Part shown: in pieces, positions 1-64,000 of the stretch | How positions within the stretch are numbered: position 1 is the stretch's first letter | Layout: every line of letters starts with the position of its first letter | NCBI RefSeq assembly: GCF_000006445.2 | Contig: NC_006045.2 | Location: forward strand, 868,001 to 932,000 | Source of the DNA: Debaryomyces hansenii CBS767 | Taxonomy: Eukaryota; Ascomycota; Pichiomycetes; Serinales; Debaryomycetaceae | Direction: 5' to 3' | DNA: 64,000 nucleotides | Translations under genes and position numbers: made by a program | Notes under the pieces: model-generated | Database searches by the model: none | What the model saw: the letters and a program-made list of their open reading frames with translations, nothing else | What the model was told of the DNA's origin: nothing

Positions 1-540
1 TCACGTATGGTTCGTGAATTATTCATCATGGCCAGAGAACATGCACCATCCATTATCTTCATGGATGAAATCGATTCCATCGGGTCTTCTCGTGTCGAAG
101 GTTCATCCGGGGGTGATTCCGAAGTCCAAAGAACCATGTTGGAATTATTGAACCAATTGGACGGGTTCGAAAACTCAAAGGACATCAAGATCATCATGGC
201 TACCAATAGATTGGATATTTTGGACCCTGCCCTTTTAAGACCCGGTAGAATCGACAGAAAAATCGAATTCCCGGCCCCTACCATCACCGCCAGAACTGAC
301 ATTTTAAAGATTCACTCCAGATCCATGAACTTGACAAGAGGTATAAATTTAAGAAAGATCGCTGAAAAAATGAATGGCTGCTCCGGTGCTGACGTTAAAG
401 GTGTCTGTACTGAGGCTGGTATGTATGCATTGAGAGAAAGAAGAATTCACATAACCCAAGAAGATTTCGAATTGGCCGTTGCCAAGGTTATGTCCAAGAA
501 TGATGAAGGTGCTGTTTCTTTAGCTAAATTATTTAAATAG
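1..540 (+). CDS. RPT6: 26S proteasome regulatory ATPase subunit Rpt6 (3' part)
   Basis: C-terminal 179 codons of an AAA ATPase of the 19S base; the 5' part lies before the window. The frame is open from base 1 (tca, Ser). Visible are the Walker B/sensor region ([11 protein letters not shown]), the second region of homology with its arginine fingers ([16 protein letters not shown]) and the small helical lid ending in AKLFK. The end (AVAKVMSKN...SLAKLFK) matches the Rpt6/Sug1 branch rather than the other five Rpt proteins. In the hexameric ring Rpt6 unfolds ubiquitinated substrates and feeds them to the 20S core in nucleus and cytosol. Assignment to Rpt6 is by recognition of family sequence. 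Confidence 0.93.
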
Positions 541-740
541 ATGTATCTATTCAGTACTAATTAAAGAAGTATCGTTATTCTTTGTAAGGGCAAAATGGCT
601 CATATAATTTAAAACCTCATTTTGATAACACGAAAGCGAAAAGCGATTTTTTTTTTTTAAAGATTTCAAATTAATTATCTTGCAACCAACTGTATAACTA
701 CAAACTTTACCGACAGCAGTATTTAAAAAACTTGGTAGGG

Positions 741-2669
741 ATGCATTACTGCACGTTATTTCTTATTCAAATTCTATATTGTATCAGTTTGGCCGTTTGT
801 TCAAATGATAGTAATAAATTGGTTGAGCGAATACAGCTTACCCATTCATTATTTTCCGGTGAAGGGCCTACTAATAATGTATTAGAGCAGTATAATTCGA
901 TGGTCAGAGACTTAGAAAGCCAGTTGACTATTGAACAATCAGACTTGAAGGACCATTTGCCCCAACTTTATTTCAGAAAGGCTTTAATCGAAATCAATTT
1001 ACATAAAGAAAATTTGGCAATTCAAGATCTTAAGAAATGCTTGGATTTAGACCCGGTATTAAAACCGGCGAGAACTAAGTTGATTGATATACTATTGGAA
1101 AAAGGTGACTTCAGTACTTTGACGGGGTATTTAACGAAAGAAGATCAGGAAGTTGGCAAAAAGATCGAGTTGGTTAAAAAGGCATTTGCTAACGCCGAGA
1201 AAGCGTACAACAAAAAAGATTTTGTACAATGTACTCTGGAATTGGAAAATACGGTTATACCCATCACGCCTTCTAGTCCTAATGCATACCAACTTCACTT
1301 AAAGTGTATTGTGGAGATTTACAGTAAACTTGATGTAACAGAGAACCAACAGCTGCCATCTAAGCTGATTATAAGTGATTTGAATAAATTAATAAGCCTT
1401 CAGCCAATGAGTACATTACTGTGGTATGAGTCTATGGCTAACTACTTGTTATTTACCGAAGTCCAATTTGAAAAGTCGTGGTTGTTCGTGAAGAATTGTT
1501 TAAAGATTGATAACGATTACAAAGGTTGCGGACAGATTTCTAAGTTCTACGTTAAATTTCAAAAGTTCTTGGGTGTTTTAGAAGAATATTCTATTAACAA
1601 TGGTCATTACTACTTGGTGAATGATAATAATAACCAGAATAATCAAAATGTTAATGAAGATTTGAATAAGGACGTTGATTTCAAGTTTGTTAACGATTTT
1701 CTTCTCCATGATGAAGTCAAAGTTTCGAAAATAGAAAAGAAGAAACTTTCTTCTAGCATTAAGAATAATTATGATTACTTGTTATCTAAAGCGTCTGCCT
1801 TCGTGCAAACTGAATCAGGGAATGATAGGGCATTTAAAACCTTGAGCTTTAAAATCGATTTGGATAGAATTCTATGTGAATCATTTATTCAATTAAATGA
1901 CTTCAAGAAGGCTGGATCGTATTGCTCCAAAATTGAGGACACCGAAAGTCCATTTTTGCCAAAGTACATACCTGAAATCGACCAATTACTAGCCAAAAAG
2001 AAAAACGAAGAAGCCAAACGTCTCTTGGAACGCTTTAATGTAAACGTCAGACGCTCAAAATTGTTTAGAGATCGTTATGAAGTTATAGAGAGGTATACCA
2101 ACCAACAGCGTCAACAACAACAACAAAGACAAAGGCAACAGCAACAACAACAGCAGAGACAATGGCAACAAAGACAGCAACAACAACATCAAAGAGCTCC
2201 TCCAAATCGTAAGCCATCTACTGACTACTACAAAATCCTCGATATTTCTCGTGATGCAGATGAAAAAACCATCAAAAAGGCATACAGAACTCAAACATTA
2301 AAATTCCACCCTGATAAGTATAAGGGTAACGATTTGACACCAGAGCAGATCGAAAACAAGATGCAAGATATCAACCAAGCCTACGAAGTATTGGCTGATA
2401 AAGAGTTACGAGAACGTTATGATAGAGGTGACGATCCTAATGATCCATTAGGTGGTCAAAGACAACAACAGCAACCATTTGGAGGCTCCCGTCCTTTCGG
2501 TGGAGGTGGCGGACAACAATACCAGTTCAATTTTGGCCAAAATGATTTCATGAAACAATTCATGAAACAGAAAGGTGGTTCAGGTGGTTCAGGTGGCTTC
2601 GGTGGTTTTGGTTTCGGCGGTCAGAACCAACGTACATATGTAAAAAAGAATGCAAAGAAGAATAAATAG
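741..2669 (+). CDS. JEM1: ER-lumenal J-domain/TPR co-chaperone, Jem1-like
   Basis: 642 codons from the first ATG at 741; the frame is open upstream only through a TTG at 732. A hydrophobic N-terminus (residues about 4-20) looks like a signal peptide. Helical repeats of TPR type fill roughly residues 25-440. A Gln/Arg-rich linker (about 455-485) is coded by CAA/CAG runs. A J domain spans about 493-560 with its HPD motif at 523-525, followed by a Gly/Phe-rich tail and a lysine-rich end. TPRs plus a C-terminal J domain is the Jem1/P58IPK (DNAJC3) layout; Jem1 partners the Hsp70 Kar2 in the ER and is needed for nuclear fusion. Length is close to S. cerevisiae Jem1. The tail has no clear HDEL signal. 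Confidence 0.8.
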   Translation: MHYCTLFLIQILYCISLAVCSNDSNKLVERIQLTHSLFSGEGPTNNVLEQYNSMVRDLESQLTIEQSDLKDHLPQLYFRKALIEINLHKENLAIQDLKKCLDLDPVLKPARTKLIDILLEKGDFSTLTGYLTKEDQEVGKKIELVKKAFANAEKAYNKKDFVQCTLELENTVIPITPSSPNAYQLHLKCIVEIYSKLDVTENQQLPSKLIISDLNKLISLQPMSTLLWYESMANYLLFTEVQFEKSWLFVKNCLKIDNDYKGCGQISKFYVKFQKFLGVLEEYSINNGHYYLVNDNNNQNNQNVNEDLNKDVDFKFVNDFLLHDEVKVSKIEKKKLSSSIKNNYDYLLSKASAFVQTESGNDRAFKTLSFKIDLDRILCESFIQLNDFKKAGSYCSKIEDTESPFLPKYIPEIDQLLAKKKNEEAKRLLERFNVNVRRSKLFRDRYEVIERYTNQQRQQQQQRQRQQQQQQQRQWQQRQQQQHQRAPPNRKPSTDYYKILDISRDADEKTIKKAYRTQTLKFHPDKYKGNDLTPEQIENKMQDINQAYEVLADKELRERYDRGDDPNDPLGGQRQQQQPFGGSRPFGGGGGQQYQFNFGQNDFMKQFMKQKGGSGGSGGFGGFGFGGQNQRTYVKKNAKKNK

Positions 2670-2865
2670 ATTAGAATTAATTATATAGAAGTTTTATTTG
2701 ATCTACTGTGGGCCTAGTATGCCCATAATATAAGGAAATTTTGTTATCAAATATTTTCCTAACTGAGGCTCCGAGCCAGGAAGCCGCAGATAGTTCTCGA
2801 GAAGCCAGTATAAATAGAGCACGCAGGCCAGTTTTTTATATATTCTACTCTAACAAACAGTGAAC

Positions 2866-4476
2866 ATGAAGTTTTCCTTGACTACATCGTTAGCTTTAGT
2901 AACGGCCATCAATGCATTACCATTGACCAACATTTTCCCACAATCGATTTTGAATTTACCAATCTTTAATTCCATTGATAATGAGCATACCAACTTAGGT
3001 TACTTGTCTGAGTTAGAGGGAATTGTTTCAAGTATTAATGAAGAAACTCTAGATGAAGGTAAGTATAAGGATTTGCCACTTATTGAAACCGAAAAGTTGC
3101 AAGAGTTAATAAATGAGAAGGGTTTAAGAAACAGAGCAGAAAAGTTGTACAACATTTCTCTCAATTCTGTCTCCGAATACGGTAACCCAACCAGAGTTAT
3201 TGGTTCTCCAGGACATTGGGGTACAATTCATTACATTATAAATGAATTGAAGAAATTGAATGGGTACTATAAAGTTAGCACACAAAAATTTGATGCCATT
3301 GATGGTAAAGTCAATTCGTTCTCTTTATTAATCGATGGGGTCGAACCAAGATCATTGGAGCCATTGGGTTTGACACCTCCAACCCCAGACAAGAAGCCTG
3401 TCCATGGTAATTTAGTCTTGGTTGAAGAGTTTGGTTGTTCGTTAGAAAACTTTCCAAAATTCACGAAGGATAACATCGCCTTAATCAAAAGAGGTAACTG
3501 TGCGTTTGGTGACAAGTCTATCAATGCTGGTTTATCTGGTGCTTTAGGGGCTATTATCTATGATTCTGATGGCCCATTACATGGTACTTTAGGGACTCCA
3601 ACCGGCCATGAAGTTGCTACCGTTTCTATTTCGGAAAAAGATGCTAAGGATTATATTGATGCCTTACTTAAGGACCCTACACACGTCTTTGAAACGACTT
3701 TATATGTTGATGCATATGTCAAAAACATTACTACCTTAAATGTTATCGCTGAAAGTACCTACGGTGATCATGACAACGTTGTTTCCTTAGGTGGCCACTC
3801 AGACTCTGTTTCTGCAGGCCCGGGTATCAACGACGATGGTTCCGGTTCTATCTCTTTATTAGAGGTTGCAAAACACTTAACTAACTTCAGGATTAACAAT
3901 GGTGTCACCTTTGCGTGGTGGGCTGCCGAAGAGGAAGGTTTATTAGGTTCTTATCACTATGCCAACACCTTGACTCCTGAACAAAACTCCAAGATTAGAT
4001 TATTCATGGATTACGATATGATGGCATCACCAAACTATGAATACCAAGTCTACGATGCCAACAACGAAGACCACCCTAACGGATCTGGTGACTTGAAGGA
4101 CTTATATATCGATTGGTACACTAGTCACGGATTAAACCATACCCTAGTACCATTCGATGGCAGATCTGATTACGTTGGATTCATCGACCATGGTATCCCT
4201 GCCGGTGGTATTGCTACCGGAGCTGAGGGAATCAAAACCCCTGATGGCAAAGAAAAGTTCGGTGGTGAAATTGGCAAATGGTTCGATCCGTGTTACCATC
4301 AATTATGTGATGATTTGAGTAACCCAAGCTACGAAGCTTGGATTGTCAACACTAAATTGATCGCCCATTCTGTAGCAGTTTACGCTAATTCATTCAAAGA
4401 TTTCCCAGAAAGAGAAGCCACTGTTACTACAAAGTCTAGCGATTTCAAATTCCGTGGATCCAAGCTTATCGTTTAG
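2866..4476 (+). CDS. APE3: Vacuolar aminopeptidase Y, M28 metallopeptidase
   Basis: 536 codons from ATG 2866; an in-frame GTG six bases upstream is not a start. The N-terminus is a signal peptide ending near NALP. A PA (protease-associated) insert lies around residues 165-260. The M28 zinc peptidase core follows, with GGHSD (His311, Asp313), a metal-ligand Asp in INDDGSGS (about 323) and the catalytic Glu pair in AAEEEGLLGS. This is the layout of yeast Ape3, a vacuolar di-zinc aminopeptidase made as a precursor; an N-terminal propeptide of about 50-60 residues is likely here. Several Asn-X-Ser/Thr sites suit a secreted glycoprotein. A TATA-like stretch (tataaatag) lies about 60 bases upstream. 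Confidence 0.92.
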   Translation: MKFSLTTSLALVTAINALPLTNIFPQSILNLPIFNSIDNEHTNLGYLSELEGIVSSINEETLDEGKYKDLPLIETEKLQELINEKGLRNRAEKLYNISLNSVSEYGNPTRVIGSPGHWGTIHYIINELKKLNGYYKVSTQKFDAIDGKVNSFSLLIDGVEPRSLEPLGLTPPTPDKKPVHGNLVLVEEFGCSLENFPKFTKDNIALIKRGNCAFGDKSINAGLSGALGAIIYDSDGPLHGTLGTPTGHEVATVSISEKDAKDYIDALLKDPTHVFETTLYVDAYVKNITTLNVIAESTYGDHDNVVSLGGHSDSVSAGPGINDDGSGSISLLEVAKHLTNFRINNGVTFAWWAAEEEGLLGSYHYANTLTPEQNSKIRLFMDYDMMASPNYEYQVYDANNEDHPNGSGDLKDLYIDWYTSHGLNHTLVPFDGRSDYVGFIDHGIPAGGIATGAEGIKTPDGKEKFGGEIGKWFDPCYHQLCDDLSNPSYEAWIVNTKLIAHSVAVYANSFKDFPEREATVTTKSSDFKFRGSKLIV

Positions 4477-4762
4477 ATACAAACTTAGATAGTATTTAGA
4501 TATTGCAATATATATAACGATGTGGGGACTTTTTTTTGATATTATGATCTTAATGTCCCCCAACTACGGACTTAAAGAGTTGAGGTGTTCCGTGGGGGTG
4601 TGGAGGATTTACATACCTCGAATTTCGTTTCGTGAAAGTATTATGTTCACGTGTATGCGTAGTATTTTTGGTCGCAAGTCATTCGGTCCTATAATCCCCC
4701 ACACTCCACTATCTGATAAATTTCTCTTATAAAAGACATGAATATATCAAACTTTTGTACAC
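4477..4762. promoter_or_regulatory. GOR1-like promoter with repeated GTGGGG/CCCCAC boxes
   Basis: Intergenic sequence between APE3 and the dehydrogenase gene. It has four G4/C4 boxes: GTGGGG at 4522-4527, CCCCC at 4557-4561, GTGGGGG at 4592-4598 and CCCCCAC at 4696-4702. The second and third can pair in an inverted repeat (CCCCCA with TGGGGG). A CACGTG E-box is at 4648-4653. G-boxes of this type bind Mig1-like zinc fingers in yeasts; that reading is inference. A 70-codon ORF here is not credible as a gene. Confidence 0.4.
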
Positions 4763-5878
4763 ATGTTTTTCAACAGGATAAAGAATCTTACCGGATTAAA
4801 ATCATTAAATATCGCAAGAATGACTACTACAACTATAAAGCCAAAAGTTTTAAGAATAGGTGAAATCGATTTTGCTCACCAAAAGTGGAAGGAGTTATCT
4901 GACGTAGTCGAAGTGGTTAAATGTGAATCATCCAATAGAGAGGAATTTTTCAAAGATTTAAAAACCAAATACCTGGACATAACAAATATCACTAGATCGT
5001 TTGCTAGTATTGATCAAACAGGTAGATTTGACGAAGAATTAGTAAGCCATTTGCCAGAAAGTGTTAAGGCCGTAAGTCATTGCGGTGCAGGGTACGATCA
5101 AATAGATGTCGAGCCATTTTCCAATAGAAAGATACAATTATCAAATGTCACTACTCCCGTTGAAGCTCCAACTGCTGATGTCGCTGTCTTTTTAATTTTG
5201 TCTACCTTAAGAAACTTTCAGGTAGGACATGATTTAACGGTGCAAGGAAAATGGCCTAGTGGGGGGAAATGCGCTGGTGCAGCATTAGGACACGAACCTC
5301 TGAGCCAAACCGTTGGTATCTTCGGCATGGGTGGTATTGGAAGAGCAATTAGAGACAGATTAAAGCCATTTGGATTCAAGAAAATCATCTATCACAATCG
5401 TAGTCAATTATCTCCTGAATTGGAAGGGGGTGCAACTTACGTCACTTTCGATCAATTATTGAGTGAGAGTGATGTCATTTGTATTAGTATTCCATTAAAT
5501 GCCAAAACCAAGCATTCTATCAATGGCGACACTATCAGCCAAATGAAGGATGATGTCGTTATCGTCAACACTGCTAGAGGTGCCATTATCCACGAAGCCG
5601 AATTGCTTCAAAGCTTGAAATCCGGTAAAGTGGGTGCCTTTGGCTCCGACGTGTTTGAATTTGAACCAGAAGTTTCCCAGGAATTACTCGACTTACCTAA
5701 TGTAGTTAGTCTTCCACACATGGGTACACATACTTACGAATCTATTCAGAATATGGAAGAATTTGTGATCGCTAATGTTTTCGACCATTTGTACACTGGT
5801 AAAGTAAAGACCATCGTTCCGGAACAATACAACTTACAATTCGATGAAACCCCATTGCTTAAAAAAGCATCCGGCTGA
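4763..5878 (+). CDS. GOR1: D-isomer 2-hydroxyacid dehydrogenase, glyoxylate reductase type
   Basis: 371 codons. The NAD(P)-binding Rossmann motif GMGGIG lies near residue 190. The catalytic set of the family is visible: Arg in NTARGAII, Glu in the DVFEFEPE segment and His in LPHMGTH. It is close to yeast Gor1, which reduces glyoxylate to glycolate. Residues 1-20 (MFFNRIKNLTGLKSLNIARM) are basic and amphipathic like a mitochondrial presequence. A second in-frame ATG at residue 20 would give a protein of normal family length without it, so two compartments are possible. Substrate (glyoxylate versus hydroxypyruvate) cannot be told from sequence. Confidence 0.82.
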   Translation: MFFNRIKNLTGLKSLNIARMTTTTIKPKVLRIGEIDFAHQKWKELSDVVEVVKCESSNREEFFKDLKTKYLDITNITRSFASIDQTGRFDEELVSHLPESVKAVSHCGAGYDQIDVEPFSNRKIQLSNVTTPVEAPTADVAVFLILSTLRNFQVGHDLTVQGKWPSGGKCAGAALGHEPLSQTVGIFGMGGIGRAIRDRLKPFGFKKIIYHNRSQLSPELEGGATYVTFDQLLSESDVICISIPLNAKTKHSINGDTISQMKDDVVIVNTARGAIIHEAELLQSLKSGKVGAFGSDVFEFEPEVSQELLDLPNVVSLPHMGTHTYESIQNMEEFVIANVFDHLYTGKVKTIVPEQYNLQFDETPLLKKASG

Positions 5879-6489
5879 TCTCTCGGTTATGACTAATCTA
5901 CATATTATATATTGTATACAATAAATATAGACAAATCATTACGATGACGTTATAATCAAAATAATTTTGGTTTTTGCAATTCTCCGGTATCGGTTTTGCG
6001 ATAATGACTGAATTCCGAATCGAAGTTTAGCACATTTATAGGTGCTCGATTTTATTGAATGTACTATTACTGAATCTGGGTTCTCATCGTTCATCTATAG
6101 TACTATTAAAATATGTAATATATCATCCCAAGACGTGCACAGAGGACTCTTTCTCTTACGAGAGAAAGTCTTGTTGTGGCCTTGTGAAATTTTCACCAGA
6201 TTTTTTTTCTCATTTTTCGATTTCGCACGATATTCCGAGCTTTAATGATGGTTCAGATAATCCAGAATACTTCTTCCCGTATAATTAGTGAATTTTTAAC
6301 ACAGATTGATATATTTTAGTATATATAATAGTGGTATCAACTAATTGGTTCCACCGATATATATTGATTGTTTCAAAATTTGCTTCTTGTTTTGAGCGTA
6401 TAAACTAGGGATTTTTGTCAAGAATTTGGAATTTTCAACAGGCTAACCGTTTTGATTGAAACTAGTACTAAAGAGACATAATAAAGAAA
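5879..6489. other. Intergenic region upstream of the MRS4-like gene
   Basis: 611 bases with no credible coding sequence; the small ORFs at 6042-6288 overlap in two frames and look like chance. It contains a hairpin (arms TCTCTTTC and AGAGAAAG-type, about 6149-6174, UACG loop), a second short hairpin GTGAA-ATT-TTCAC near 6184-6196, and an eight-T run just after them. Otherwise it is AT-rich promoter DNA. Confidence 0.4.
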
Positions 6490-7461
6490 ATGCAACAAAA
6501 TTTACCAATAATACCCGGACCAGATTCTATTGAGATAGAGTACGAAGCTTTGCCAGATGATGCTTCTGTAGCAGCACATTTAGCAGCTGGTGCATTTGCT
6601 GGTATCATGGAACATACAGTTATGTTCCCTATTGACTCGTTGAAGACCAGAATGCAAATGGCATCCAATACAAATGAGTTGAGTAAGAGTGTTATAACTT
6701 CTATTTCAAAGATAGCTTCTTCAGAGGGGATCTATTCACTCTGGAGGGGGGTTTCATCGGTCGTGTTGGGAGCAGGACCTGCTCATGCCATTTACTTTTC
6801 AGTCTTCGAAGCGACCAAAACGATGTTGGTGAATAGATTGACCAACTCGCCTCATTCGCATAAAATAGTCACAGATGAAAACCATCCAATGATTGCCAGT
6901 GGTGCCGGAACGGCTGCAACCACTGCATCCGATGCGTTAATGACCCCATTCGATGTCTTGAAGCAAAGAATGCAGGCATCTAGTCAACTCAGACAGACAG
7001 AAAACACATCAGTTAAATTGTTACAGGTGGCTTCGGATATATATAAAAAGGAAGGGTTTTCAGCCTTTTACATTTCATATCCAACTACCCTTTTCACCAA
7101 CATACCATTTGCGGCCTTAAACTTTGGATTTTACGAATATTCATCATCAGTATTGAACCCAAATAACGTATACAACCCATACTTACACTGTGTTTCTGGT
7201 GGTATCGCCGGTGGGATTGCAGCTGCCATCACAAATCCTTTGGACTGTATCAAAACAGCATTACAAACTAAAGGTATCTCCAGAAACGAAAACATGAAGT
7301 ACGTCACAGGATTCAAATCTGCAACTAGAGCATTATTCAAAGAAAGTGGCATGAGTGCATTCACGAGAGGTTTGAAACCAAGAATCATTTTCAACGTTCC
7401 CAGTACTGCCATTTCGTGGACCGCCTACGAAATGGCCAAAGAACTCTTATTGAAAAATTAA
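6490..7461 (+). CDS. MRS4: Mitochondrial carrier, Mrs3/Mrs4-type iron transporter
   Basis: 323 codons. There are three mitochondrial-carrier repeats with signature motifs PIDSLKTRMQ, PFDVLKQRMQ and PLDCIKTALQ, each starting a pair of membrane helices, so six transmembrane segments in the inner membrane. The sequence around repeat 1 (GIMEHTVMFPIDSLKTRMQ) and the GAGTAATTASDALMTPFD segment of repeat 2 are typical of the mitoferrin group Mrs3/Mrs4, which brings ferrous iron into the matrix for haem and Fe-S synthesis. NAR1 (Fe-S assembly) is elsewhere in the window but not linked. Assignment to mitoferrin rather than another carrier is fairly secure; Mrs3 versus Mrs4 is arbitrary. Confidence 0.82.
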   Translation: MQQNLPIIPGPDSIEIEYEALPDDASVAAHLAAGAFAGIMEHTVMFPIDSLKTRMQMASNTNELSKSVITSISKIASSEGIYSLWRGVSSVVLGAGPAHAIYFSVFEATKTMLVNRLTNSPHSHKIVTDENHPMIASGAGTAATTASDALMTPFDVLKQRMQASSQLRQTENTSVKLLQVASDIYKKEGFSAFYISYPTTLFTNIPFAALNFGFYEYSSSVLNPNNVYNPYLHCVSGGIAGGIAAAITNPLDCIKTALQTKGISRNENMKYVTGFKSATRALFKESGMSAFTRGLKPRIIFNVPSTAISWTAYEMAKELLLKN

Positions 7462-7704
7462 TTCTGTATATTAACTATTTATCCATTAACTCAAAATGGC
7501 ACCAGTCTAATCAGGTTATGAATTTCTAGACACATAAATGAATCACCATCTCATTGCATTTGGCTTCATTTATGAATACAAACTCTTATATATATGCTAT
7601 ACATCTTTTTTTTCTCTCGATTCTTATTCCCTCACGTACTTGTATATATGTATATGTTAAATCAACTTTTCTGATCAATTTAGTACCTCGAGTTTTTGTA
7701 GCAA

Positions 7705-7896
7705 TTAATTTTGAATGGCTCTCATCAATTCGCTCAATTCTCTGGGTTGACGGGATAACTTCTGAGCTACGAATGAAAATATCACACAAGACCCAAGGAA
7801 CCCTAACAAATTGAAGAATGCCTTTCTTGAGTACGCCTTCTCCTCTTCTTCGGTCCTAAACGATGCGAATATTCGTCTTATACTTGCAATAATCAT
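7705..7896 (-). CDS. Small membrane protein, 63 codons, probably mitochondrial
   Basis: Starts with ATG at 7896 and ends with TAA at 7705. The N-terminus is short, basic and amphipathic (MIIASIRRIFASFR). An acidic stretch (TEEEEK) follows, then one hydrophobic segment (about residues 28-45, FFNLLGFLGSCVIFSF) and a polar tail. This is the layout of small single-pass mitochondrial proteins of yeasts. I do not recognise the family; small uncharacterised S. cerevisiae proteins such as Mco6 are a comparison worth making, not a claim. The 3' end is convergent with the MRS4-like gene, 243 bases apart. Overlapping plus-strand ORFs lack an ATG start or protein-like composition. Confidence 0.5.
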   Translation of the reverse strand: MIIASIRRIFASFRTEEEEKAYSRKAFFNLLGFLGSCVIFSFVAQKLSRQPRELSELMRAIQN

Positions 7897-9071
7897 ATCC
7901 AGATATATATTTATTATTTGTATTTCGTTTTATCTGTGGATTTTTTTCAAGGTCCTTATTTATTTGCCGGACTCGAACACGCGAACACCTTTAAACAATC
8001 AAAAAAACCTAGTGATATCTGTTCCTACTAACAGAAGTCAAATATTGCAATGCAGACTGCTTCTAACAAAAAAAGATAACCTTACTCACAACGATGATCG
8101 GTATCGGGTGCTTAATTTGAATAAATCAAGTTCGCATATTGCACTCAATAGCCTTTTCTCATAATAAAAGACCAACCATCCGCAATGCCTCCCATGCAGA
8201 ATAAATTCTGCTGCTTTCTTATGGCATTGCCCGGCGTTTTCACGCTAAGGACACTCTCAAGAGTATTAATTTAGGGACAGAGTCCCCTAGGATGGGGAGA
8301 ACCACCGAATTTCCCACCCGCTAATTTAGTGAGAGGCCGCTAAGGCCCTCTGTTTGTAGGCGGGTAAACGCGAAACGTTACGAGAAAGGTTGGAACCGAT
8401 ATGCCATGGGCACAGTTCTGAGATTTTATTGTAACGTTCACGATATACTCATATGGTTAACCATATCCTCATGTAATTGTTAGTAGTATATGGTATATAA
8501 AATGCTTAAATACTCCATATACATCCCGATCCATATTATGGATTTTGACCTGATGATCTTTTCTAAAAAATGTATAAATGTGCAACTGGCATACGAAATA
8601 ATGTATGAGATACCTCTGAGATCTTATATACTTATTGAATTCTGATTGGAAATGCAATTCAATATTCAATACATGTTTGGCTACATGGTATTGATTAATG
8701 CTAATTTCTATTGTTAGTCAACGACTATCTCCCTTGATGTGGATAATACGTCACTGGAAATTATATGTTAGTGAAGAAATTAGTCTGCTAAAGATGCTCG
8801 GTTCGGCATGCTCTGCCATATGGCTGCAACCCGCTTTATTGTAAAGGCCATTGTAATTTGTGCGGTTCCAGAACATATGGTATACATTATTATTCATATG
8901 CTCAGACAGATTTAGACGTTCATTGGAGGTAGCACATTTCACAGGACTTAGTGGTGTATTCACATGCCGCTAAATATGGAAAACCTCGACTCGCGAAACC
9001 GTTTAAAAAGTAAATATATTCATTGACAGAAGAATATTTATACGTATTGATACTGTTATACGACTCAGAAG
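7897..9071. other. Long intergenic region with a hairpin-rich, GC-rich island
   Basis: 1.2 kb before the lipase gene with no convincing coding sequence; ORFs at 7811-8164, 8469-8669 and 8751-8963 show no protein-like features. The island at about 8180-8430 is listed separately. The rest (8430-9071) is AT-rich and holds several ATATG repeats and TATA-like sequences. Confidence 0.5.
8180..8430. ncRNA. Candidate structured RNA (hairpin series, H/ACA-like shape)
   Basis: A GC-rich island with a string of perfect or near-perfect hairpins. GCAATGCC (8182-8189) pairs with GGCATTGC (8223-8230) and encloses GCAGAAT/ATTCTGC (8196-8202/8205-8211). ACTCT/AGAGT is at 8253-8264 and GGGAC/GTCCC at 8274-8286. 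ACCCGC (8316-8321) pairs with GCGGGT (8360-8365) and encloses AGAGGCC/GGCCCTCT (8332-8338/8344-8351). The first and last have unpaired internal loops between two stems, as in H/ACA guide hairpins. I find no clean H box (ANANNA) or terminal ACA, so the class and strand are unproven. It could instead be palindromic promoter DNA. Confidence 0.25.
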
Positions 9072-10616
9072 ATGTTTGAAGAACTCACTCCACCGGCAAA
9101 ACATGCCAGACATGGTTTCTTTGGTCGTTACTTTTATGTTGCTGCTTCCGCTCTTTTAGGGTTTGGGTTTGTTCATACCTTGCTTATCATGGCAGTTTTT
9201 TACTATTGGTACCATGTAATTATAGGGAAAGAAAAGTCCCAAAAGCTGCCAGATGAAAAGGTGCCGTATCCAGATATTAAGAGTATGAAGCGTACGTCGG
9301 ATTTAAGATACTATGCATTGGCGATGAAGTTGGATTTGCAAGAATATAGAATTACGACCGAAGATGGATATATTTTAACATTGCACCGTTTGGTTGACCC
9401 GAACGAAACCGAGCTCCAGAGACAGAGCCGGAAGCCTGTGTTATTGCAACATGGGTTACTCTCTTGCTCTGGGTCTTATGTGACGTCTGGATATCATTCA
9501 TTGGCCTATCATGTTTTGACTTCTGGATATGATGTTTGGTTGGGTAATAATAGATCATGGTTTGAAGCTAAGCATGCGTTCTACGAAGGCGATTTATTGC
9601 ATAGCGAGGAATATTGGGATTGGGATATAAGAGAATTGGCGTACTATGATTTACCTTGTATTATTGACAATGTTTTGGCCCATAAGCCTCAACATGATAA
9701 ATTGTCAATTATTGGACATTCGCAAGGATGTACTCAAACATTCTTGATGTTGAAAAACGGTAATTTAGCAGACTATCATAAAAAGGTTGAGATATTTTTC
9801 CAATTGGCTCCAGCTATTTTCCCGGGTCCATTATTCTACACTAGAACGTTTATAAAATTTATGCATCACAGAAGTAAGTTGGGTTATAAATTGTTTTTTG
9901 GATGCTGTTCTTTCTTGAGGGTTATGACTATTACTCGTAATCATTTATGTACTACAAGGTTTTTCGGATCAGTTTCATATGTTATGTTCAAGTTCTTATT
10001 TGGATGGAGTGGAGGATTATGGAATTCAAACAATAAGGTTCGTCATTTTCACTTCATCTTCAATGTCTCTCGTGTTTCTTCTAAATTAATGTCTTGGTGG
10101 CTAAGCCAATGGGTTGAAGAAGGGTTCTCAAACCAATTGCAATCTAAAGAATCGTATAAAACTGGTGAAAACTTTAGCTGCACTCCCGTCAATTCAACTC
10201 ATGAAGTAAAAGGAAAGACAGCAGAAGAAAATGATTCAAAGACATACTTTCCTTATAAAGAACAGTGGTTTGGTTTAGAAGAAAAAAGTGTCATTGTGCC
10301 TATGGTGGTCTTCCCTGCACTTGAGGATTATTTGGTTGATGGTAAAAGATTAGCTACACATATGAGACATTATGAGCGTAACGTTTACAAGGAAGGTGTC
10401 AATTTAGATATTCACGAGATTCCAGCATATGATCACTTGGATGTTATATGGGCAGATAATGTTATCGATTTGATTGGTGTTAAAATTACAGAAAAATTGA
10501 AACTAATTGAAAGTCAAAATATTCGAAAGGATGCTTCTACAGAAACTGGCTCAGGTGGCGCTGAACCCTATGTGCCATCGTCTACTTCTCCTCAGGCAGG
10601 ACCATCTGGTCATTAA
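9072..10616 (+). CDS. Steryl ester hydrolase / acid-lipase family, membrane-anchored
   Basis: 514 codons. An N-terminal hydrophobic anchor (about residues 22-50) precedes an acid-lipase (AB-hydrolase) fold. The oxyanion loop LLQHGLLSCSGSY, the nucleophile elbow GHSQG with Ser217, an acid candidate in LEDYLVDG and the histidine in PAYDHLDVIWA are all in order. This matches the yeast sterol-ester hydrolases Tgl1/Yeh1/Yeh2, which release sterols and fatty acids at lipid droplets or the plasma membrane. Length sits between Tgl1 and Yeh1. Which of the three it corresponds to I cannot decide. The Ser/Pro/Gly-rich tail is probably disordered. Confidence 0.8.
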   Translation: MFEELTPPAKHARHGFFGRYFYVAASALLGFGFVHTLLIMAVFYYWYHVIIGKEKSQKLPDEKVPYPDIKSMKRTSDLRYYALAMKLDLQEYRITTEDGYILTLHRLVDPNETELQRQSRKPVLLQHGLLSCSGSYVTSGYHSLAYHVLTSGYDVWLGNNRSWFEAKHAFYEGDLLHSEEYWDWDIRELAYYDLPCIIDNVLAHKPQHDKLSIIGHSQGCTQTFLMLKNGNLADYHKKVEIFFQLAPAIFPGPLFYTRTFIKFMHHRSKLGYKLFFGCCSFLRVMTITRNHLCTTRFFGSVSYVMFKFLFGWSGGLWNSNNKVRHFHFIFNVSRVSSKLMSWWLSQWVEEGFSNQLQSKESYKTGENFSCTPVNSTHEVKGKTAEENDSKTYFPYKEQWFGLEEKSVIVPMVVFPALEDYLVDGKRLATHMRHYERNVYKEGVNLDIHEIPAYDHLDVIWADNVIDLIGVKITEKLKLIESQNIRKDASTETGSGGAEPYVPSSTSPQAGPSGH

Positions 10617-10830
10617 GATTTTGTTGTCAATACTAAACAATACTAATTAGATGCTACTTCAATTATGATGAAGCAAGGCAAACACAGATAGCAAACGTGG
10701 GCCATTCCAATCTATAATGATGAAACTGAAATGAAATAAACTGCCATTGACTTTGATCTAAGGAACAATATGATCAATGAGATTGTATATTAATTTTTTA
10801 ATTACGTAGTGTATTATTTAAAGGACAAGC

Positions 10831-11886
10831 TTACATGCTAGAATTTTGGTTGTAGTTAGCTACATGATGCTCGGCATTATCAAGTGCTTTTAAGACGTAA
10901 CTCCAGAATAATTCCACGTTAACATTCAAGCCGACATAAACCCCATTTTCCTCCTCCTTCAGCTCATCGAGGTCCCCATTAGCTATTTGCGTCTCTCCCT
11001 CGCGTTCACCCTCCTGGATAACCTTCAATTTTCTTTTGATATATTTGAAATCAACGTCATCTGCCAAGTCTTCTTGCTTATTTACTAATGCAAGAATAAG
11101 GAAAACCGCTAACGGATCATGAATTGGTGGACCAAGGGTTATATTATGTTGAACACGATATGATTCCGCATAGAACATTGCAATATCGTAGAACAATTTT
11201 CTCACATGAGAGTCCTTTTTTGGATTTGTTTCGTCGTATATGTTCCTCCTGACTTCCATAGTAGCGATTGCCTTGTGTGTAATATTCAATCCAGTCAATA
11301 TCGTTTTGCCACTTAGCTCTTCATCATTCAAGACATTAGCAGCCGCGAGTGGATCACAATGAACGTTAAACTCGGCGTATTTAGTAGCATTACCCTTATT
11401 CAACGCACCACCCATAATAGACACAAACCTAATCTTAGATTTCACTTCTGGGTAGGTTTCTATCAAAATAGCCATATTGGTCAAAGTCCCAGTACAAATG
11501 ACACATATTTTTCCTGCGTGCTCCAAAATAGCTGATCTCATGGCTTGCAAGTATGTCTGATCTGTCGACTCTTTAATTCTAGGTGTCTTAGGTAACTTGG
11601 CCCCACCAATACCGGTTGGCCCATGTATTTCTGGTGCAAATTTAACAGGCTTAACTAATGGTTTATTTTCCCCGGAGTAAACCTTTATTTGATCTTGCTC
11701 GGCCCCTAAAACATCTAATAATGCTAATGCATTGTGAGTTGTACTTGAATTTGGGGCATTTCCATATACCGTAGATATACCAAGCAAATTAAATTTTGGG
11801 TGAAATGCGGCTAACAAAATGGCAAAAGCATCGTCATTACCTGGATCACAATCTAGCCATATAGGAATAGAATCTGCGATAGTCAT
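10831..11886 (-). CDS. URH1: Uridine (pyrimidine) ribonucleoside hydrolase
   Basis: 351 codons. The hallmark calcium-binding motif of nucleoside hydrolases, DCDPGNDDA (residues 12-20), is at the N-terminus. YGNAPNSSTTHNAL, the GPTGIGGAKLP loop and the C-terminal HDPLAVF aspartate are also present. The enzyme splits uridine (and often cytidine or nicotinamide riboside) into base and ribose for salvage in the cytosol. It is most like S. cerevisiae Urh1. The gene is convergent with the lipase gene (214 bases apart). Confidence 0.9.
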   Translation of the reverse strand: MTIADSIPIWLDCDPGNDDAFAILLAAFHPKFNLLGISTVYGNAPNSSTTHNALALLDVLGAEQDQIKVYSGENKPLVKPVKFAPEIHGPTGIGGAKLPKTPRIKESTDQTYLQAMRSAILEHAGKICVICTGTLTNMAILIETYPEVKSKIRFVSIMGGALNKGNATKYAEFNVHCDPLAAANVLNDEELSGKTILTGLNITHKAIATMEVRRNIYDETNPKKDSHVRKLFYDIAMFYAESYRVQHNITLGPPIHDPLAVFLILALVNKQEDLADDVDFKYIKRKLKVIQEGEREGETQIANGDLDELKEEENGVYVGLNVNVELFWSYVLKALDNAEHHVANYNQNSSM

Positions 11887-12060
11887 AGTATCTTATAGTA
11901 TGAGTGTCTAAGGAATGAAAGAGAAAAAATGACTGAAGCTATAGACCATACTAAGAAACATCGAAACATGCCGCGTGAAAAAAGGCTCCACGGGGGACTT
12001 AAATGTAACGTTACATACCAAATTTACGAACTAAAGATTACGTTTTATTCTAATAGCTAC

Positions 12061-12801
12061 TTATATATCAGACCCTTCCTCTTCAACTGGGACAACAAAT
12101 GCTCCAGCTAAGCATAAAGCAGGCTCGTGAATATTATGGTGTTGATAGCTCAAAACTCCAACTCCACCAGCATCCAACACGACTTGCGGATTGACATTAA
12201 TGTCTTTACCCACCCATCTAGCAGCAAAACATCTCAAGATATGACCATGTCCAACAACTATGACATCGCAAGGAACATTATCTTGAATCGCCTTTTCGTG
12301 GATAGCTCTGATGTTCGTGATAACCTTGTCCAATCTTGCGGAAACTTGCTCGTGCGTTTCACCGTTTTCACACCCGTCCCTCCAAATGTTCCATTCTTCA
12401 CCTTTAGGTAAATCCTTATCCAAACCTCTCTTGTTTCTTAATTCAATAATCTGGGACGTCAATAATCCTTCGTAATCACCGTATTCCCACTCTCTTAAGT
12501 TATCTTCCTCGGTGGTAAGCAACTTGGCCTTTGCCATATCGTTCAACCCTTCGAGCAACAACTCAACCGTTTGCTTGGCACGCAATCTTGGAGATGTAAA
12601 GACATTCTTCAAGTTTTCCGGTTTGATCAATTGGAATGGACTAGGCCCAATTAAGTGTTTACCAGTATTCCGCATCTGTTTGACTCCGAAATCTGTTAAT
12701 GGTAAATCAGTAATGGACGTATATTGGCCAGATTTTGACCATTCGGTTTGGCCGTGGCGAATAAATATAACTCTTGGAGTTGGTGCTTTAGATGGGCTCA
12801 T
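12061..12801 (-). CDS. SHB17: Sedoheptulose-1,7-bisphosphatase, histidine phosphatase family
   Basis: 246 codons from ATG at 12801; the codon one triplet upstream is GTG. The RHG motif is at residues 15-17 with His16 as the phosphorylated nucleophile, in the context RHGQTEWSKSGQYTSITDLPL that is characteristic of Shb17. LREWEYGDYEG and the second histidine in VVGHGHILR complete the active site. Shb17 hydrolyses sedoheptulose-1,7-bisphosphate and drives riboneogenesis. It is divergent from CBP6 across 190 bases. In S. cerevisiae SHB17 (YKR043C) is next to UIP5 (YKR044W); here UIP5 is the second gene over, so the linkage is kept. Confidence 0.93.
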   Translation of the reverse strand: MSPSKAPTPRVIFIRHGQTEWSKSGQYTSITDLPLTDFGVKQMRNTGKHLIGPSPFQLIKPENLKNVFTSPRLRAKQTVELLLEGLNDMAKAKLLTTEEDNLREWEYGDYEGLLTSQIIELRNKRGLDKDLPKGEEWNIWRDGCENGETHEQVSARLDKVITNIRAIHEKAIQDNVPCDVIVVGHGHILRCFAARWVGKDINVNPQVVLDAGGVGVLSYQHHNIHEPALCLAGAFVVPVEEEGSDI

Positions 12802-12991
12802 CACTACTAGTATATTATCTTTCGATCTTACTGTTATATGTTCTTTTGATACTAAATGTGTTGATAAGTTATGACCTTCTGGAAATTTTACACGTGCAGG
12901 AATATTAAAATTTTCATCCTTTGGACTTAATCATTATACGATACAGCTTATAACTCAGGCTAAATAGTGTATTAGATCATATAAATAAGAA
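12802..12991. promoter_or_regulatory. Divergent SHB17/CBP6 promoter with CACGTG box
   Basis: 190 bases separate two head-to-head start codons, so the region must hold both promoters. A CACGTG box lies at 12891-12896, near the middle, in context acacgtgcag. CACGTG is bound by bHLH proteins such as Cbf1, Pho4 or Tye7 in yeasts; which one acts here cannot be told. Confidence 0.45.
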
Positions 12992-13333
12992 ATGGCAAGC
13001 AAAGTACATACAGAAATTACGGAAAAGATCTTGTCTTTGTTGAGGACCTTACCAAAAGATAGAATAAAGCATTATGCATCATTTAAAGAAACTCAAATAG
13101 AGAGGTTTTCAAGTGAGCTGGTTAAAGATATATCAGAAAAGGACTTAAAATTGCAATATATCTCTTTAAGAGACTTGGTGAATGATAAATATAAAAACTA
13201 CTACAAGTTGGACGACAAATTATTGAAACCAAAAGGTAATCCAGAATATTATAATAGGATTTTGAGTGAGATAAAAGGTGAAAAGAAGGAAACGTTTATG
13301 ACTGCTATGAGAACCGTTATCTTTGGGAAATAG
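12992..13333 (+). CDS. CBP6: Cytochrome b synthesis/assembly factor Cbp6
   Basis: 113 codons. The N-terminal pattern LPKDRIKHYASFKETQIERF and the C-terminal run KKETFMTAMRTVIFGK match both ends of S. cerevisiae Cbp6, which with Cbp3 binds the mitochondrial ribosome exit and newly made cytochrome b. The yeast protein is about 160 residues; this one lacks most of its middle insertion and is closer in size to the UQCC2-type family members of other eukaryotes. There is no obvious cleavable presequence, as in Cbp6. Confidence 0.85.
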   Translation: MASKVHTEITEKILSLLRTLPKDRIKHYASFKETQIERFSSELVKDISEKDLKLQYISLRDLVNDKYKNYYKLDDKLLKPKGNPEYYNRILSEIKGEKKETFMTAMRTVIFGK

Positions 13334-14002
13334 GTTTTTTGGCTGTGGGAGTATTTTTATTTTGGGGGGGTCGTTGTTGTAATATTGTTCTTTTGATGTT
13401 CGTCGTTGTAAATAGAAAAACTTAAAACAGGCATCGTATTTGAAGTGAAATTGGTGGACTACGCTGACTTAATATTTTTGTATCGTTGGTTGAAAGTCAC
13501 TTGCGGACGATGTGGGTCTGAACGGCGGAATGGTTATATTCAATAATGTATTCAAGGAGTCTGATCAAGTGAACGTTTCTACATTATTGTAATTAGTTAA
13601 AAAGTCGAATTAAGTATTAAGCTCGTCAACGTGTCACCATTTACATTTCCTATAGTTTATAGTGCTTACAATAAATAAACCTATATAATTTAATTCATTC
13701 TTTGAACTTGGAAACACCATCATAGTTAAACGTAACAATTTCACCATAATTAATACGTCATATTCACTTTCTGTAGATCACCAATGAATGGAATTTTCAA
13801 TTAAACATTTCATACACAATAAGAGCAATTAATAATGACTCTATACTTATATATACTTATAATATGAATAGCTGTTAAAATCTGGCATTGGATGTATTGA
13901 CCACGTAAAAGATCAAGATGCGAATTTTCGAAAGCCGATTCAACTGTTAGATTTCATCATTCTTTAAGAGCAACAACTCTTGTCAGATAGGAGAAAAAGA
14001 GT
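13334..14002. other. Intergenic region CBP6-UIP5
   Basis: 669 bases. I see no coding sequence, tRNA or snoRNA boxes. A run of seven G lies at about 13364-13370 just after CBP6; the rest is AT-rich and probably the CBP6 terminator and UIP5 promoter. Confidence 0.5.
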
Positions 14003-15247
14003 ATGGCGATTATAGATACTGTTCAAAGATCTAGGCCTGTTCAACTTGGTATAGTGTGTTTTTTCTTGATAGTATGGTACTTTTTACGGGGAACATCAGA
14101 AGGCTTTACGCCAGAGGAATTGAATTCGCTTTTACAGAACAAGGATGAAAGCACCGTTATGATTAAGAAAACTGAGCTAACCACTCATGGCTTAAAGGCT
14201 CCATACATAGACCAATCGACATTTAAACCAAAAAATTGGTACTTGGCCGGTAATACTCTTATTAAAAATGATGCGTATATTAGACTAACATCGGATAACC
14301 AACACCAAGTTGGTAGTATGTTTTCGAACTTACCAATCCAGGCGGAATCATTTGAAATGGAATTGACTTTCCATGTGCACAGTAAATCATCTAATTTGTT
14401 TGGTGATGGGTTTGGAATGTGGATAATCGATCGCAAGTCAGATATCGGAGATGTCTTTGGAGCACAAAATTATTTCAAAGGATTGGGCATATTCGTTGAC
14501 ACGTACAAAAACGGCAAAAGAGGGCACTTCCCATACGTTAATTTGATGTTGGGTGATGGTAATACCCCCTATAACAAAGATACAGATGGATATGAAACAA
14601 GATTGGCTGGATGTACGGCTACAGGACTTATGAACCCAGCTAATGAATTGACCAAAGCACGTATCGTTTACATTAAGGATGGGTACTTTTCTTTAGATTT
14701 TAATTACAATAATAAGCATGAAGACTGGAAAAACTGTGTCACCCTAACGGATATCAAATTGCCTCAAATTAAGTATCTTGGATTCACGGCTGAGACTGGT
14801 GATCTTTCTGAAAACGTGGATATTATTGAAAATAAGATGTATGCGTTATACAAACCTGACGGTTCATTTATTGAGTCCGTTGATGAATTAGAGACCTTAA
14901 TGCAAGAACAAAGTGACAATGAAGAACTGTTCCAGCAAGCAGTTGATGAGATTAAAGAAGGTGGCAAGCATAGAAAGATAAAGAAAAAGTCAAAAATAAG
15001 ACGTAAATCATTAAGCAGATTAAAAAATTCTGAAAAAAAAATTAAGGAGCGTGAACGTAAGTTGCGGTTAGAGAAGTATGGAGATGAAGATGCTACATTA
15101 TTTAAAAGACTATTGAAAGGAGTTCTTTATTCTTTGAAATTAATATTTTATATATTATTGTTAGGCTGTTTAATTTGGATAGGAAACATAGTTTACCGAG
15201 TCCAAGCACAAAAGAAAAAGCTGAAAGTCACTGGTCTATTAGATTAA
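14003..15247 (+). CDS. UIP5: L-type lectin-domain membrane protein, Uip5-like
   Basis: 414 codons. An N-terminal hydrophobic segment (about residues 13-28) is followed by a legume-lectin fold (about 45-280) with FGDGFGMWIID and the GLGIFVDTYKN strand typical of ERGIC-53/Emp47 relatives. Next come an acidic/coiled stretch, a very basic region (KKKSKIRRKSLSRLKNSEKK) and a C-terminal transmembrane segment (about 375-395) with a short cytosolic tail. This is the layout of S. cerevisiae Uip5, a nuclear-envelope/ER protein of unknown role found as a Ulp1 interactor. Proximity to SHB17 supports Uip5 over Emp46/47. Sugar binding is not established. Confidence 0.8.
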   Translation: MAIIDTVQRSRPVQLGIVCFFLIVWYFLRGTSEGFTPEELNSLLQNKDESTVMIKKTELTTHGLKAPYIDQSTFKPKNWYLAGNTLIKNDAYIRLTSDNQHQVGSMFSNLPIQAESFEMELTFHVHSKSSNLFGDGFGMWIIDRKSDIGDVFGAQNYFKGLGIFVDTYKNGKRGHFPYVNLMLGDGNTPYNKDTDGYETRLAGCTATGLMNPANELTKARIVYIKDGYFSLDFNYNNKHEDWKNCVTLTDIKLPQIKYLGFTAETGDLSENVDIIENKMYALYKPDGSFIESVDELETLMQEQSDNEELFQQAVDEIKEGGKHRKIKKKSKIRRKSLSRLKNSEKKIKERERKLRLEKYGDEDATLFKRLLKGVLYSLKLIFYILLLGCLIWIGNIVYRVQAQKKKLKVTGLLD

Positions 15248-15376
15248 TTTTTATTTGTTTGCTATATACATAGGATCAAAATACTTCGTAATAATACATA
15301 AAGCCAATTAGAAATCAAAAATTATTATACGTTTAGATGAGTGGTTTTGAAAGAATAAAGACTTTATTCGTCTTAT

Positions 15377-16369
15377 TCAAATTAAGTTCCCATCAGCAGT
15401 TTTATCCTGTAAAGTGAGGCGATAAGTGTCTTTTGTAATACCGAAAGTCTTGTAAGCACCAGTAGAAGTTATGTAAGAAAGTATTCCTGTTTTGGATTCA
15501 GAATCATCCTCAAACGAATTAAGAGTAAACGATGACGAAATTTTTTGAAAAGATTGGTTTTCTAAGGTCTTAATGAGCAGGTTGTCAAAGGAGAAAGCAT
15601 CAGCTAATAACGTTATCTTCGCATCCTTATTTGGACCATATTCCTTGAGAATATCACGGGCTCTATCATAAGACCATTCAAGTAATAAGACGTCAAAGTC
15701 AACTTTGACAAACGCTTTTCTAACGTGTAACCCAGTGATCTTAATGACAAACTCCGTTTCAGATGATTCGTCCAATAAAGGTATCAAAGTAATAATAGCA
15801 ATTGGCGAATCACGGTACATGACTATATGAGTATTTGCTCCATTTTTCAAAAAGACTACCTCTTTAGGTGTCAATTTACGCTTTTGTTTTAATAATGTCG
15901 ATTGTGATAACCTGGCGTATTCCTTCAAGTTAAATCCAAAGATCTTTTCAATGTACTTTAATTGGGGCAATTTTACCGAAATATCCTTGTATACATCACT
16001 AACAAAATGGGTAACGATACCCACTATACCAAAAACACACACAAGCCATGGAAAGATTCCCATCACTTGGAATTGAAAATCACGACTCTTAATGAAGAAA
16101 CTAAAGAATTCACCAAAACTTTCTGAAACTGAAATATAATCGTATAATCTATAATACGTGAAAATCGAAGTTGAAATTACCAAAAATGTAGTAGAAATTG
16201 GATGCCAGAAAACATATCTATTACATTTACCTTGCAACTGACTATAATAATCACCTTGTAAAATTAATGCGGCTTGTGATAATTCTGGTGTCAATGATGT
16301 CTTACCCAAAGTAGGGGGAATTTTATCATTTAATGGTTCATTCAAGTTAACATCCTTTTGTATAGCCAT
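15377..16369 (-). CDS. PHO86: ER membrane protein, Pho86-like phosphate-transporter exit factor
   Basis: 330 codons with two transmembrane segments (about residues 52-72 and 100-120) and a cytosolic C-terminal domain. This fits Pho86, the ER protein needed to package the phosphate transporter Pho84 into COPII vesicles. I recognise the family from layout and local sequence, not from a catalytic motif, so the name is tentative. Support comes from the promoter: a CACGTGGG box, the strong Pho4-binding form, lies 96 bases upstream of the ATG. Confidence 0.6.
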   Translation of the reverse strand: MAIQKDVNLNEPLNDKIPPTLGKTSLTPELSQAALILQGDYYSQLQGKCNRYVFWHPISTTFLVISTSIFTYYRLYDYISVSESFGEFFSFFIKSRDFQFQVMGIFPWLVCVFGIVGIVTHFVSDVYKDISVKLPQLKYIEKIFGFNLKEYARLSQSTLLKQKRKLTPKEVVFLKNGANTHIVMYRDSPIAIITLIPLLDESSETEFVIKITGLHVRKAFVKVDFDVLLLEWSYDRARDILKEYGPNKDAKITLLADAFSFDNLLIKTLENQSFQKISSSFTLNSFEDDSESKTGILSYITSTGAYKTFGITKDTYRLTLQDKTADGNLI

Positions 16370-16464
16370 TGTGGAATATTTTTAACTATATTAAAACGAT
16401 TAATTGTTAGGTGAAATTTATGTCAACTTTTATACCCTTATAATTTTTTATATTAGAAATAATG

Positions 16465-16472
16465 CACGTGGG
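16465..16472. promoter_or_regulatory. Pho4-type site CACGTGGG upstream of PHO86-like gene
   Basis: CACGTG followed by GG, the high-affinity Pho4 consensus, located 96 bases before the start codon of the minus-strand gene. Its position suits an upstream activating site for phosphate starvation. Binding is inferred from the known consensus only. Confidence 0.5.
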
Positions 16473-16935
16473 ATGTTTCTTCTTTTGGAATCCATCTATG
16501 GGTGCAAATTTACATACTAACGGCCATATTTTCAATAGCTTTCACATTTATGGGTCTTTGATAGATTAAGGATTGTTTATTCATATCGTAGAGAAAAAAT
16601 TAATATTAATTACAGTTAGGTCAAACGAGAATTAAAAATTTAAAAAAAAAAAACCGTCTGATCATAGCTTATGATATACTAGATCGAGATTGATGAAAGG
16701 CTTCAACCATAGATGTATAGATTTCTAATAGTTGGAACTAGAGAATATTGTTCGTAATACATTTATAATACATTTACACGATTATATATGATACCCATAA
16801 TAAATAAGGCATATCGATGGAATAAGCTCTACAAGGAAGAAAAAGCTTATCATAATGATGGGCACCTTTGAAGGCTAATTTACGAGAATAATACCCATTG
16901 CAAGACCAGATAAAATATAAAAAAAAAGTCAAAGC
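16473..16935. other. Intergenic region between PHO86-like promoter and tRNA-iMet
   Basis: AT-rich, no coding sequence seen. A 12-A run lies near 16642-16653. The A-run at 16919-16927 reads as a nine-T Pol III terminator for the minus-strand tRNA. Confidence 0.5.
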
Positions 16936-17007
16936 TAGCGCCGCCCGGTTTCGATCCGGGGACATCAGGGTTATGAGCCCTGCGCGCTTCCACTGCGCCA
17001 CGGCGCT
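16936..17007 (-). tRNA. Initiator tRNA-Met (CAT)
   Basis: 72-nt cloverleaf on the minus strand with anticodon CAT at 16973-16975 and no intron. It has the eukaryotic initiator hallmarks: an A1-T72 acceptor pair (AGCGCC ... GGCGCTA), three G-C pairs below the anticodon (GGGCTCATAACCC) and an ATCGA T-loop in place of TTCGA. It differs from the S. cerevisiae initiator, as I recall it, by little more than one T-stem base pair. A T9 terminator follows within ten bases. Confidence 0.97.
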
Positions 17008-17835
17008 TTAACTTCTTGTAATTATATTTTCTTGGTTGACTAAGTGCTCACTGGCAACTATTCTGATACTAGACATAGATTGGCATGTATTCTGTATGAT
17101 CAACAGTTGTATTTTATATAGCAAATAGATACATTATATAACGTTATCGCATATTTTTTCTCTTCCTGAATATTTTAAGTTTCAAGTTGCCCAGATTGAG
17201 TCCTATGCCCAATTTAAATTGAAAACGAACGAATGCAAATATCATCATATTTGTATTTGATAAGTTACATAGCTAATAGTTATTTTTCCAAAAGTTAACT
17301 AATGGTATATAAAACATGCATATTTCTGTCTCAATAACTTATTTGTATACTTCTATAGCTATATCTTAAAGTTTTGCAATTTTAAATAATATGTAAAAAT
17401 TCGTGATTTGTTTAAAAACCCAATAAAATCAATATTAATAAAAATTAATAAATAAATAGTAAAAAATCAGGACACTTAATCTTGAGGTACGTTTGTATTA
17501 TATACGATGTTTCCTCTACTAGTAGTGCCATTCTATCAGAAGAAGAAGAAGAAGTTTAGCTTTCAAATTGAATATTTCACCGTACATGTTTAATCCCAAT
17601 TCTCTATTGAGAAATACTTCAACTACTCCTACATAGAGAACGAAAGGATAGAATCCCTTAGTTCATAACTAGTTTCAGGCTGATATAGATTCGTTGTAGA
17701 TTGTATTTGAATGTATTACGAAAATTTTGCAATCTTTATTACTTCGTGCGTAAACCATACATTAATATGAGTATTAAATATGGACTTTAGTATAGAACTG
17801 GATCATTATACTTTTCAGAAACAACCTTAATTTCA
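17008..17835. other. Intergenic region tRNA-iMet to CUE3
   Basis: 828 AT-rich bases. There is a short palindrome CAAATAT-CATC-ATATTTG near 17238-17256 and a GAA-repeat tract at about 17538-17554. I see no gene in it. Confidence 0.5.
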
Positions 17836-19845
17836 ATGGCATCAACAGAAGATGATTCAACGTACATACCCATACCACATTATCCACCTTTTAAGTTGAG
17901 ATCTTCGCTTATAGACAAGGATCCTGTTATATGGGTACATTTATTGGAGGCATATATTCAATTATTTAAGTACTTATTAAATCCAGACAGTCATTCCCAA
18001 AAGTTGTCGGTGAAGTCTCAGCAACAATTGCAATTGTTTTTGAAAATATTTCTCTTCGAGACCTCAGAAGAAACAATGAAGATTTTCTCTTTGGGAGCCA
18101 TCAACCCTGATATCAAGACTAATACGGCCATATTACGAACATGCGTTTTCCAGCTTATTAAAAATTATAGCTTTGTAAAGTTGTCATTACCAGGTGAATC
18201 AATTTGGAATTTCATTACCATATATGTGAAGGATAACAGTACGATTGTTCGTGGGTTAGTTGATGGTACATACAAATCAAAGTTCAATGATAATAAAAAA
18301 TCTGGTAATATTAGTTGTATTGGTCAAGTACATAAGCATTTCGAAAGCTTAATTAGTAATGGAAAAATCCAGGATCAAAAATTAAATACCTTATCATTCT
18401 TATTAGGACAGCACGCAAGCTCGGCTACTAAGTTGAAGACATACACAGTTACTGGAACTTCGTCAAATAACAGTAGAAATATTAATAAAAAGCTGACAAG
18501 TTCGTTAGCATTTGCCGAGGCTTTTGTAAACGCTGAATGGATAGAGATGTTGGAAAGATTATATGTTAATGGAAAGAGTGTGCATGCTGAACTGATCAAG
18601 GAAATAATGATTATTTCATTAATATCGTTATCTACAGCCAAATTGGCCAAATTGGCTATGGATTTAGGTGTCAACAATACCGATTCGTTGGTCTTATACC
18701 CATTATTCAGTACGATTATTATTTCAGATGCGTACAAGGAGTTAGTACCAGGATTGGAAGAGAGATTGACATTCTTAAGAAACATTTCATTCCAAGATTG
18801 TTCAGCAATAAAGGAAGATGTACCTATCAAAGAAGAACACATCGAACTATTAGGTGACTTAATACCGCAACTTACAAGGGGACAAGCAATCACAATATTG
18901 AAGGAAAATAATGACGATGTAGAACAGGTTACAAATATATTATTCGAAAATCCAGACTTAATTTCCAGTATTAAGGAATACGAAGCCAATAACAAACCAA
19001 GCAACAATAAACCTAGGTCTAAGAGGACAGACTTTAAACAAACGGAGAGTCAAGATGTGCCAATAGCAAAGAGATCAGTATATGATGGTGATAAATTTTC
19101 CAATTTAGATTTTTCAGAAGGCAGCGTTATATACGGCAAAAAGGGACAACCACAAAACAACGAACCAACTACTGAAACCATGAAAAACAAGACACTCACT
19201 GCTGCATTGAGATTGATGTATGAAAGTGATGAAGATGAGCCTGATGATACATACGAAGAGCAGGAGAAGACAAGTGGAGATGCAGCCGACGAGAAGAACA
19301 TGACTGCCAAAAGTAAGAGCAACAAAAATAGATTGAAAATATTTGATGAAGAAGATGGATCAGGAACTGATAGGGAAGCCTCAAAGACGCCAGAAAGAAG
19401 TGTTTCTAGTAGTCCAATGCCCGCATCTGTGGATGCCATAGAAAAGTATCTCTTCTCAATATTTAAGACGAAGGGTGCTGACAAATTTGACAAGAAGGAT
19501 AGAAAATCTTCCGATAGACAAAACATTAAAAAGTCCACAAATTGGTCTGATGAACAAATTGAAGGATGGTTAAGAATGTTATTAAAATCACCTAGAAGGT
19601 TTAAGCTTCTTGAAGAGGACTATCTTTATGGAGGTAATCCAAATAGACCTATCAGAAGAACCAATGGCGGAGGACAAGATACGGGGTCTAGTGATTTGGA
19701 GAATAATCCAAATAAACCCAAGTCAAAAGACCAAGCTAAACGGTCATTTGCGAGAAATGAGAAGAATAAGGCAAGCAAAGCCAACCACAACAGGAAGAGT
19801 GGCCATAACAAGAAAACTAGCCGTGAATTAGCGGGAATGCAGTAG
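17836..19845 (+). CDS. CUE3: CUE-domain ubiquitin-binding protein, Cue3/ASCC2 homologue
   Basis: 669 codons. A large helical N-terminal region (about 1-330) is followed by a CUE domain (about 335-376, IELLGDLIPQLTRGQAITIL...NNDDVEQVTNILFE). A long acidic then basic low-complexity tail (about 385-669) carries many Ser/Asp and Lys/Asn/Arg residues. This matches Cue3 (Rqt3), the ASCC2 homologue of the ribosome quality-control trigger complex, which binds ubiquitin on collided ribosomes for splitting by Slh1. In S. cerevisiae CUE3 neighbours NSA1; here NSA1 is 14 kb away. Confidence 0.85.
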   Translation: MASTEDDSTYIPIPHYPPFKLRSSLIDKDPVIWVHLLEAYIQLFKYLLNPDSHSQKLSVKSQQQLQLFLKIFLFETSEETMKIFSLGAINPDIKTNTAILRTCVFQLIKNYSFVKLSLPGESIWNFITIYVKDNSTIVRGLVDGTYKSKFNDNKKSGNISCIGQVHKHFESLISNGKIQDQKLNTLSFLLGQHASSATKLKTYTVTGTSSNNSRNINKKLTSSLAFAEAFVNAEWIEMLERLYVNGKSVHAELIKEIMIISLISLSTAKLAKLAMDLGVNNTDSLVLYPLFSTIIISDAYKELVPGLEERLTFLRNISFQDCSAIKEDVPIKEEHIELLGDLIPQLTRGQAITILKENNDDVEQVTNILFENPDLISSIKEYEANNKPSNNKPRSKRTDFKQTESQDVPIAKRSVYDGDKFSNLDFSEGSVIYGKKGQPQNNEPTTETMKNKTLTAALRLMYESDEDEPDDTYEEQEKTSGDAADEKNMTAKSKSNKNRLKIFDEEDGSGTDREASKTPERSVSSSPMPASVDAIEKYLFSIFKTKGADKFDKKDRKSSDRQNIKKSTNWSDEQIEGWLRMLLKSPRRFKLLEEDYLYGGNPNRPIRRTNGGGQDTGSSDLENNPNKPKSKDQAKRSFARNEKNKASKANHNRKSGHNKKTSRELAGMQ

Positions 19846-19980
19846 TAGATTTTGTATATATTTAATTTAGGTAACTTTTAGATACGCGAGGCACGACTGA
19901 ATGAAAAAAATGGATTTGGTAGCAATATGATCTATCAAGCTTTTCTTTAACTCTTTATATTGTAATACTAATTGATAATA

Positions 19981-21381
19981 ATGATTACAGCGTTGTTCAT
20001 ATATAACCCTAAAGGGGACGTTCTTATGTCTAAGTTGTATAATGAAGGAGTGAAGAGAAATATATCTGATGTATTTAGAATTCAAGTGATGTCAGTGAAT
20101 TCTCAACATTATTCTAACGGAGGAAATGGCGGTAGGGAAGTTCGTTCACCCGTGTTAACATTGGGATCTACATCGTTTATTTATATAAAGTCAGGGTTGT
20201 TATGGATATGTGCCGTGACTAGATCGAACCAGGATTGTTCAGCAATTTTGGAGTTCCTATACAAGCTCGAGTCGTTATTGAAGGTAATGTTGGATGAAAC
20301 TCCAGGCGAGAAAGTGTTGACAGAAGACATGATTGTGAATAATTTCAGCTTAGTGTATGAATTATTGGACGAGGTTGTAGAGTTTGGATACCCAACTAAT
20401 TTAGAGTTGAGCTATTTACAGAATCTTTTGACTTCGGTATCAGCAAATGATAAGATTTTCAAATTGCCCAATAATGCTTTATCAGGGGCCAAGTCGTTGA
20501 ACTCAGGGTTATCTAGGCGGAAGACGGTTAAACTCAACTCGCTGAATATTACATGGAGAAACCCTGACATTAAATACAGGAGAAATGAGATCTTTTTGAA
20601 CGTTGAAGAGAAGATTAATGTCTTAATGAATTCACAAGCGGAAGTGCTAAGAGCATACGTTGATGGGAAAATACAAATGAAAACGCATTTGTCGGGAATG
20701 CCCGAATGTAGGTTTGGATTGAATGATGACAGCTTGGTGTTGAATTCGATGAGTGCCGACCGGTCCGCAATACCCAATAGTGGATCAGTGACATTGGAAG
20801 ATTGCAAGTTCCACCAGTCAGTCGAATTGAACAAGTTTGATTCTGATAGAGTTATACAGTTCATACCGCCAGATGGCGAATTCCAGTTGATGTCATACAA
20901 CTGCATGCTGAACATCAATTTACCCTTTGGGGTCTATCCCCAGGTCCACCAGCTTGGAAACCTGAGAGTACTGTACAAATTAAGAATTAAATCTTTATTC
21001 CCATCCAAAATTCCTGCAACAGGCGTGCAGATCAAGATACCGACCCCAAAGGGTGTTATCAATTCATATTCAACCAATTCGCTGGGAAAATCGAAGTTTC
21101 ACCCAGAGGCAAACTATATAATTTGGAAATTTAACAAATTTTTTGGCAATCAAGAGCATGATTTAACTGCAGAAGTCGAATTGCCTCATTCGAGCGATGC
21201 AGATATCAAGAATTTGCTCAACTGGGCCAGACCACCGATCAAGTTGGAGTTCACCATCGATATGTTTTCGTGCTCAGGCTTGACTGTCAAGTTTTTAAGG
21301 GTTCAAGAAAAGTCTAATTACAGAACTGTTAAGTGGGTCAAATACACTTCACAATCGGGCTCTTATGACATTCGTTATTAG
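19981..21381 (+). CDS. APM4: AP-2 clathrin adaptor mu subunit
   Basis: 466 codons from ATG 19981; the upstream in-frame TTG at 19972 is not needed, and starting with MITALFIYNPKGDVLMSKLY matches the family. The N-terminal longin-like domain (1-140) is followed by a linker and the mu-homology domain (about 195-466) that binds YxxPhi sorting signals. The start (FIYNPKGDVLMSKLY...VKRNISDVFRIQV) is the Apm4 type, the AP-2 medium chain for endocytosis at the plasma membrane. It is 135 bases after CUE3 and 168 before PRS5, both same strand. APM4 and PRS5 are neighbours in S. cerevisiae as well. Confidence 0.9.
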   Translation: MITALFIYNPKGDVLMSKLYNEGVKRNISDVFRIQVMSVNSQHYSNGGNGGREVRSPVLTLGSTSFIYIKSGLLWICAVTRSNQDCSAILEFLYKLESLLKVMLDETPGEKVLTEDMIVNNFSLVYELLDEVVEFGYPTNLELSYLQNLLTSVSANDKIFKLPNNALSGAKSLNSGLSRRKTVKLNSLNITWRNPDIKYRRNEIFLNVEEKINVLMNSQAEVLRAYVDGKIQMKTHLSGMPECRFGLNDDSLVLNSMSADRSAIPNSGSVTLEDCKFHQSVELNKFDSDRVIQFIPPDGEFQLMSYNCMLNINLPFGVYPQVHQLGNLRVLYKLRIKSLFPSKIPATGVQIKIPTPKGVINSYSTNSLGKSKFHPEANYIIWKFNKFFGNQEHDLTAEVELPHSSDADIKNLLNWARPPIKLEFTIDMFSCSGLTVKFLRVQEKSNYRTVKWVKYTSQSGSYDIRY

Positions 21382-21549
21382 AGTTTATATCATTGAATAA
21401 TGCTGTTTGATATATCACTAGAGCTTTCGCAATTCTGCTGAATGCACGTTTTCTCAGCGAAATTTTATCAGGATAACTTTTTAGACATAAGTAGTAGATT
21501 ATACTAAACAATTGAAGAATATTAATCTCAGAATAGTACATAGCATAAC

Positions 21550-22890
21550 ATGAGAGACCTTTTTGTATTGGGAGGGTCGTCCCATCCAAATTTAACCCGC
21601 TCGATTTGTCGCAACTTGACTATTGACCAAGCCTTTGTTGATTCGAAAAAATTTTCCAATGGAGAGACTAGTATTGAAATCCAGGACTCAGTTAGAGAAA
21701 AAGATGTTTTTATCATACAATCGGGGTGTGGACATGTAAATGACAATTTTCTTGAATTATTGATTATGATAGCTGCATGTAAGACGGCTAGTGCCAAAAG
21801 GGTGACGGCAGTGTTACCATTATTCCCATACTCGAGACAGCCTGATGTTCCTCATGCAGCATCACTTACAGGGGCACCATCGGTGAGTACCAAGAAGGAT
21901 AAATATACGTTCGAAAGTGCACCTGGTACACCTAGACCTTTATCAAGAGGCGAATCTGAAGCAGAAGGGCCGGTATCACCAACACCTTCATCAGCAAACA
22001 GCTCGCAACAAACCGAAACTCTCTTAAGTAAAGCCACAATGAATAATGTCAAGCAACCAGTTCCTACGAGGGTTAATACCAAGATTCCTTCATATACACC
22101 CACATCAATTGTGACTAATTCAGCAGCTACAAACTTGCCCTGTGTGGATGTATACGGGAAGACCGAGAGTGGTTACAAGCAATGGATTGCGCAAAACGGG
22201 ACTTTGATTGCCAATTTATTAACCACTGCTGGGGCTGACCGTTGCATTACTATGGATTTACACGATCCCCAGTTTCAAGGTTTCTTTAACATCCCCGTGG
22301 ATAACCTCTACTCAAAGCCATTGTTAAAGCACTATATTATAGACTACATACCCAACTACCTGGATTGTGTTATCGTTTCACCAGACAGTGGAGGAGCCAA
22401 GAGAGCCACTTCTATAGCAGATGCACTTGGATGTTCGTTTGCGTTAATTCATAAGGAGAGAAGGGCCAAGGTCGCAAACACACCTCCATCGACCAATGCA
22501 ACGAACACCGGCTTGCATTCGGTGCAAAATTCATTAGTGGCCACCACCATGTTGGTGGGTGATGTCAAGGACCGTGTCTGTGTGTTGGTGGATGACTTGG
22601 TGGATTCGTCTTACACTATCACGAGGGCCGCCAAGTTATTGAAAGACCAAGGGGCAAAATACGTGTATGCACTTGTCACACATGGGATTTTCAGTGGAGA
22701 TGCCATCAACAGAATTAATAAGTCTGCGGTGGACAAGCTCATCGTCACTAACTCTGTCCCTCAAAATGACAACATAGGCGTATTAGGCGACAAGCTCGAG
22801 GTGTTGGACATCTCGCGGATATTGGCCGAGTCGATCAGAAGAATTCACAATGGTGAATCCGTTTCAATGCTTTTCGACCACGGATGGTAG
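21550..22890 (+). CDS. PRS5: Ribose-phosphate pyrophosphokinase, Prs5 type with long insert
   Basis: 446 codons. PRPP-synthetase halves surround a non-homologous insert of about 90 residues (roughly 100-190) that follows FPYSRQPDV and is rich in Ser, Pro and Thr. The catalytic-side motifs MDLHDPQFQGFF and SPDSGGAKRA and the PRPP-binding loop VDDLVDSSYTI are intact. A second, smaller insert occurs near 305-335. Insert position identifies Prs5 rather than Prs1. In yeast Prs5 works with Prs2/Prs4 in PRPP supply and its insert is phosphorylated in cell-wall signalling. One CTG codon (NY-CTG-DCV) lies at a polar position in homologues, so Ser fits. Confidence 0.9.
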   Translation: MRDLFVLGGSSHPNLTRSICRNLTIDQAFVDSKKFSNGETSIEIQDSVREKDVFIIQSGCGHVNDNFLELLIMIAACKTASAKRVTAVLPLFPYSRQPDVPHAASLTGAPSVSTKKDKYTFESAPGTPRPLSRGESEAEGPVSPTPSSANSSQQTETLLSKATMNNVKQPVPTRVNTKIPSYTPTSIVTNSAATNLPCVDVYGKTESGYKQWIAQNGTLIANLLTTAGADRCITMDLHDPQFQGFFNIPVDNLYSKPLLKHYIIDYIPNYLDCVIVSPDSGGAKRATSIADALGCSFALIHKERRAKVANTPPSTNATNTGLHSVQNSLVATTMLVGDVKDRVCVLVDDLVDSSYTITRAAKLLKDQGAKYVYALVTHGIFSGDAINRINKSAVDKLIVTNSVPQNDNIGVLGDKLEVLDISRILAESIRRIHNGESVSMLFDHGW

Positions 22891-24072
22891 GTCGAATCTG
22901 TATGTATTTATTAACCCTTCATGTTATATACCTAAACAATGTAATGTATTTAATGCATCGCAAACTTCTATCAACTATAATATTTATCTCTGTACCCCCA
23001 TTCATCCTATATCGCACAATCTCGTTAGCATACTGCTCAATCCCGTTACCACTAGCATCCCCATCAAAAAAGCATAATTGCAAATACAGTAGAAAGCAGC
23101 AATTTTCGGTACATCCATACACCTCAACATCCATACACATACACAACCACTATAATCACCCCCATACTAGACACCACGTCAGCTCCAAATCAACCCCAAA
23201 TCCAAAACCCTCTCAAACCTTCCTTCTCCGGCCACTCATAACCTATACCTAGCCCGTTTAGCGTCTTAATGCCAATTCTCTGCCCTCCGTCCGCCCGCGA
23301 TGCCTCATTACCCCGGAAAATGCCAAATATAAATGCCAATAAGTGCCAAATTAATGCCCATCGGACACCAATTTCAAAGCCCGTAGTGGTACATGTTTCC
23401 GCCCGCGCCATCCACGCCAACTGCTTCCAAAAAAAATGCCCCATCTCCGTTATTGTTCGCTCGCTACTTCTGGCCCAACACCCTGTATACATATTTTTCT
23501 CCCATCCCGTATATTGTTTGGTCATGTATGGGGTCAACGGCGATGCAAATGCCCTATTCTGTGAATGGTAGTTATTGTCAACCTTTCTTTTCGTTCTGTC
23601 GTTTATAGTAATACCGCTAAAACATCTCTACATCGCTTGTATCCCACCAACCGGTCTTTCCACCCAATAACGTAGCGTCTACCACCCATTCTCTGTGGTG
23701 CGAAGGTAAACTATGGCGAGATACTCCTAGTTCGGAGAACATCGGAGTGGTGCCGAGGTTGACCGGTAGTATTGGTGTTGACCGGACATCGCCCTCCGAA
23801 CTATTGGAGCATCACACCGCCACATACTTACGACAGTCGGAAAATTCCGGTCGTAACTCCAACACGGCACACCGCCAAAAGGGCCAAAACCGCCTAAATC
23901 CCCCCTCAGAGAGCCCTCGGAAATCACCCCCCATTAGCAGTCAAATCCCCAGAGCTGCGAATATATAAAGTCACTTATATTCCCTATTAATACATTTTCT
24001 TTCTTTATCAGGTTCAATTATAGATATAATTGACATAGGATTGTTATAGAATATAATTATAACATACACAAC
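22891..24072. promoter_or_regulatory. Long GC-rich GDH2 promoter region
   Basis: 1.18 kb between PRS5 and GDH2, clearly more C/G-rich (about 23100-23950) than other spacers here. It holds many CGG/CCG half-sites: CGG-N10-CCG at 23783-23798, CGG-N6-CCG near 23839, and a direct repeat GTTGACCGG at 23758-23766 and 23777-23785. A cluster of GCCAA repeats is at about 23320-23360. ORFs at 23269-23571 and 23747-23968 look like chance in GC-rich DNA. A large zinc-cluster-controlled promoter suits a nitrogen-catabolic gene; binding is inferred. Confidence 0.5.
23783..23798. promoter_or_regulatory. CGG-N10-CCG, Put3-type zinc-cluster site
   Basis: CGG at 23783-23785, ten bases, CCG at 23796-23798: the spacing recognised by the proline activator Put3 in yeasts. 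It lies 275 bases upstream of the GDH2 start. Proline breakdown yields glutamate, the Gdh2 substrate, so the pairing makes sense; function is inferred. Confidence 0.4.
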
Positions 24073-27000
24073 ATGACAGGGGAATTGAATATACAAGGTT
24101 TGTCTTTGGATGCTAGTAACTCCAACAATTCATCGGTACAGAGCTTAAAACATGGATACATCGATAGTCCATTTTCTGGTAAGAAAGACCAATATGAACA
24201 GGTTTTGGATGTGTTAGACAGCACTGGATTTATCCCAGAGTCGTTGATCGAGCTGGAAGCTAGATGGTTTTACGAGAGTTTGGGGATCGACGATGTTTTC
24301 TTTGCCCGCGAGTCGGCGCAAGGAATCGCCAATCACATCCACTCGTTGTATTCGTGTAAGGTGCAAGCGTTTGCTACTGACAGCAGCGATCAGCCTTTGA
24401 TTCACTACAAGAGGGAGGCGGAAGACCATGCGGTGTTTTTTGACACGTATGGCGCTAACGACTACACTCGTAACCGGTTCGAGGAAAGGATCGATGACAA
24501 GTACATAGATCCGTCGAGCCACTTGGGCACCAGTTACAGAGGTGAGTACTTCAGTGCGCCATTGAACTACAAGCAGGATGCGATCTTATCGGGAGTCTTT
24601 GAGAAGAATGCCGACTTGAGTAACCAGTTTGTCAGATGTTACTTTATCTACAAGAACAACTATCACCATGCGGAGGTCTCGACAGACGAGACCGATTTGG
24701 AAAAGATCGGTGACAAGACGTTCTTGAAGATCGCTTCGGCCAAGACCAAGGAGCTCTACTCCGAGATCATCAAGAATGTGATCTCTAACACCGGGCCCGT
24801 GATCAAGTACTTCCCAATCGAAGAGCTGGAAGAATATAGAGTGGTCATTGGGTTCAGACAGAAGACTTCTGCTAGATACAACTCGGCTTTGAGTGATTTG
24901 GTCAACTACTACAAGTTGCAAACCACCAGAAAGTACATTGAACAATTTTCCAACGGTGTTTCCATCGTTTCGATGTACCTTACTTCGAAGCACAACAAGA
25001 CGCCTGTTGACTTATCCATCTACCAGGTCATCAAGGAAGCCTCGTTGTTGTACTGTATTCCTCACAATTACTTCCATGATAGATTTATCTCGGGTGAGTT
25101 ATCTTTACAAGAAAGTATATATGCACAATGTGGGGTTATTTTCGTTACACATTTCTTGAACAGATTGGGCCCAGAATACAACAAGTTGACTGCATTATTA
25201 GATCCTGCTAAGTCGACTAACCACGCCGAAGTCTTGAATTCGTTGAAGAAACGTTTAAGGTCAGAAACTTTCACCCAGAACTACATCCAAGAAATTTTTG
25301 ACACCAAGCGTGATATTGTCAGAAAATTGTACCGTCAATTCGCTGATGTCCACTACATTCGTTCTTCCATGGAGAAGACCTTGTCTTATCAAAGATTATC
25401 TCAAATAACTCCAGTGGGTACCGAAGAAGAATTCGAAGAATTGTTAAATCGTGAGTGTTCCCAAAACGAACACCACATCTTGGTGTTGAAGGCTTTGTTT
25501 GTTTTCAACAACTCTATTTTGAAAACAAATTTCTACACTTCTACCAAGGTTGCAATCTCATTTAGATTGAACCCTACGTTCTTACCAGCTACTGAATATC
25601 CAGAGAAGCCATACGGTATGTTCTTCATTGTCGGTAGTGACTTCAGAGGTTTCCACATCAGATTTAGAGATGTAGCTAGAGGTGGTATCAGAATTGTGAA
25701 ATCGAGATCGCTTGATGCTTACAACACTAATGCCAGAAACTTGTTCGATGAAAACTATAACTTAGCAAATACTCAACAAAGAAAGAATAAAGATATTCCT
25801 GAAGGTGGTTCTAAGGGGGTTATTCTTTTGGATCCAGGTGTGGCTCAAGATAGACCAAGAGCTTGTTTCGAAAAGTATATCGATTCGTTAATCGATTTAT
25901 TATTAAAGCAACATATACCTGGTGTTAAAGATTCCTATGTTGACTTATATAACAAGCAGGAAATTTTATTCTTGGGTCCTGATGAAGGTACCGCTCACTA
26001 CGTTGACTGGGCTACCTTACATGCTAAAGCAAGAGGTGCACCATGGTGGAAGTCTTTCTTAACCGGTAAGAACCCTAAGCTTGGTGGTATTCCTCACGAT
26101 GAATATGGTATGACCAGTTTGTCAGTAAGAGCTTACGTAAATAAGATCTATGAAAAGTTGAATATTGATGATGCCAAAATCAGAAAGTTCCAAACTGGTG
26201 GTCCAGATGGTGATCTTGGTAGTAATGAAATTTTATTGTCCAGAAATGAAAACTATGTTGGTCTTGTTGATGGTTCTGGAGTTATCGCAGATCCAAATGG
26301 TCTTGATAAACAAGAATTACTCAGATTAGCCAAGGAAAGAAAAATGATCTGTAATTACGATAAGTCTAAATTATCTCCAGCAGGTTATATTGTTTTGGTT
26401 GATGATGTCAACATTAAATTACCAAATGGAATTACTGTTCCTAACGGTGTCAGCTTTAGAAATACCTTCCATTTAAAGATTAAAGAAGCATTTGGCACTG
26501 ACAAGGTTGACTTGTTTGTTCCATGCGGTGGTAGACCAGCTGCTATTGATAGCAATAATGTTCACGAATTAATCGACCAAAAGACTGGTAAGTCTGTTGT
26601 GCCTTACTTTGTTGAGGGTGCTAACTTGTTCGTTACTCAAGATGCAAAGTTGTCTTTAGAAAGAGCAGGATGTGTGATCTTTAAGGACGCCTCTACCAAT
26701 AAGGGTGGTGTTACTTCCTCATCGTTGGAAGTGTTAGCATCATTGTCTTTCGATGATCAAGGATTCTTATCCAACATGTGTATTGATTCACAAACCGGAG
26801 TTACTCCAAAGTTCTACCAAGAATATGTTAAAGAGGCCCAAAGTATTATTGTTTCTAATGCTCAAAATGAATTTGAAGCCTTATGGAAATTGAAATCTGA
26901 AACCGGCTTACCTTTCACACAATTGTCAGACAAGTTATCTGTTTCCATCAACAAATTGAGTGACGAGTTAGCTAACTCGAAGGAATTATGGAACGATGAC

Positions 27001-27231
27001 CAAGACTTCAGAAATGCGGTTTTACTCGATTCATTGCCTCGCTTATTATTACAAGAAATTGGTATTGATAATATCTTAGCTAGGGTTCCAGAATCCTACT
27101 TGAAAGCATTATTTGCTACCCATTTGGCATCCTCATTTGTTTATTCAAGAGGTATTGATTCCAACCCAGCAAAGTTTTTGGAATTTATTTCTTCTCTTAG
27201 AAAGGAATATGTCCACAAAAAAATTCTTTAA
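24073..27231 (+). CDS. GDH2: NAD-dependent glutamate dehydrogenase, large fungal type
   Basis: 1052 codons, the length of the large class of fungal NAD-GDH. The long N-terminal regulatory region (1-500) is followed by the dehydrogenase core (about 500-880) with GSDFRGFHIRFRDVARGG, GGSKGVILLDP (near 577), DEGTAHYVDW and the nucleotide-side segment FVEGANLFVTQDAKL. The enzyme oxidises glutamate to 2-oxoglutarate and ammonium with NAD. Codon choice changes along the gene: the first 1.2 kb prefers G/C third positions while the rest uses the A/T-ending codons of the neighbours. Confidence 0.95.
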   Translation: MTGELNIQGLSLDASNSNNSSVQSLKHGYIDSPFSGKKDQYEQVLDVLDSTGFIPESLIELEARWFYESLGIDDVFFARESAQGIANHIHSLYSCKVQAFATDSSDQPLIHYKREAEDHAVFFDTYGANDYTRNRFEERIDDKYIDPSSHLGTSYRGEYFSAPLNYKQDAILSGVFEKNADLSNQFVRCYFIYKNNYHHAEVSTDETDLEKIGDKTFLKIASAKTKELYSEIIKNVISNTGPVIKYFPIEELEEYRVVIGFRQKTSARYNSALSDLVNYYKLQTTRKYIEQFSNGVSIVSMYLTSKHNKTPVDLSIYQVIKEASLLYCIPHNYFHDRFISGELSLQESIYAQCGVIFVTHFLNRLGPEYNKLTALLDPAKSTNHAEVLNSLKKRLRSETFTQNYIQEIFDTKRDIVRKLYRQFADVHYIRSSMEKTLSYQRLSQITPVGTEEEFEELLNRECSQNEHHILVLKALFVFNNSILKTNFYTSTKVAISFRLNPTFLPATEYPEKPYGMFFIVGSDFRGFHIRFRDVARGGIRIVKSRSLDAYNTNARNLFDENYNLANTQQRKNKDIPEGGSKGVILLDPGVAQDRPRACFEKYIDSLIDLLLKQHIPGVKDSYVDLYNKQEILFLGPDEGTAHYVDWATLHAKARGAPWWKSFLTGKNPKLGGIPHDEYGMTSLSVRAYVNKIYEKLNIDDAKIRKFQTGGPDGDLGSNEILLSRNENYVGLVDGSGVIADPNGLDKQELLRLAKERKMICNYDKSKLSPAGYIVLVDDVNIKLPNGITVPNGVSFRNTFHLKIKEAFGTDKVDLFVPCGGRPAAIDSNNVHELIDQKTGKSVVPYFVEGANLFVTQDAKLSLERAGCVIFKDASTNKGGVTSSSLEVLASLSFDDQGFLSNMCIDSQTGVTPKFYQEYVKEAQSIIVSNAQNEFEALWKLKSETGLPFTQLSDKLSVSINKLSDELANSKELWNDDQDFRNAVLLDSLPRLLLQEIGIDNILARVPESYLKALFATHLASSFVYSRGIDSNPAKFLEFISSLRKEYVHKKIL

Positions 27232-27635
27232 AATCAAATAGATTAAAGTTGTTTATGTCCTCCATCTACTAGATACGTAGATTTTATGTTCGTTTTATAT
27301 GTTTTAGAATCCTACAACTAATTAATAATAATAATATTTAATACAAGATAATTATATTTTCTATGCACATTTACTGTAATATTGTAGCCTAGTATTAATA
27401 TAATATGTTCAAAAGTTTGTTTTCAGATATGCTGTTCTGATATTTCTAGAACAATACAAGTGAACGAAACCAATCAAATTAAAGCCAACAAAATGATAAA
27501 ATTACTCTATTCAATCATTTTACGAAACCACCACCCCACGTATTTACATTAACTTCTAATGAAGCCATTTCTCCACTCCAAAACACAAAAGAATCCATAA
27601 ATGTCCAACATTCGAACGATTAACATCCCTTTCTC
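27232..27635. other. Convergent 3' region GDH2 / small minus-strand gene
   Basis: 404 AT-rich bases between two converging stops. I see no gene; a 27-codon minus-strand ORF near 27515-27600 has nothing to support it. Confidence 0.5.
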
Positions 27636-27812
27636 TTATTTAGACAGACTTACTTCCTCTTGCAATTTGTTCAGCGCAATCTCTCTTTGCTTAACTTCAT
27701 CATTAACCCTTCCCGTAACGTAGTCACCAATTAAAGCAAAGGCAAATGTAGACCCACCGATATAATATCTTACCCTTACCGGTAAGCTATTCCACTTGGC
27801 AAAGAATCCCAT
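27636..27812 (-). CDS. Small membrane protein, 58 codons, unrecognised
   Basis: ATG at 27812, TAA at 27636. The sequence is strongly protein-like: MGFFAKWNSLPVRVRYYIGG, then a hydrophobic stretch (about residues 21-33, STFAFALIGDYV) and a charged, helical tail (NDEVKQREI...NKLQEEV). One short membrane segment with a basic side before it and a coiled C-terminus suggests a mitochondrial inner-membrane accessory or assembly protein; that is inference. Codons 47 and 56 are CTG, Ser under the expected code. It starts 103 bases from DPH7 in a divergent arrangement. I do not recognise the family. Confidence 0.65.
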   Translation of the reverse strand: MGFFAKWNSLPVRVRYYIGGSTFAFALIGDYVTGRVNDEVKQREIALNKLQEEVSLSK

Positions 27813-27914
27813 ATTTTAATGAAGAGTTTATGAAGAATAGAGTATTCAAATTGAACTTATCGCATTAATTAAAATCAAATAATTTTTTTTTATGGAGAAT
27901 TGATTTCATCCATA

Positions 27915-28967
27915 ATGTCTATACAAAATTCTAAACGATTAAGTTTAGTCAAAACTGAATTACCACCTTGCTGCGTTAGAATATGCCCGTCTGACAATTC
28001 AGTTATTATCTTAGGAACCTATAAGTTAGAGGAAGATAGGACAAGACATGGATCAATCGATGTATATGAATATGATGAGCAAGACGATAATAAATTAACT
28101 ATTTCAAAACAATATAAAGTAGACGGTGCCGTATTAGATTTAAAATTTCATAGTAAGAATGATTCGATATTGATATCGGCTCATTCGACCGGTAACTTAA
28201 TATTTTGGAAAGTTGATGCTGCAAATAGGACATTATCTGAGTTGAAAAATTATCAATTATTCGATGAAGAAACTTTAATAACGTCGATTTTTTGTTCTCC
28301 AATAGACCAAAATTTATTGTTAGCTACTGCAACAACTGGAGAGGCAGCATTGGTTAATATTTCAGACTATTCTATGCAACTATTAGATACTGTGCATGAT
28401 CTTGAATGTTGGACCGGTTCATTTGGTGAGATTGGTGAGTTATCGCAAGTTGTTTTTACAGGTGGTGATGATGCCAAATTGATTGCTCATGATTTGAGGA
28501 CTAATCAGAGTATTTGGAATACGGGACACCGCCACCACGGTGCAGGTGTAGTTTCAATTCTTTCACCGGGTCCAAATTGGAACACCAACAACAGTAATCA
28601 TTTATGGACAGGGTCCTATGATGATAGCTTACGTATCCTAGATTTACGTGTTATAGACAAAGGAAATCCTCTGTTAATTCCGGGATATATTCCTAAAGTG
28701 ATACAGGAAGGAAATTTAGGCGGAGGGGTCTGGAGGTTAATACCAAGTCCATTGCCAAATGATAATAGGGTTATGTCCTGTTGCATGTATGATGGAGCAA
28801 GAATAATAAAGCCTGGCAATGATACTTTTGAAGTTACTAGATATTTCAAAAGGGATCACGAGAGTATGTGTTACGGTGGTGATTGGTCTAGTGGAGGTAA
28901 ATTTATCGCCACATCTTCGTTCTACGATAACATAGTTCAGATATGGTCACCAGACGAGACTGAGTAA
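27915..28967 (+). CDS. DPH7: Diphthine methylesterase, WD40 protein Dph7
   Basis: 350 codons from ATG 27915; the frame is open upstream from a TTG. WD-type repeats run through the whole protein, with HDLECWTGSFGE, FTGGDDAKLIAHDLR, HRHHGAGVVSI, LWTGSYDDSLRILDLR and GGGVWRL, the pattern of the Dph7/Rrt2 family. Dph7 removes the methyl ester from diphthine on translation factor eEF2 before the final amidation. A three-codon upstream ORF (ATG GAG AAT TGA, 27892-27903) lies twelve bases before the start. Its stop is 31 bases from the converging VRP1 stop. Confidence 0.85.
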   Translation: MSIQNSKRLSLVKTELPPCCVRICPSDNSVIILGTYKLEEDRTRHGSIDVYEYDEQDDNKLTISKQYKVDGAVLDLKFHSKNDSILISAHSTGNLIFWKVDAANRTLSELKNYQLFDEETLITSIFCSPIDQNLLLATATTGEAALVNISDYSMQLLDTVHDLECWTGSFGEIGELSQVVFTGGDDAKLIAHDLRTNQSIWNTGHRHHGAGVVSILSPGPNWNTNNSNHLWTGSYDDSLRILDLRVIDKGNPLLIPGYIPKVIQEGNLGGGVWRLIPSPLPNDNRVMSCCMYDGARIIKPGNDTFEVTRYFKRDHESMCYGGDWSSGGKFIATSSFYDNIVQIWSPDETE

Positions 28968-28998
28968 ATAGAACTTATATATTTGACATAAAACTTAA

Positions 28999-30870
28999 TT
29001 ATGAATATAAACTTAAATCTAATGGAACAGATGAACCTCTACCACTAGGATATAACTTAGTATGATCACCGTTTTCTCCATATCTTCTTGGGTGTGGAAT
29101 GGAAGATGCATTAATAAATTTGAACCTTTTTCCAGTGTCTTCAATTACAGTTTTAGAAGATGAATTACCAGCTTTGCCATTTCTATTTTGTGACGTATTA
29201 ATAGTGTAGGCCAGAGCAGATATTTTTCTTAGAGACTCACCAGCATTTTGTTGCAGATCTACTGGTATGGAGCTTTTACCTGCCGGAGGAGGAGGAGGCG
29301 GAGGAGTTTTCTTCGTCTTGGAATATGCGTTAGAAGCAGGTAATGAGGGAGGCACTGAATTTGGTAGTGAAGGTGTACTAGGAGCCGAGGATGGTGGTAA
29401 TGGAGGCGCCAGAGAAACAGGCGGTGTGGGCAGTTGGAAGTTCTTTGGTGTTGGTGGTGGTCTGCTTGGGTTAGAAACAGGCGACGGAGCAATAGATGGC
29501 GGTGTGGGTGGGATCAACAGTGGGTTTGGGACATTCGACGATGGTTGCGCTTTTGGGGCAGGAACAGATGTGTTCAGACTCTCATCAATTATGTTATTAT
29601 CATCTCTTTTGGAATTAATGTCAGCAAGGAAAGGTAAAGAGCCTTGAGGTGGAGCTGGAGGCTTCGAATTCGAACTCGACGAGCTAGAGAAGCTTGGAAT
29701 TGCAGGTGGAGCGGGTGGAGCAGGTGGAGCAGGTGGAGCAGGTGGTGGTGCATTAGTTTTGGGAATAGGTGGTGCCTTCGGTGCTGGTGGATGCGATATG
29801 GGTTTAGGTGGAGCAGAAGTATTTGGCAGCGACTTTGAAATGTTTGAAAGTCCGCTATTTCTTATAGCACTTGAAGATGATGGGGTAGAATCAACGACGT
29901 ACGATTCGTCTCTCTTTGCATTAATTTCAGCCAAAAATGGTAATGCTCCACCACTAGCGGGAGGTGTCGGAGCCAGGGACAGTGTCCTTGAAGCTGAAGG
30001 TTTTTGAAATGCAGCTGAAAAGTTCGGTAACGGAGGCGGGGGAGGAGCACCTGATGATGGTACTGGGGGAGGTGTAGGAGCAGAAGATGCTGGAAGTGGT
30101 GGTGGTGGTGGAGCAGAAGATGTTGGAAGTGGTGGTGGTGGTGGAGCAGACGATGCTGGAAGTGGTGGTGGTGGAGATGTAGGAATTGAAGACGGTGTTG
30201 AGGAATTTTCATCTTCAAAGGAACTAATTGAATTCACCGAGCCGGATTTCAAATGTGACGATTTTTTTGGTCTGTTTGGCGGCATTTTTGGTGGTACTTT
30301 TAATCCAGACTTCGAGCCAAGGCCTGGAACATTGGATAATGGTGGTGGAGCAGGAGTCGAAGGTACCGGCGGAGCTGAAACTGATGGTACCGAAGGTATC
30401 GATGGCTTTTGTTCGGTATGTCTACTAGGTCTTGACGATGGCATAGGTGGAGCTGCTTGCGGCTTGCTAGCTTGTGGCCTAGATGAAGGCACCGGGATCT
30501 TGGGTGCTGATGGAGGTACTATTCCTGACCTATTATCATGCTTATTTACAGACTTCAATTTTGGCATACCACCTGCAAAAATGTCTCCCAACTGGGGAAC
30601 TCCACTAGGAGGAGGAGGAGCTGGCGCACCATGCGATCCTGACGAAGACGATGGAGGAGCTCGTGCCCCAATGGATCCAGACGACTTAGAATCTAAAATG
30701 GGCTTTGATTTATCAACGGTTGTTGCTTTCTTCAATCTTGCACCTTTTCTAATATCACCGAGTAAAGCATCTCTGCCAGCGGGCATAGCTGAGGGTGGAC
30801 CAGGAGGTAAATTAGACGACCCTCCAAGCGCTGGAGGGGGAGGTGGAGGTGGGGGTGGAGGACCAGCCAT
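28999..30870 (-). CDS. VRP1: Verprolin, WIP-family actin regulator
   Basis: 623 codons. The N-terminus is Met-Ala-Gly followed by ten prolines. A WH2 actin-binding motif lies at about 30-58 (RDALLGDIRKGARLKKA). A long Pro/Ser/Ala-rich region contains SSAPPPPPLP repeats and repeated LPFLAEINAKRDES / LPFLADINSKRDD segments. The C-terminal WASP(Las17)-binding motif is FKFINASSIPHPRRY. Verprolin holds Las17 at cortical actin patches in endocytosis and cytokinesis. Shorter than S. cerevisiae Vrp1 (about 817). Opposite-strand ORFs here are shadows of the proline codons. Confidence 0.92.
   Translation of the reverse strand: MAGPPPPPPPPPPALGGSSNLPPGPPSAMPAGRDALLGDIRKGARLKKATTVDKSKPILDSKSSGSIGARAPPSSSSGSHGAPAPPPPSGVPQLGDIFAGGMPKLKSVNKHDNRSGIVPPSAPKIPVPSSRPQASKPQAAPPMPSSRPSRHTEQKPSIPSVPSVSAPPVPSTPAPPPLSNVPGLGSKSGLKVPPKMPPNRPKKSSHLKSGSVNSISSFEDENSSTPSSIPTSPPPPLPASSAPPPPPLPTSSAPPPPPLPASSAPTPPPVPSSGAPPPPPLPNFSAAFQKPSASRTLSLAPTPPASGGALPFLAEINAKRDESYVVDSTPSSSSAIRNSGLSNISKSLPNTSAPPKPISHPPAPKAPPIPKTNAPPPAPPAPPAPPAPPAIPSFSSSSSSNSKPPAPPQGSLPFLADINSKRDDNNIIDESLNTSVPAPKAQPSSNVPNPLLIPPTPPSIAPSPVSNPSRPPPTPKNFQLPTPPVSLAPPLPPSSAPSTPSLPNSVPPSLPASNAYSKTKKTPPPPPPPAGKSSIPVDLQQNAGESLRKISALAYTINTSQNRNGKAGNSSSKTVIEDTGKRFKFINASSIPHPRRYGENGDHTKLYPSGRGSSVPLDLSLYS
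30080..30178. repeat. 33-bp minisatellite in VRP1, three units
   Basis: Three consecutive 33-base units (30080-30112, 30113-30145, 30146-30178) coding on the minus strand for an 11-residue SSAPPPPPLP(A/T) repeat. The last unit is slightly changed. In-frame unit gain or loss would alter polyproline length. Confidence 0.8.
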
Positions 30871-31052
30871 TTTGTACTAATCTATGAATACAATTGAACG
30901 TGTTTAACAAAGAACAAGTGAATAGGATGGTGTTACAGACCGGGAGGGATCTTGATTTCTGTTAAAGCCGCCATAAAGCACGTGACCGATTAGACTAAAA
31001 TCTATTCTATTACTATTTTGTTATAACTATACATGAAATGATATACAGGTTG

Positions 31053-32534
31053 CTATTTAACGCCCCAGGTTAAGTTATCAAAGCCCAATAACCAAGGGCC
31101 CAAGGTGTGTCTAACAAAAATCATGAGAAGTCCAATTAAAAACTGAAGTATCATGAGCAAAATGCATAATTTATCCTCTCTCAAAGGACCAAACCATACA
31201 AGACACAAGTTGATGATTGTCATGTTGGAAAACCTTGTAACCTTTGTAGTGCGTTCTACTTTTATGAGCTTGAAAGTTTCTAGCACTGACAAAAAACAAT
31301 TCTGAAGTTTTGAGAGCGACTTCAACTCTCCAAAGCTAGGGTACATGAGACCGTCGTCGATGTTGAATCGGGGCATTCTGTGACGTGGGCAGGGAACAAC
31401 TCCCAATATTTGGGGAGCAGAGTACACGAAGTTAATGATCTGCGGTAACAAGAATATCAACAACGTTTTGGAAAAATGACCCAAGATACCAACGATTGCA
31501 AAAACCATGCCACTGAAATAACAATAAGTATCCCCTACAAATACCCTTGCAGGAAACCAATTGAATTGGAACAATGCCAAAGATGTACCGACAAAAGGAA
31601 TGAGGAAAATGGCCGAAAATAAATGGGAGTCATATGCTGCGGCCGATATATCAGGAGAGAAAAGATAGCAAAAATCATTAATAAGAAAAATGACTGCAAG
31701 AACAATGGACTGCCCTACTTCAAGGCCGTTGATACCAGCAAGAATATTGATTGAGTTTGGCGAAAAGATCGAAATCGCTGACATGTAGACATAGTAGAAA
31801 ACCCCTAAATCAAGTAATTTGGGGGATCCCGTAGGCAATACGTAGTTATTGTCTAACGTACGGAAAGATAACCCAGTAACATAGGTGACAATATTATTGC
31901 CTGTCTGAATTAGAGTGTTCAACGATTCAAGCAAGAACTCGCCTCCAGGCAATTTGGTGGTGACAAAGCTCGGAACAACAATAGACGTCACACTGAAGTC
32001 AACATAGTAGACGATCAACAACGGCATCGATGCAACTGCCGGAAGAAAGAACTTGTGGCGCCATCTGATATCAAACAAGTCATCAAACAACCCCAAGAGA
32101 GTTGTACTTTGTAAGCACAATACGGCACTCAAGTATTCGGCCAATTTGTTATGTGGAAACAAACGGTTATTCGAAAGCGCCAGATACTGGTCCTTGTAGT
32201 TATTGGACATATCTGCATCGTCTGACATTGACGTGAAACTCACCAAGTATTTGAAGAAAACAAACGGAATCAACCAAAACATGAGGAACAAGTATGTCAC
32301 AGCACATACAACCCCCATAGACTCAGCAATTTCCTTCACAGGAGGTGCTTTGGAAAGATCCTTACCCTTGAGACCTATTCTAATGAAGCTGTCCATGAGC
32401 TTCGGTATCAACGATGCTGTTATAACGTACCCAATGCAAGCAAATGCAAACAGCGTTTGTAATGGTTTATTTGGAGCGATACATGCGATAGAAAGTACCA
32501 ATAATGACACCTTAATTATTCGACCGAGAGACAT
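31053..32534 (-). CDS. ALG7: UDP-GlcNAc:dolichyl-phosphate GlcNAc-1-phosphate transferase
   Basis: 493 codons with about ten membrane segments. Family motifs are present in order: GLKGKDLSK after the first pair of helices, the acidic DDLFDIRWRHK, NINILAGINGLEVGQ and the cytosolic CPRHRMPRFN loop. Alg7 makes the first sugar lipid of N-glycosylation on the ER face and is the tunicamycin target. Slightly longer than the S. cerevisiae enzyme. ALG7 and DPH7 (RRT2) are also close neighbours in S. cerevisiae. Confidence 0.95.
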   Translation of the reverse strand: MSLGRIIKVSLLVLSIACIAPNKPLQTLFAFACIGYVITASLIPKLMDSFIRIGLKGKDLSKAPPVKEIAESMGVVCAVTYLFLMFWLIPFVFFKYLVSFTSMSDDADMSNNYKDQYLALSNNRLFPHNKLAEYLSAVLCLQSTTLLGLFDDLFDIRWRHKFFLPAVASMPLLIVYYVDFSVTSIVVPSFVTTKLPGGEFLLESLNTLIQTGNNIVTYVTGLSFRTLDNNYVLPTGSPKLLDLGVFYYVYMSAISIFSPNSINILAGINGLEVGQSIVLAVIFLINDFCYLFSPDISAAAYDSHLFSAIFLIPFVGTSLALFQFNWFPARVFVGDTYCYFSGMVFAIVGILGHFSKTLLIFLLPQIINFVYSAPQILGVVPCPRHRMPRFNIDDGLMYPSFGELKSLSKLQNCFLSVLETFKLIKVERTTKVTRFSNMTIINLCLVWFGPLREDKLCILLMILQFLIGLLMIFVRHTLGPWLLGFDNLTWGVK

Positions 32535-32742
32535 GTCTGAAGCTTATTACTTACTGCATTGACTAAACCAAATAGTCTTATTGATTGATTGTATTCAAGT
32601 AACGGAAGAAGGCTTGAAAATTGACAAGTTTGACTTAATCCATACTGTATAATGCGCACAATTGGGTATTATCAATTTTATGATATTGATATTACCAATT
32701 AGTTTATTCCTACTGATATTATCGTAATCGAAGAAGATAAAT

Positions 32743-33837
32743 ATGAAGCCATTTATAACTGGGCACGAGGAGTTGATTCATGACATTAAATACGATTTTT
32801 ATGGTAAACATATAGCAACATGCTCATCAGATCAACATATTAAAGTGTTCGACTTGGACTCATCCACTTCGACATGGGTTCTAAACGACCTGTGGAAAGC
32901 ACATGATTCTCTGATAGTGAAGCTTTCGTGGGCACACCCAGGATTTTCTAGTAGTAAGATACTTGCATCGTGTTCGTATGATCGAACTGTGAAGATTTGG
33001 CAAGAGCAACCAGAGGAGTTGCATGGGTCTGGTAGAAGATGGATAAAATTAGCTACATTGGCAATCGAGTCATACGGACCCATTTACGATGTGGTATTTG
33101 CACCTAACCACTTAGGGTTGAAATTGGGGTGTGTGGGACTGGACGGTATATTTCGAATTTATGAATCGTTAGACCCATCTGACTTGACTAATTGGGTACT
33201 TACAACTGAAATACCAATACTAAGCGATCTGTTACCAGCGAAGAGTTTACAGAGTAGTTTTGGTATCGAATGGTGTCCAGCTAAGTTCACCAAGACGGAG
33301 AAGTTTATAATTGTGGCCTTGGACCAAGGCTTTATATATGGCACGGCGCCGAGTAATCAGCTGTATGACGAGGACGTATTAGGTGACTTTGGATCCGATG
33401 CAGACCAGAGCTCTATAGGTAGCCACTCGAACAGCAAGGTGATAAAACTATGCGATTTGCCCGAACATAATGGGTTGATAAGGTCGGTAAGCTGGGCACC
33501 ATCAATGGGTCGCAATTATCACTTAATTGCTACAGGCTGTAAAGATGGGTATGTAAGGATATTCAAGGCTGTAGAGTCTGCAACTGGTGAATTGAAAATA
33601 GAGACGCTAGCAAAATTGAATGATCATAAGCTGGAGGTGTGGCGAGTTAACTGGAATTTGACTGGGACAATTTTAAGTTCGGCTGGCGACGACGGGAAGA
33701 TTAGATTATGGAAATGCAATTATTTGAATGAGTGGAAATGTATGAGTGTTATTAGTAGTAGCAATAGACTGAGTAATAGGGAAGTACAAGAAGAGCCATT
33801 AGGCAAAAATGCCACTACAAATGCAAGAATAAACTAA
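32743..33837 (+). CDS. SEH1: Nucleoporin/SEA complex WD40 protein Seh1
   Basis: 364 codons of six WD40 blades. The start (GHEELIHDIKYDFYGKHIATCSSDQHIKVFD) and LIATGCKDGYVRIF are Seh1 signatures. Seh1 sits in the Nup84 Y-complex of the nuclear pore and in the SEA complex controlling TORC1 at the vacuole. It completes an open propeller with Nup85 or Sea4. Two CTG codons (32890-32892, 32911-32913) fall where S. cerevisiae and human Seh1 have Ser, the best evidence here for CUG-Ser decoding. The 3' end is 48 bases from the converging NSA1 stop. Confidence 0.95.
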   Translation: MKPFITGHEELIHDIKYDFYGKHIATCSSDQHIKVFDLDSSTSTWVLNDLWKAHDSLIVKLSWAHPGFSSSKILASCSYDRTVKIWQEQPEELHGSGRRWIKLATLAIESYGPIYDVVFAPNHLGLKLGCVGLDGIFRIYESLDPSDLTNWVLTTEIPILSDLLPAKSLQSSFGIEWCPAKFTKTEKFIIVALDQGFIYGTAPSNQLYDEDVLGDFGSDADQSSIGSHSNSKVIKLCDLPEHNGLIRSVSWAPSMGRNYHLIATGCKDGYVRIFKAVESATGELKIETLAKLNDHKLEVWRVNWNLTGTILSSAGDDGKIRLWKCNYLNEWKCMSVISSSNRLSNREVQEEPLGKNATTNARIN

Positions 33838-33885
33838 GTCTTTCTATGACTAAATATTAATCTACATAACGTAAATATACAGTAA

Positions 33886-35178
33886 TTAAATTCTTCTCTT
33901 CTTCTTTTCAATTTTAGTTTTGTTGTTTTCTTCTAATTGGTTCCACAACTCTTCTTCGTCACTTTCATTTTCTTCGGCTTCGAGTGCTTTTCTCCTTCTT
34001 TTTTCAATATTCTTTTTACGTTTATCTCCCATTTCAGACTCGGGTTCTTCTTCTTCCTCATCTTCACTATCCAACATCAATACATCTGAGATTTGCACCC
34101 CAAGGTAGACCTTTGCAAGTATCTCCCTGCTGCTAATATCATATGTTCTAAGATACCTATCCAATCCTCCAGTTGAAATTATTTCATCGTCAAAGATATT
34201 TACACCAACGATGGCCCCAGTATTACCCCCAGCTGAGAATTTTCCTAAAAGCTTACTAACTGGCTTGGTTATTTCTCCTGCAGAAGCAGAATGTGTTTTA
34301 AATGCTTTGGAATCGATTTGTGCCAAGGAGTATTTGGCGACTAGATTATGCGTGTCAGATACGATGACTTCTTCTTCTGAATCAGCGAAGTTCAAGGTAA
34401 CTATTGGTTTTTCACAAACTTTATAATCTTGTATCGGTCTTTTTCCATGGGTTGTGTCATAAATACGTACTTGACCATATCTTGTTGAAGTTAAGAACTT
34501 GTAACCATCTTTAGGTTTTTCTTCGAAGAAAAGGATGCTACTTATCCATATTGGTGGTCTTAAATCAAGATGGTCATTTTTCACATTTCTTGCGGTAAAT
34601 ATAACGTCAGGCTGGAAGAATTCTTGCTTGTTTTCGGCTTCGAATACGTCTTTAGTGATTTCTCCTTCGAATAATCTAATAATTCTGGCATCATTCTCTT
34701 TACCACCACAAGCGAAGACCCCAGCCTCATGAGGGTTATTTATAAATGCACTGATCCCTTTTTTACCAGGTAATTGTATCTCTATCGGATCTAAGTCAAA
34801 TTTACCATTATTCAAGTTAATGACAAATACTTTACCCGATTCAAATGCTACGACAACGACATCGAACTCTTCGAGCTCAATCAACGAAATCGGTTTGTCT
34901 TCGTTGGAAATGGCTAATTGATACGTGTGCACCAATTCATATTCCTCGTGGTTCAAGTCATAGATGGTAACTGAGCCGCCCAATCTTGAAGCTACCAAAA
35001 ATGTAGATTTGAAGTTTACCATGTGTAACACTCTTGTTCTGACCGATGCCCCAGGTTCAGAACATATGTTCTTAATTGATTTTGGCTGCTTAGCATCCTG
35101 CTTCGAAGTGTCAGTTCCTCTGGAGCATACCACTTCTTTAACAGCTCCTGTGTCGTCTGAAGTTACTAAGATTTTCAT
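33886..35178 (-). CDS. NSA1: Ribosome biogenesis WD40 protein Nsa1 (WDR74)
   Basis: 430 codons from ATG 35178; an upstream in-frame TTG at 35202 is not the start because family members begin at the MKILVTSDDTGAVKEV position. A seven-bladed propeller includes GTDTSKQDA, FACGGKENDARI, ARNVKNDHLDLRPPIW and GGLDRYLRTYDI, matching Nsa1. A basic nucleolar tail (KRKKNIEKRRRKALE...KIEKKKRR) follows an acidic stretch. Nsa1 is part of the Nsa1-Rpf1-Mak16-Rrp1 module of early pre-60S particles. Confidence 0.9.
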   Translation of the reverse strand: MKILVTSDDTGAVKEVVCSRGTDTSKQDAKQPKSIKNICSEPGASVRTRVLHMVNFKSTFLVASRLGGSVTIYDLNHEEYELVHTYQLAISNEDKPISLIELEEFDVVVVAFESGKVFVINLNNGKFDLDPIEIQLPGKKGISAFINNPHEAGVFACGGKENDARIIRLFEGEITKDVFEAENKQEFFQPDVIFTARNVKNDHLDLRPPIWISSILFFEEKPKDGYKFLTSTRYGQVRIYDTTHGKRPIQDYKVCEKPIVTLNFADSEEEVIVSDTHNLVAKYSLAQIDSKAFKTHSASAGEITKPVSKLLGKFSAGGNTGAIVGVNIFDDEIISTGGLDRYLRTYDISSREILAKVYLGVQISDVLMLDSEDEEEEEPESEMGDKRKKNIEKRRRKALEAEENESDEEELWNQLEENNKTKIEKKKRRI

Positions 35179-35327
35179 TACTAATGCCACAGCTTTCTCC
35201 AAATGAATATTGCATCCATTTGTATAGAAGAGATTTTTTCAAATATAAATGTCTAAACTCATCTCGACACAAAAATAAGCTGGCCGTAGATCTCATATTG
35301 ACCTCAAAAGATTGAATCTCAGAAATC

Positions 35328-35401
35328 GGTCCCTTGGCCCAGTTGGTTAAGGCGTGGTGCTAATAACGCCAAGATCAGCAGTTCGATCCTGCTAGGGACC
35401 A
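35328..35401 (+). tRNA. tRNA-Ile (AAT)
   Basis: 74-nt cloverleaf GGTCCC...GGGACC plus discriminator A, no intron. Anticodon loop GCTAATAAC gives AAT. T-arm GCAGTTCGATCCTGC is perfect. It differs from the S. cerevisiae tRNA-Ile(AAT) at a few paired positions only. 18 bases lie between it and the next tRNA on the same strand. Confidence 0.97.
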
Positions 35402-35419
35402 TTTCTCTCATTTCACACA

Positions 35420-35492
35420 GGGCGTGTGGCGTAGTTGGTAGCGCGCTCCCTTAGCATGGGAGAGGTCTCCGGTTCGACTCCGGACTCGTCCA
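35420..35492 (+). tRNA. tRNA-Ala (AGC)
   Basis: 73-nt cloverleaf GGGCGTG...CGTCC-A without intron. Anticodon loop CTTAGCATG gives AGC. The T-arm is CCGGTTCGACTCCGG. The acceptor has the G3-T70 wobble position expected of tRNA-Ala (GGGCGTG with CTCGTCC). A Pol III terminator (six T, about 35496-35501) follows directly. Confidence 0.97.
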
Positions 35493-35950
35493 ATTATTTT
35501 TTCCAATTACATTGGATTGACTTCAAAGTCTTTTCAATCGTTATTCTAGGAAATTTTTTTTGTATCATTAGAATACTGAAATACTAAGGGGGTAAAAATT
35601 GCAGAGTATATAACATAGTGACGTATATGTGTTCAATATGGTATAGATCTGTACCTAAATTCCTTTGATAGAGGGTTCCATCGAGACCTAAAAAATTCGA
35701 TGTCGAGCGGGTAACCCTAACGAATAATTTTTTTCCCAAGTATATAAGGACAATATATTTCCACTATATATGATAAAAAAGTTTTTTGGTTAGTAAAAGG
35801 AATTGACAATGACAACTATTTTAATCATTTAATATTCAGGAGATTATCTTCTTAATATGAGCTTAGATCTTCTACTTATTGATCCGTTGAATACGAAGTG
35901 TAAGTTGCAATTAAAATTTTTATGGAAATTAAGGAATAATATACCAATTA
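35493..35950. promoter_or_regulatory. Spacer with probable Pol II promoter of the snR190-U14 unit
   Basis: Between tRNA-Ala and snR190. A TATA box-like tatataagg lies near 35750, some 200 bases before snR190, followed by T- and A-rich DNA. No coding sequence; a short ORF from 35857 runs into snR190 and is chance. Confidence 0.45.
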
Positions 35951-36099
35951 ATGAAGATGATGAAACTAAGTCTACTTCTTTCCCAGTCTGATTCGACTAT
36001 GACGACAGGGTTGAAAACCGTTTGTTCAATATTGATCCTCTGTTGCAGGAGGTGTTTGTTCGGACTTATACTTGCCAGTATTTTACAGTTCTGATTCAT
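35951..36099 (+). ncRNA. SNR190: C/D box snoRNA, snR190 homologue
   Basis: C box ATGATGA at 35957-35963, D box CTGA at 36091-36094, and a terminal stem ATGAA (35951-35955) with TTCAT (36095-36099). Internal D' CTGA at 35988-35991 and C'-like ATGACGA at 35999-36005. The ten bases CTTCTTTCCC (35975-35984) before D' are complementary to the conserved 25S rRNA segment GGGAAAGAAG, the region of the known snR190 target (Gm2395 in yeast). Position just upstream of U14 on the same strand is as in S. cerevisiae, where the two are one transcript. End points are approximate. Confidence 0.8.
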
Positions 36100-36236
36100 C
36101 CTAGTTTCCATAAAATTTGAAATTATAACAACATGTTTACTAACTTTTGATTCAGTTGGTTAATAAATGAATTATTTAAGCACATTTTGAAAGGATTCTC
36201 TTAAATATTTATGATTTTGAAAGTAAAATTTCCATA

Positions 36237-36364
36237 ATCATCATTTTATATGATGAAAATTTCCCATTAACATTCGCAGTTTCCTCGGTAGCATACACTA
36301 GAACCCATCTTCGTATGTCGGTGACCGCTTATAGACCTTCCATGGATGTCTGATAAATGATGAT
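36237..36364 (+). ncRNA. SNR128: U14 snoRNA (snR128), C/D box
   Basis: C box ATGATGA at 36250-36256 and D box CTGA at 36350-36353, closed by a perfect ten-base terminal stem (36237-36246 with 36355-36364). Domain A CATTCGCAGTTTC (36271-36283) is complementary to 18S rRNA GAAACTGCGAATG, the essential U14 pairing for 18S processing. Domain B (CCTTCC then TGGATGT before the D box) pairs with 18S ACATCCAAGGAAGG with one mismatch and places the methylated C by the D-plus-five rule. The yeast Y-domain is present: stem CATAC/GTATG (36292-36296/36313-36317) around GAACCCAT. Length 128 equals yeast U14. Confidence 0.95.
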
Positions 36365-36496
36365 TTTGAGAAAATTTACTTAAATAGTTAATACATAAAT
36401 TTTCCAAAGATTAAATCGTAGAATTGACTAGTAGTAGATACGCAAGAATACCATTAGATGAATTTTATTTTGACTTACATATACAGGCCATATAAA

Positions 36497-38005
36497 TTAC
36501 ATTTTACCCTTAACATTTGGGGTGGTTAAAGGCCATTCATAAGTGCCTTCATCGTAGAAGTTATAACCGTGATCAGATAAGAAAGGTCTCAAATTCTTTG
36601 GACCGTTAGAACCATAAGGATAAGGTTCAGGTGTTGGGCCATCCTTTGATTCGATGTGCTGTAACAATGGAGTGAACAACTTCCATGAAAGATCCAATTC
36701 ATCGTCTCTGACGAAATTAGCATGGTTACCTAAGTAACAGTCTCTAATTAATGATTCGTAAGCCTCTGGGATCCAAAATTCCTTAGAGTATCTAGATGAG
36801 TATGTTAAATCCAAGTCGGTAACAGAAGGAACAGCAGAAATACCTGGGATCTTAGAATTGATTTTCATATAGACGGCTTCATTTGGTTGAATTCTCATAA
36901 CTAATTCATTTCTTTGAATGTCATTGAACATACCCTTAGCCACTTCCTTGAATTGAATTCTAATTTCAACCTTAGATTCTTTCAAAGCCTTACCAGCTCT
37001 CATAACAATTGGAACACCTTCCCATCTTTCATTGTGGATTTGCATACCAAGTGCAGCATATGTAACACACTTGGAGTCACCTTTAACAGTGTCATCATCT
37101 AAGTAACCTGGTTTGGTTCCATCTTCGGACTTAGTATATTGTCCCAATAAGATGTCATCAGTTTCGAGTTCACCAAATGCTTTCAAGACCTTGACCTTTT
37201 CATCTCTGATAGCTTCAGGGTCAATAGAGACTGGTCTTTCCATAGTTAACAAAGTCAAAACTTGCAACAAATGGTTTTGCATGACATCTCTAACAATTCC
37301 AATATCATCGAAATAACCACCTCTACCTTCAGTACCAAAAGCTTCCTTGAAAGATATCTGGATCGACTTGATGTGGTTTTTGTTCCATGAAGCGTTAAGA
37401 AATTCATTACTAAATCTTAAAAATACCAAGTTCTTAACCATTTCCTTTCCTAAGTAGTGGTCAATTCTATACAATTCTTCTTCTGTGAACAATGGGGCCA
37501 AGCTCTTTTGCAACTTCCTAGAAGATTCCAAGTCATTACCAAACGGCTTTTCGACAATTAATCTAACCTCACCAGTTTTGGTGTAGGCATTTTCCTTTAT
37601 ATGACTTGCAACAGTGACGAATACCGATGGAGGTAAAGCCAAGTAGAACAATCTTTCAGGTTTGTCAACACCGGAATCTTTTTCATACTTTTCCATCTCC
37701 TCATTCAACTTTTTAAAACCTTCTGCGGAATCGTATTGACCTTGAGTATAAGAACACAAGTTCAAGAATTCGTCGACCTTATGCTTGTTACTATCATTAA
37801 CGCCCTTGAAATTGGCTGATATTCTTTCCTTAAAGTCAGCATCTGATAATTCTGATCTTGCATACCCAATCACCTTGATCGTTGATGGCAATTCTCCTTC
37901 ACGGAATAATCCAAATAATGCTGGGAACGTCTTCTTCTTAGCTAAATCACCAGAGGCCCCAAAGACGACAATGGTAACGTGTTTACCAAATGGTTCTACT
38001 GACAT
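36497..38005 (-). CDS. ZWF1: Glucose-6-phosphate 1-dehydrogenase
   Basis: 502 codons, normal length. The NADP-binding GASGDLAKKKTFPALFGLF is at the N-terminus and the active-site signature RIDHYLGKEMV in the middle. ISFKEAFGTEGRGGYFD, MQNHLLQVLTLLTMERP and the C-terminal VRDDELDLSWK are conserved. It catalyses the first, NADPH-forming step of the oxidative pentose phosphate pathway. In S. cerevisiae ZWF1, NAR1, LAP3, KEX2 and YTP1 lie together; four of the five are in this window. Confidence 0.97.
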   Translation of the reverse strand: MSVEPFGKHVTIVVFGASGDLAKKKTFPALFGLFREGELPSTIKVIGYARSELSDADFKERISANFKGVNDSNKHKVDEFLNLCSYTQGQYDSAEGFKKLNEEMEKYEKDSGVDKPERLFYLALPPSVFVTVASHIKENAYTKTGEVRLIVEKPFGNDLESSRKLQKSLAPLFTEEELYRIDHYLGKEMVKNLVFLRFSNEFLNASWNKNHIKSIQISFKEAFGTEGRGGYFDDIGIVRDVMQNHLLQVLTLLTMERPVSIDPEAIRDEKVKVLKAFGELETDDILLGQYTKSEDGTKPGYLDDDTVKGDSKCVTYAALGMQIHNERWEGVPIVMRAGKALKESKVEIRIQFKEVAKGMFNDIQRNELVMRIQPNEAVYMKINSKIPGISAVPSVTDLDLTYSSRYSKEFWIPEAYESLIRDCYLGNHANFVRDDELDLSWKLFTPLLQHIESKDGPTPEPYPYGSNGPKNLRPFLSDHGYNFYDEGTYEWPLTTPNVKGKM

Positions 38006-38707
38006 TATTACTATTTTTATCTATTAATACTCCTTTTAAAATGAGTCAGAGTAACCTGAAAATATATTATGATTTAATTCGTGCAATCAAAGAATAACAA
38101 CAAGTTTTCAATCTGTAGACTTCTTGATGTACTATAATATATAAACCTTTAGTCAATTGAGTCAATAAGAAACGAATTAGTAATAGTTATTAAAAACTTT
38201 GACGATCGATTCTTGATTTATAGCAATTACTAATTGAGTCAAATATCGGAAAAAGGGAGACCGGACCAATGTTCATCATCTGAGTCATGCACGTACTACA
38301 TTAATACTACATCACCTCACCCAAATTGTACCATAAAGACGTTTAAGACGTTACGTAGAACGCCTTAAGCACCATTGTCACTTTCATATGCTCGTCAAAT
38401 GATTACGACGTAGCATTATATTGATATAGAGAGTACCTATTTAGAATTTAGTAGTGTTTCCGATACGGACATACGCAGAATGGTGTCATCGTCACTTGGC
38501 ATTAGACTGCACTAAATAACAGCTACGTGGTACTCGTCGGGGATTCCAACAGACCGAGCTATGGCTGATGATGATATTTATACGGGTATCTGATAATTAG
38601 ATACATGAATGAAAACTAATAGAAAGTATTAGATTATTCTGATTATGTACAGGGCTGCACGTTCAATGATAATGGGATAAATTAAATATCTAAATAAATG
38701 TATACGA
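38006..38707. other. Intergenic region ZWF1-KEX2
   Basis: 702 bases holding the ZWF1 promoter and KEX2 terminator. Repeated ACGT-containing motifs (GACGTTTAAGACGTTACGTAG near 38338-38358) could be bZIP sites. Box-like TGATGA/CTGA sequences at 38565-38645 lack a terminal stem. I see no gene. Confidence 0.45.
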
Positions 38708-41467
38708 TTAAACAGACGTTCTTGATTCTGATATAGAAGTAGGGTTCTGGCTAGTGTCTGTATCCTCATGATCATTTGACTTGTTTGTAGAGGTTTCTAT
38801 GTCTTCGGTTGCACTTTTTGAGTCTTTTGGTGCAAAATCCGCGGCTGGCTTTGTCGAAAATTTGCTATTGTGCTCGGCTCTAGGGTCTTCAGGATGATCG
38901 TCTTCTTCATTACCGATTGCAAACATGCCATCATCGTAATCTGGTAATGTTTCGGCATTGAATTCGTCGAATAATCTGTCTCTTGTCTCGTCGCTATTAC
39001 GGGAGTTGTGACGTCTATCATTTCTATGTCCTAAATCCAACGAGTCGTCGTTATCATCCTCACTGTCAGTATAATCTTCGCCGGGAATAATATCGAATTC
39101 GTATTCTTCTCTTCTTCTTCTGCGGCGAGAGCTGCCTGGGGTTTTGTGATATCTCATGAATATTATTACAATGATAAACCCAATTACTGCTATTGCCATG
39201 AAATATTGCCCAGTGTGGTCAGCCGTGTATTGTTTACTTTTACCATCCTCCTCCTCTTCGGGCTCGCTAGTTTCTGTGGGGTCCGGCTTTGAGGAAGCAT
39301 TTGGGGTAGTTGTTTTAGGTTTTTCGGTTGCATCAACTTTTCCTTCCGGCTTAGCGGATGTAATGACAGAAGTGGGTTTGCCTGTAGTTGTAGCCTTTGT
39401 TTTGGCCTTTGTCTTGGTTTCCTTTGTAGATTCAGCTTGTGATTCTACAGCACTCGACTGGGGATCTTGAACCCCAATAGGCTTTTTGTCTTGCTCTTTT
39501 TGTTTCTCTCTTCTTTCCGCGCTATAATCTTTAGTGATGTCGTATACTTCAGCCTTTTCTGGATCAATGGATTCACCAAATAATCTCAATTGCCAATCTT
39601 GGAATGTAATACGGTTATCTTCCATCGGGTAGTCAGAGAATACTTCGATCGCCCATTCACCAATACCTGACTCACCCCAGTGAGCAACAGACATAAAGGT
39701 CCAATCTTTAAAACCTGCACCGGAGCGATCTTGAGGACGGAATGTAGCTAAATCACTTGTAACCTTGTGTGGGGAAATTAATCTAACACCTACCTTACCT
39801 CTTTCTGTGGCCTGAATATTGACTGTTACTGTTATGTGCTCAACTCTCTCTAAATTTACGATTTTTAAGTCCTCCTTAGTGATTTTGATTTTCTTCTTGA
39901 TCACATTATTTTGTTTTTCAGGACTAATAGTCCCACCTACTTTTTGAAGATCAGAGTAGTACCATGCTTGAGGTTTGACATTTTTCCAAGTTTCAGCAAA
40001 GTGAGCCATCGCATATGCATCGATTTTTCCATATCCATATTTATGAGAATATTTACGGCCCAAAGCAGTTATTTGGTAGTTACCATCATCCTCATTTATT
40101 GGAACAGAACTCAAGGCAGATACATATTGAACATCTCTCCACGTTAAGTTAGGATTAGCATGCAATACCAAAGAGTATATACCTGCCGCTAAAGGTGCAG
40201 CAGCCGATGTACCACCATGAAGTGCCGAGCATTTCCCTTTTATATCGGTAGTATGGATATGTTCACCAGAACCAGACGAGTATGTAACAACCATGACTGC
40301 AGAACAGGCCTCTGCATACATTGGATGTAATCCTTTATAGTCAATAGCACCAACAGTAATGGAATAAATAGAGTTAGTATACCCGTCAAAATTACAGGAA
40401 TCAGCATAACGGCCTCCATTACCTGATGCAAAAACATAGACAGCACCCTTATCCTTACGTCCTGTCTGAATACCTTTAATCATAGCCTTCTTGACAATAG
40501 CATCTGGCTGTGAAAGAGTTTTACCATCATCTGTTGGACCCCAAGAACAGGAATAGATATCGTTGACGTCAAGTCCATACATCATAGCAGATGCCTCTTC
40601 CTCTGCAGATATAGTTCCCGATAAAATTCTAATCCCACTGATTTGAGAATCATACGCTACTCCTACACCACAAACGTCGTTCTTAACGGCACCAATTTCA
40701 CCAGCACATCTCGTACCATGGTAGTCATCAAATAACCTAGGTTTTGGTAAATTTGTGTTATCATTAAAATCCCACGATCCCAAAGAATTGAAGTTATCAT
40801 GCAAATCTTCACTTTCGTAGTCTAAACCATCATCCACGACAGCTGTAACAATACCTTTACCAGTATTTCCTTCATACCACAATCCAGTGACATTGACATC
40901 ATGTCCAGGATAAAAAGTATTCACTAAATGCCATTGCTTCTGAAAAATTGGATCACTAATCCCCAACTTCTCGCTTACCTCCTTAATAGGTAACTGCGCT
41001 GAATCAACAATATTTACATCTCTCTTGGCTTGATTTTCCATCGAAACCTTATATTCTTCTTCGGTAATTGGCACAGGCATTCTTTTTCTCAACCTCTTAG
41101 GTGTAAGCATATGAATCGACTTCAAATACGGGTTGGATACCAAGTCATCAAACTCATCCTCAAACCCTCCAGATCTCTTGATCAAATTTTCATTGTTGGA
41201 GTTGAAATTCCCAATAAAACTATTATGTGGATGTTCCTTGTCAATACTAAATACAAAATGGTCATCTAGTCCACGTACCTGATGCTCGTACTTGTAACTG
41301 TCCCCATACTTGTCAATAAATTTATATAACGGTTCACTGGAGTTCAACGTATCCACCTCTACTATAAAGTAATTTTTCAGGTCGTAATCTCTCTTAGGAA
41401 TACGGAATCCGCCCACCAAATTGGCCACCAAAGATATTATTACAATTATTCTTGCAATATGGAGCAT
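38708..41467 (-). CDS. KEX2: Kexin, Golgi proprotein convertase
   Basis: 919 codons. A signal peptide is followed by a prodomain ending at Lys-Arg (ENQAKR before DVNIVDS). The subtilase domain has triad Asp212 (VVDDGLD), His249 (DDYHGTRC) and Ser421 (HGGTSAAAP), with spacings equal to S. cerevisiae Kex2. A P domain (about 530-660), a Ser/Thr/Lys-rich stalk, one transmembrane segment (about 765-785) and a long acidic cytosolic tail with an EYEFDI-type Golgi signal follow. It cleaves after KR/RR in secretory precursors. KEX2 is tandem with ZWF1 on the minus strand. Confidence 0.97.
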   Translation of the reverse strand: MLHIARIIVIISLVANLVGGFRIPKRDYDLKNYFIVEVDTLNSSEPLYKFIDKYGDSYKYEHQVRGLDDHFVFSIDKEHPHNSFIGNFNSNNENLIKRSGGFEDEFDDLVSNPYLKSIHMLTPKRLRKRMPVPITEEEYKVSMENQAKRDVNIVDSAQLPIKEVSEKLGISDPIFQKQWHLVNTFYPGHDVNVTGLWYEGNTGKGIVTAVVDDGLDYESEDLHDNFNSLGSWDFNDNTNLPKPRLFDDYHGTRCAGEIGAVKNDVCGVGVAYDSQISGIRILSGTISAEEEASAMMYGLDVNDIYSCSWGPTDDGKTLSQPDAIVKKAMIKGIQTGRKDKGAVYVFASGNGGRYADSCNFDGYTNSIYSITVGAIDYKGLHPMYAEACSAVMVVTYSSGSGEHIHTTDIKGKCSALHGGTSAAAPLAAGIYSLVLHANPNLTWRDVQYVSALSSVPINEDDGNYQITALGRKYSHKYGYGKIDAYAMAHFAETWKNVKPQAWYYSDLQKVGGTISPEKQNNVIKKKIKITKEDLKIVNLERVEHITVTVNIQATERGKVGVRLISPHKVTSDLATFRPQDRSGAGFKDWTFMSVAHWGESGIGEWAIEVFSDYPMEDNRITFQDWQLRLFGESIDPEKAEVYDITKDYSAERREKQKEQDKKPIGVQDPQSSAVESQAESTKETKTKAKTKATTTGKPTSVITSAKPEGKVDATEKPKTTTPNASSKPDPTETSEPEEEEDGKSKQYTADHTGQYFMAIAVIGFIIVIIFMRYHKTPGSSRRRRRREEYEFDIIPGEDYTDSEDDNDDSLDLGHRNDRRHNSRNSDETRDRLFDEFNAETLPDYDDGMFAIGNEEDDHPEDPRAEHNSKFSTKPAADFAPKDSKSATEDIETSTNKSNDHEDTDTSQNPTSISESRTSV

Positions 41468-42140
41468 TCTTTTACTATATTTATACTATTTCGTTTCTTA
41501 AGACAAAATCCACCTGTGAATAATCATATACGCCAATTTTATAATGCAATACTATTTTGTCAAATTTATCAATTATTTTCCCCTTTCTGGTGAACAAAAT
41601 TGGTGTTATCAATAAAGCACAATCTGTTGTTGATCTCTAATACCTCTATTATGCCGAGTTTCTAACAAAAATGGACAATATCTTATAATCTACCTTCGTT
41701 TTTGCTCTTACTAAATGATATATTCTGCCACGTACAGAGAGCTTGTGGCTTGATTACATAACCGGCACCTTAAGTATGCCGCGTTTTTGTGTCAATAGAA
41801 GTGTTCCATACTAACGAGTACTATTGAAGGAAGGATGCCAAAGAAATGTCTACAGAGACCATGTTAAAGGAGGTTGTAACATGAATTTAGTGAACTGATG
41901 CAGTAATATTTGATAAATATGTTATAATATTTTGAATAGAGATCAACGTCATTAAGTATGATGAAAGAGCCCAGAAACTTCGTGCCCAGCGCATTTTGCA
42001 ATCGTTAGCAATGATCTACACTCTAATTCTGGACAGGAATATTAAAAAGTTAACAGTGAGTCTGATATAGCTAACCCTAGAGAGTAATAGTTCCGAGTAT
42101 ATATTATTATGGGATTTAATTTAGCAATTTTTAATACAAA
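41468..42140. other. Intergenic region KEX2 to kinase copy 1
   Basis: 673 AT-rich bases: KEX2 promoter on one side, 3' end of the first kinase-like gene on the other. C-like ATGATGA (41959) and D-like CTGA (42062) occur 100 bases apart but without a terminal stem, so no snoRNA is called. No decayed mobile element is visible. Confidence 0.45.
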
Positions 42141-44006
42141 TCAGGAAATATTGAATATGATTTTTAAATCATCAACTTCATATTCAACCCTAGCTTCAAA
42201 TTCCTCATCGCCGTAGTCTTTTTTTTTGAGTTCTGAAGCTGCAAAATCGATGAAATATACAAGGCCTTCTTTTGAATAAAGAATGTTGGCTTTTCTAATA
42301 TCTGTGTGTATGATTCCATTCCGGTGAATTATGTCCAATTGTTTCTTAGCTTTCTCATATGTTTCGAGGTCCTTCGGCAACGGGACATTTTCAATATATC
42401 TGAATAAGTTGAAATACCCTATTGCAATATACAGTTCTTCATTTGTAACAGTCAATTGCCCTTTCTTTTGACGGATGTAGCAACTGTTGAACTCATGGTC
42501 CTTGGATAAAATTGAATAGCAATGTTTTTCGTTACGGTACCAGTCATCACATATCTCCCTCTTTTCTTTGCGAGAGCAATGTCTGTAATAATCTTCATTA
42601 ATGACTCGCGGATCATAGACCTTTGCAATTAGAAATTCTTTATCATCGATCGGTTCTAGTAAGAACTTCTTCAAGCAAATAGCTTCTAGTCTAACCAATT
42701 GTGTGTTGAACAAATCTCCATTTTGCACCCATACGTAATCACAGCTATTAGGCATATCAATAAATACTTTATCTTCCTTGTCTTCTTTCTCAACAGATTC
42801 TGAATCGCATGTCAGAGTACCCCGAGGTTCACTCTCACATTGTTCCGAGATATCCCTACTCAAATCCTCCACTGTCCATGCCATTCCTGATAGCTTTAGA
42901 TGTTCCTCCATCTTCTGAATCCTTTCTCGTTTCTTTTCCATTTTCGAATCTTCTTCTACTGATTTATAAATGAACGATAATAGTGACTCTCGCAAAGTAG
43001 GTTTAGCTGAATGACAGTCCCGAAGCATGTACCTGATTGGAACTATATTTGGCTCATGTGTTTCTTGTTTCAAATTGAGAATATTGTGTTCAAACGAATC
43101 AAGGTCCAATCTCACAAACACAGAGGTATATGCATCTGTTAAAATTCCCAGGTCAGTCTTGAAATGAAGCATATCGTATATAAGTTGGTCAATTTTTGCT
43201 GGATGGTTCAGAACTAATTTGAAGAAACCGTCATTACAAGTTGACATTATGGGGTCTTTTGTAACCCTTATAATACAATACGCCTGACTATCTTTAGAGA
43301 CAAGTATACCACTTCTACATCGCTGCACACCAACGGGCTCCAGTTTGTACCATATTGTTGGTTGCTCGGGGTAAACTATTGTCTGAACGTTTAAAGTAGT
43401 ATCAAGCACCGAACATATGGGCTCAACCAAATGCCAGAGATAAGCATCTCTAAAGAAACCTTCTAAAAGCCCATCGCGACGAATCAATTCGTATCTAAAG
43501 AAAGCAAAATCTGCCAAAGTTTTCTCCAACTGGTCATTCTCAATTCGATGGATGATTTCCCTCATAGTGCTAACCACTTCATCGTCCTCCATCTCTGTCA
43601 AGTAGTTTTCGTCGTATTTAAAATCCGTCAACTGTCTCCTGTGATCATTTGAGTTTCCCTTATTGTCACTACTCGAACAGCTCCCCACATTCTCTGTTTC
43701 ATATTCACACATAGGAAGGGACAAAATGAGCCGGAATAGCTTCTTAACTTGGTGGGGATATGCCTTGACAAAGTCTGTTACAAAAGCCAGATATTTAACA
43801 TCTGGAACCTTTTTAAGAAAATTGTCTAGTTCTCGATGATTTACCTTAAATAAATCATGAATTAGAATCTCATAACAAACTGTCAACACTCCCCAGCATG
43901 GATAAAAATCACGATAATCGTACATCTCTAATCCATCCTTAATAAACTTGCACATTGCAAGATACAAAGGATGGTCAGAAACCAGGCTTCTCGATATTTC
44001 AGTCAT
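42141..44006 (-). CDS. Nuclease-like/kinase family protein, copy 1 (nuclease residues lost)
   Basis: 621 codons from ATG 44006; the two codons before it start with TTG. Paralogue of the genes at 44435 and 46890. A helical N-terminal region (1-110) is followed by a PD-(D/E)XK-like fold (about 215-305), the shared YMLRDCHSAKPTLRES segment (about 326-341), an acidic linker and a C-terminal kinase (about 450-621). Kinase residues are kept: Lys462 (IAKVYDPR), His567-Thr-Asp569 with Asn574, and Asp587-Phe-Ala. The nuclease residues are not: relative to copy 2, Asp233 is Gly, Glu247 is Arg and Lys249 is Thr. It lacks the 20-residue repeat of the other copies. It is divergent from copy 2 across 428 bases. 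Function unknown; FunK1-like fungal kinases are the nearest family by layout. Confidence 0.8.
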   Translation of the reverse strand: MTEISRSLVSDHPLYLAMCKFIKDGLEMYDYRDFYPCWGVLTVCYEILIHDLFKVNHRELDNFLKKVPDVKYLAFVTDFVKAYPHQVKKLFRLILSLPMCEYETENVGSCSSSDNKGNSNDHRRQLTDFKYDENYLTEMEDDEVVSTMREIIHRIENDQLEKTLADFAFFRYELIRRDGLLEGFFRDAYLWHLVEPICSVLDTTLNVQTIVYPEQPTIWYKLEPVGVQRCRSGILVSKDSQAYCIIRVTKDPIMSTCNDGFFKLVLNHPAKIDQLIYDMLHFKTDLGILTDAYTSVFVRLDLDSFEHNILNLKQETHEPNIVPIRYMLRDCHSAKPTLRESLLSFIYKSVEEDSKMEKKRERIQKMEEHLKLSGMAWTVEDLSRDISEQCESEPRGTLTCDSESVEKEDKEDKVFIDMPNSCDYVWVQNGDLFNTQLVRLEAICLKKFLLEPIDDKEFLIAKVYDPRVINEDYYRHCSRKEKREICDDWYRNEKHCYSILSKDHEFNSCYIRQKKGQLTVTNEELYIAIGYFNLFRYIENVPLPKDLETYEKAKKQLDIIHRNGIIHTDIRKANILYSKEGLVYFIDFAASELKKKDYGDEEFEARVEYEVDDLKIIFNIS

Positions 44007-44434
44007 AGTCAAGTCATTTAAATAAATTATTCATAAGAACCTAACTCTTATATATATCTAGATCTTGAATTTGTTATGCTAAAAATATTGTAATAACGGA
44101 ATTTTGCAGGTTTATATATCCTTGGCATGCAATTGGAAAGTATTAGATTTTTTTGAATGATAGACGAAGTCAAGAAGTATTGTTTCGGAGTGTATTTATG
44201 CTGATAGAGTAAAATGCGGCATAAAATAATCTCAACCTGAATCACTATCCGAAACATCTGAAGCTTAATCGGAAGAGAATCTTCTCCAAAATCAATCAAT
44301 TACGCATTATTTAGCATATTATGTGTAGCATAACATGTTTCAGATATGATATAAGGGGAATATTAAAGGAATACAGAAGGAATATATAACGCAAGAGTAG
44401 TCTAGTATGATGATTCGCTTTCAATAAAGTAGAT
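44007..44434. promoter_or_regulatory. Divergent promoter between kinase copies 1 and 2
   Basis: 428 bases between two start codons facing away from each other. The right-hand 120 bases (44314-44434) are repeated before copy 3 (46769-46889) with few changes, including TAGCATAACATGTTTCAGAT. The left part, serving copy 1, is different. Confidence 0.55.
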
Positions 44435-46423
44435 ATGACGGAAGCTTCCAGAGATATAATTTCACATCATCCATTGCATCTTGCAATGTGTAAATGCATT
44501 GAGGATGAATTAGAGATGTACGATTATCATGATTTTTATCCAGGTTGGGGAGTGATGACAATGAATTATCGAATTCTAATTCAGGAATTGTTTAAGGTAG
44601 AGAACTGTGAAGTAGCGAGTTTCATTAGAGAAATTCGAGACCAATATCTGGATTTTTTAACACACTTTAAGAGAAACTACCTACAACAAGTTAAGAGGCT
44701 ATTCAGGTTCATTTTATCTCTTCCAATGTGTGAATATGAAATAGAAAATATTGGCAGATATTCAAGTAGTAATAACAAGGGGAGCTCAAATAAATACAGT
44801 AAACAATTTCCGGATTTTAAATGTGATGACGGTTATTTAAAAGAGTTGGAGATGGACGAAGTAGCTCACATTGTAAGGGAAATCTTTAGTCGAACTGACA
44901 ATAGGCGATTGGGGAAAACTTTAATAGAATTTGCATTCCGTAAACATGAATTGATTCCTCGCATTGGAACTCTAGAAGGTCAATATAAACTAATGTTTCA
45001 CAATTATTTGATTCGGCCCATATGCTCAATGTTGGAGGATGCGTTAAATATCGAGACGAAAGTTGAAACAGAACGACCAGCTGCATGGAGACGAGTGGTA
45101 CCCGTTGGAGTACATTTACTGACTCGAACAGACATAGTTATCAGTAAAGGGAACCTAGTGTATTGTGTTATAGAAACGAAAAGATATCCGCTATTGCCCA
45201 AATATAATGGCAATCCATTAGATGGTATAAGAAGCCTTTTTTCAGACCAGGAAAAAATAACGAAGCAGCTCATATGCGAGATGCTTTATTTCAAGACGGA
45301 CAAGGGTATTCTCACAGATTCATATACGTCTGTATTCGTTGAACTAGACCTTGATTCCTTTGAACGCAATGTCCATAATCTGAGAGATGTAAAAACTGAC
45401 AATGAGTCAAAGATAATTCCGATCAGGTACATGATTCGGGACTGCCACTCAGCTAAACCTACGTTACGAGAATCATTATTGTCGTTCATCTATAATTCAG
45501 TAGAAGAAGATTCGCAAATGGTAATCAAGCAAGAAAGGGTCCACCGGTTGGAAGAGCATCTAAAGCTATCAGGAAAGACATTGATGAAAGCCGTTTCTAG
45601 TGATGACAGTGATGATCAGTCTGAGGGCTCTGGAAGTCGACCCGGTACAAGAGATACAGACATGTCCACTTTAAATCAGTCTGAAGGCTCTGGAAGTCGA
45701 CCCAGTACAAGAGGTACGAATGTGTCCACAATGGAAGATATTTCTGAAGATATAGGAGAGGAGGGAGAAGATATGGATGATGAGATATCTATTGATATAC
45801 CTAGTAATAACAATAACCTATACGTACAGTATGGAGGTGATTTTAACACACAATTGATTAAGCTAGAACCTATTTACTTCAAGAAGTCCTTACTAGAACT
45901 GGTGGATGCTAACGAAGTTGTAGTTGCAAAGGTCTATGATCCACGAAACATGAACAGAGATCAACATAAAATCTCTACTTCTGAACAAAGGAGATATATA
46001 TGTGATGAATGGCATAATACCGAAAAAGTATGCTATTCGATCTTATCCAAGGACACTGAGTTCAATAGTTGTTATGTTCGTCAAAAGTTTGGTAAAATCA
46101 TTATTACAATTGAAAAGCTGTATGTTGCAAAAGGATATTTCAACTTATTCAGATACATTGAGAAGGTTCCGTTGCCAAAGGACCGGGAGACATATGAGAA
46201 AGCCAAGAAACAATTGGAAATAATTCACCGGAATGGAATCGTGCACAGAGATATCAGAGAAGACAATCTTCTCTATACAAAACAAGGGTTAGTCTACATC
46301 GTTGACTTCACACATGCAAAGGCCAAAGTCAATATTTATGATAATGGGCTGGAGCACGATGATTTTGATAAGCTAAAAAGCGTGTTTCCAGGATTTGCAT
46401 TATCTGAAATGGAACCTCTGTAA
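44435..46423 (+). CDS. Nuclease-like/kinase family protein, copy 2
   Basis: 662 codons. The helical N-terminal domain (1-110) is followed by a PD-(D/E)XK-like core: Asp233 in RTDIVIS, then Glu247-Thr-Lys249 in CVIETKRY, then a helix QLICEMLYF and a GILTDSYTSVFVELD strand. A conserved CHSAKPTLRES segment is at 338-348. A tandem 20-residue Ser/Gly/Arg repeat (395-434) and an acidic run lead to a kinase: Lys499 (VAKVYDPR), His604-Arg-Asp606 with Asn611 (HRDIREDN) and Asp624-Phe-Thr in place of DFG. Only 38 residues follow the DF motif, so the C-lobe is minimal. Nuclease plus kinase resembles fungal FunK1 and Crinkler-type REase-kinase proteins; this is inference from motifs. The last 20 residues differ from copy 3. 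Confidence 0.85.
   Translation: MTEASRDIISHHPLHLAMCKCIEDELEMYDYHDFYPGWGVMTMNYRILIQELFKVENCEVASFIREIRDQYLDFLTHFKRNYLQQVKRLFRFILSLPMCEYEIENIGRYSSSNNKGSSNKYSKQFPDFKCDDGYLKELEMDEVAHIVREIFSRTDNRRLGKTLIEFAFRKHELIPRIGTLEGQYKLMFHNYLIRPICSMLEDALNIETKVETERPAAWRRVVPVGVHLLTRTDIVISKGNLVYCVIETKRYPLLPKYNGNPLDGIRSLFSDQEKITKQLICEMLYFKTDKGILTDSYTSVFVELDLDSFERNVHNLRDVKTDNESKIIPIRYMIRDCHSAKPTLRESLLSFIYNSVEEDSQMVIKQERVHRLEEHLKLSGKTLMKAVSSDDSDDQSEGSGSRPGTRDTDMSTLNQSEGSGSRPSTRGTNVSTMEDISEDIGEEGEDMDDEISIDIPSNNNNLYVQYGGDFNTQLIKLEPIYFKKSLLELVDANEVVVAKVYDPRNMNRDQHKISTSEQRRYICDEWHNTEKVCYSILSKDTEFNSCYVRQKFGKIIITIEKLYVAKGYFNLFRYIEKVPLPKDRETYEKAKKQLEIIHRNGIVHRDIREDNLLYTKQGLVYIVDFTHAKAKVNIYDNGLEHDDFDKLKSVFPGFALSEMEPL
45617..45736 (+). 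repeat. Two 60-bp tandem units in kinase copy 2
   Basis: Units 45617-45676 and 45677-45736, each coding QSEGSGSRP(G/S)TR followed by nine more residues. They lie in the linker between the nuclease-like and kinase parts. The same pair occurs in copy 3 and is absent from copy 1. Confidence 0.85.
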
Positions 46424-46889
46424 GAGACGAATAATTAATTTTTGCGTTTCTAATGATCAGGCTTGATAGTTATTTAGACGAGCGAGTGTCGATCTATCAA
46501 TATATCGTCAAGAAGCTAAATAATCTACATAGCTTACCGTGTAATTTCAAAATCACTATAAGACATGTTCGAACCGCTTGAGGTTAGATTCTTGTCAAGT
46601 TCTAAGTAAAACAAGAAAACAAGTAATTTAAAAATGGTATAACTCAAAGAAACTATACTCCGCGCAAACTGTCTATGTGACTAGATCATAGAGTGAATTA
46701 GAGAGATGAGACTAAGTCCAATTAGACTTGCCTGAAAGAGATATCTTCTGAAACAACTTTTTTGTGATGCATATAATTTGTAGCATAACATGTTTCAGAT
46801 ATGATATAAGGGGAATATTAAAGGAATACAGAAGGAATATAATACGCAAGAGTATTCTAGTATGATGGTTTGCTCACGATGAAGTAGCT
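46424..46889. other. Spacer between kinase copies 2 and 3
   Basis: 466 bases: the 3' flank of copy 2, then unique AT-rich DNA, then the duplicated 120-base promoter (46769-46889). Short similarities to the 3' flank of copy 3 remain (AAATAATCTACA at 46518 and 48998; ACAAGTA near 46618 and 49112), showing the duplicated unit once extended past the stop codon. Confidence 0.55.
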
Positions 46890-48848
46890 ATGGCCGAACA
46901 TTCTAATGATCTAGCTTCGCAGCATCCATTGTATCTTGCAATGTGTAAATGCATTGAGGATGAATTAGAGATGTACGATTATCATGATTTTTATCCAGGT
47001 TGGGGAGTGATGACAATGAATTATCGAATTCTAATCCAGGAATTGTTTAAGGTAGAGAACTGTGAAGTAGCGAGTTTCATTAGAGAAATCCGAGATCAAT
47101 ATCTGGATTTTATAACAGACTTTAAGAGAAACTACCTTCAACAAATTAAGAGGTTATTCAGGCTTATTTTGTCTCTTCCTATGTGTGAATATGAAATAGA
47201 AGATATGGGAAGATATTCAAGTAGTAATAACAAGGGGAGCTCAAATAAATACAGTAAACAGTTTCCGGAGTTTAAATGTGATGACGGTTATTTAAAAGAG
47301 TTGGAGAAGGACGAAGTAGCTCACATTGTAAGGGAAATCTTTAGTCGAACTGACAATAGGCTGTTGGGAAAAACTTTAATAGGATTTGCATTCCGTGAAT
47401 ACGAATTAATTCCTCGGGATGGAACTTTGGAAGGTTCTTTTAAAGATGCTTTTGTTAGGTATTTGATTCGGCCCATATGCTCAATGTTGTGGGTTGCGTT
47501 AAATATCGAGACGAAAGTTGAAACAGAACGACCAGCTGCATGGAGACGAGTGGTACCCGTTGGAGTACATTTACTGACTCGAACAGACATAGTTATCAGT
47601 AAAGGGAATCTGGTGTACTGTGTGATAGAAACGAAAAAATATCCGCTATTGCCCAAATATAATGGCAATCCATTAGATGGTATAAGAAGCCTTTTTTCAG
47701 ACCAGGAAAACATAACGAAGCAGCTCATATGCGAGATGCTTTATTTCAAGACTGACAAGGGTATTCTCACAGATTCATATACGTCTGTATTCGTAGAACT
47801 AGACCTTGATTCCTTTGAACGCAATGTCCATAATCTGAGAGATGTAAAAACTGACAATGAGTCAAAGATAATTCCGATCAGGTACATGATTCGGGACTGC
47901 CACTCAGCTAAACCTACGTTACGAGAATCATTATTGTCGTTCATCTATAATTCAGTAGAAGAAGATTCGCAAATGGTAATCAAGCAAGAAAGGGTCCACC
48001 GGTTGGAAGAGCATCTAAAGCTATCAGGAAAGACATTGATGAAAGCCGTTTCTAGTGATGACAGTGATGATCAGTCTGAGGGCTCTGGAAGTCGACCCGG
48101 TACAAGAGATACAGACATGTCCACTTTAAATCAGTCTGAAGGCTCTGGAAGTCGACCCAGTACAAGAGGTACGAATGTGTCCACAATGGAAGATATTTCT
48201 GAAGATATAGGAGAGGAGGGAGAAGATATGGGTGAGGAGATATCTATTGATATACCTAGTAATAGCAATAGCCTATACGTACAGTATGGAGATGATTTAA
48301 ACACACAATTTATCAAGCTAGAATCTATTTACTTCAAGAAGTCCTTACTAGAACTGGTGGATGCTAACGAAGTTGTAGTTGCAAAGGTCTATGATCCACG
48401 AAACATGAATAGAGATCAACATAAAATCTCTACTTCTGAACAAAGGAGATATATATGTGATGAATGGCATAATACCGAAAAAGTATGCTATTCGATCTTA
48501 TCCCAGGACACTGAGTTCAATAGTTGTTATGTTCGTCAAAAGTTTGGTAAAATCATTATTACAATTGAAAAGCTGTATGTTGCAAAAGGATATTTCAACT
48601 TATTCAGATACATTGAGAAGGTTCCGTTGCCAAAGGACCGGGAGACGTATGAGAAAGCCAAGAGACAATTGGAAATAGTTCACCGGAATGGAATCGTACA
48701 CAGAGATATCAGAGAAGACAATCTTCTCTATACAAAACAAGGGTTAGTCTACATCGTTGACTTCACACATGCAAAGGCCAAAGTCAATATTTATGATAAT
48801 GGGCTGGATCAGGATGATTTTGATAAGTTAGAAGGTATATTTTTATAG
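46890..48848 (+). CDS. Nuclease-like/kinase family protein, copy 3
   Basis: 652 codons, tandem duplicate of copy 2 at an offset of 2455 bases. Motifs have the same numbering: Asp233, Glu247-Thr-Lys249, Lys499, His604-Arg-Asp606, Asn611 and Asp624-Phe-Thr. From about residue 200 to 638 the DNA is nearly identical to copy 2. Differences cluster at the first 15 residues, at 171-203 (RDGTLEGSFKDAF against RIGTLEGQYKLMF) and at the C-terminus, which ends 28 residues after the DFT. The 171-190 patch is closer to copy 1, so the gene is a mosaic. Function unknown; same caveats as copy 2. Confidence 0.85.
   Translation: MAEHSNDLASQHPLYLAMCKCIEDELEMYDYHDFYPGWGVMTMNYRILIQELFKVENCEVASFIREIRDQYLDFITDFKRNYLQQIKRLFRLILSLPMCEYEIEDMGRYSSSNNKGSSNKYSKQFPEFKCDDGYLKELEKDEVAHIVREIFSRTDNRLLGKTLIGFAFREYELIPRDGTLEGSFKDAFVRYLIRPICSMLWVALNIETKVETERPAAWRRVVPVGVHLLTRTDIVISKGNLVYCVIETKKYPLLPKYNGNPLDGIRSLFSDQENITKQLICEMLYFKTDKGILTDSYTSVFVELDLDSFERNVHNLRDVKTDNESKIIPIRYMIRDCHSAKPTLRESLLSFIYNSVEEDSQMVIKQERVHRLEEHLKLSGKTLMKAVSSDDSDDQSEGSGSRPGTRDTDMSTLNQSEGSGSRPSTRGTNVSTMEDISEDIGEEGEDMGEEISIDIPSNSNSLYVQYGDDLNTQFIKLESIYFKKSLLELVDANEVVVAKVYDPRNMNRDQHKISTSEQRRYICDEWHNTEKVCYSILSQDTEFNSCYVRQKFGKIIITIEKLYVAKGYFNLFRYIEKVPLPKDRETYEKAKRQLEIVHRNGIVHRDIREDNLLYTKQGLVYIVDFTHAKAKVNIYDNGLDQDDFDKLEGIFL
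48072..48191 (+). repeat. Two 60-bp tandem units in kinase copy 3
   Basis: Same duplicated linker units as in copy 2, at 48072-48131 and 48132-48191, with no base difference from those of copy 2 that I could find. Confidence 0.85.
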
Positions 48849-49355
48849 TTTCCTTAGCCGAAACAATAAAGGGACTTCATTTTTGTAATTACAGCAAATG
48901 TTAGGAGTATATGCAATGAATAGTCAAGCCTTAGTTGTTACCTAGACCAACTCTTGTTGGGTCGCCGTGTAATCAATGCACAATGTTATTAGATGGCAAA
49001 TAATCTACAGCTACGTAGTCTATTCTCTCTTCGATTAAATTAAATTGCAACCTATACAAAATTGACAAGAGTGCCAGACGAGAGTTCTGTCTCCGTCTTA
49101 ATAAAACAGGCAAACAAGTATGTATATTTCTTGTCTACGTCTAGATAAACGGAGCGGCGAGTAATATTTAATAGTCCATTTATAATGGTAATATTCAGCT
49201 TACATACTCAGACCATAGCATTCACCAGACGTTATTCTTAACGTGCCAAAACTCTAGTGTACAATATGTATGAGTACAGGTGAACGATTTCGCATTTTTC
49301 ACTGAAAGGAAAGCTGAAGATTGAATAAGATCAGCGTGCATTGAGTAGTGATAAC
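48849..49355. other. Intergenic region kinase copy 3 to YTP1
   Basis: 507 bases: decayed 3' flank of the duplicated unit (to about 49115), then YTP1 promoter DNA. A short hairpin CCAACTCTTGTTGG is at 48947-48960. No gene seen. Confidence 0.45.
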
Positions 49356-50771
49356 ATGTCCTATAGTAAGATGAGATCAGTTACGCCATATTCAGCTGTA
49401 TTAGTAGCACTATCAATATGTATGGGAGCAATTGCAGATGATGATGAAGGACACATGCACCACGATGCGCCGGTTGAATTTCATCCCATAAACGGCGGAT
49501 CGAAGACTTTCCATTGGATTTTGACATTGGCATTGTTACTTTTGATGCCTTCGGTGTCATCGGCATTGGCATTTGGTAATAAATTGCATTGGTCGCTATT
49601 TCTTCAGTTTATTCTGACTGGATACCTGGTGGTGGAGTCATTATTTCTTGATTTTCCAGACAACTCGGACAATCATGAAAACAGAACATCAAAAGGTACC
49701 AGCTGGTTCCTTAGTTTGTTGCTCGGAGCTACCGTGTTTATGGGAAGCTTTATAAATGGATCAAACTTGGTTATTAACAAGTTCTACCCACATCTATCGA
49801 CTAGAGGCCAGTATGGCATCACATACAAGATCTATAAGACATTGTCGTTTTTGGTTGTTTTAACCGGATGGGTTCGGGTTTGTATGGCACCGGTAGCTCT
49901 ATTTGGTTTCTGTTACGGGATCCATACTGGCCAATGTATCGCTCATGGGATTATGGGGTCATCATTCATATTTTACGGGTTTGTGCTAGCATTTGTGCTT
50001 GTGATTCCGTGGATTCGCCAGCACTCTAACCCAAACATCAATAGTGATCCTAACAGACGTTCTCAGGAGTTCTACGACTCATCTCTTATGTGTCTTTGGG
50101 GTATAGTGAACACATTTACAGAACACAGATGGGGCCGCGAGGGGTGGTCGCATGGCGATTACCAACACACTGCCATGGGGATCATCTGGTGGTGTGGAGG
50201 ATTAATAGGGATGTGGCTAACCAGAAAGAATAATGCTAGATCATTTGTACCCGCATTGTTGCTTATTTTTACTGGCTATGGCATGTCACAACATGCTCAA
50301 CACTTGGAAATCTCTACTAAAGTCCATGCCATGTTTGGTTTGGCTTTGATGGGAGGAGGTTTTACTAGAATCATTGAGATACTGTTCGTATTACAGGATA
50401 AGGGCTCCAGTGATTCCGGCAAAATTCTCTCTTTCCAACACATGCCTCCATTCTGTCTTATCTTAGCAGGTATATTATTCATGTCTGCAAACGAAGAGCA
50501 ATTGATATTGGTCAATGATTTAGGTGCCGACCACTCGGCTTATATCTTAGTAGTTACTGGTGCGGCATTTATTATCTACTTGTGGATGTTGTTGCTTTTG
50601 TCGCTATACTTACATTTAGTAGGTTATGATGAAAATGGAGAATTGGGCCTTGGTCCTAATTCAAATTATCAAAATATTAATACACATGATGCAGAAGAGT
50701 TTGAGTTGGGTGATCTTAGTGAGGGAGAGACGGACGAACCTTCACGTTCCCCTACTGCCAACCAACAATAG
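49356..50771 (+). CDS. YTP1: Polytopic membrane protein Ytp1
   Basis: 471 codons from ATG 49356; the upstream in-frame TTG at 49341 is not used. A cleavable-looking signal peptide is followed by a His-rich segment (DDDEGHMHHD), then about eleven transmembrane segments and an acidic cytosolic tail. The sequence FTEHRWGREGWSHGDYQHTAMGI and several conserved His are typical of Ytp1, a fungal membrane protein of unknown function once likened to respiratory proteins; metal or haem handling is only a guess. In S. cerevisiae it is directly next to KEX2; here the kinase cluster lies between. Confidence 0.88.
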   Translation: MSYSKMRSVTPYSAVLVALSICMGAIADDDEGHMHHDAPVEFHPINGGSKTFHWILTLALLLLMPSVSSALAFGNKLHWSLFLQFILTGYLVVESLFLDFPDNSDNHENRTSKGTSWFLSLLLGATVFMGSFINGSNLVINKFYPHLSTRGQYGITYKIYKTLSFLVVLTGWVRVCMAPVALFGFCYGIHTGQCIAHGIMGSSFIFYGFVLAFVLVIPWIRQHSNPNINSDPNRRSQEFYDSSLMCLWGIVNTFTEHRWGREGWSHGDYQHTAMGIIWWCGGLIGMWLTRKNNARSFVPALLLIFTGYGMSQHAQHLEISTKVHAMFGLALMGGGFTRIIEILFVLQDKGSSDSGKILSFQHMPPFCLILAGILFMSANEEQLILVNDLGADHSAYILVVTGAAFIIYLWMLLLLSLYLHLVGYDENGELGLGPNSNYQNINTHDAEEFELGDLSEGETDEPSRSPTANQQ

Positions 50772-50844
50772 CTTTATTTGCATATTCTATAGAACATTAT
50801 CAATTCGTCTACTACAATTGGTTATCTTCAAAGATCGATACACT

Positions 50845-50878
50845 CACGTGAAGATACTAATTTTTTTTTTTTTTTTTT
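50845..50878. promoter_or_regulatory. TCACGTGA box and T18 tract before NAR1
   Basis: CACGTG at 50845-50850 in a TCACGTGA palindrome, followed by 18 T at 50861-50878. A bHLH (Cbf1-type) site beside a nucleosome-excluding poly(dT) tract is a common yeast promoter layout. It lies about 115-150 bases upstream of the NAR1 ATG. Confidence 0.5.
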
Positions 50879-50991
50879 AGTCAGCTCTATTACTAAAGAT
50901 CGCAAAAGTCACTATATATGAAAAGAAGATTATAGCAAATATACATATAACTTAGTGGTATATTGTCTATATTAACGAGTAATATTAGATT

Positions 50992-52629
50992 ATGAGTGCT
51001 ATTTTATCAGCTGATGATTTGAATGATTTCATTTCACCGGGTGTTGCTTGTATTAAACCCCCGGCAGAGAACGTTAATCGAGATACTAATAATGAAAATG
51101 GTGAGGTAGATATCCAAATAGATAATGAAGGAAATCCGATAGAAATATCTAGACTAGATGGAACTGCTACTAGTTTATCAGCGGCACAGATATCGCTCGC
51201 TGACTGTTTGGCTTGTTCAGGATGCATCACTTCAGCCGAAGAAATTTTGGTTGCACAGCATTCACATAACGAATTGATTAAAGCATTGAAGGAAAAAGTT
51301 CAGAATAAAACGGATAAGGTTTTTGTGGCAAGTATTTCACACCAATCAAGAGCATCTTTGGCCACTGCGTATAACTTGACAGTGGAAGAGGTGGATAGAC
51401 TTCTCATCAACTTGTTTATTAATCAGATGGGATTCAGTTATATTGTGGGCACATCGCTTGGAAGAAAGTTATCATTGATATATGAGTCACAAAATATAAT
51501 AAGCAAGAAGGAAGAGAAGTTCGAGGGACCCACATTATCGTCTATTTGTCCTGGGTGGGTGCTATATGCTGAGAAAACACATCCATATGTCTTACCCAGA
51601 ATTTCAGACGTAAAATCGCCCCAGCAAATCACCGGATGCTTGCTCAAAACTTTGACAGCCCGTGATTTGAATACAACCAGAGACAACATATACCATTTAT
51701 CCATTATGCCATGCTTTGACAAAAAGTTGGAAAGCGCAAGACCCGAGAAAGGGGAACCAGAGTCCGCTCCCAACGACGTTGATTGTGTGCTTACTGCAAA
51801 GGAATTAATTACATTATTAGATGAACATTCGGATGACTTTTCCTTGTTCCCACCACAAGTGGAATCTATATTGTCTGCATCTTTAGTTTCTACAACTGAA
51901 TTATATACGAAATGTGCCCCTAAGAATTGGCCGTTTGTTGATCTTTCATGGTCCAATGATAACGGTTCATCTTCTGGTGGATATGCATACCACTACATAA
52001 AATTGGCACAGGAACATCTAATCTTGAAGGATCCTTCTACATACCAACCCGAAAATTTTACACTAAAGACAATCCTGGGCCGGAATTCTGATATTTATGA
52101 ATTGCGGTTGATTTACAAAGATGCAACTGTTGCTAGCGCTGCAATTGTTAATGGCTTCAGAAATATCCAAAATCTTGTAAGAAAATTGAAACCATCAACA
52201 AAACAAACTTCAACAGTGAAAGCAAACCCACTCGCTAGCCGTCGTCGTGCTAGATTGGCCTCGAAAACAGACGGAACAGCTTCGTCTAATAATGCCACCC
52301 AGGACACAGCAGATGCATCCAAATGTGATTACGTTGAAATAATGGCATGTCCAAATGGCTGCATCAATGGTGGAGGTCAAATAAACCCGCCTGCAGATGT
52401 TCCAGAGAAAGAATGGCTAACAAAAGCATCAGAAAATTACACTAATATACCCTCATATGATTTGTTATCTGCTGGTTCCAATGGAAATATGTTATCGGAA
52501 CTTATCGAATGGTGTCAAGAATTCTGTAAAGAATTCGATCTCAATCAAAATAGATTACTCAAGACATGGTTTCACGAGGTCGAGCAATCTACGGACCCTA
52601 ATGCTATTTTATTAGGTGCTAAATGGTGA
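50992..52629 (+). CDS. NAR1: Cytosolic Fe-S cluster assembly factor Nar1
   Basis: 545 codons of the iron-only hydrogenase-like family. An N-terminal cysteine cluster (DCLACSGCITSAEE) and the hydrogenase-type segments SSICPGWVLYAEK, IMPCFDKKLE and MACPNGCINGGGQ hold the ligands for two Fe-S clusters. Nar1 joins the CIA scaffold (Cfd1-Nbp35) to the targeting complex (Cia1) in the cytosol and is essential. A Ser/Ala/Thr-rich insert near 395-440 is longer than in S. cerevisiae. Confidence 0.95.
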   Translation: MSAILSADDLNDFISPGVACIKPPAENVNRDTNNENGEVDIQIDNEGNPIEISRLDGTATSLSAAQISLADCLACSGCITSAEEILVAQHSHNELIKALKEKVQNKTDKVFVASISHQSRASLATAYNLTVEEVDRLLINLFINQMGFSYIVGTSLGRKLSLIYESQNIISKKEEKFEGPTLSSICPGWVLYAEKTHPYVLPRISDVKSPQQITGCLLKTLTARDLNTTRDNIYHLSIMPCFDKKLESARPEKGEPESAPNDVDCVLTAKELITLLDEHSDDFSLFPPQVESILSASLVSTTELYTKCAPKNWPFVDLSWSNDNGSSSGGYAYHYIKLAQEHLILKDPSTYQPENFTLKTILGRNSDIYELRLIYKDATVASAAIVNGFRNIQNLVRKLKPSTKQTSTVKANPLASRRRARLASKTDGTASSNNATQDTADASKCDYVEIMACPNGCINGGGQINPPADVPEKEWLTKASENYTNIPSYDLLSAGSNGNMLSELIEWCQEFCKEFDLNQNRLLKTWFHEVEQSTDPNAILLGAKW

Positions 52630-52783
52630 TTTATAGAGTTAAAATACTAATATATATGGTGTATTTGCAATCAATAGCCTGTAGTGTGCATATAATAAAA
52701 CGAAATAACTCATCTGGAATAAGTGAAATATTTAAAGATAATACCTATTTTCAATAGACAAGGTCGAATAGCAATACTATAGA

Positions 52784-54097
52784 ATGATTAGAATAACAAG
52801 ATCATATGCTAGTAACTTGGGATTAAGACTTTTATCTCTGAATTCGAAGTGGAATAAACCATTTGATTTCACTAATCTTAATTCCAATAAATCTGCTGAA
52901 CCTTTTGATTTGGAAAGTTTATTAGTTAGGGGTACCTCGGGCGAAGGAACTTCAAAGAAATCATCAGCTTTCAGTGGTCCTGAAAAGAATGCAATACATA
53001 ATAACAGATTTGTTAATATGTTTGACAAAACTACGCAGACCGGTAATAAACATGTACATAATAACGACGGGAGTGAAAAATTTAAGGAATTTAACCAGAA
53101 GCATAATAATAAGAAACACAGAAACCAAAGAAGTCATGGTGACAGAAGAAATCATATGGATACGAAAAAATCGCCTAGGAAGGCGTTGAGGTTTCAAATA
53201 AGTACAGGTTCTGACCAAGCCCAAAATGCTCTTAAGGATTTAATATCGAAGGTACATATGGTGAGCAAATCTTACAAGGTGAAATTTGTAAATCCCCAGA
53301 ACAATAAGTTAGAGCAAAAACATTTGGTTGAAATTGTGAATGATCTTGATCTTGCTGAAAATGGGTTGTTTATGGTTGCACCCTCAAAGGAGGGAGACTT
53401 ACCATTGGTTAAGACAAATAAGGTGTTCGAGATGATTAAACACTATACAACCGAACTTGCAACGCAGAGAGAAAAGGAGCTATTGGAAAAGGGTAGTATA
53501 GCTGCACAGAAGGCAATCAGACAGCGGGACAGAGCTGAGAAGAAAAAGTCTGCAACAAAGATTCTTACCCTTTCGTGGAAGATAAGTTTGAGTGATTTAA
53601 ATAATCAAAAGAAAATGGAAATTAAAAGGAGAATGAACAAAGGAGAAAAGTTCATCCTTTATATTGGTGATAAAAGAAGTTTGTATTCTGCCAGAAAATC
53701 GGTAGATAAAGAAGGTGGCATAGTTGAAAACATGAAAGATACGACTGCAGTGAATGAAGAAGAACTGGAAGAAGTAGTAAATGTTAATGATCCTTCTGAT
53801 GTAGATTTTGAAATAAAAAGACGCCATATGATCATTGAAGAACTCCAAAGCATCTTGGAAGAATGTGAATGCCAATTTGATATTAGCGGTCACATTGATT
53901 CGAGAATCATGGTTTCATGTGCACCTCCGATTGCCACGACTAAACCAAACGAAGGAAATCTAGAAGAGAATTCGTCAAAGGAATTGAAAAAACAAAAAAA
54001 ATTAATGAAACTTAAAAAGCTTGAAGAAAAGAAACAGAAGAAGACTAAAGTTGAAGAAGATTTGGACTCATTGTATCTGTTCAAAATTGAAGATTAG
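52784..54097 (+). CDS. AIM23: Mitochondrial translation initiation factor 3-like, Aim23
   Basis: 437 codons. The N-terminus MIRITRSYASNLGLRLLS is a mitochondrial presequence. After a low-complexity Asn/His/Lys stretch, an IF3-like N-domain (about 145-215) and C-domain (about 260-385, LSWKISLSDLNNQKKMEIKRRMNKGEKF) match Aim23 of yeast, the mitochondrial IF3. The tail is Lys/Glu-rich. Longer than S. cerevisiae Aim23 (about 356). Its stop is 43 bases from the converging neighbour. Confidence 0.82.
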   Translation: MIRITRSYASNLGLRLLSLNSKWNKPFDFTNLNSNKSAEPFDLESLLVRGTSGEGTSKKSSAFSGPEKNAIHNNRFVNMFDKTTQTGNKHVHNNDGSEKFKEFNQKHNNKKHRNQRSHGDRRNHMDTKKSPRKALRFQISTGSDQAQNALKDLISKVHMVSKSYKVKFVNPQNNKLEQKHLVEIVNDLDLAENGLFMVAPSKEGDLPLVKTNKVFEMIKHYTTELATQREKELLEKGSIAAQKAIRQRDRAEKKKSATKILTLSWKISLSDLNNQKKMEIKRRMNKGEKFILYIGDKRSLYSARKSVDKEGGIVENMKDTTAVNEEELEEVVNVNDPSDVDFEIKRRHMIIEELQSILEECECQFDISGHIDSRIMVSCAPPIATTKPNEGNLEENSSKELKKQKKLMKLKKLEEKKQKKTKVEEDLDSLYLFKIED

Positions 54098-54140
54098 TTA
54101 TGTACATATTATATTACTTATATTAAACGCCTGATATTTA

Positions 54141-55745
54141 TTATGCTATACTTCCGTAATAATTATTCTTATTGCCACCATTAGATGAATTATCATTTCT
54201 TTGTTGTTGTCTTATCCTATCAGCTCTTAATTTCTTAACTTTATAACCAAACATATGTCCATCAACAACTTCGTCCACAATTGGGTAATTTATCAACTTC
54301 TTAACTTCATTTTGGTCTAATCTATAATTGTTAATAACTGAACATGCATTCTGGTAGTAAATTTCATCTTCGTCGAGTAACTCTTTATCGTATGAAATTT
54401 CATTTGTATTCAAGACTTCGGTTATGGTAGGACCGTTGGTCAGATTGAATGTTCCTGCTGAAGCAGGTACTACCGGAGAATCAGGAGGTGTTATATTTTT
54501 TGGTGACGAAGGATAAATTCCTCTAGTAGATGTTCCAGTTGAATTTAAGGATGGTGCGTATTGCAGAGTGCTCCCTAGTAATGGTTGATATAATAGCGCA
54601 TTTGCTTCTGAAGTACTTCGCACATTCGTAGAGCTCTGAACTGGTGATTGATTGTTTGGGAGCCAATGTTTATGCTTTCCATCACCATGATACCTTAAGC
54701 CTTGATTAATCCTACTCATACGCCCTTTAGATTCTGGGTGGGCAGTTATAGCTTCAACAGAATCAAATCTCTTATAATCTTTATAATAATCGCCATGGAA
54801 AGTTAATTTAAAATCATGAACTAAATCTTTGATACCAAACATATCTTTGACAGCGTAATAGAACTCCAATCTCCCATTTGGTATTGCTGAAATTGTGAAA
54901 GGTTTATAGGAGAAAGAATGCCAATGGCCAATAGCAAACGCTATTAACTCGACGCAAAGTAATGCATTTTGAATATAAACACCAATATTGGTATTATTCG
55001 CCTTGGTTGATGCTGATCCTGGTAACACTCCAGAAAAATTTAGTATTGCCAACATAACTCCTTGCCAGTATGATGCAAAAATAATTAGCTTGACACACAA
55101 AAACTTGCCCACTGGTTTAAATGGCTTTAAATCATTCCAAAGCACTTTCCAAAACATAGCCAAACAATATAATGATGTCGTAACGCTTAGGTTATATAGT
55201 ATGGTAAGCCATAAATATGTCGAGGTTGCACTAACATCATTCACATTATACCACCCTATTAATTCCGTTAGTATAGTGCTAACGCATATTACTGGCTTCA
55301 ACCAAACATATTGTAAAATTCCTCGCTTAATTATTAAGAATGTGGTTGGGTCAGATATATCAATAGCAGGTAAAATACACCTTAAAATGCCAGGATGATC
55401 AACTGGTTCCCTCCCACTCGTCATGATGATGATATTTCTTTCTCCCCCTAACATATCTGTCAATAACGAGAAAAAAGTGTAGATTACAAAAGCTTCATAA
55501 ACTTCTCGTATTGATTCCAACAAATATCTATTAAACAATGATTCAGGATTCTTTAGCATGGAAAAACACGACAACGCAAAAAGTGGAACGATCAACTGAA
55601 TTCTAATCATTAGCCTTTGCTGAAACGGCTTACGATAATTCCTCAAGTGCAAAATAATACTCGAAAATATAATAACGCTAGATATTATTGATGAATATCC
55701 AGATATTATAGTTACCCAATCGGGTAGAGTTGGTTCTCCTCTCAT
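54141..55745 (-). CDS. HFL1: TMEM184/Ost-alpha family membrane protein, Hfl1-like
   Basis: 534 codons with seven predicted transmembrane segments in the first 300 residues. DUF300 motifs are visible: VYEAFVIYTFFSLLTDMLGGER, LQYVWLKPVICV and FLCVKLIIFASYWQGV. This fits TMEM184 and fungal Hfl1, a vacuole-membrane protein that binds lipidated Atg8 through its cytosolic C-terminal tail in S. pombe. The long Ser/Thr/Asn-rich tail here (about 300-534) is consistent with that; I did not find a certain Atg8 motif. Confidence 0.78.
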   Translation of the reverse strand: MRGEPTLPDWVTIISGYSSIISSVIIFSSIILHLRNYRKPFQQRLMIRIQLIVPLFALSCFSMLKNPESLFNRYLLESIREVYEAFVIYTFFSLLTDMLGGERNIIIMTSGREPVDHPGILRCILPAIDISDPTTFLIIKRGILQYVWLKPVICVSTILTELIGWYNVNDVSATSTYLWLTILYNLSVTTSLYCLAMFWKVLWNDLKPFKPVGKFLCVKLIIFASYWQGVMLAILNFSGVLPGSASTKANNTNIGVYIQNALLCVELIAFAIGHWHSFSYKPFTISAIPNGRLEFYYAVKDMFGIKDLVHDFKLTFHGDYYKDYKRFDSVEAITAHPESKGRMSRINQGLRYHGDGKHKHWLPNNQSPVQSSTNVRSTSEANALLYQPLLGSTLQYAPSLNSTGTSTRGIYPSSPKNITPPDSPVVPASAGTFNLTNGPTITEVLNTNEISYDKELLDEDEIYYQNACSVINNYRLDQNEVKKLINYPIVDEVVDGHMFGYKVKKLRADRIRQQQRNDNSSNGGNKNNYYGSIA

Positions 55746-55955
55746 ATTATCCGATATATTTAGCTCCTGTCATATATATTTGTAATAAATAGACCGGAGT
55801 ATTCCTATCTATTTAATAATATGATCACAAATATCATTTCTAATCTCCTGTACATAATGCGATATCTTATTTACTACAAATAGCTAATGATAATTCAAAT
55901 ATATACATGGTTAGTAGAACATATTGTACTTACCGTCCGCGATAATGTAATAAAG

Positions 55956-57710
55956 CTAGGCAACACCTGCATCTTTAAGTTTTTTGTGACGTTCTTTTTC
56001 CATCTTTATTTTTTGGAGATCCTCTTCGGTTACTAAATGATGCGTATGATTGTCAGGACTGTGGAATGATCTCGTAGGACCTTCACCTTCGATTGTATGA
56101 CAATGATCAATGGACAAATAAAACTCATCATTCACAACATCTTTCATAGTGTATCTTTGAAGTGGATCTACAATCAACATCTTTTGAATCAAATAACGAG
56201 CCTGCGTTGGTAAAAGACGAAGTAACCTGTCAGGACCCGTTGAATGCCTTCTATTGGCATCTGCGGAGGAAGAGACAGTTAAGGTATTATTCATATCATT
56301 TGCAAGCTCTTCTGTATCTGTGTCATTAGGATCAGTTATAAATGATTTGTATGACGGATCACTTACCTTAGGGATTTTCCAAGGAAATCTCTTCAAAATC
56401 ATACAACAATACATAATTGCAATAGACCATACATCCACACCTCTCGCGTCGTAACCAAAATTACTTGGTTCTAAAACTTCCGGGGCCAAATATGGATCTG
56501 AGCCAACTACGCCTCTGGATCTTACTAACCTATGATTTTCGTCTAGGTCATCTTCAGAGGGGGTGTTATTAACTTTTTCCTTTCTAAATTGCACGGCCGA
56601 GCCAAAATCAATCAATTTTAGTATACCATCGTCAGTGACCACACAATTATCCAATTTCAAATCTCTATGAGCCAAACCATTCTCTTGGAAGTAAGCAACA
56701 CCGTTAATAATTTGTTTAAAATAACATGAACATTCCTCACGAGTCATAAGTCCAGACATCACCAAATTGAAGAAATCATATGGACAATATTCCATGACAA
56801 TGTAATATTCAACTGACGTCATCTCAGTTTCTTTAATCAACTCGATTGTATGGATCAAGTTTTCATGTTTCAAATGCTGTCCTATTTTAAATTCATTTTT
56901 GACTTTTACTTTGTAGTCATGTTCATTTTCATTCGGCAATTTAGATCTGAACTTCTTAACTGCAAATATTTCATTAGGGTCGGTCTTCGAAGTAACCAAC
57001 TTAACTGATCCGCTTGCTCCCGTCCCCAATAGCTTTCCAACGTTCCCGTACTTCTTATACAAATCTGCCGAATGATGGGGCAAAATATTAGCATGTTTAG
57101 TTTTATGCTTACTATCTCCTGTGTCTGTGTTTTTGAGCTTTTTAAGGAATCTTTTCAATGATAAATGACTCAGATGACGACTATGACTCTTCGTCTTTTT
57201 GGGTATTTCCTTTTTTGCTTCGGGCAGTTGTTCAACCTTGCGACGCTGCATATGTGGTGGTATTCTTTCATCAGTCTTTGGCAGGCTACTATCATTGTTA
57301 TTGAACGAGCCATTTGACGTATTAACGGTATTATCCCTTGATTGACTTCTCGAGCTCGCGGAATTCTCATACTCAGTTCCCTCATTGGAAAGGTCTCCCG
57401 CTTCACTTTGATAACTGTGTTCTGGTTTTTTATAGATTTGCTCCTGACTACCATTGTTAGGCATGCCACTGGGATTATACATATTGTTTTTTGTGACTGA
57501 ATTGAGAGAGCTTGTAGAACTATTTTGCGATGATTGAAAAATGCCCCTAGAGCTCCTCCTTTTCAACAAAAATCTATGTGACAGTGGTGACGATGTCCTA
57601 CTCTCATTACCTGCCCTACGATTTTCCTTATTCAATGAAGTTGAAGATGAAAACAATCCTCTTAATCCACTACGGTTCTTCTTAGAATCCACAGGATCCG
57701 AATCAAGCAT
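55956..57710 (-). CDS. SAT4: Ser/Thr protein kinase of the Hal4/Sat4 group
   Basis: 584 codons. A Ser/Asn-rich N-terminal half (1-215) is followed by a kinase domain with GTGASGSVKLV, Lys in FAVKKF, HRDLKLDN and DFGSAVQF. The insert LKRFPWKIPK and the end SIDHCHTIEGEGPTRSFHS...HHL match Sat4/Hal4, a fungal kinase that stabilises Trk potassium transporters and nutrient permeases at the plasma membrane. It could be confused with Hal5, but the VMEYCPYDFFNLVMS segment favours Sat4. Confidence 0.85.
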   Translation of the reverse strand: MLDSDPVDSKKNRSGLRGLFSSSTSLNKENRRAGNESRTSSPLSHRFLLKRRSSRGIFQSSQNSSTSSLNSVTKNNMYNPSGMPNNGSQEQIYKKPEHSYQSEAGDLSNEGTEYENSASSRSQSRDNTVNTSNGSFNNNDSSLPKTDERIPPHMQRRKVEQLPEAKKEIPKKTKSHSRHLSHLSLKRFLKKLKNTDTGDSKHKTKHANILPHHSADLYKKYGNVGKLLGTGASGSVKLVTSKTDPNEIFAVKKFRSKLPNENEHDYKVKVKNEFKIGQHLKHENLIHTIELIKETEMTSVEYYIVMEYCPYDFFNLVMSGLMTREECSCYFKQIINGVAYFQENGLAHRDLKLDNCVVTDDGILKLIDFGSAVQFRKEKVNNTPSEDDLDENHRLVRSRGVVGSDPYLAPEVLEPSNFGYDARGVDVWSIAIMYCCMILKRFPWKIPKVSDPSYKSFITDPNDTDTEELANDMNNTLTVSSSADANRRHSTGPDRLLRLLPTQARYLIQKMLIVDPLQRYTMKDVVNDEFYLSIDHCHTIEGEGPTRSFHSPDNHTHHLVTEEDLQKIKMEKERHKKLKDAGVA

Positions 57711-58053
57711 ATTCTATCGGAAATGAAAATTGTTCGAATAGGACGTAATTACTTAAATTCCTTCCAAATTATCCAGTTGTACCTACTTATCGGTCAATTC
57801 CGGTTATTAGAGAAGTCAACTTGAAATGTAGTCAAGATATACAACGGTTTACTCCTTTGTATACCTATGAGTAACATAAGGAAGACGGATTTTTGCTTGA
57901 TCATTACTCACGTGATAATTTCAAGAAAGCCGTTCAAGATCCTCTACGGAACAGTGTACCCTTATGATAATAGGTAGGCATCTGTAGACAGAATAAGAAC
58001 TATTACATATGAAGGCTATATCCTCGTTATAGATTTATATTATATAAAGTAAA
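57711..58053. promoter_or_regulatory. SAT4 promoter region with TCACGTGA
   Basis: 343 bases between the SAT4 start and the MAM3 stop, both minus strand. A TCACGTGA palindrome lies at about 57908-57915. Nothing else stands out. Confidence 0.4.
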
Positions 58054-60255
58054 TTAAGAATTTGAATTTGAATTTGAATTATTCATGAATTTATCCCATA
58101 CGCTGGATTTCCGCTTCTTGCTATCATCGGAATTACTGCTATTACCAGACAAAACGCTCGAACCAATAGCCTTCTTCTTTAATCCAGCAAGCAAGCCTTC
58201 AGCTTCTTCATTATCGTCTCGGTTATCAGCCAAGCCCGAAACTTGAGAGTTCTCTAAACTGTCCCCGAAACTATTCCTAAGATGTGAGTAATCGTTCTCT
58301 TCATCTACGTTTTCTATGATTGTCTTATGTACACCCTGTACATTAACCACCGATTCAATAATACCACCAGTCCTGTAAGACCTCGCTTCTTGGTACTCGG
58401 GTACTATGTTGTGAGAGTGCGACGAAGAGTAATCGTTGTGATAATGAACGTCGTAGCCCTCGCCATTATGCGAACCATGATGATGTTGGAAGTCATCAGG
58501 GTTTTGATCATGGCCATTCTGGTTCTTCTTACGGCCCATGATTTCCGACAAATCCGTCTCTTTCTCTTCTGGTAATAAGAACCTTTGGGCGCGATCATGA
58601 TTGCCGATTTCATTCTGCGATTCGGCGCTGAGATTCTTCGCACTATTTAATGCACCCTCTTCTGTTGCATGGATTGCCCCATAGGACGTAGTGTTCTTTG
58701 GCGGTAATCTCTTTGGTGGTGGCATAACGGAGTTTTTAACCGACTCCATATCTGGTCTCTTAATTTTAACGAATGACTTATTGAGTTCTAGTGGATTTGA
58801 AGCAGGGTTCAAAGGTTTCCAGCCTTTGGTAGCATCAACCGGACCTATCTTTGGAGAATTTCCAGCACTGCCACTACCGTGGAACAATTTCTGTCTTGAC
58901 GGAGAGGATGATACTTCTGCAAAAGAATCCTTCAAAGGAGTCAAGGCACTATCATCGAGGGAGTTTCTCTTAGATGCTGATGCTGATTTATGATACATAT
59001 TGTTTAAGTAAGTGGTTAAGTTTCTCTTGGATAATGGGCCAGGTTGCGTCCTCTTGATATTCTTATTGATATCAATGTAGACATCAGATTCGTCGACAAT
59101 TTCTTCACCGATCAATTCTTCAATGACATCTTCTAAAGTCAAGACACCAAGAGATCCAGTTGGCTCACCAGGGTTTTCACTAACCACGATCATATGCGAT
59201 TTACCTTCTTGGAAGTAATTTAAAATGTTCAAACACGAAGTATCCCTTCCTGTTTCTGGTAGGGTAGCCAATGGAAATGAAGCCACTGGTAATGCGTCTT
59301 CGGGATCGTAACTAATTAACACTCTAACTAATAACATCCCAATAAAGTTCATAGGTTCATTTGGAAGATGAATTGGAATTCGAGAAAATCCAGCATTAAA
59401 GATTTCTTCAACAGTTTTCTCATCCAATATTGCGTCTGCACTCATAGTATAGACTCTATCCATAGGCGTCATAATATGTGCCACCGGCTTCTCTTTCAAG
59501 TCTAATACAGCACTAATAATTGTCACCTCATCTTGATTTAACCTTTCAACACCCATTGTTTTATGCAAAGTAACTAATGTTTTCAAACCAGACTTTTTGT
59601 ATACGGTACCATGATCTTCACCTAAAATATGGTCCAAAAGTAACGCACAAGGATATGCAACTGGGTACATAACGTACATCAACATCAACACAAATGGTGA
59701 AAACATGGCCCCCACCTGTAATCCATATCTTACACATATGGATTGTGGAATAATTTCACCAAAAATAACAATAGATACAGTAGAGGTGATGACTGCAGGC
59801 CATCCACCTCCTAAACATCTGTCCAACACAATCGGTAACGTTTCGTTGGTAATGACGTTCGACAATAACAAAGTAACTAGCACCCAGTGCTTACCACGGC
59901 CAATCAACTTCAACACTTTACGTGCGTGGCTACGTTCCTGTGGCTCGCCACTTGTTGCAATAACCTTCAAGTAGACCTCATCTTGGCCCATCAAGCCCAA
60001 CGTCAACCCTGCAAATACACCCCCTGCCAAAACAAGGAAAACAGAAGTGAATAGGTTCGTATAGAACAGCTCTGGTGTCATGATCATCGCTTCAGCAATA
60101 TCATTATGCTCGATATCAACGTTTCTTGAAAAAATTGGCAAAGCCTTGACTAAATTTGGAAGTTGTGCAAATATAAATACTAATCTTGAGATGGCACTAC
60201 CACCTGTTAATGAATTCGCATGATTACTTCGCGAAGGTAGCTTATTTTTCGACAT
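58054..60255 (-). CDS. MAM3: CNNM/DUF21 membrane protein with CBS domains, Mam3
   Basis: 733 codons. After an N-terminal hydrophobic segment comes the DUF21 transmembrane domain (about 65-255, [23 protein letters not shown]...[25 protein letters not shown]). A CBS pair follows (about 265-415, [31 protein letters not shown]). The tail is long and disordered, ending in Asn-Ser repeats. This is the Mam3/CNNM (ACDP) family, linked in yeast to vacuolar metal (Mn/Mg) handling. MAM3 is next to PRS5 in S. cerevisiae but 35 kb away here. Confidence 0.92.
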
Positions 60256-61296
60256 ATAGGCTTAATAATGTTGTTAATATCTATCTTTAATGTATTTCAC
60301 TGACCGCAACCTTCTTTCTTGCGTCCTTATCGAATGATAAAGTACTTACGTTCAGAAAACTTCAGATTCTAAAACTATCGGGGTATTGTATCTTTAACTA
60401 AGATATATCAAATGTTCAGACAAAGTATAGTTTATATAAACTATTTGTTAACTTAGGAACAGGCGATATAGTAGCTGTTTCTCTTGAACAAATAAATAAA
60501 TCCAGTATCTAATGTCGTGTGTAAACCGAAATTCAGGTTCTTCGGATGTATTTGGTCTTCCTTCTACAAGATTCTCTACATACTGCATTCTTATACCTCC
60601 GGTGGAACGTTTCTTGTGGGCCTTCAGCACTGCAGGTTACAGTGGAACGTGCAGCCAAGACCCACGAACGCCCGGCTTCTAATAAGCGATCACTCCAGGA
60701 CCTAGTACGCCATATGTTGCTGCATGCCCACCCTACGGTATCAGGCAGCTTTTGAATATACCGGGATGCGAGTTAGTAACTAGAAATTAGATATGAGGAG
60801 GCGGCGAAAGAATACTTGGAACGAGCATGATATGTGGTTATTAGGACAGCTGCGCGAATGATTCCTTCTACAATAGAAAATAACTTTATACCCTACCAGC
60901 ATGTATGATCATAACAATTTGCAATTTCATAGAAGATCGTAGTTATTGTGCTATATGGATACTAGTCGTAATCTACTAGAGTCTGTAGTATCAATTTCAG
61001 TATATATCCCAAGAGGTCGTGAATTTACAAACGACATATAAACATCAAGGCCAAACAATTATGCAAATAGTCATCAAGATGTCTCTCATTCGTATAAGCG
61101 TGACATGAATTTCAGCGTCCCATATAGTATCGGCACTAGGTGAAGGTTGGATGAAGTGATGATGAGTTGTAGTAGGAGAATAATTTATAAATGCTTACGT
61201 AATTAGTACCCGTTATTTTTCGCCAATTAAACAGACGATATTATACTGAAAAATCGATTCAGTACTTCATCTACAAACTAATAGTACATATACATA
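60256..61296. other. Intergenic region MAM3 to complex I subunit gene
   Basis: 1.04 kb holding two divergent promoters. A GC-richer patch (60590-60780) has a possible hairpin: TGTGGG near 60616 with CCCACGA near 60661, enclosing CTGCA/TGCAG, plus a repeated GTGGAACGT at 60602 and 60642. ORFs at 60448-60755 overlap on both strands and look like chance. Confidence 0.4.
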
Positions 61297-61470
61297 ATGA
61301 GCAATCCATGGGCTAAAAGAGATGCTTGGAGGTACCAAGGGCAATTCAGCCGTTTTAACAGATTCAAGAATGCATTTCCAGGGTTCGGTATTGCATTAGG
61401 AGCTTTCACCCTCTACGTTGCTTACGAACAAATGTTTTTGAAAGATAAGCATCATGAAGAACACCACTAG
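61297..61470 (+). CDS. NADH:ubiquinone oxidoreductase B12 subunit (NDUFB3 type)
   Basis: 57 codons. MSNPWAKRDAWRYQGQFSRF is the family hallmark, followed by NRFKNAFPGFGIALGAFTLY, a single transmembrane segment, and a His-rich tail (KHHEEHH). This is the small accessory B12/NDUFB3 subunit of the complex I membrane arm. Its presence implies a rotenone-type complex I, which CUG-clade yeasts have and Saccharomyces lacks. Confidence 0.88.
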   Translation: MSNPWAKRDAWRYQGQFSRFNRFKNAFPGFGIALGAFTLYVAYEQMFLKDKHHEEHH

Positions 61471-61754
61471 GTATATTGATTCTGCTATGGGGTCGTTCAG
61501 TTGAAGAATCGGCGTTTCATGAATTCCTTTTGTGTATACTTATATTTTGATGGGTCAGGCCCGTTTTATGAATGCGTTCAATACGTCCAAATACATATTA
61601 TTTTGCATAGGTTCAAAAGGAAATACTGTAGAACTTCTTAGTGTTGACGATAATTTATATTATGAAGTATCTTTCTGAGATTAATTTATGTTAACGAAAA
61701 CTATGGAGTAGTAACTATATACAATTGTAGGGAAATGGTGACAGTTTAGGCCAT

Positions 61755-62612
61755 TTAAGCATTGTCTTTGGTTTGAGCATTCGAATTCTCTTCGAGTGAA
61801 GCTTCAGAAACGTCAGAAGCATCGAAAACTGTCTCCCATATAGATTGTTTGCTTTCAACCACATCATCTGCACCCATTGAACCGTTAGCAGTTCTTCCGT
61901 CCTTGTTGGCATCTCTAACTTTAGTCTTTTCACCTGCAACCTTGGTCCATGCATCAATGTACTCTTGTTCTTTCTTAATACCCCAGTCTAAGTTGGTGGA
62001 TGGGTAAATTGCACCGTACATACTGGATTCTTCTTTTGAAACGGTACTGCTCATTTCTTCTTCCATTCTTAATCTGTAGAATTCGAATCTTGCCTGGTCG
62101 TATGCCTCAAATAATGACATGGTCTTACCGGTTTTCTTCGAATCTTGCAATAACCACAAAGTTCTTTGGACAACGGATTCACCATCTAAGGGTTTGTATA
62201 ATTGTAACATATGCGACCAATCACATTGGCTGGACTCATTACCTTCATTTTCAATCAATGTCTTTGGTCTGGAAAATTCCCAAGGATGTTGGTGGTAGAA
62301 TACGTCTCTTAATTGATCTTCTAAAAATTCCAATTTGGGGACTCTGGAAATGCTATTATGCCTTTGTTGTCTATCGTATATATTGGAACGGGTCTTAAAT
62401 AAGTCTCCACCCTTCTTCTTTTGAAACAATGACCTGCTAGGATCATTTTCTTGTGCTTGTGTGTCAAATTTTTTTGGTTTCTTCGTTAAGTCCATCATTG
62501 GTGGATGTGATCCAACAACATTGAACCATGCTGGTTTTTCCCTCAAAATTCCTGCTTTCAAGTAATGAGATGTTCGTTCTAAAACACCTGTCGCCTTTGT
62601 TTGAATCTTCAT
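61755..62612 (-). CDS. RSM25: Mitochondrial small ribosomal subunit protein Rsm25 (mS23)
   Basis: 285 codons. The start [21 protein letters not shown] and segments [45 protein letters not shown] and [17 protein letters not shown] follow yeast Rsm25 closely. It is a mitoribosome-specific small-subunit protein. The last 60 residues are acidic and not conserved. It is divergent from the next gene, also probably mitochondrial, over 177 bases. Confidence 0.93.
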
Positions 62613-62789
62613 ATTACTTGAACCTAATTACTATGCTATGTTTATGACTTCCATTCTTCATATTAAAGGTAGAAATTCGTCTCACTTTCTTGAAAAATTT
62701 TTGCTTATGTAATCTCTTTATATATCAAGTTTTATCAACTCTTACAATATACTGTTATCAAAGTAATAATTTACTGATGATTGCTAACA

Positions 62790-64000
62790 ATGAAACGATG
62801 GTATGCTACGTCCAATGTATCTGTTAGTCGTGGTATTCTACATTCTGCGGTAGATAATTTGTGTAAACGGGCCTTAAAGTCTCAGACAAATGATTCGAGC
62901 TATCTACATGAGACGGTGAAATCTTTAATAAATAAATATCATGTTCCATTGGCAGAATATTTTGGCATAAACCTGGAACAATATAACAATATAAACGCCA
63001 AAGAAGAAATATGGCATAAATTAATGTCTATCGATAAAATATCTGCAGAGATACGGTCAAAGAGGCATGATCTACTTACTTTAAAAAATCATCAATACCG
63101 AGCTCCCCAGGTTCCATATAATAATTTCCTCAAAGCATTATACCCACATAGAAATAGAGGTTCTTTAAGTCTTATTTCTCCTGAGGAGGACACTTCTAAC
63201 TTTGGCAGTAATGCGATTAAATACGAGCTGGTTAACCATAATTTGGTCTATAGGTATTACTGCGAATTGCCTCATCCTGCCCCATCATATATGAAACCAA
63301 ACCATTTAGACGATTTCCTTAGTCGCTTTTTCTATAGGAGAGATTTTATTAAGCCCAACTCATTTTCCTCGTCATATGCAAGGTCTGCAAGTCTGATGTA
63401 TAGTACATATAATGAAATGTTGGAACAAAGAGCAGAGCATGTTGCAATGTGTACAAAAATTCTCAATGACATGAAGGAATCTGAACTACCATTATCTATA
63501 CAAGAACAAAACCATTTTCTCTTCATGAGCTTTTTCAAGGATCGAGCAGATATTATCGAGAAAGTTGAAAATTCCGTCAAACAGTTAGCGGAAACTGATG
63601 GTCAAGATTCATACCCATTACCTGATAACAACAAGTTTGATTGGAATATATATCAACTGATAAAACACCAGTTCAAGGATGAAACCTCAAAATTAAATAT
63701 TGGTACCTATAATACTCTATTGTTTATTGCCATGAGACACAATAGACATGATGTGGTGACTGATATTCTTCAAGACTTGGGCTTGAAAGATATACTTAAT
63801 CATGAGAAGCATATTATGAATGAAATGAATACCACACCAAATCGTGAAACACTTGAACTCTTACTTGATTATTTTTCGTCTCAAGCATATAAAGAAATGT
63901 CGGAGAATCAAAACTCAATACTAGCATTTTCAAAGATTGTAAACTATTTGGCAGATTCAACTCATATCACATTAGATGTCAGAACCATAAATAAAGTTAT
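62790..64000 (+). CDS. Probable mitochondrial helical-repeat protein (5' part)
   Basis: Open frame from ATG 62790 to the window end (403 full codons), so the 3' end is missing. An earlier ATG at 62777 is in another frame and stops after 16 codons. The N-terminus MKRWYATSNVSVSRGILHSA is a typical mitochondrial presequence. The rest is helical, with no catalytic motif, and resembles mitochondrial RNA-binding or translational activator proteins such as Atp22 in general character. I do not recognise the family with certainty. Confidence 0.75.
   Translation, partial: MKRWYATSNVSVSRGILHSAVDNLCKRALKSQTNDSSYLHETVKSLINKYHVPLAEYFGINLEQYNNINAKEEIWHKLMSIDKISAEIRSKRHDLLTLKNHQYRAPQVPYNNFLKALYPHRNRGSLSLISPEEDTSNFGSNAIKYELVNHNLVYRYYCELPHPAPSYMKPNHLDDFLSRFFYRRDFIKPNSFSSSYARSASLMYSTYNEMLEQRAEHVAMCTKILNDMKESELPLSIQEQNHFLFMSFFKDRADIIEKVENSVKQLAETDGQDSYPLPDNNKFDWNIYQLIKHQFKDETSKLNIGTYNTLLFIAMRHNRHDVVTDILQDLGLKDILNHEKHIMNEMNTTPNRETLELLLDYFSSQAYKEMSENQNSILAFSKIVNYLADSTHITLDVRTINKV

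Follow-up and report, generated by a model that had tools for sequence, protein, structure and literature searches.

What could three neighbouring genes, each joining a nuclease-like domain to a kinase on one chain, be doing in a yeast chromosome? The genes lie in a 64,000-nucleotide stretch of Debaryomyces hansenii CBS767 (contig NC_006045.2, positions 868,001 to 932,000), referred to here as the window. The source is a CTG-Ser yeast and reading frames were taken by code 12. The genes, named A, B and C, are intact, are flanked by kexin-like and YTP1-like genes and share one layout, in which a PD-(D/E)XK-type domain follows a helical N-domain and a linker, probably disordered, leads to a minimal RIO-like kinase (Table 1). 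In the structure predictions the N-domain helices have low confidence, as do residues 379-448 of B, between nuclease and kinase. C is 93% identical to B with intact nuclease and kinase motifs, and the duplication between them begins some 120 bp 5′ of either ATG. The tRNA and Rfam scans of 41-50 kb gave no match. A further window gene (55956-57710) matches B weakly but encodes an ordinary protein kinase and falls outside the nuclease-kinase family.

Table 1. Features of the three-gene locus, in window positions
Feature	Positions	Strand	Evidence and remarks
Gene A: N-domain, putative pseudonuclease, kinase; 621 aa, code 12	42141..44006	-	ORF, motifs, homologue P0010
A, minimal kinase, about residues 411-621	42144..42776	-	Pkinase E 8.7e-6, below Pfam's curated cut-off; Asp, Asn, DF motifs
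A, inactive PD-(D/E)XK-like domain, about residues 226-306	43089..43331	-	catalytic residues lost
Intergenic stretch between divergent A and B, common to both	44007..44434	.	
Gene B: N-domain, nuclease, linker, kinase; 662 aa	44435..46423	+	ORF, motifs
B, variable N-terminal helical domain, residues 1-225	44435..45109	+	28/48 B-C aa differences
B, PD-(D/E)XK-type nuclease core, residues 226-310; D233, E247, K249, Q278	45110..45364	+	
B linker, two repeats, 60-bp-spaced	45615..45729	+	also C, 48070-48184
B, minimal RIO-like kinase, residues 449-655; HRD with D606, N611, DFT 624-626	45779..46399	+	
Gene C: tandem paralogue of B; 652 aa	46890..48848	+	ORF, motifs

Structure comparison assigns to the modelled nuclease domain a restriction-enzyme-like fold, with weak Foldseek E-values. 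The predicted core carries D, E and K on neighbouring strands, the combination by which the PD-(D/E)XK superfamily is recognised. The kinase model adopts a RIO/Bud32-like fold. Both folds and the conserved motifs support the original prediction of a nuclease and a kinase on one chain, and the structural check which it proposed returned the fold it had named. When the nuclease domain profile was compared with solved structures, the five matches up to E 10 included no restriction enzyme; the best was Crov588 (1.9e-5), with no stretch passing alone. A viral structure library yielded nothing with E < 1e-3, its top match being a Pandoravirus DUF5898 protein.

The locus was initially described as a cluster of three. 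Three intact genes are indeed present, yet they are no lone cluster: they belong to a large family whose copies are scattered over the genome. In D. hansenii 19 full-length members were found, trio included, and the family is multicopy, partly subtelomeric and accompanied by many broken copies and fragments. Nuclease D, E and K are kept in all full-length members except A, and the catalytic Asp of the kinase HxD motif is likewise kept in 18/19. In the copy at C5:583804 the nuclease residues are retained, HRN replaces HRD (kinase Asp to Asn) and the C-terminus is shortened. Named database relatives come from Debaryomyces and Priceomyces only, most matches carrying no name, and no report on this family was found in the open-licence PMC literature.

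These features bear on two alternatives. A fusion of a nuclease with an atypical kinase could serve an ordinary cellular role, in DNA repair or stress signalling; the RIO/Bud32-like fold would suit such a role, as would the position of the F1/F2 genes, all 10 of which are more than 60 kb away from the contig ends. A housekeeping family would hardly show tandem amplification, broken copies and a mosaic N-domain, however, and with named relatives in only two genera we consider this role very improbable. The numerous broken copies and fragments, and the persistence of a kinase-dead copy, could also mark a relic selfish family of former killers, fixed, decaying and now inactive, whose intact frames would be recent or kept by conversion. 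Given nuclease-domain dN/dS values of 0.11 to 0.16 (B/C, B/D1 and B/E5) and the retention of catalytic residues in 18/19 members, we regard such a relic as unlikely.

Gene A is the member whose nuclease is dead, as had been anticipated for one copy of the trio: G233, R247 and T249 replace the catalytic D, E and K. The HTD, N and DF motifs of its kinase are intact. Its homologue P0010 (84% identical) has the same dead site, and 73 of the 78 compared positions of the dead domain are identical (94%), as against 18/36 in the linker. Conservation of the kinase, at 82%, falls short of that of the dead nuclease, and the same order is seen between B and P0002 (kinase 88%, nuclease 96%). Since P0010 shares the dead site and this domain is so well conserved, A seems to be a pseudonuclease which has been maintained and whose kinase motifs are intact. 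Judged from its sequence, A has the genotype that a resistance-only allele would be predicted to have.

Most of the divergence between close paralogues falls in the N-domain; their nuclease-kinase cores are more similar, and almost the same in some pairs. Residues 1-225 hold a disproportionate share of the differences in 9/9 close pairs, hand-chosen out of 171 possible (hypergeometric test: 28/48 amino acid differences for B/C, p 4e-4; 71/79 for S43/S40, p 4e-26). This divergence is equally marked at silent third positions, and N-domain dN/dS is below 1 in 13/13 pairs. Together, these two observations point to swapping or conversion; positive selection on the N-domain was rejected on the dN/dS values. 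In the more distant pairs (B/E5, B/D1 and A/B) this domain has no silent-site excess. The sole tabulated dN/dS above 1 belongs to the S43/S44 kinase (1.49, from 12 versus 2 changes).

The clustering of differences in the N-domain fits specificity swapped onto a constant toxin-antidote core. SPOK is a well-studied single protein which both kills, by its nuclease, and protects, by its kinase, and we give roughly even chances to the reading that A, B and C are single-protein toxin-antidote (killer) genes of Debaryomyces which work like SPOK, A being a resistance-only derivative. The variable N-domain would determine which partner or target is recognised, the PD-(D/E)XK domain would damage DNA and the C-terminal RIO-like kinase would neutralise the nuclease of its own type. 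Loss of the antidote would then kill cells or spores which were given the protein without the gene. B and C would be intact killer/resistance genes, and A would be retained for its kinase and inactive nuclease scaffold. What we infer here is toxicity, the action of the kinase as antidote, selfish spread by drive or other means, and the resistance role of A. The C5:583804 copy argues against the simplest killer model, as its nuclease is intact and its kinase reads HRN: if the kinase were simply an antidote, this copy would be expected to kill, except where other copies protect in trans or it is silent. The earlier suggestion of a self/non-self or element-control system came near the mark, but did not name the SPOK design, the nearest functional precedent.

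A variable N-domain atop a more constant effector core would also suit host defence, in which the N-domain would recognise invading DNA (linear killer plasmids, transposons) and the kinase would sense or license the nuclease instead of acting as antidote. The restriction-enzyme-like nuclease and the multicopy, subtelomeric arrays are in keeping with this. However, a defence system would not be expected to maintain a nuclease-dead copy, save as a regulator, and subtelomeric enrichment with frequent decay suits selfish genes at least equally; we consider a defence function unlikely.

The toxin-antidote reading may reach beyond the trio's family. A second D. hansenii group, with 20 long frames, combines DUF3698 (PF12479) with a kinase in the same layout; the DUF3698 model is not among the Pfam matches of A, B and C. 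The proteins of both groups are of similar length, and in the DUF3698 proteins a PD...GDYK nuclease-type motif precedes an HND/DFG kinase. The kinase parts of the two groups match by profile (probability 97.8) and a 'TLR' element behind the nuclease is common to both, whereas the nuclease parts give no significant match (hhalign probability 19, P 0.0012). Among 16 aligned DUF3698-kinase genes, one (L059) is nuclease-dead, with PD changed to TN and K to N, and has intact kinase motifs. Over the 35 genes examined in both groups, nuclease-dead genes outnumber kinase-dead ones by 2 to 1, a weak asymmetry. Tentatively, and with less conviction than for the trio itself, we suggest that about 40 long-frame Debaryomyces nuclease-kinase killer genes, in two groups with interchangeable N-terminal specificity domains, may form a SPOK-like toxin-antidote arsenal, in which maintained nuclease-dead, kinase-intact resistance genes would have arisen separately in both groups, A being one.

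How do these genes relate to known systems? FunK1 is a fungal kinase family, and the original prediction had compared the trio with FunK1 and Crinkler proteins. Pfam presumably includes models for both, that of FunK1 being, as we take it, PF17667. The comparison is not supported: Pfam matches with E no higher than 1 in the trio and six other F1-F3 proteins include neither FunK1 nor the N-terminal Crinkler (CRN) domain. Membership in either family was thus rejected. A Crinkler-type secreted or inter-cell effector would have a precedent in the nuclease-plus-kinase layout which the consulted text of PMC12693581 (citing Zhang et al. 2016) reports for the wider class. With no Crinkler domain among those matches, and an N-terminus which by eye has no hydrophobic leader, we find it highly implausible.

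The tdk killer meiotic drivers (IPR013902) resemble the proposed role in that they are single-gene killers present in D. hansenii, where nine homologues, some apparently broken, are reported in the excerpts of PMC12930445. They are another type of protein, and those excerpts describe no nuclease-kinase fusion.

The closest likeness is to the SPOK spore killers. In both the trio's family and SPOK (Spok1-4 of Podospora, FuSpoks of Fusarium) all domains reside on a single protein. As far as the text of PMC6660238 goes, SPOK3 comprises domain 1, a nuclease (about 214-325), an unstructured part (about 400-490) and a kinase (about 539-700), and B (1-225, 226-310, 379-448, 449-655) has the same domain order at roughly the same size. 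In the sources consulted, SPOK genes are also multicopy, with pseudogenes and conversion between paralogues, features common to the trio's family. The SPOK catalytic residues have counterparts: the nuclease Lys (K249) in 18/19 members, A having lost its nuclease residues, and the kinase Asp in 18/19. The SPOK QxxxY motif is found at the conserved Gln in 0/19 members (QMVYY is present in C1 and C2 only, elsewhere), and the Cys/His cluster C-x3-C-x13-C-x5-H-x7-H before the kinase in 0/19, loosened spacing included. SPOK proteins begin with a coiled coil carrying variable repeats; the counterpart in the trio's family is the N-domain with its low-confidence predicted helices. Whole-protein fold searches gave match lists filled by kinases, and the absence of SPOK-type structures from the lists of the fold searches excludes nothing. 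Database searches gave no named Pezizomycotina relative, most matches being unnamed and the method depending on shared words. Common descent with SPOK is unproven, as the named relatives are only Debaryomyces and Priceomyces. The hosts differ as well: SPOKs are so far reported throughout Pezizomycotina in the consulted part of PMC12693581, whereas the trio's family, known here from its genes, belongs to a budding yeast.

Finally, the genotype of gene A resembles that of Spok2 of strain A, a natural allele in which, as PMC6660238 describes, nuclease-domain mutations leave resistance in place. This food yeast offers a large natural set: two intact genes are accompanied by a nuclease-dead one which seems to be maintained, and the family adds a copy with a negative kinase as well as chimeras that differ in the N-domain on a common core. 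If these genes are killers, natural variants alone could separate the roles of the three domains. Budding yeasts would then join the hosts of nuclease-kinase killers, and D. hansenii is already on record in PMC12930445 for homologues of tdk-type killers.

The three open frames on which the original prediction built its cluster are all present at the trio locus and are listed with their neighbours in the table. Since the host is Debaryomyces hansenii, CTG was translated as serine (code 12). Genes B and C form a pair of tandem duplicates, with the repeat beginning ~120 bp upstream of either ATG. At the C-termini of A, B and C, the Pfam matches are mainly of kinase type, weak and all under the curated cut-offs (Pkinase E-values of 8.7e-6, 1.5e-7 and 3.6e-7, respectively).

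A search of the genome (8 contigs, 12.18 Mb) with B gave at least 67 matches, and frames were recovered from 20 genome regions and the window. Nineteen full-length members form three groups, F1, F2 and F3; many other matches to B are fragments or contain stops. All ten F1/F2 genes lie more than 60 kb from the contig ends. The frame at 55956-57710 of the window, though a weak match to B, was ruled out as a member and encodes an ordinary protein kinase (Pkinase E-value 9e-46).

Genes of the trio locus and full-length family members (contig:position outside the window)
Feature	Position	Strand	Remarks
Upstream of trio			G6PD-like gene and kexin-like gene
Gene A (F1)	42141-44006	minus	621 residues
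Gene B (F1)	44435-46423	plus	662 residues
Gene C (F1)	46890-48848	plus	652 residues
Downstream of trio			YTP1-like gene and Fe-hydrogenase-like (NAR1-type) gene
D2 (F1)	C4:1069105		tandem pair with D1
D1 (F1)	C4:1071319		tandem pair with D2
E5 (F1)	C5:583804-585582		locus L032:805-2580
F2	C6:1105349		
F2	C6:1216448		
F2	C3:356678, C3:359619		tandem pair
F3			9 copies; near edge at most 60 kb from contig end in 8 of 9

The core alignment comprises 25 sequences, namely the 19 own-genome members and six database proteins, some of which are the same genes under another genetic code. Asp, Glu and Lys occupy the columns of D233, E247 and K249 (B numbering) in 18/19 own-genome members, and Q278 is kept in all 19. 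The predicted dead nuclease in one trio copy was borne out, as A carries Gly, Arg and Thr in these columns. The D-x13-ExK spacing holds in the nine nuclease-intact F1/F2 members, and the nine F3 members have D-x16 instead. On the kinase side, all 19 keep the Asn after HxD, the DF pair and Lys 499, and 18/19 keep the HxD Asp (Asn in E5).

The nuclease residues are likewise missing from the database protein P0010, which is 84% identical to A. Leaving aside S/L (CTG) differences, the two agree at 73/78 nuclease-domain positions (94%), at 88-91% in the remaining parts up to residue 378, at 18/36 in the linker and at 82% in the kinase. For the nuclease-intact pair B and P0002, the nuclease is 96% and the kinase 88% identical. 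The nuclease domain gives dN 0.42 and dS 0.87 for A against B, and dN 0.115 and dS 0.88 for B against D1. This contrast in dN, together with the A/P0010 identity, indicates that the A lineage underwent fast nuclease-domain change followed by retention like that of an active copy, which is the pattern a maintained pseudonuclease would show.

One copy speaks against a toxin-antidote reading. In E5 the nuclease motif is intact, the kinase reads HRN for HRD and the C-terminus is shortened; judged by its sequence, it is a natural kinase-negative allele. Its database cluster holds 11 member sequences, so an allele of this kind seems to be tolerated. The copy may be silent, or the other F1 copies may protect against it in trans; alternatively, the antidote may not be the kinase. 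Nuclease-dead and kinase-dead genes stand at 2 : 1 among the 35 genes examined, numbers too few to weigh.

Amino acid differences cluster in residues 1-225 in 9/9 author-chosen close paralogue pairs (p 2.8e-3 to 4e-26, assuming independent sites, which conversion tracts violate, and with F3 pairs sharing members). Third-position differences are likewise clustered there. The clearest pair, S43/S40, has a dS of 1.22 in residues 1-110, 0.53 in 111-225 and 0.00-0.03 from nuclease through kinase; in other pairs the core has diverged too, for example between the two C6 genes, with 34/82 amino acid differences there. A silent-site excess in the N-domain is absent in B/E5, B/D1 and A/B, which are more distant and outside the clustering test. 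For recent copies, the pattern indicates that recombination or conversion keeps one core beneath different N-domains. Positive selection on the N-domain is unsupported because dN/dS is below 1 there.

A fourth group, F4, has a similar kinase and carries DUF3698 (PF12479) where F1-F3 have the nuclease. Its 38 matches comprise 20 distinct open frames (at least 590 residues) and shorter or broken ones, spread over C1-C7 and often subtelomeric (e.g. L051-L062, L039:926-2851); 14 control genomes gave no match. Seventeen aligned sequences represent 16 genes, since L050 is L057 cut short. Of these, 15/16 have PD...GDYK, and an HND/DFG kinase follows DUF3698 in 16/16; the nuclease-dead L059 (C6:1754109) reads TN...GDYN with HND and DFG intact. 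From PD...GDYK, DUF3698 looks like a PD-(D/E)XK nuclease. Profiles of F1-F3 and F4 match in the kinase (probability 97.8) and weakly in the nuclease part (probability 19, P 0.0012), aligned at a shared TLR element. At least six of the nine F3 genes adjoin a DUF3698-kinase frame (L039, L040, L041, L042, L043, L044), head to head or tail to tail; compare the divergent A/B.

A protein database search at a cut-off of 1e-3 gave 15 proteins, and two more at 10 gave 21 and 17; in the search with 21, six further matches are short and kinase-type (E 0.018 to 8.7). Organism names, given for a minority, were Debaryomyces hansenii, Debaryomyces tyrocola and Priceomyces carsonii. No filamentous-fungus protein was among these named matches, in a search that needs exact shared words and may miss distant homologues. 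Searches of the open-licence PMC literature yielded neither a link of SPOK-like nuclease-kinase proteins to Debaryomyces nor a mention of DUF3698. Another putative killer family in D. hansenii, tdk, is described in PMC12930445.

The trio has the layout of the Podospora spore-killer (SPOK) proteins, in which, according to PMC6660238, killing depends on the nuclease (abolished by K240A) and protection on the kinase (abolished by D667A). SPOK1 without resistance causes DNA damage in E. coli; in S. cerevisiae it switches on a DNA-damage reporter, with a worse outcome in rad51 (PMC9972908). Some Fusarium homologues are working toxin-antidotes; four others left yeast growth unaffected (PMC12693581). 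The QxxxY motif and Cys/His cluster printed for SPOKs were not found in the trio family; since these fail and the comparison used printed features rather than sequence, we do not file the trio as SPOK. From the layout we infer each step, toxicity, antidote and drive. As SPOK-like single-protein toxin-antidote genes, B and C would be intact killers and A, beside them, a resistance-only derivative.
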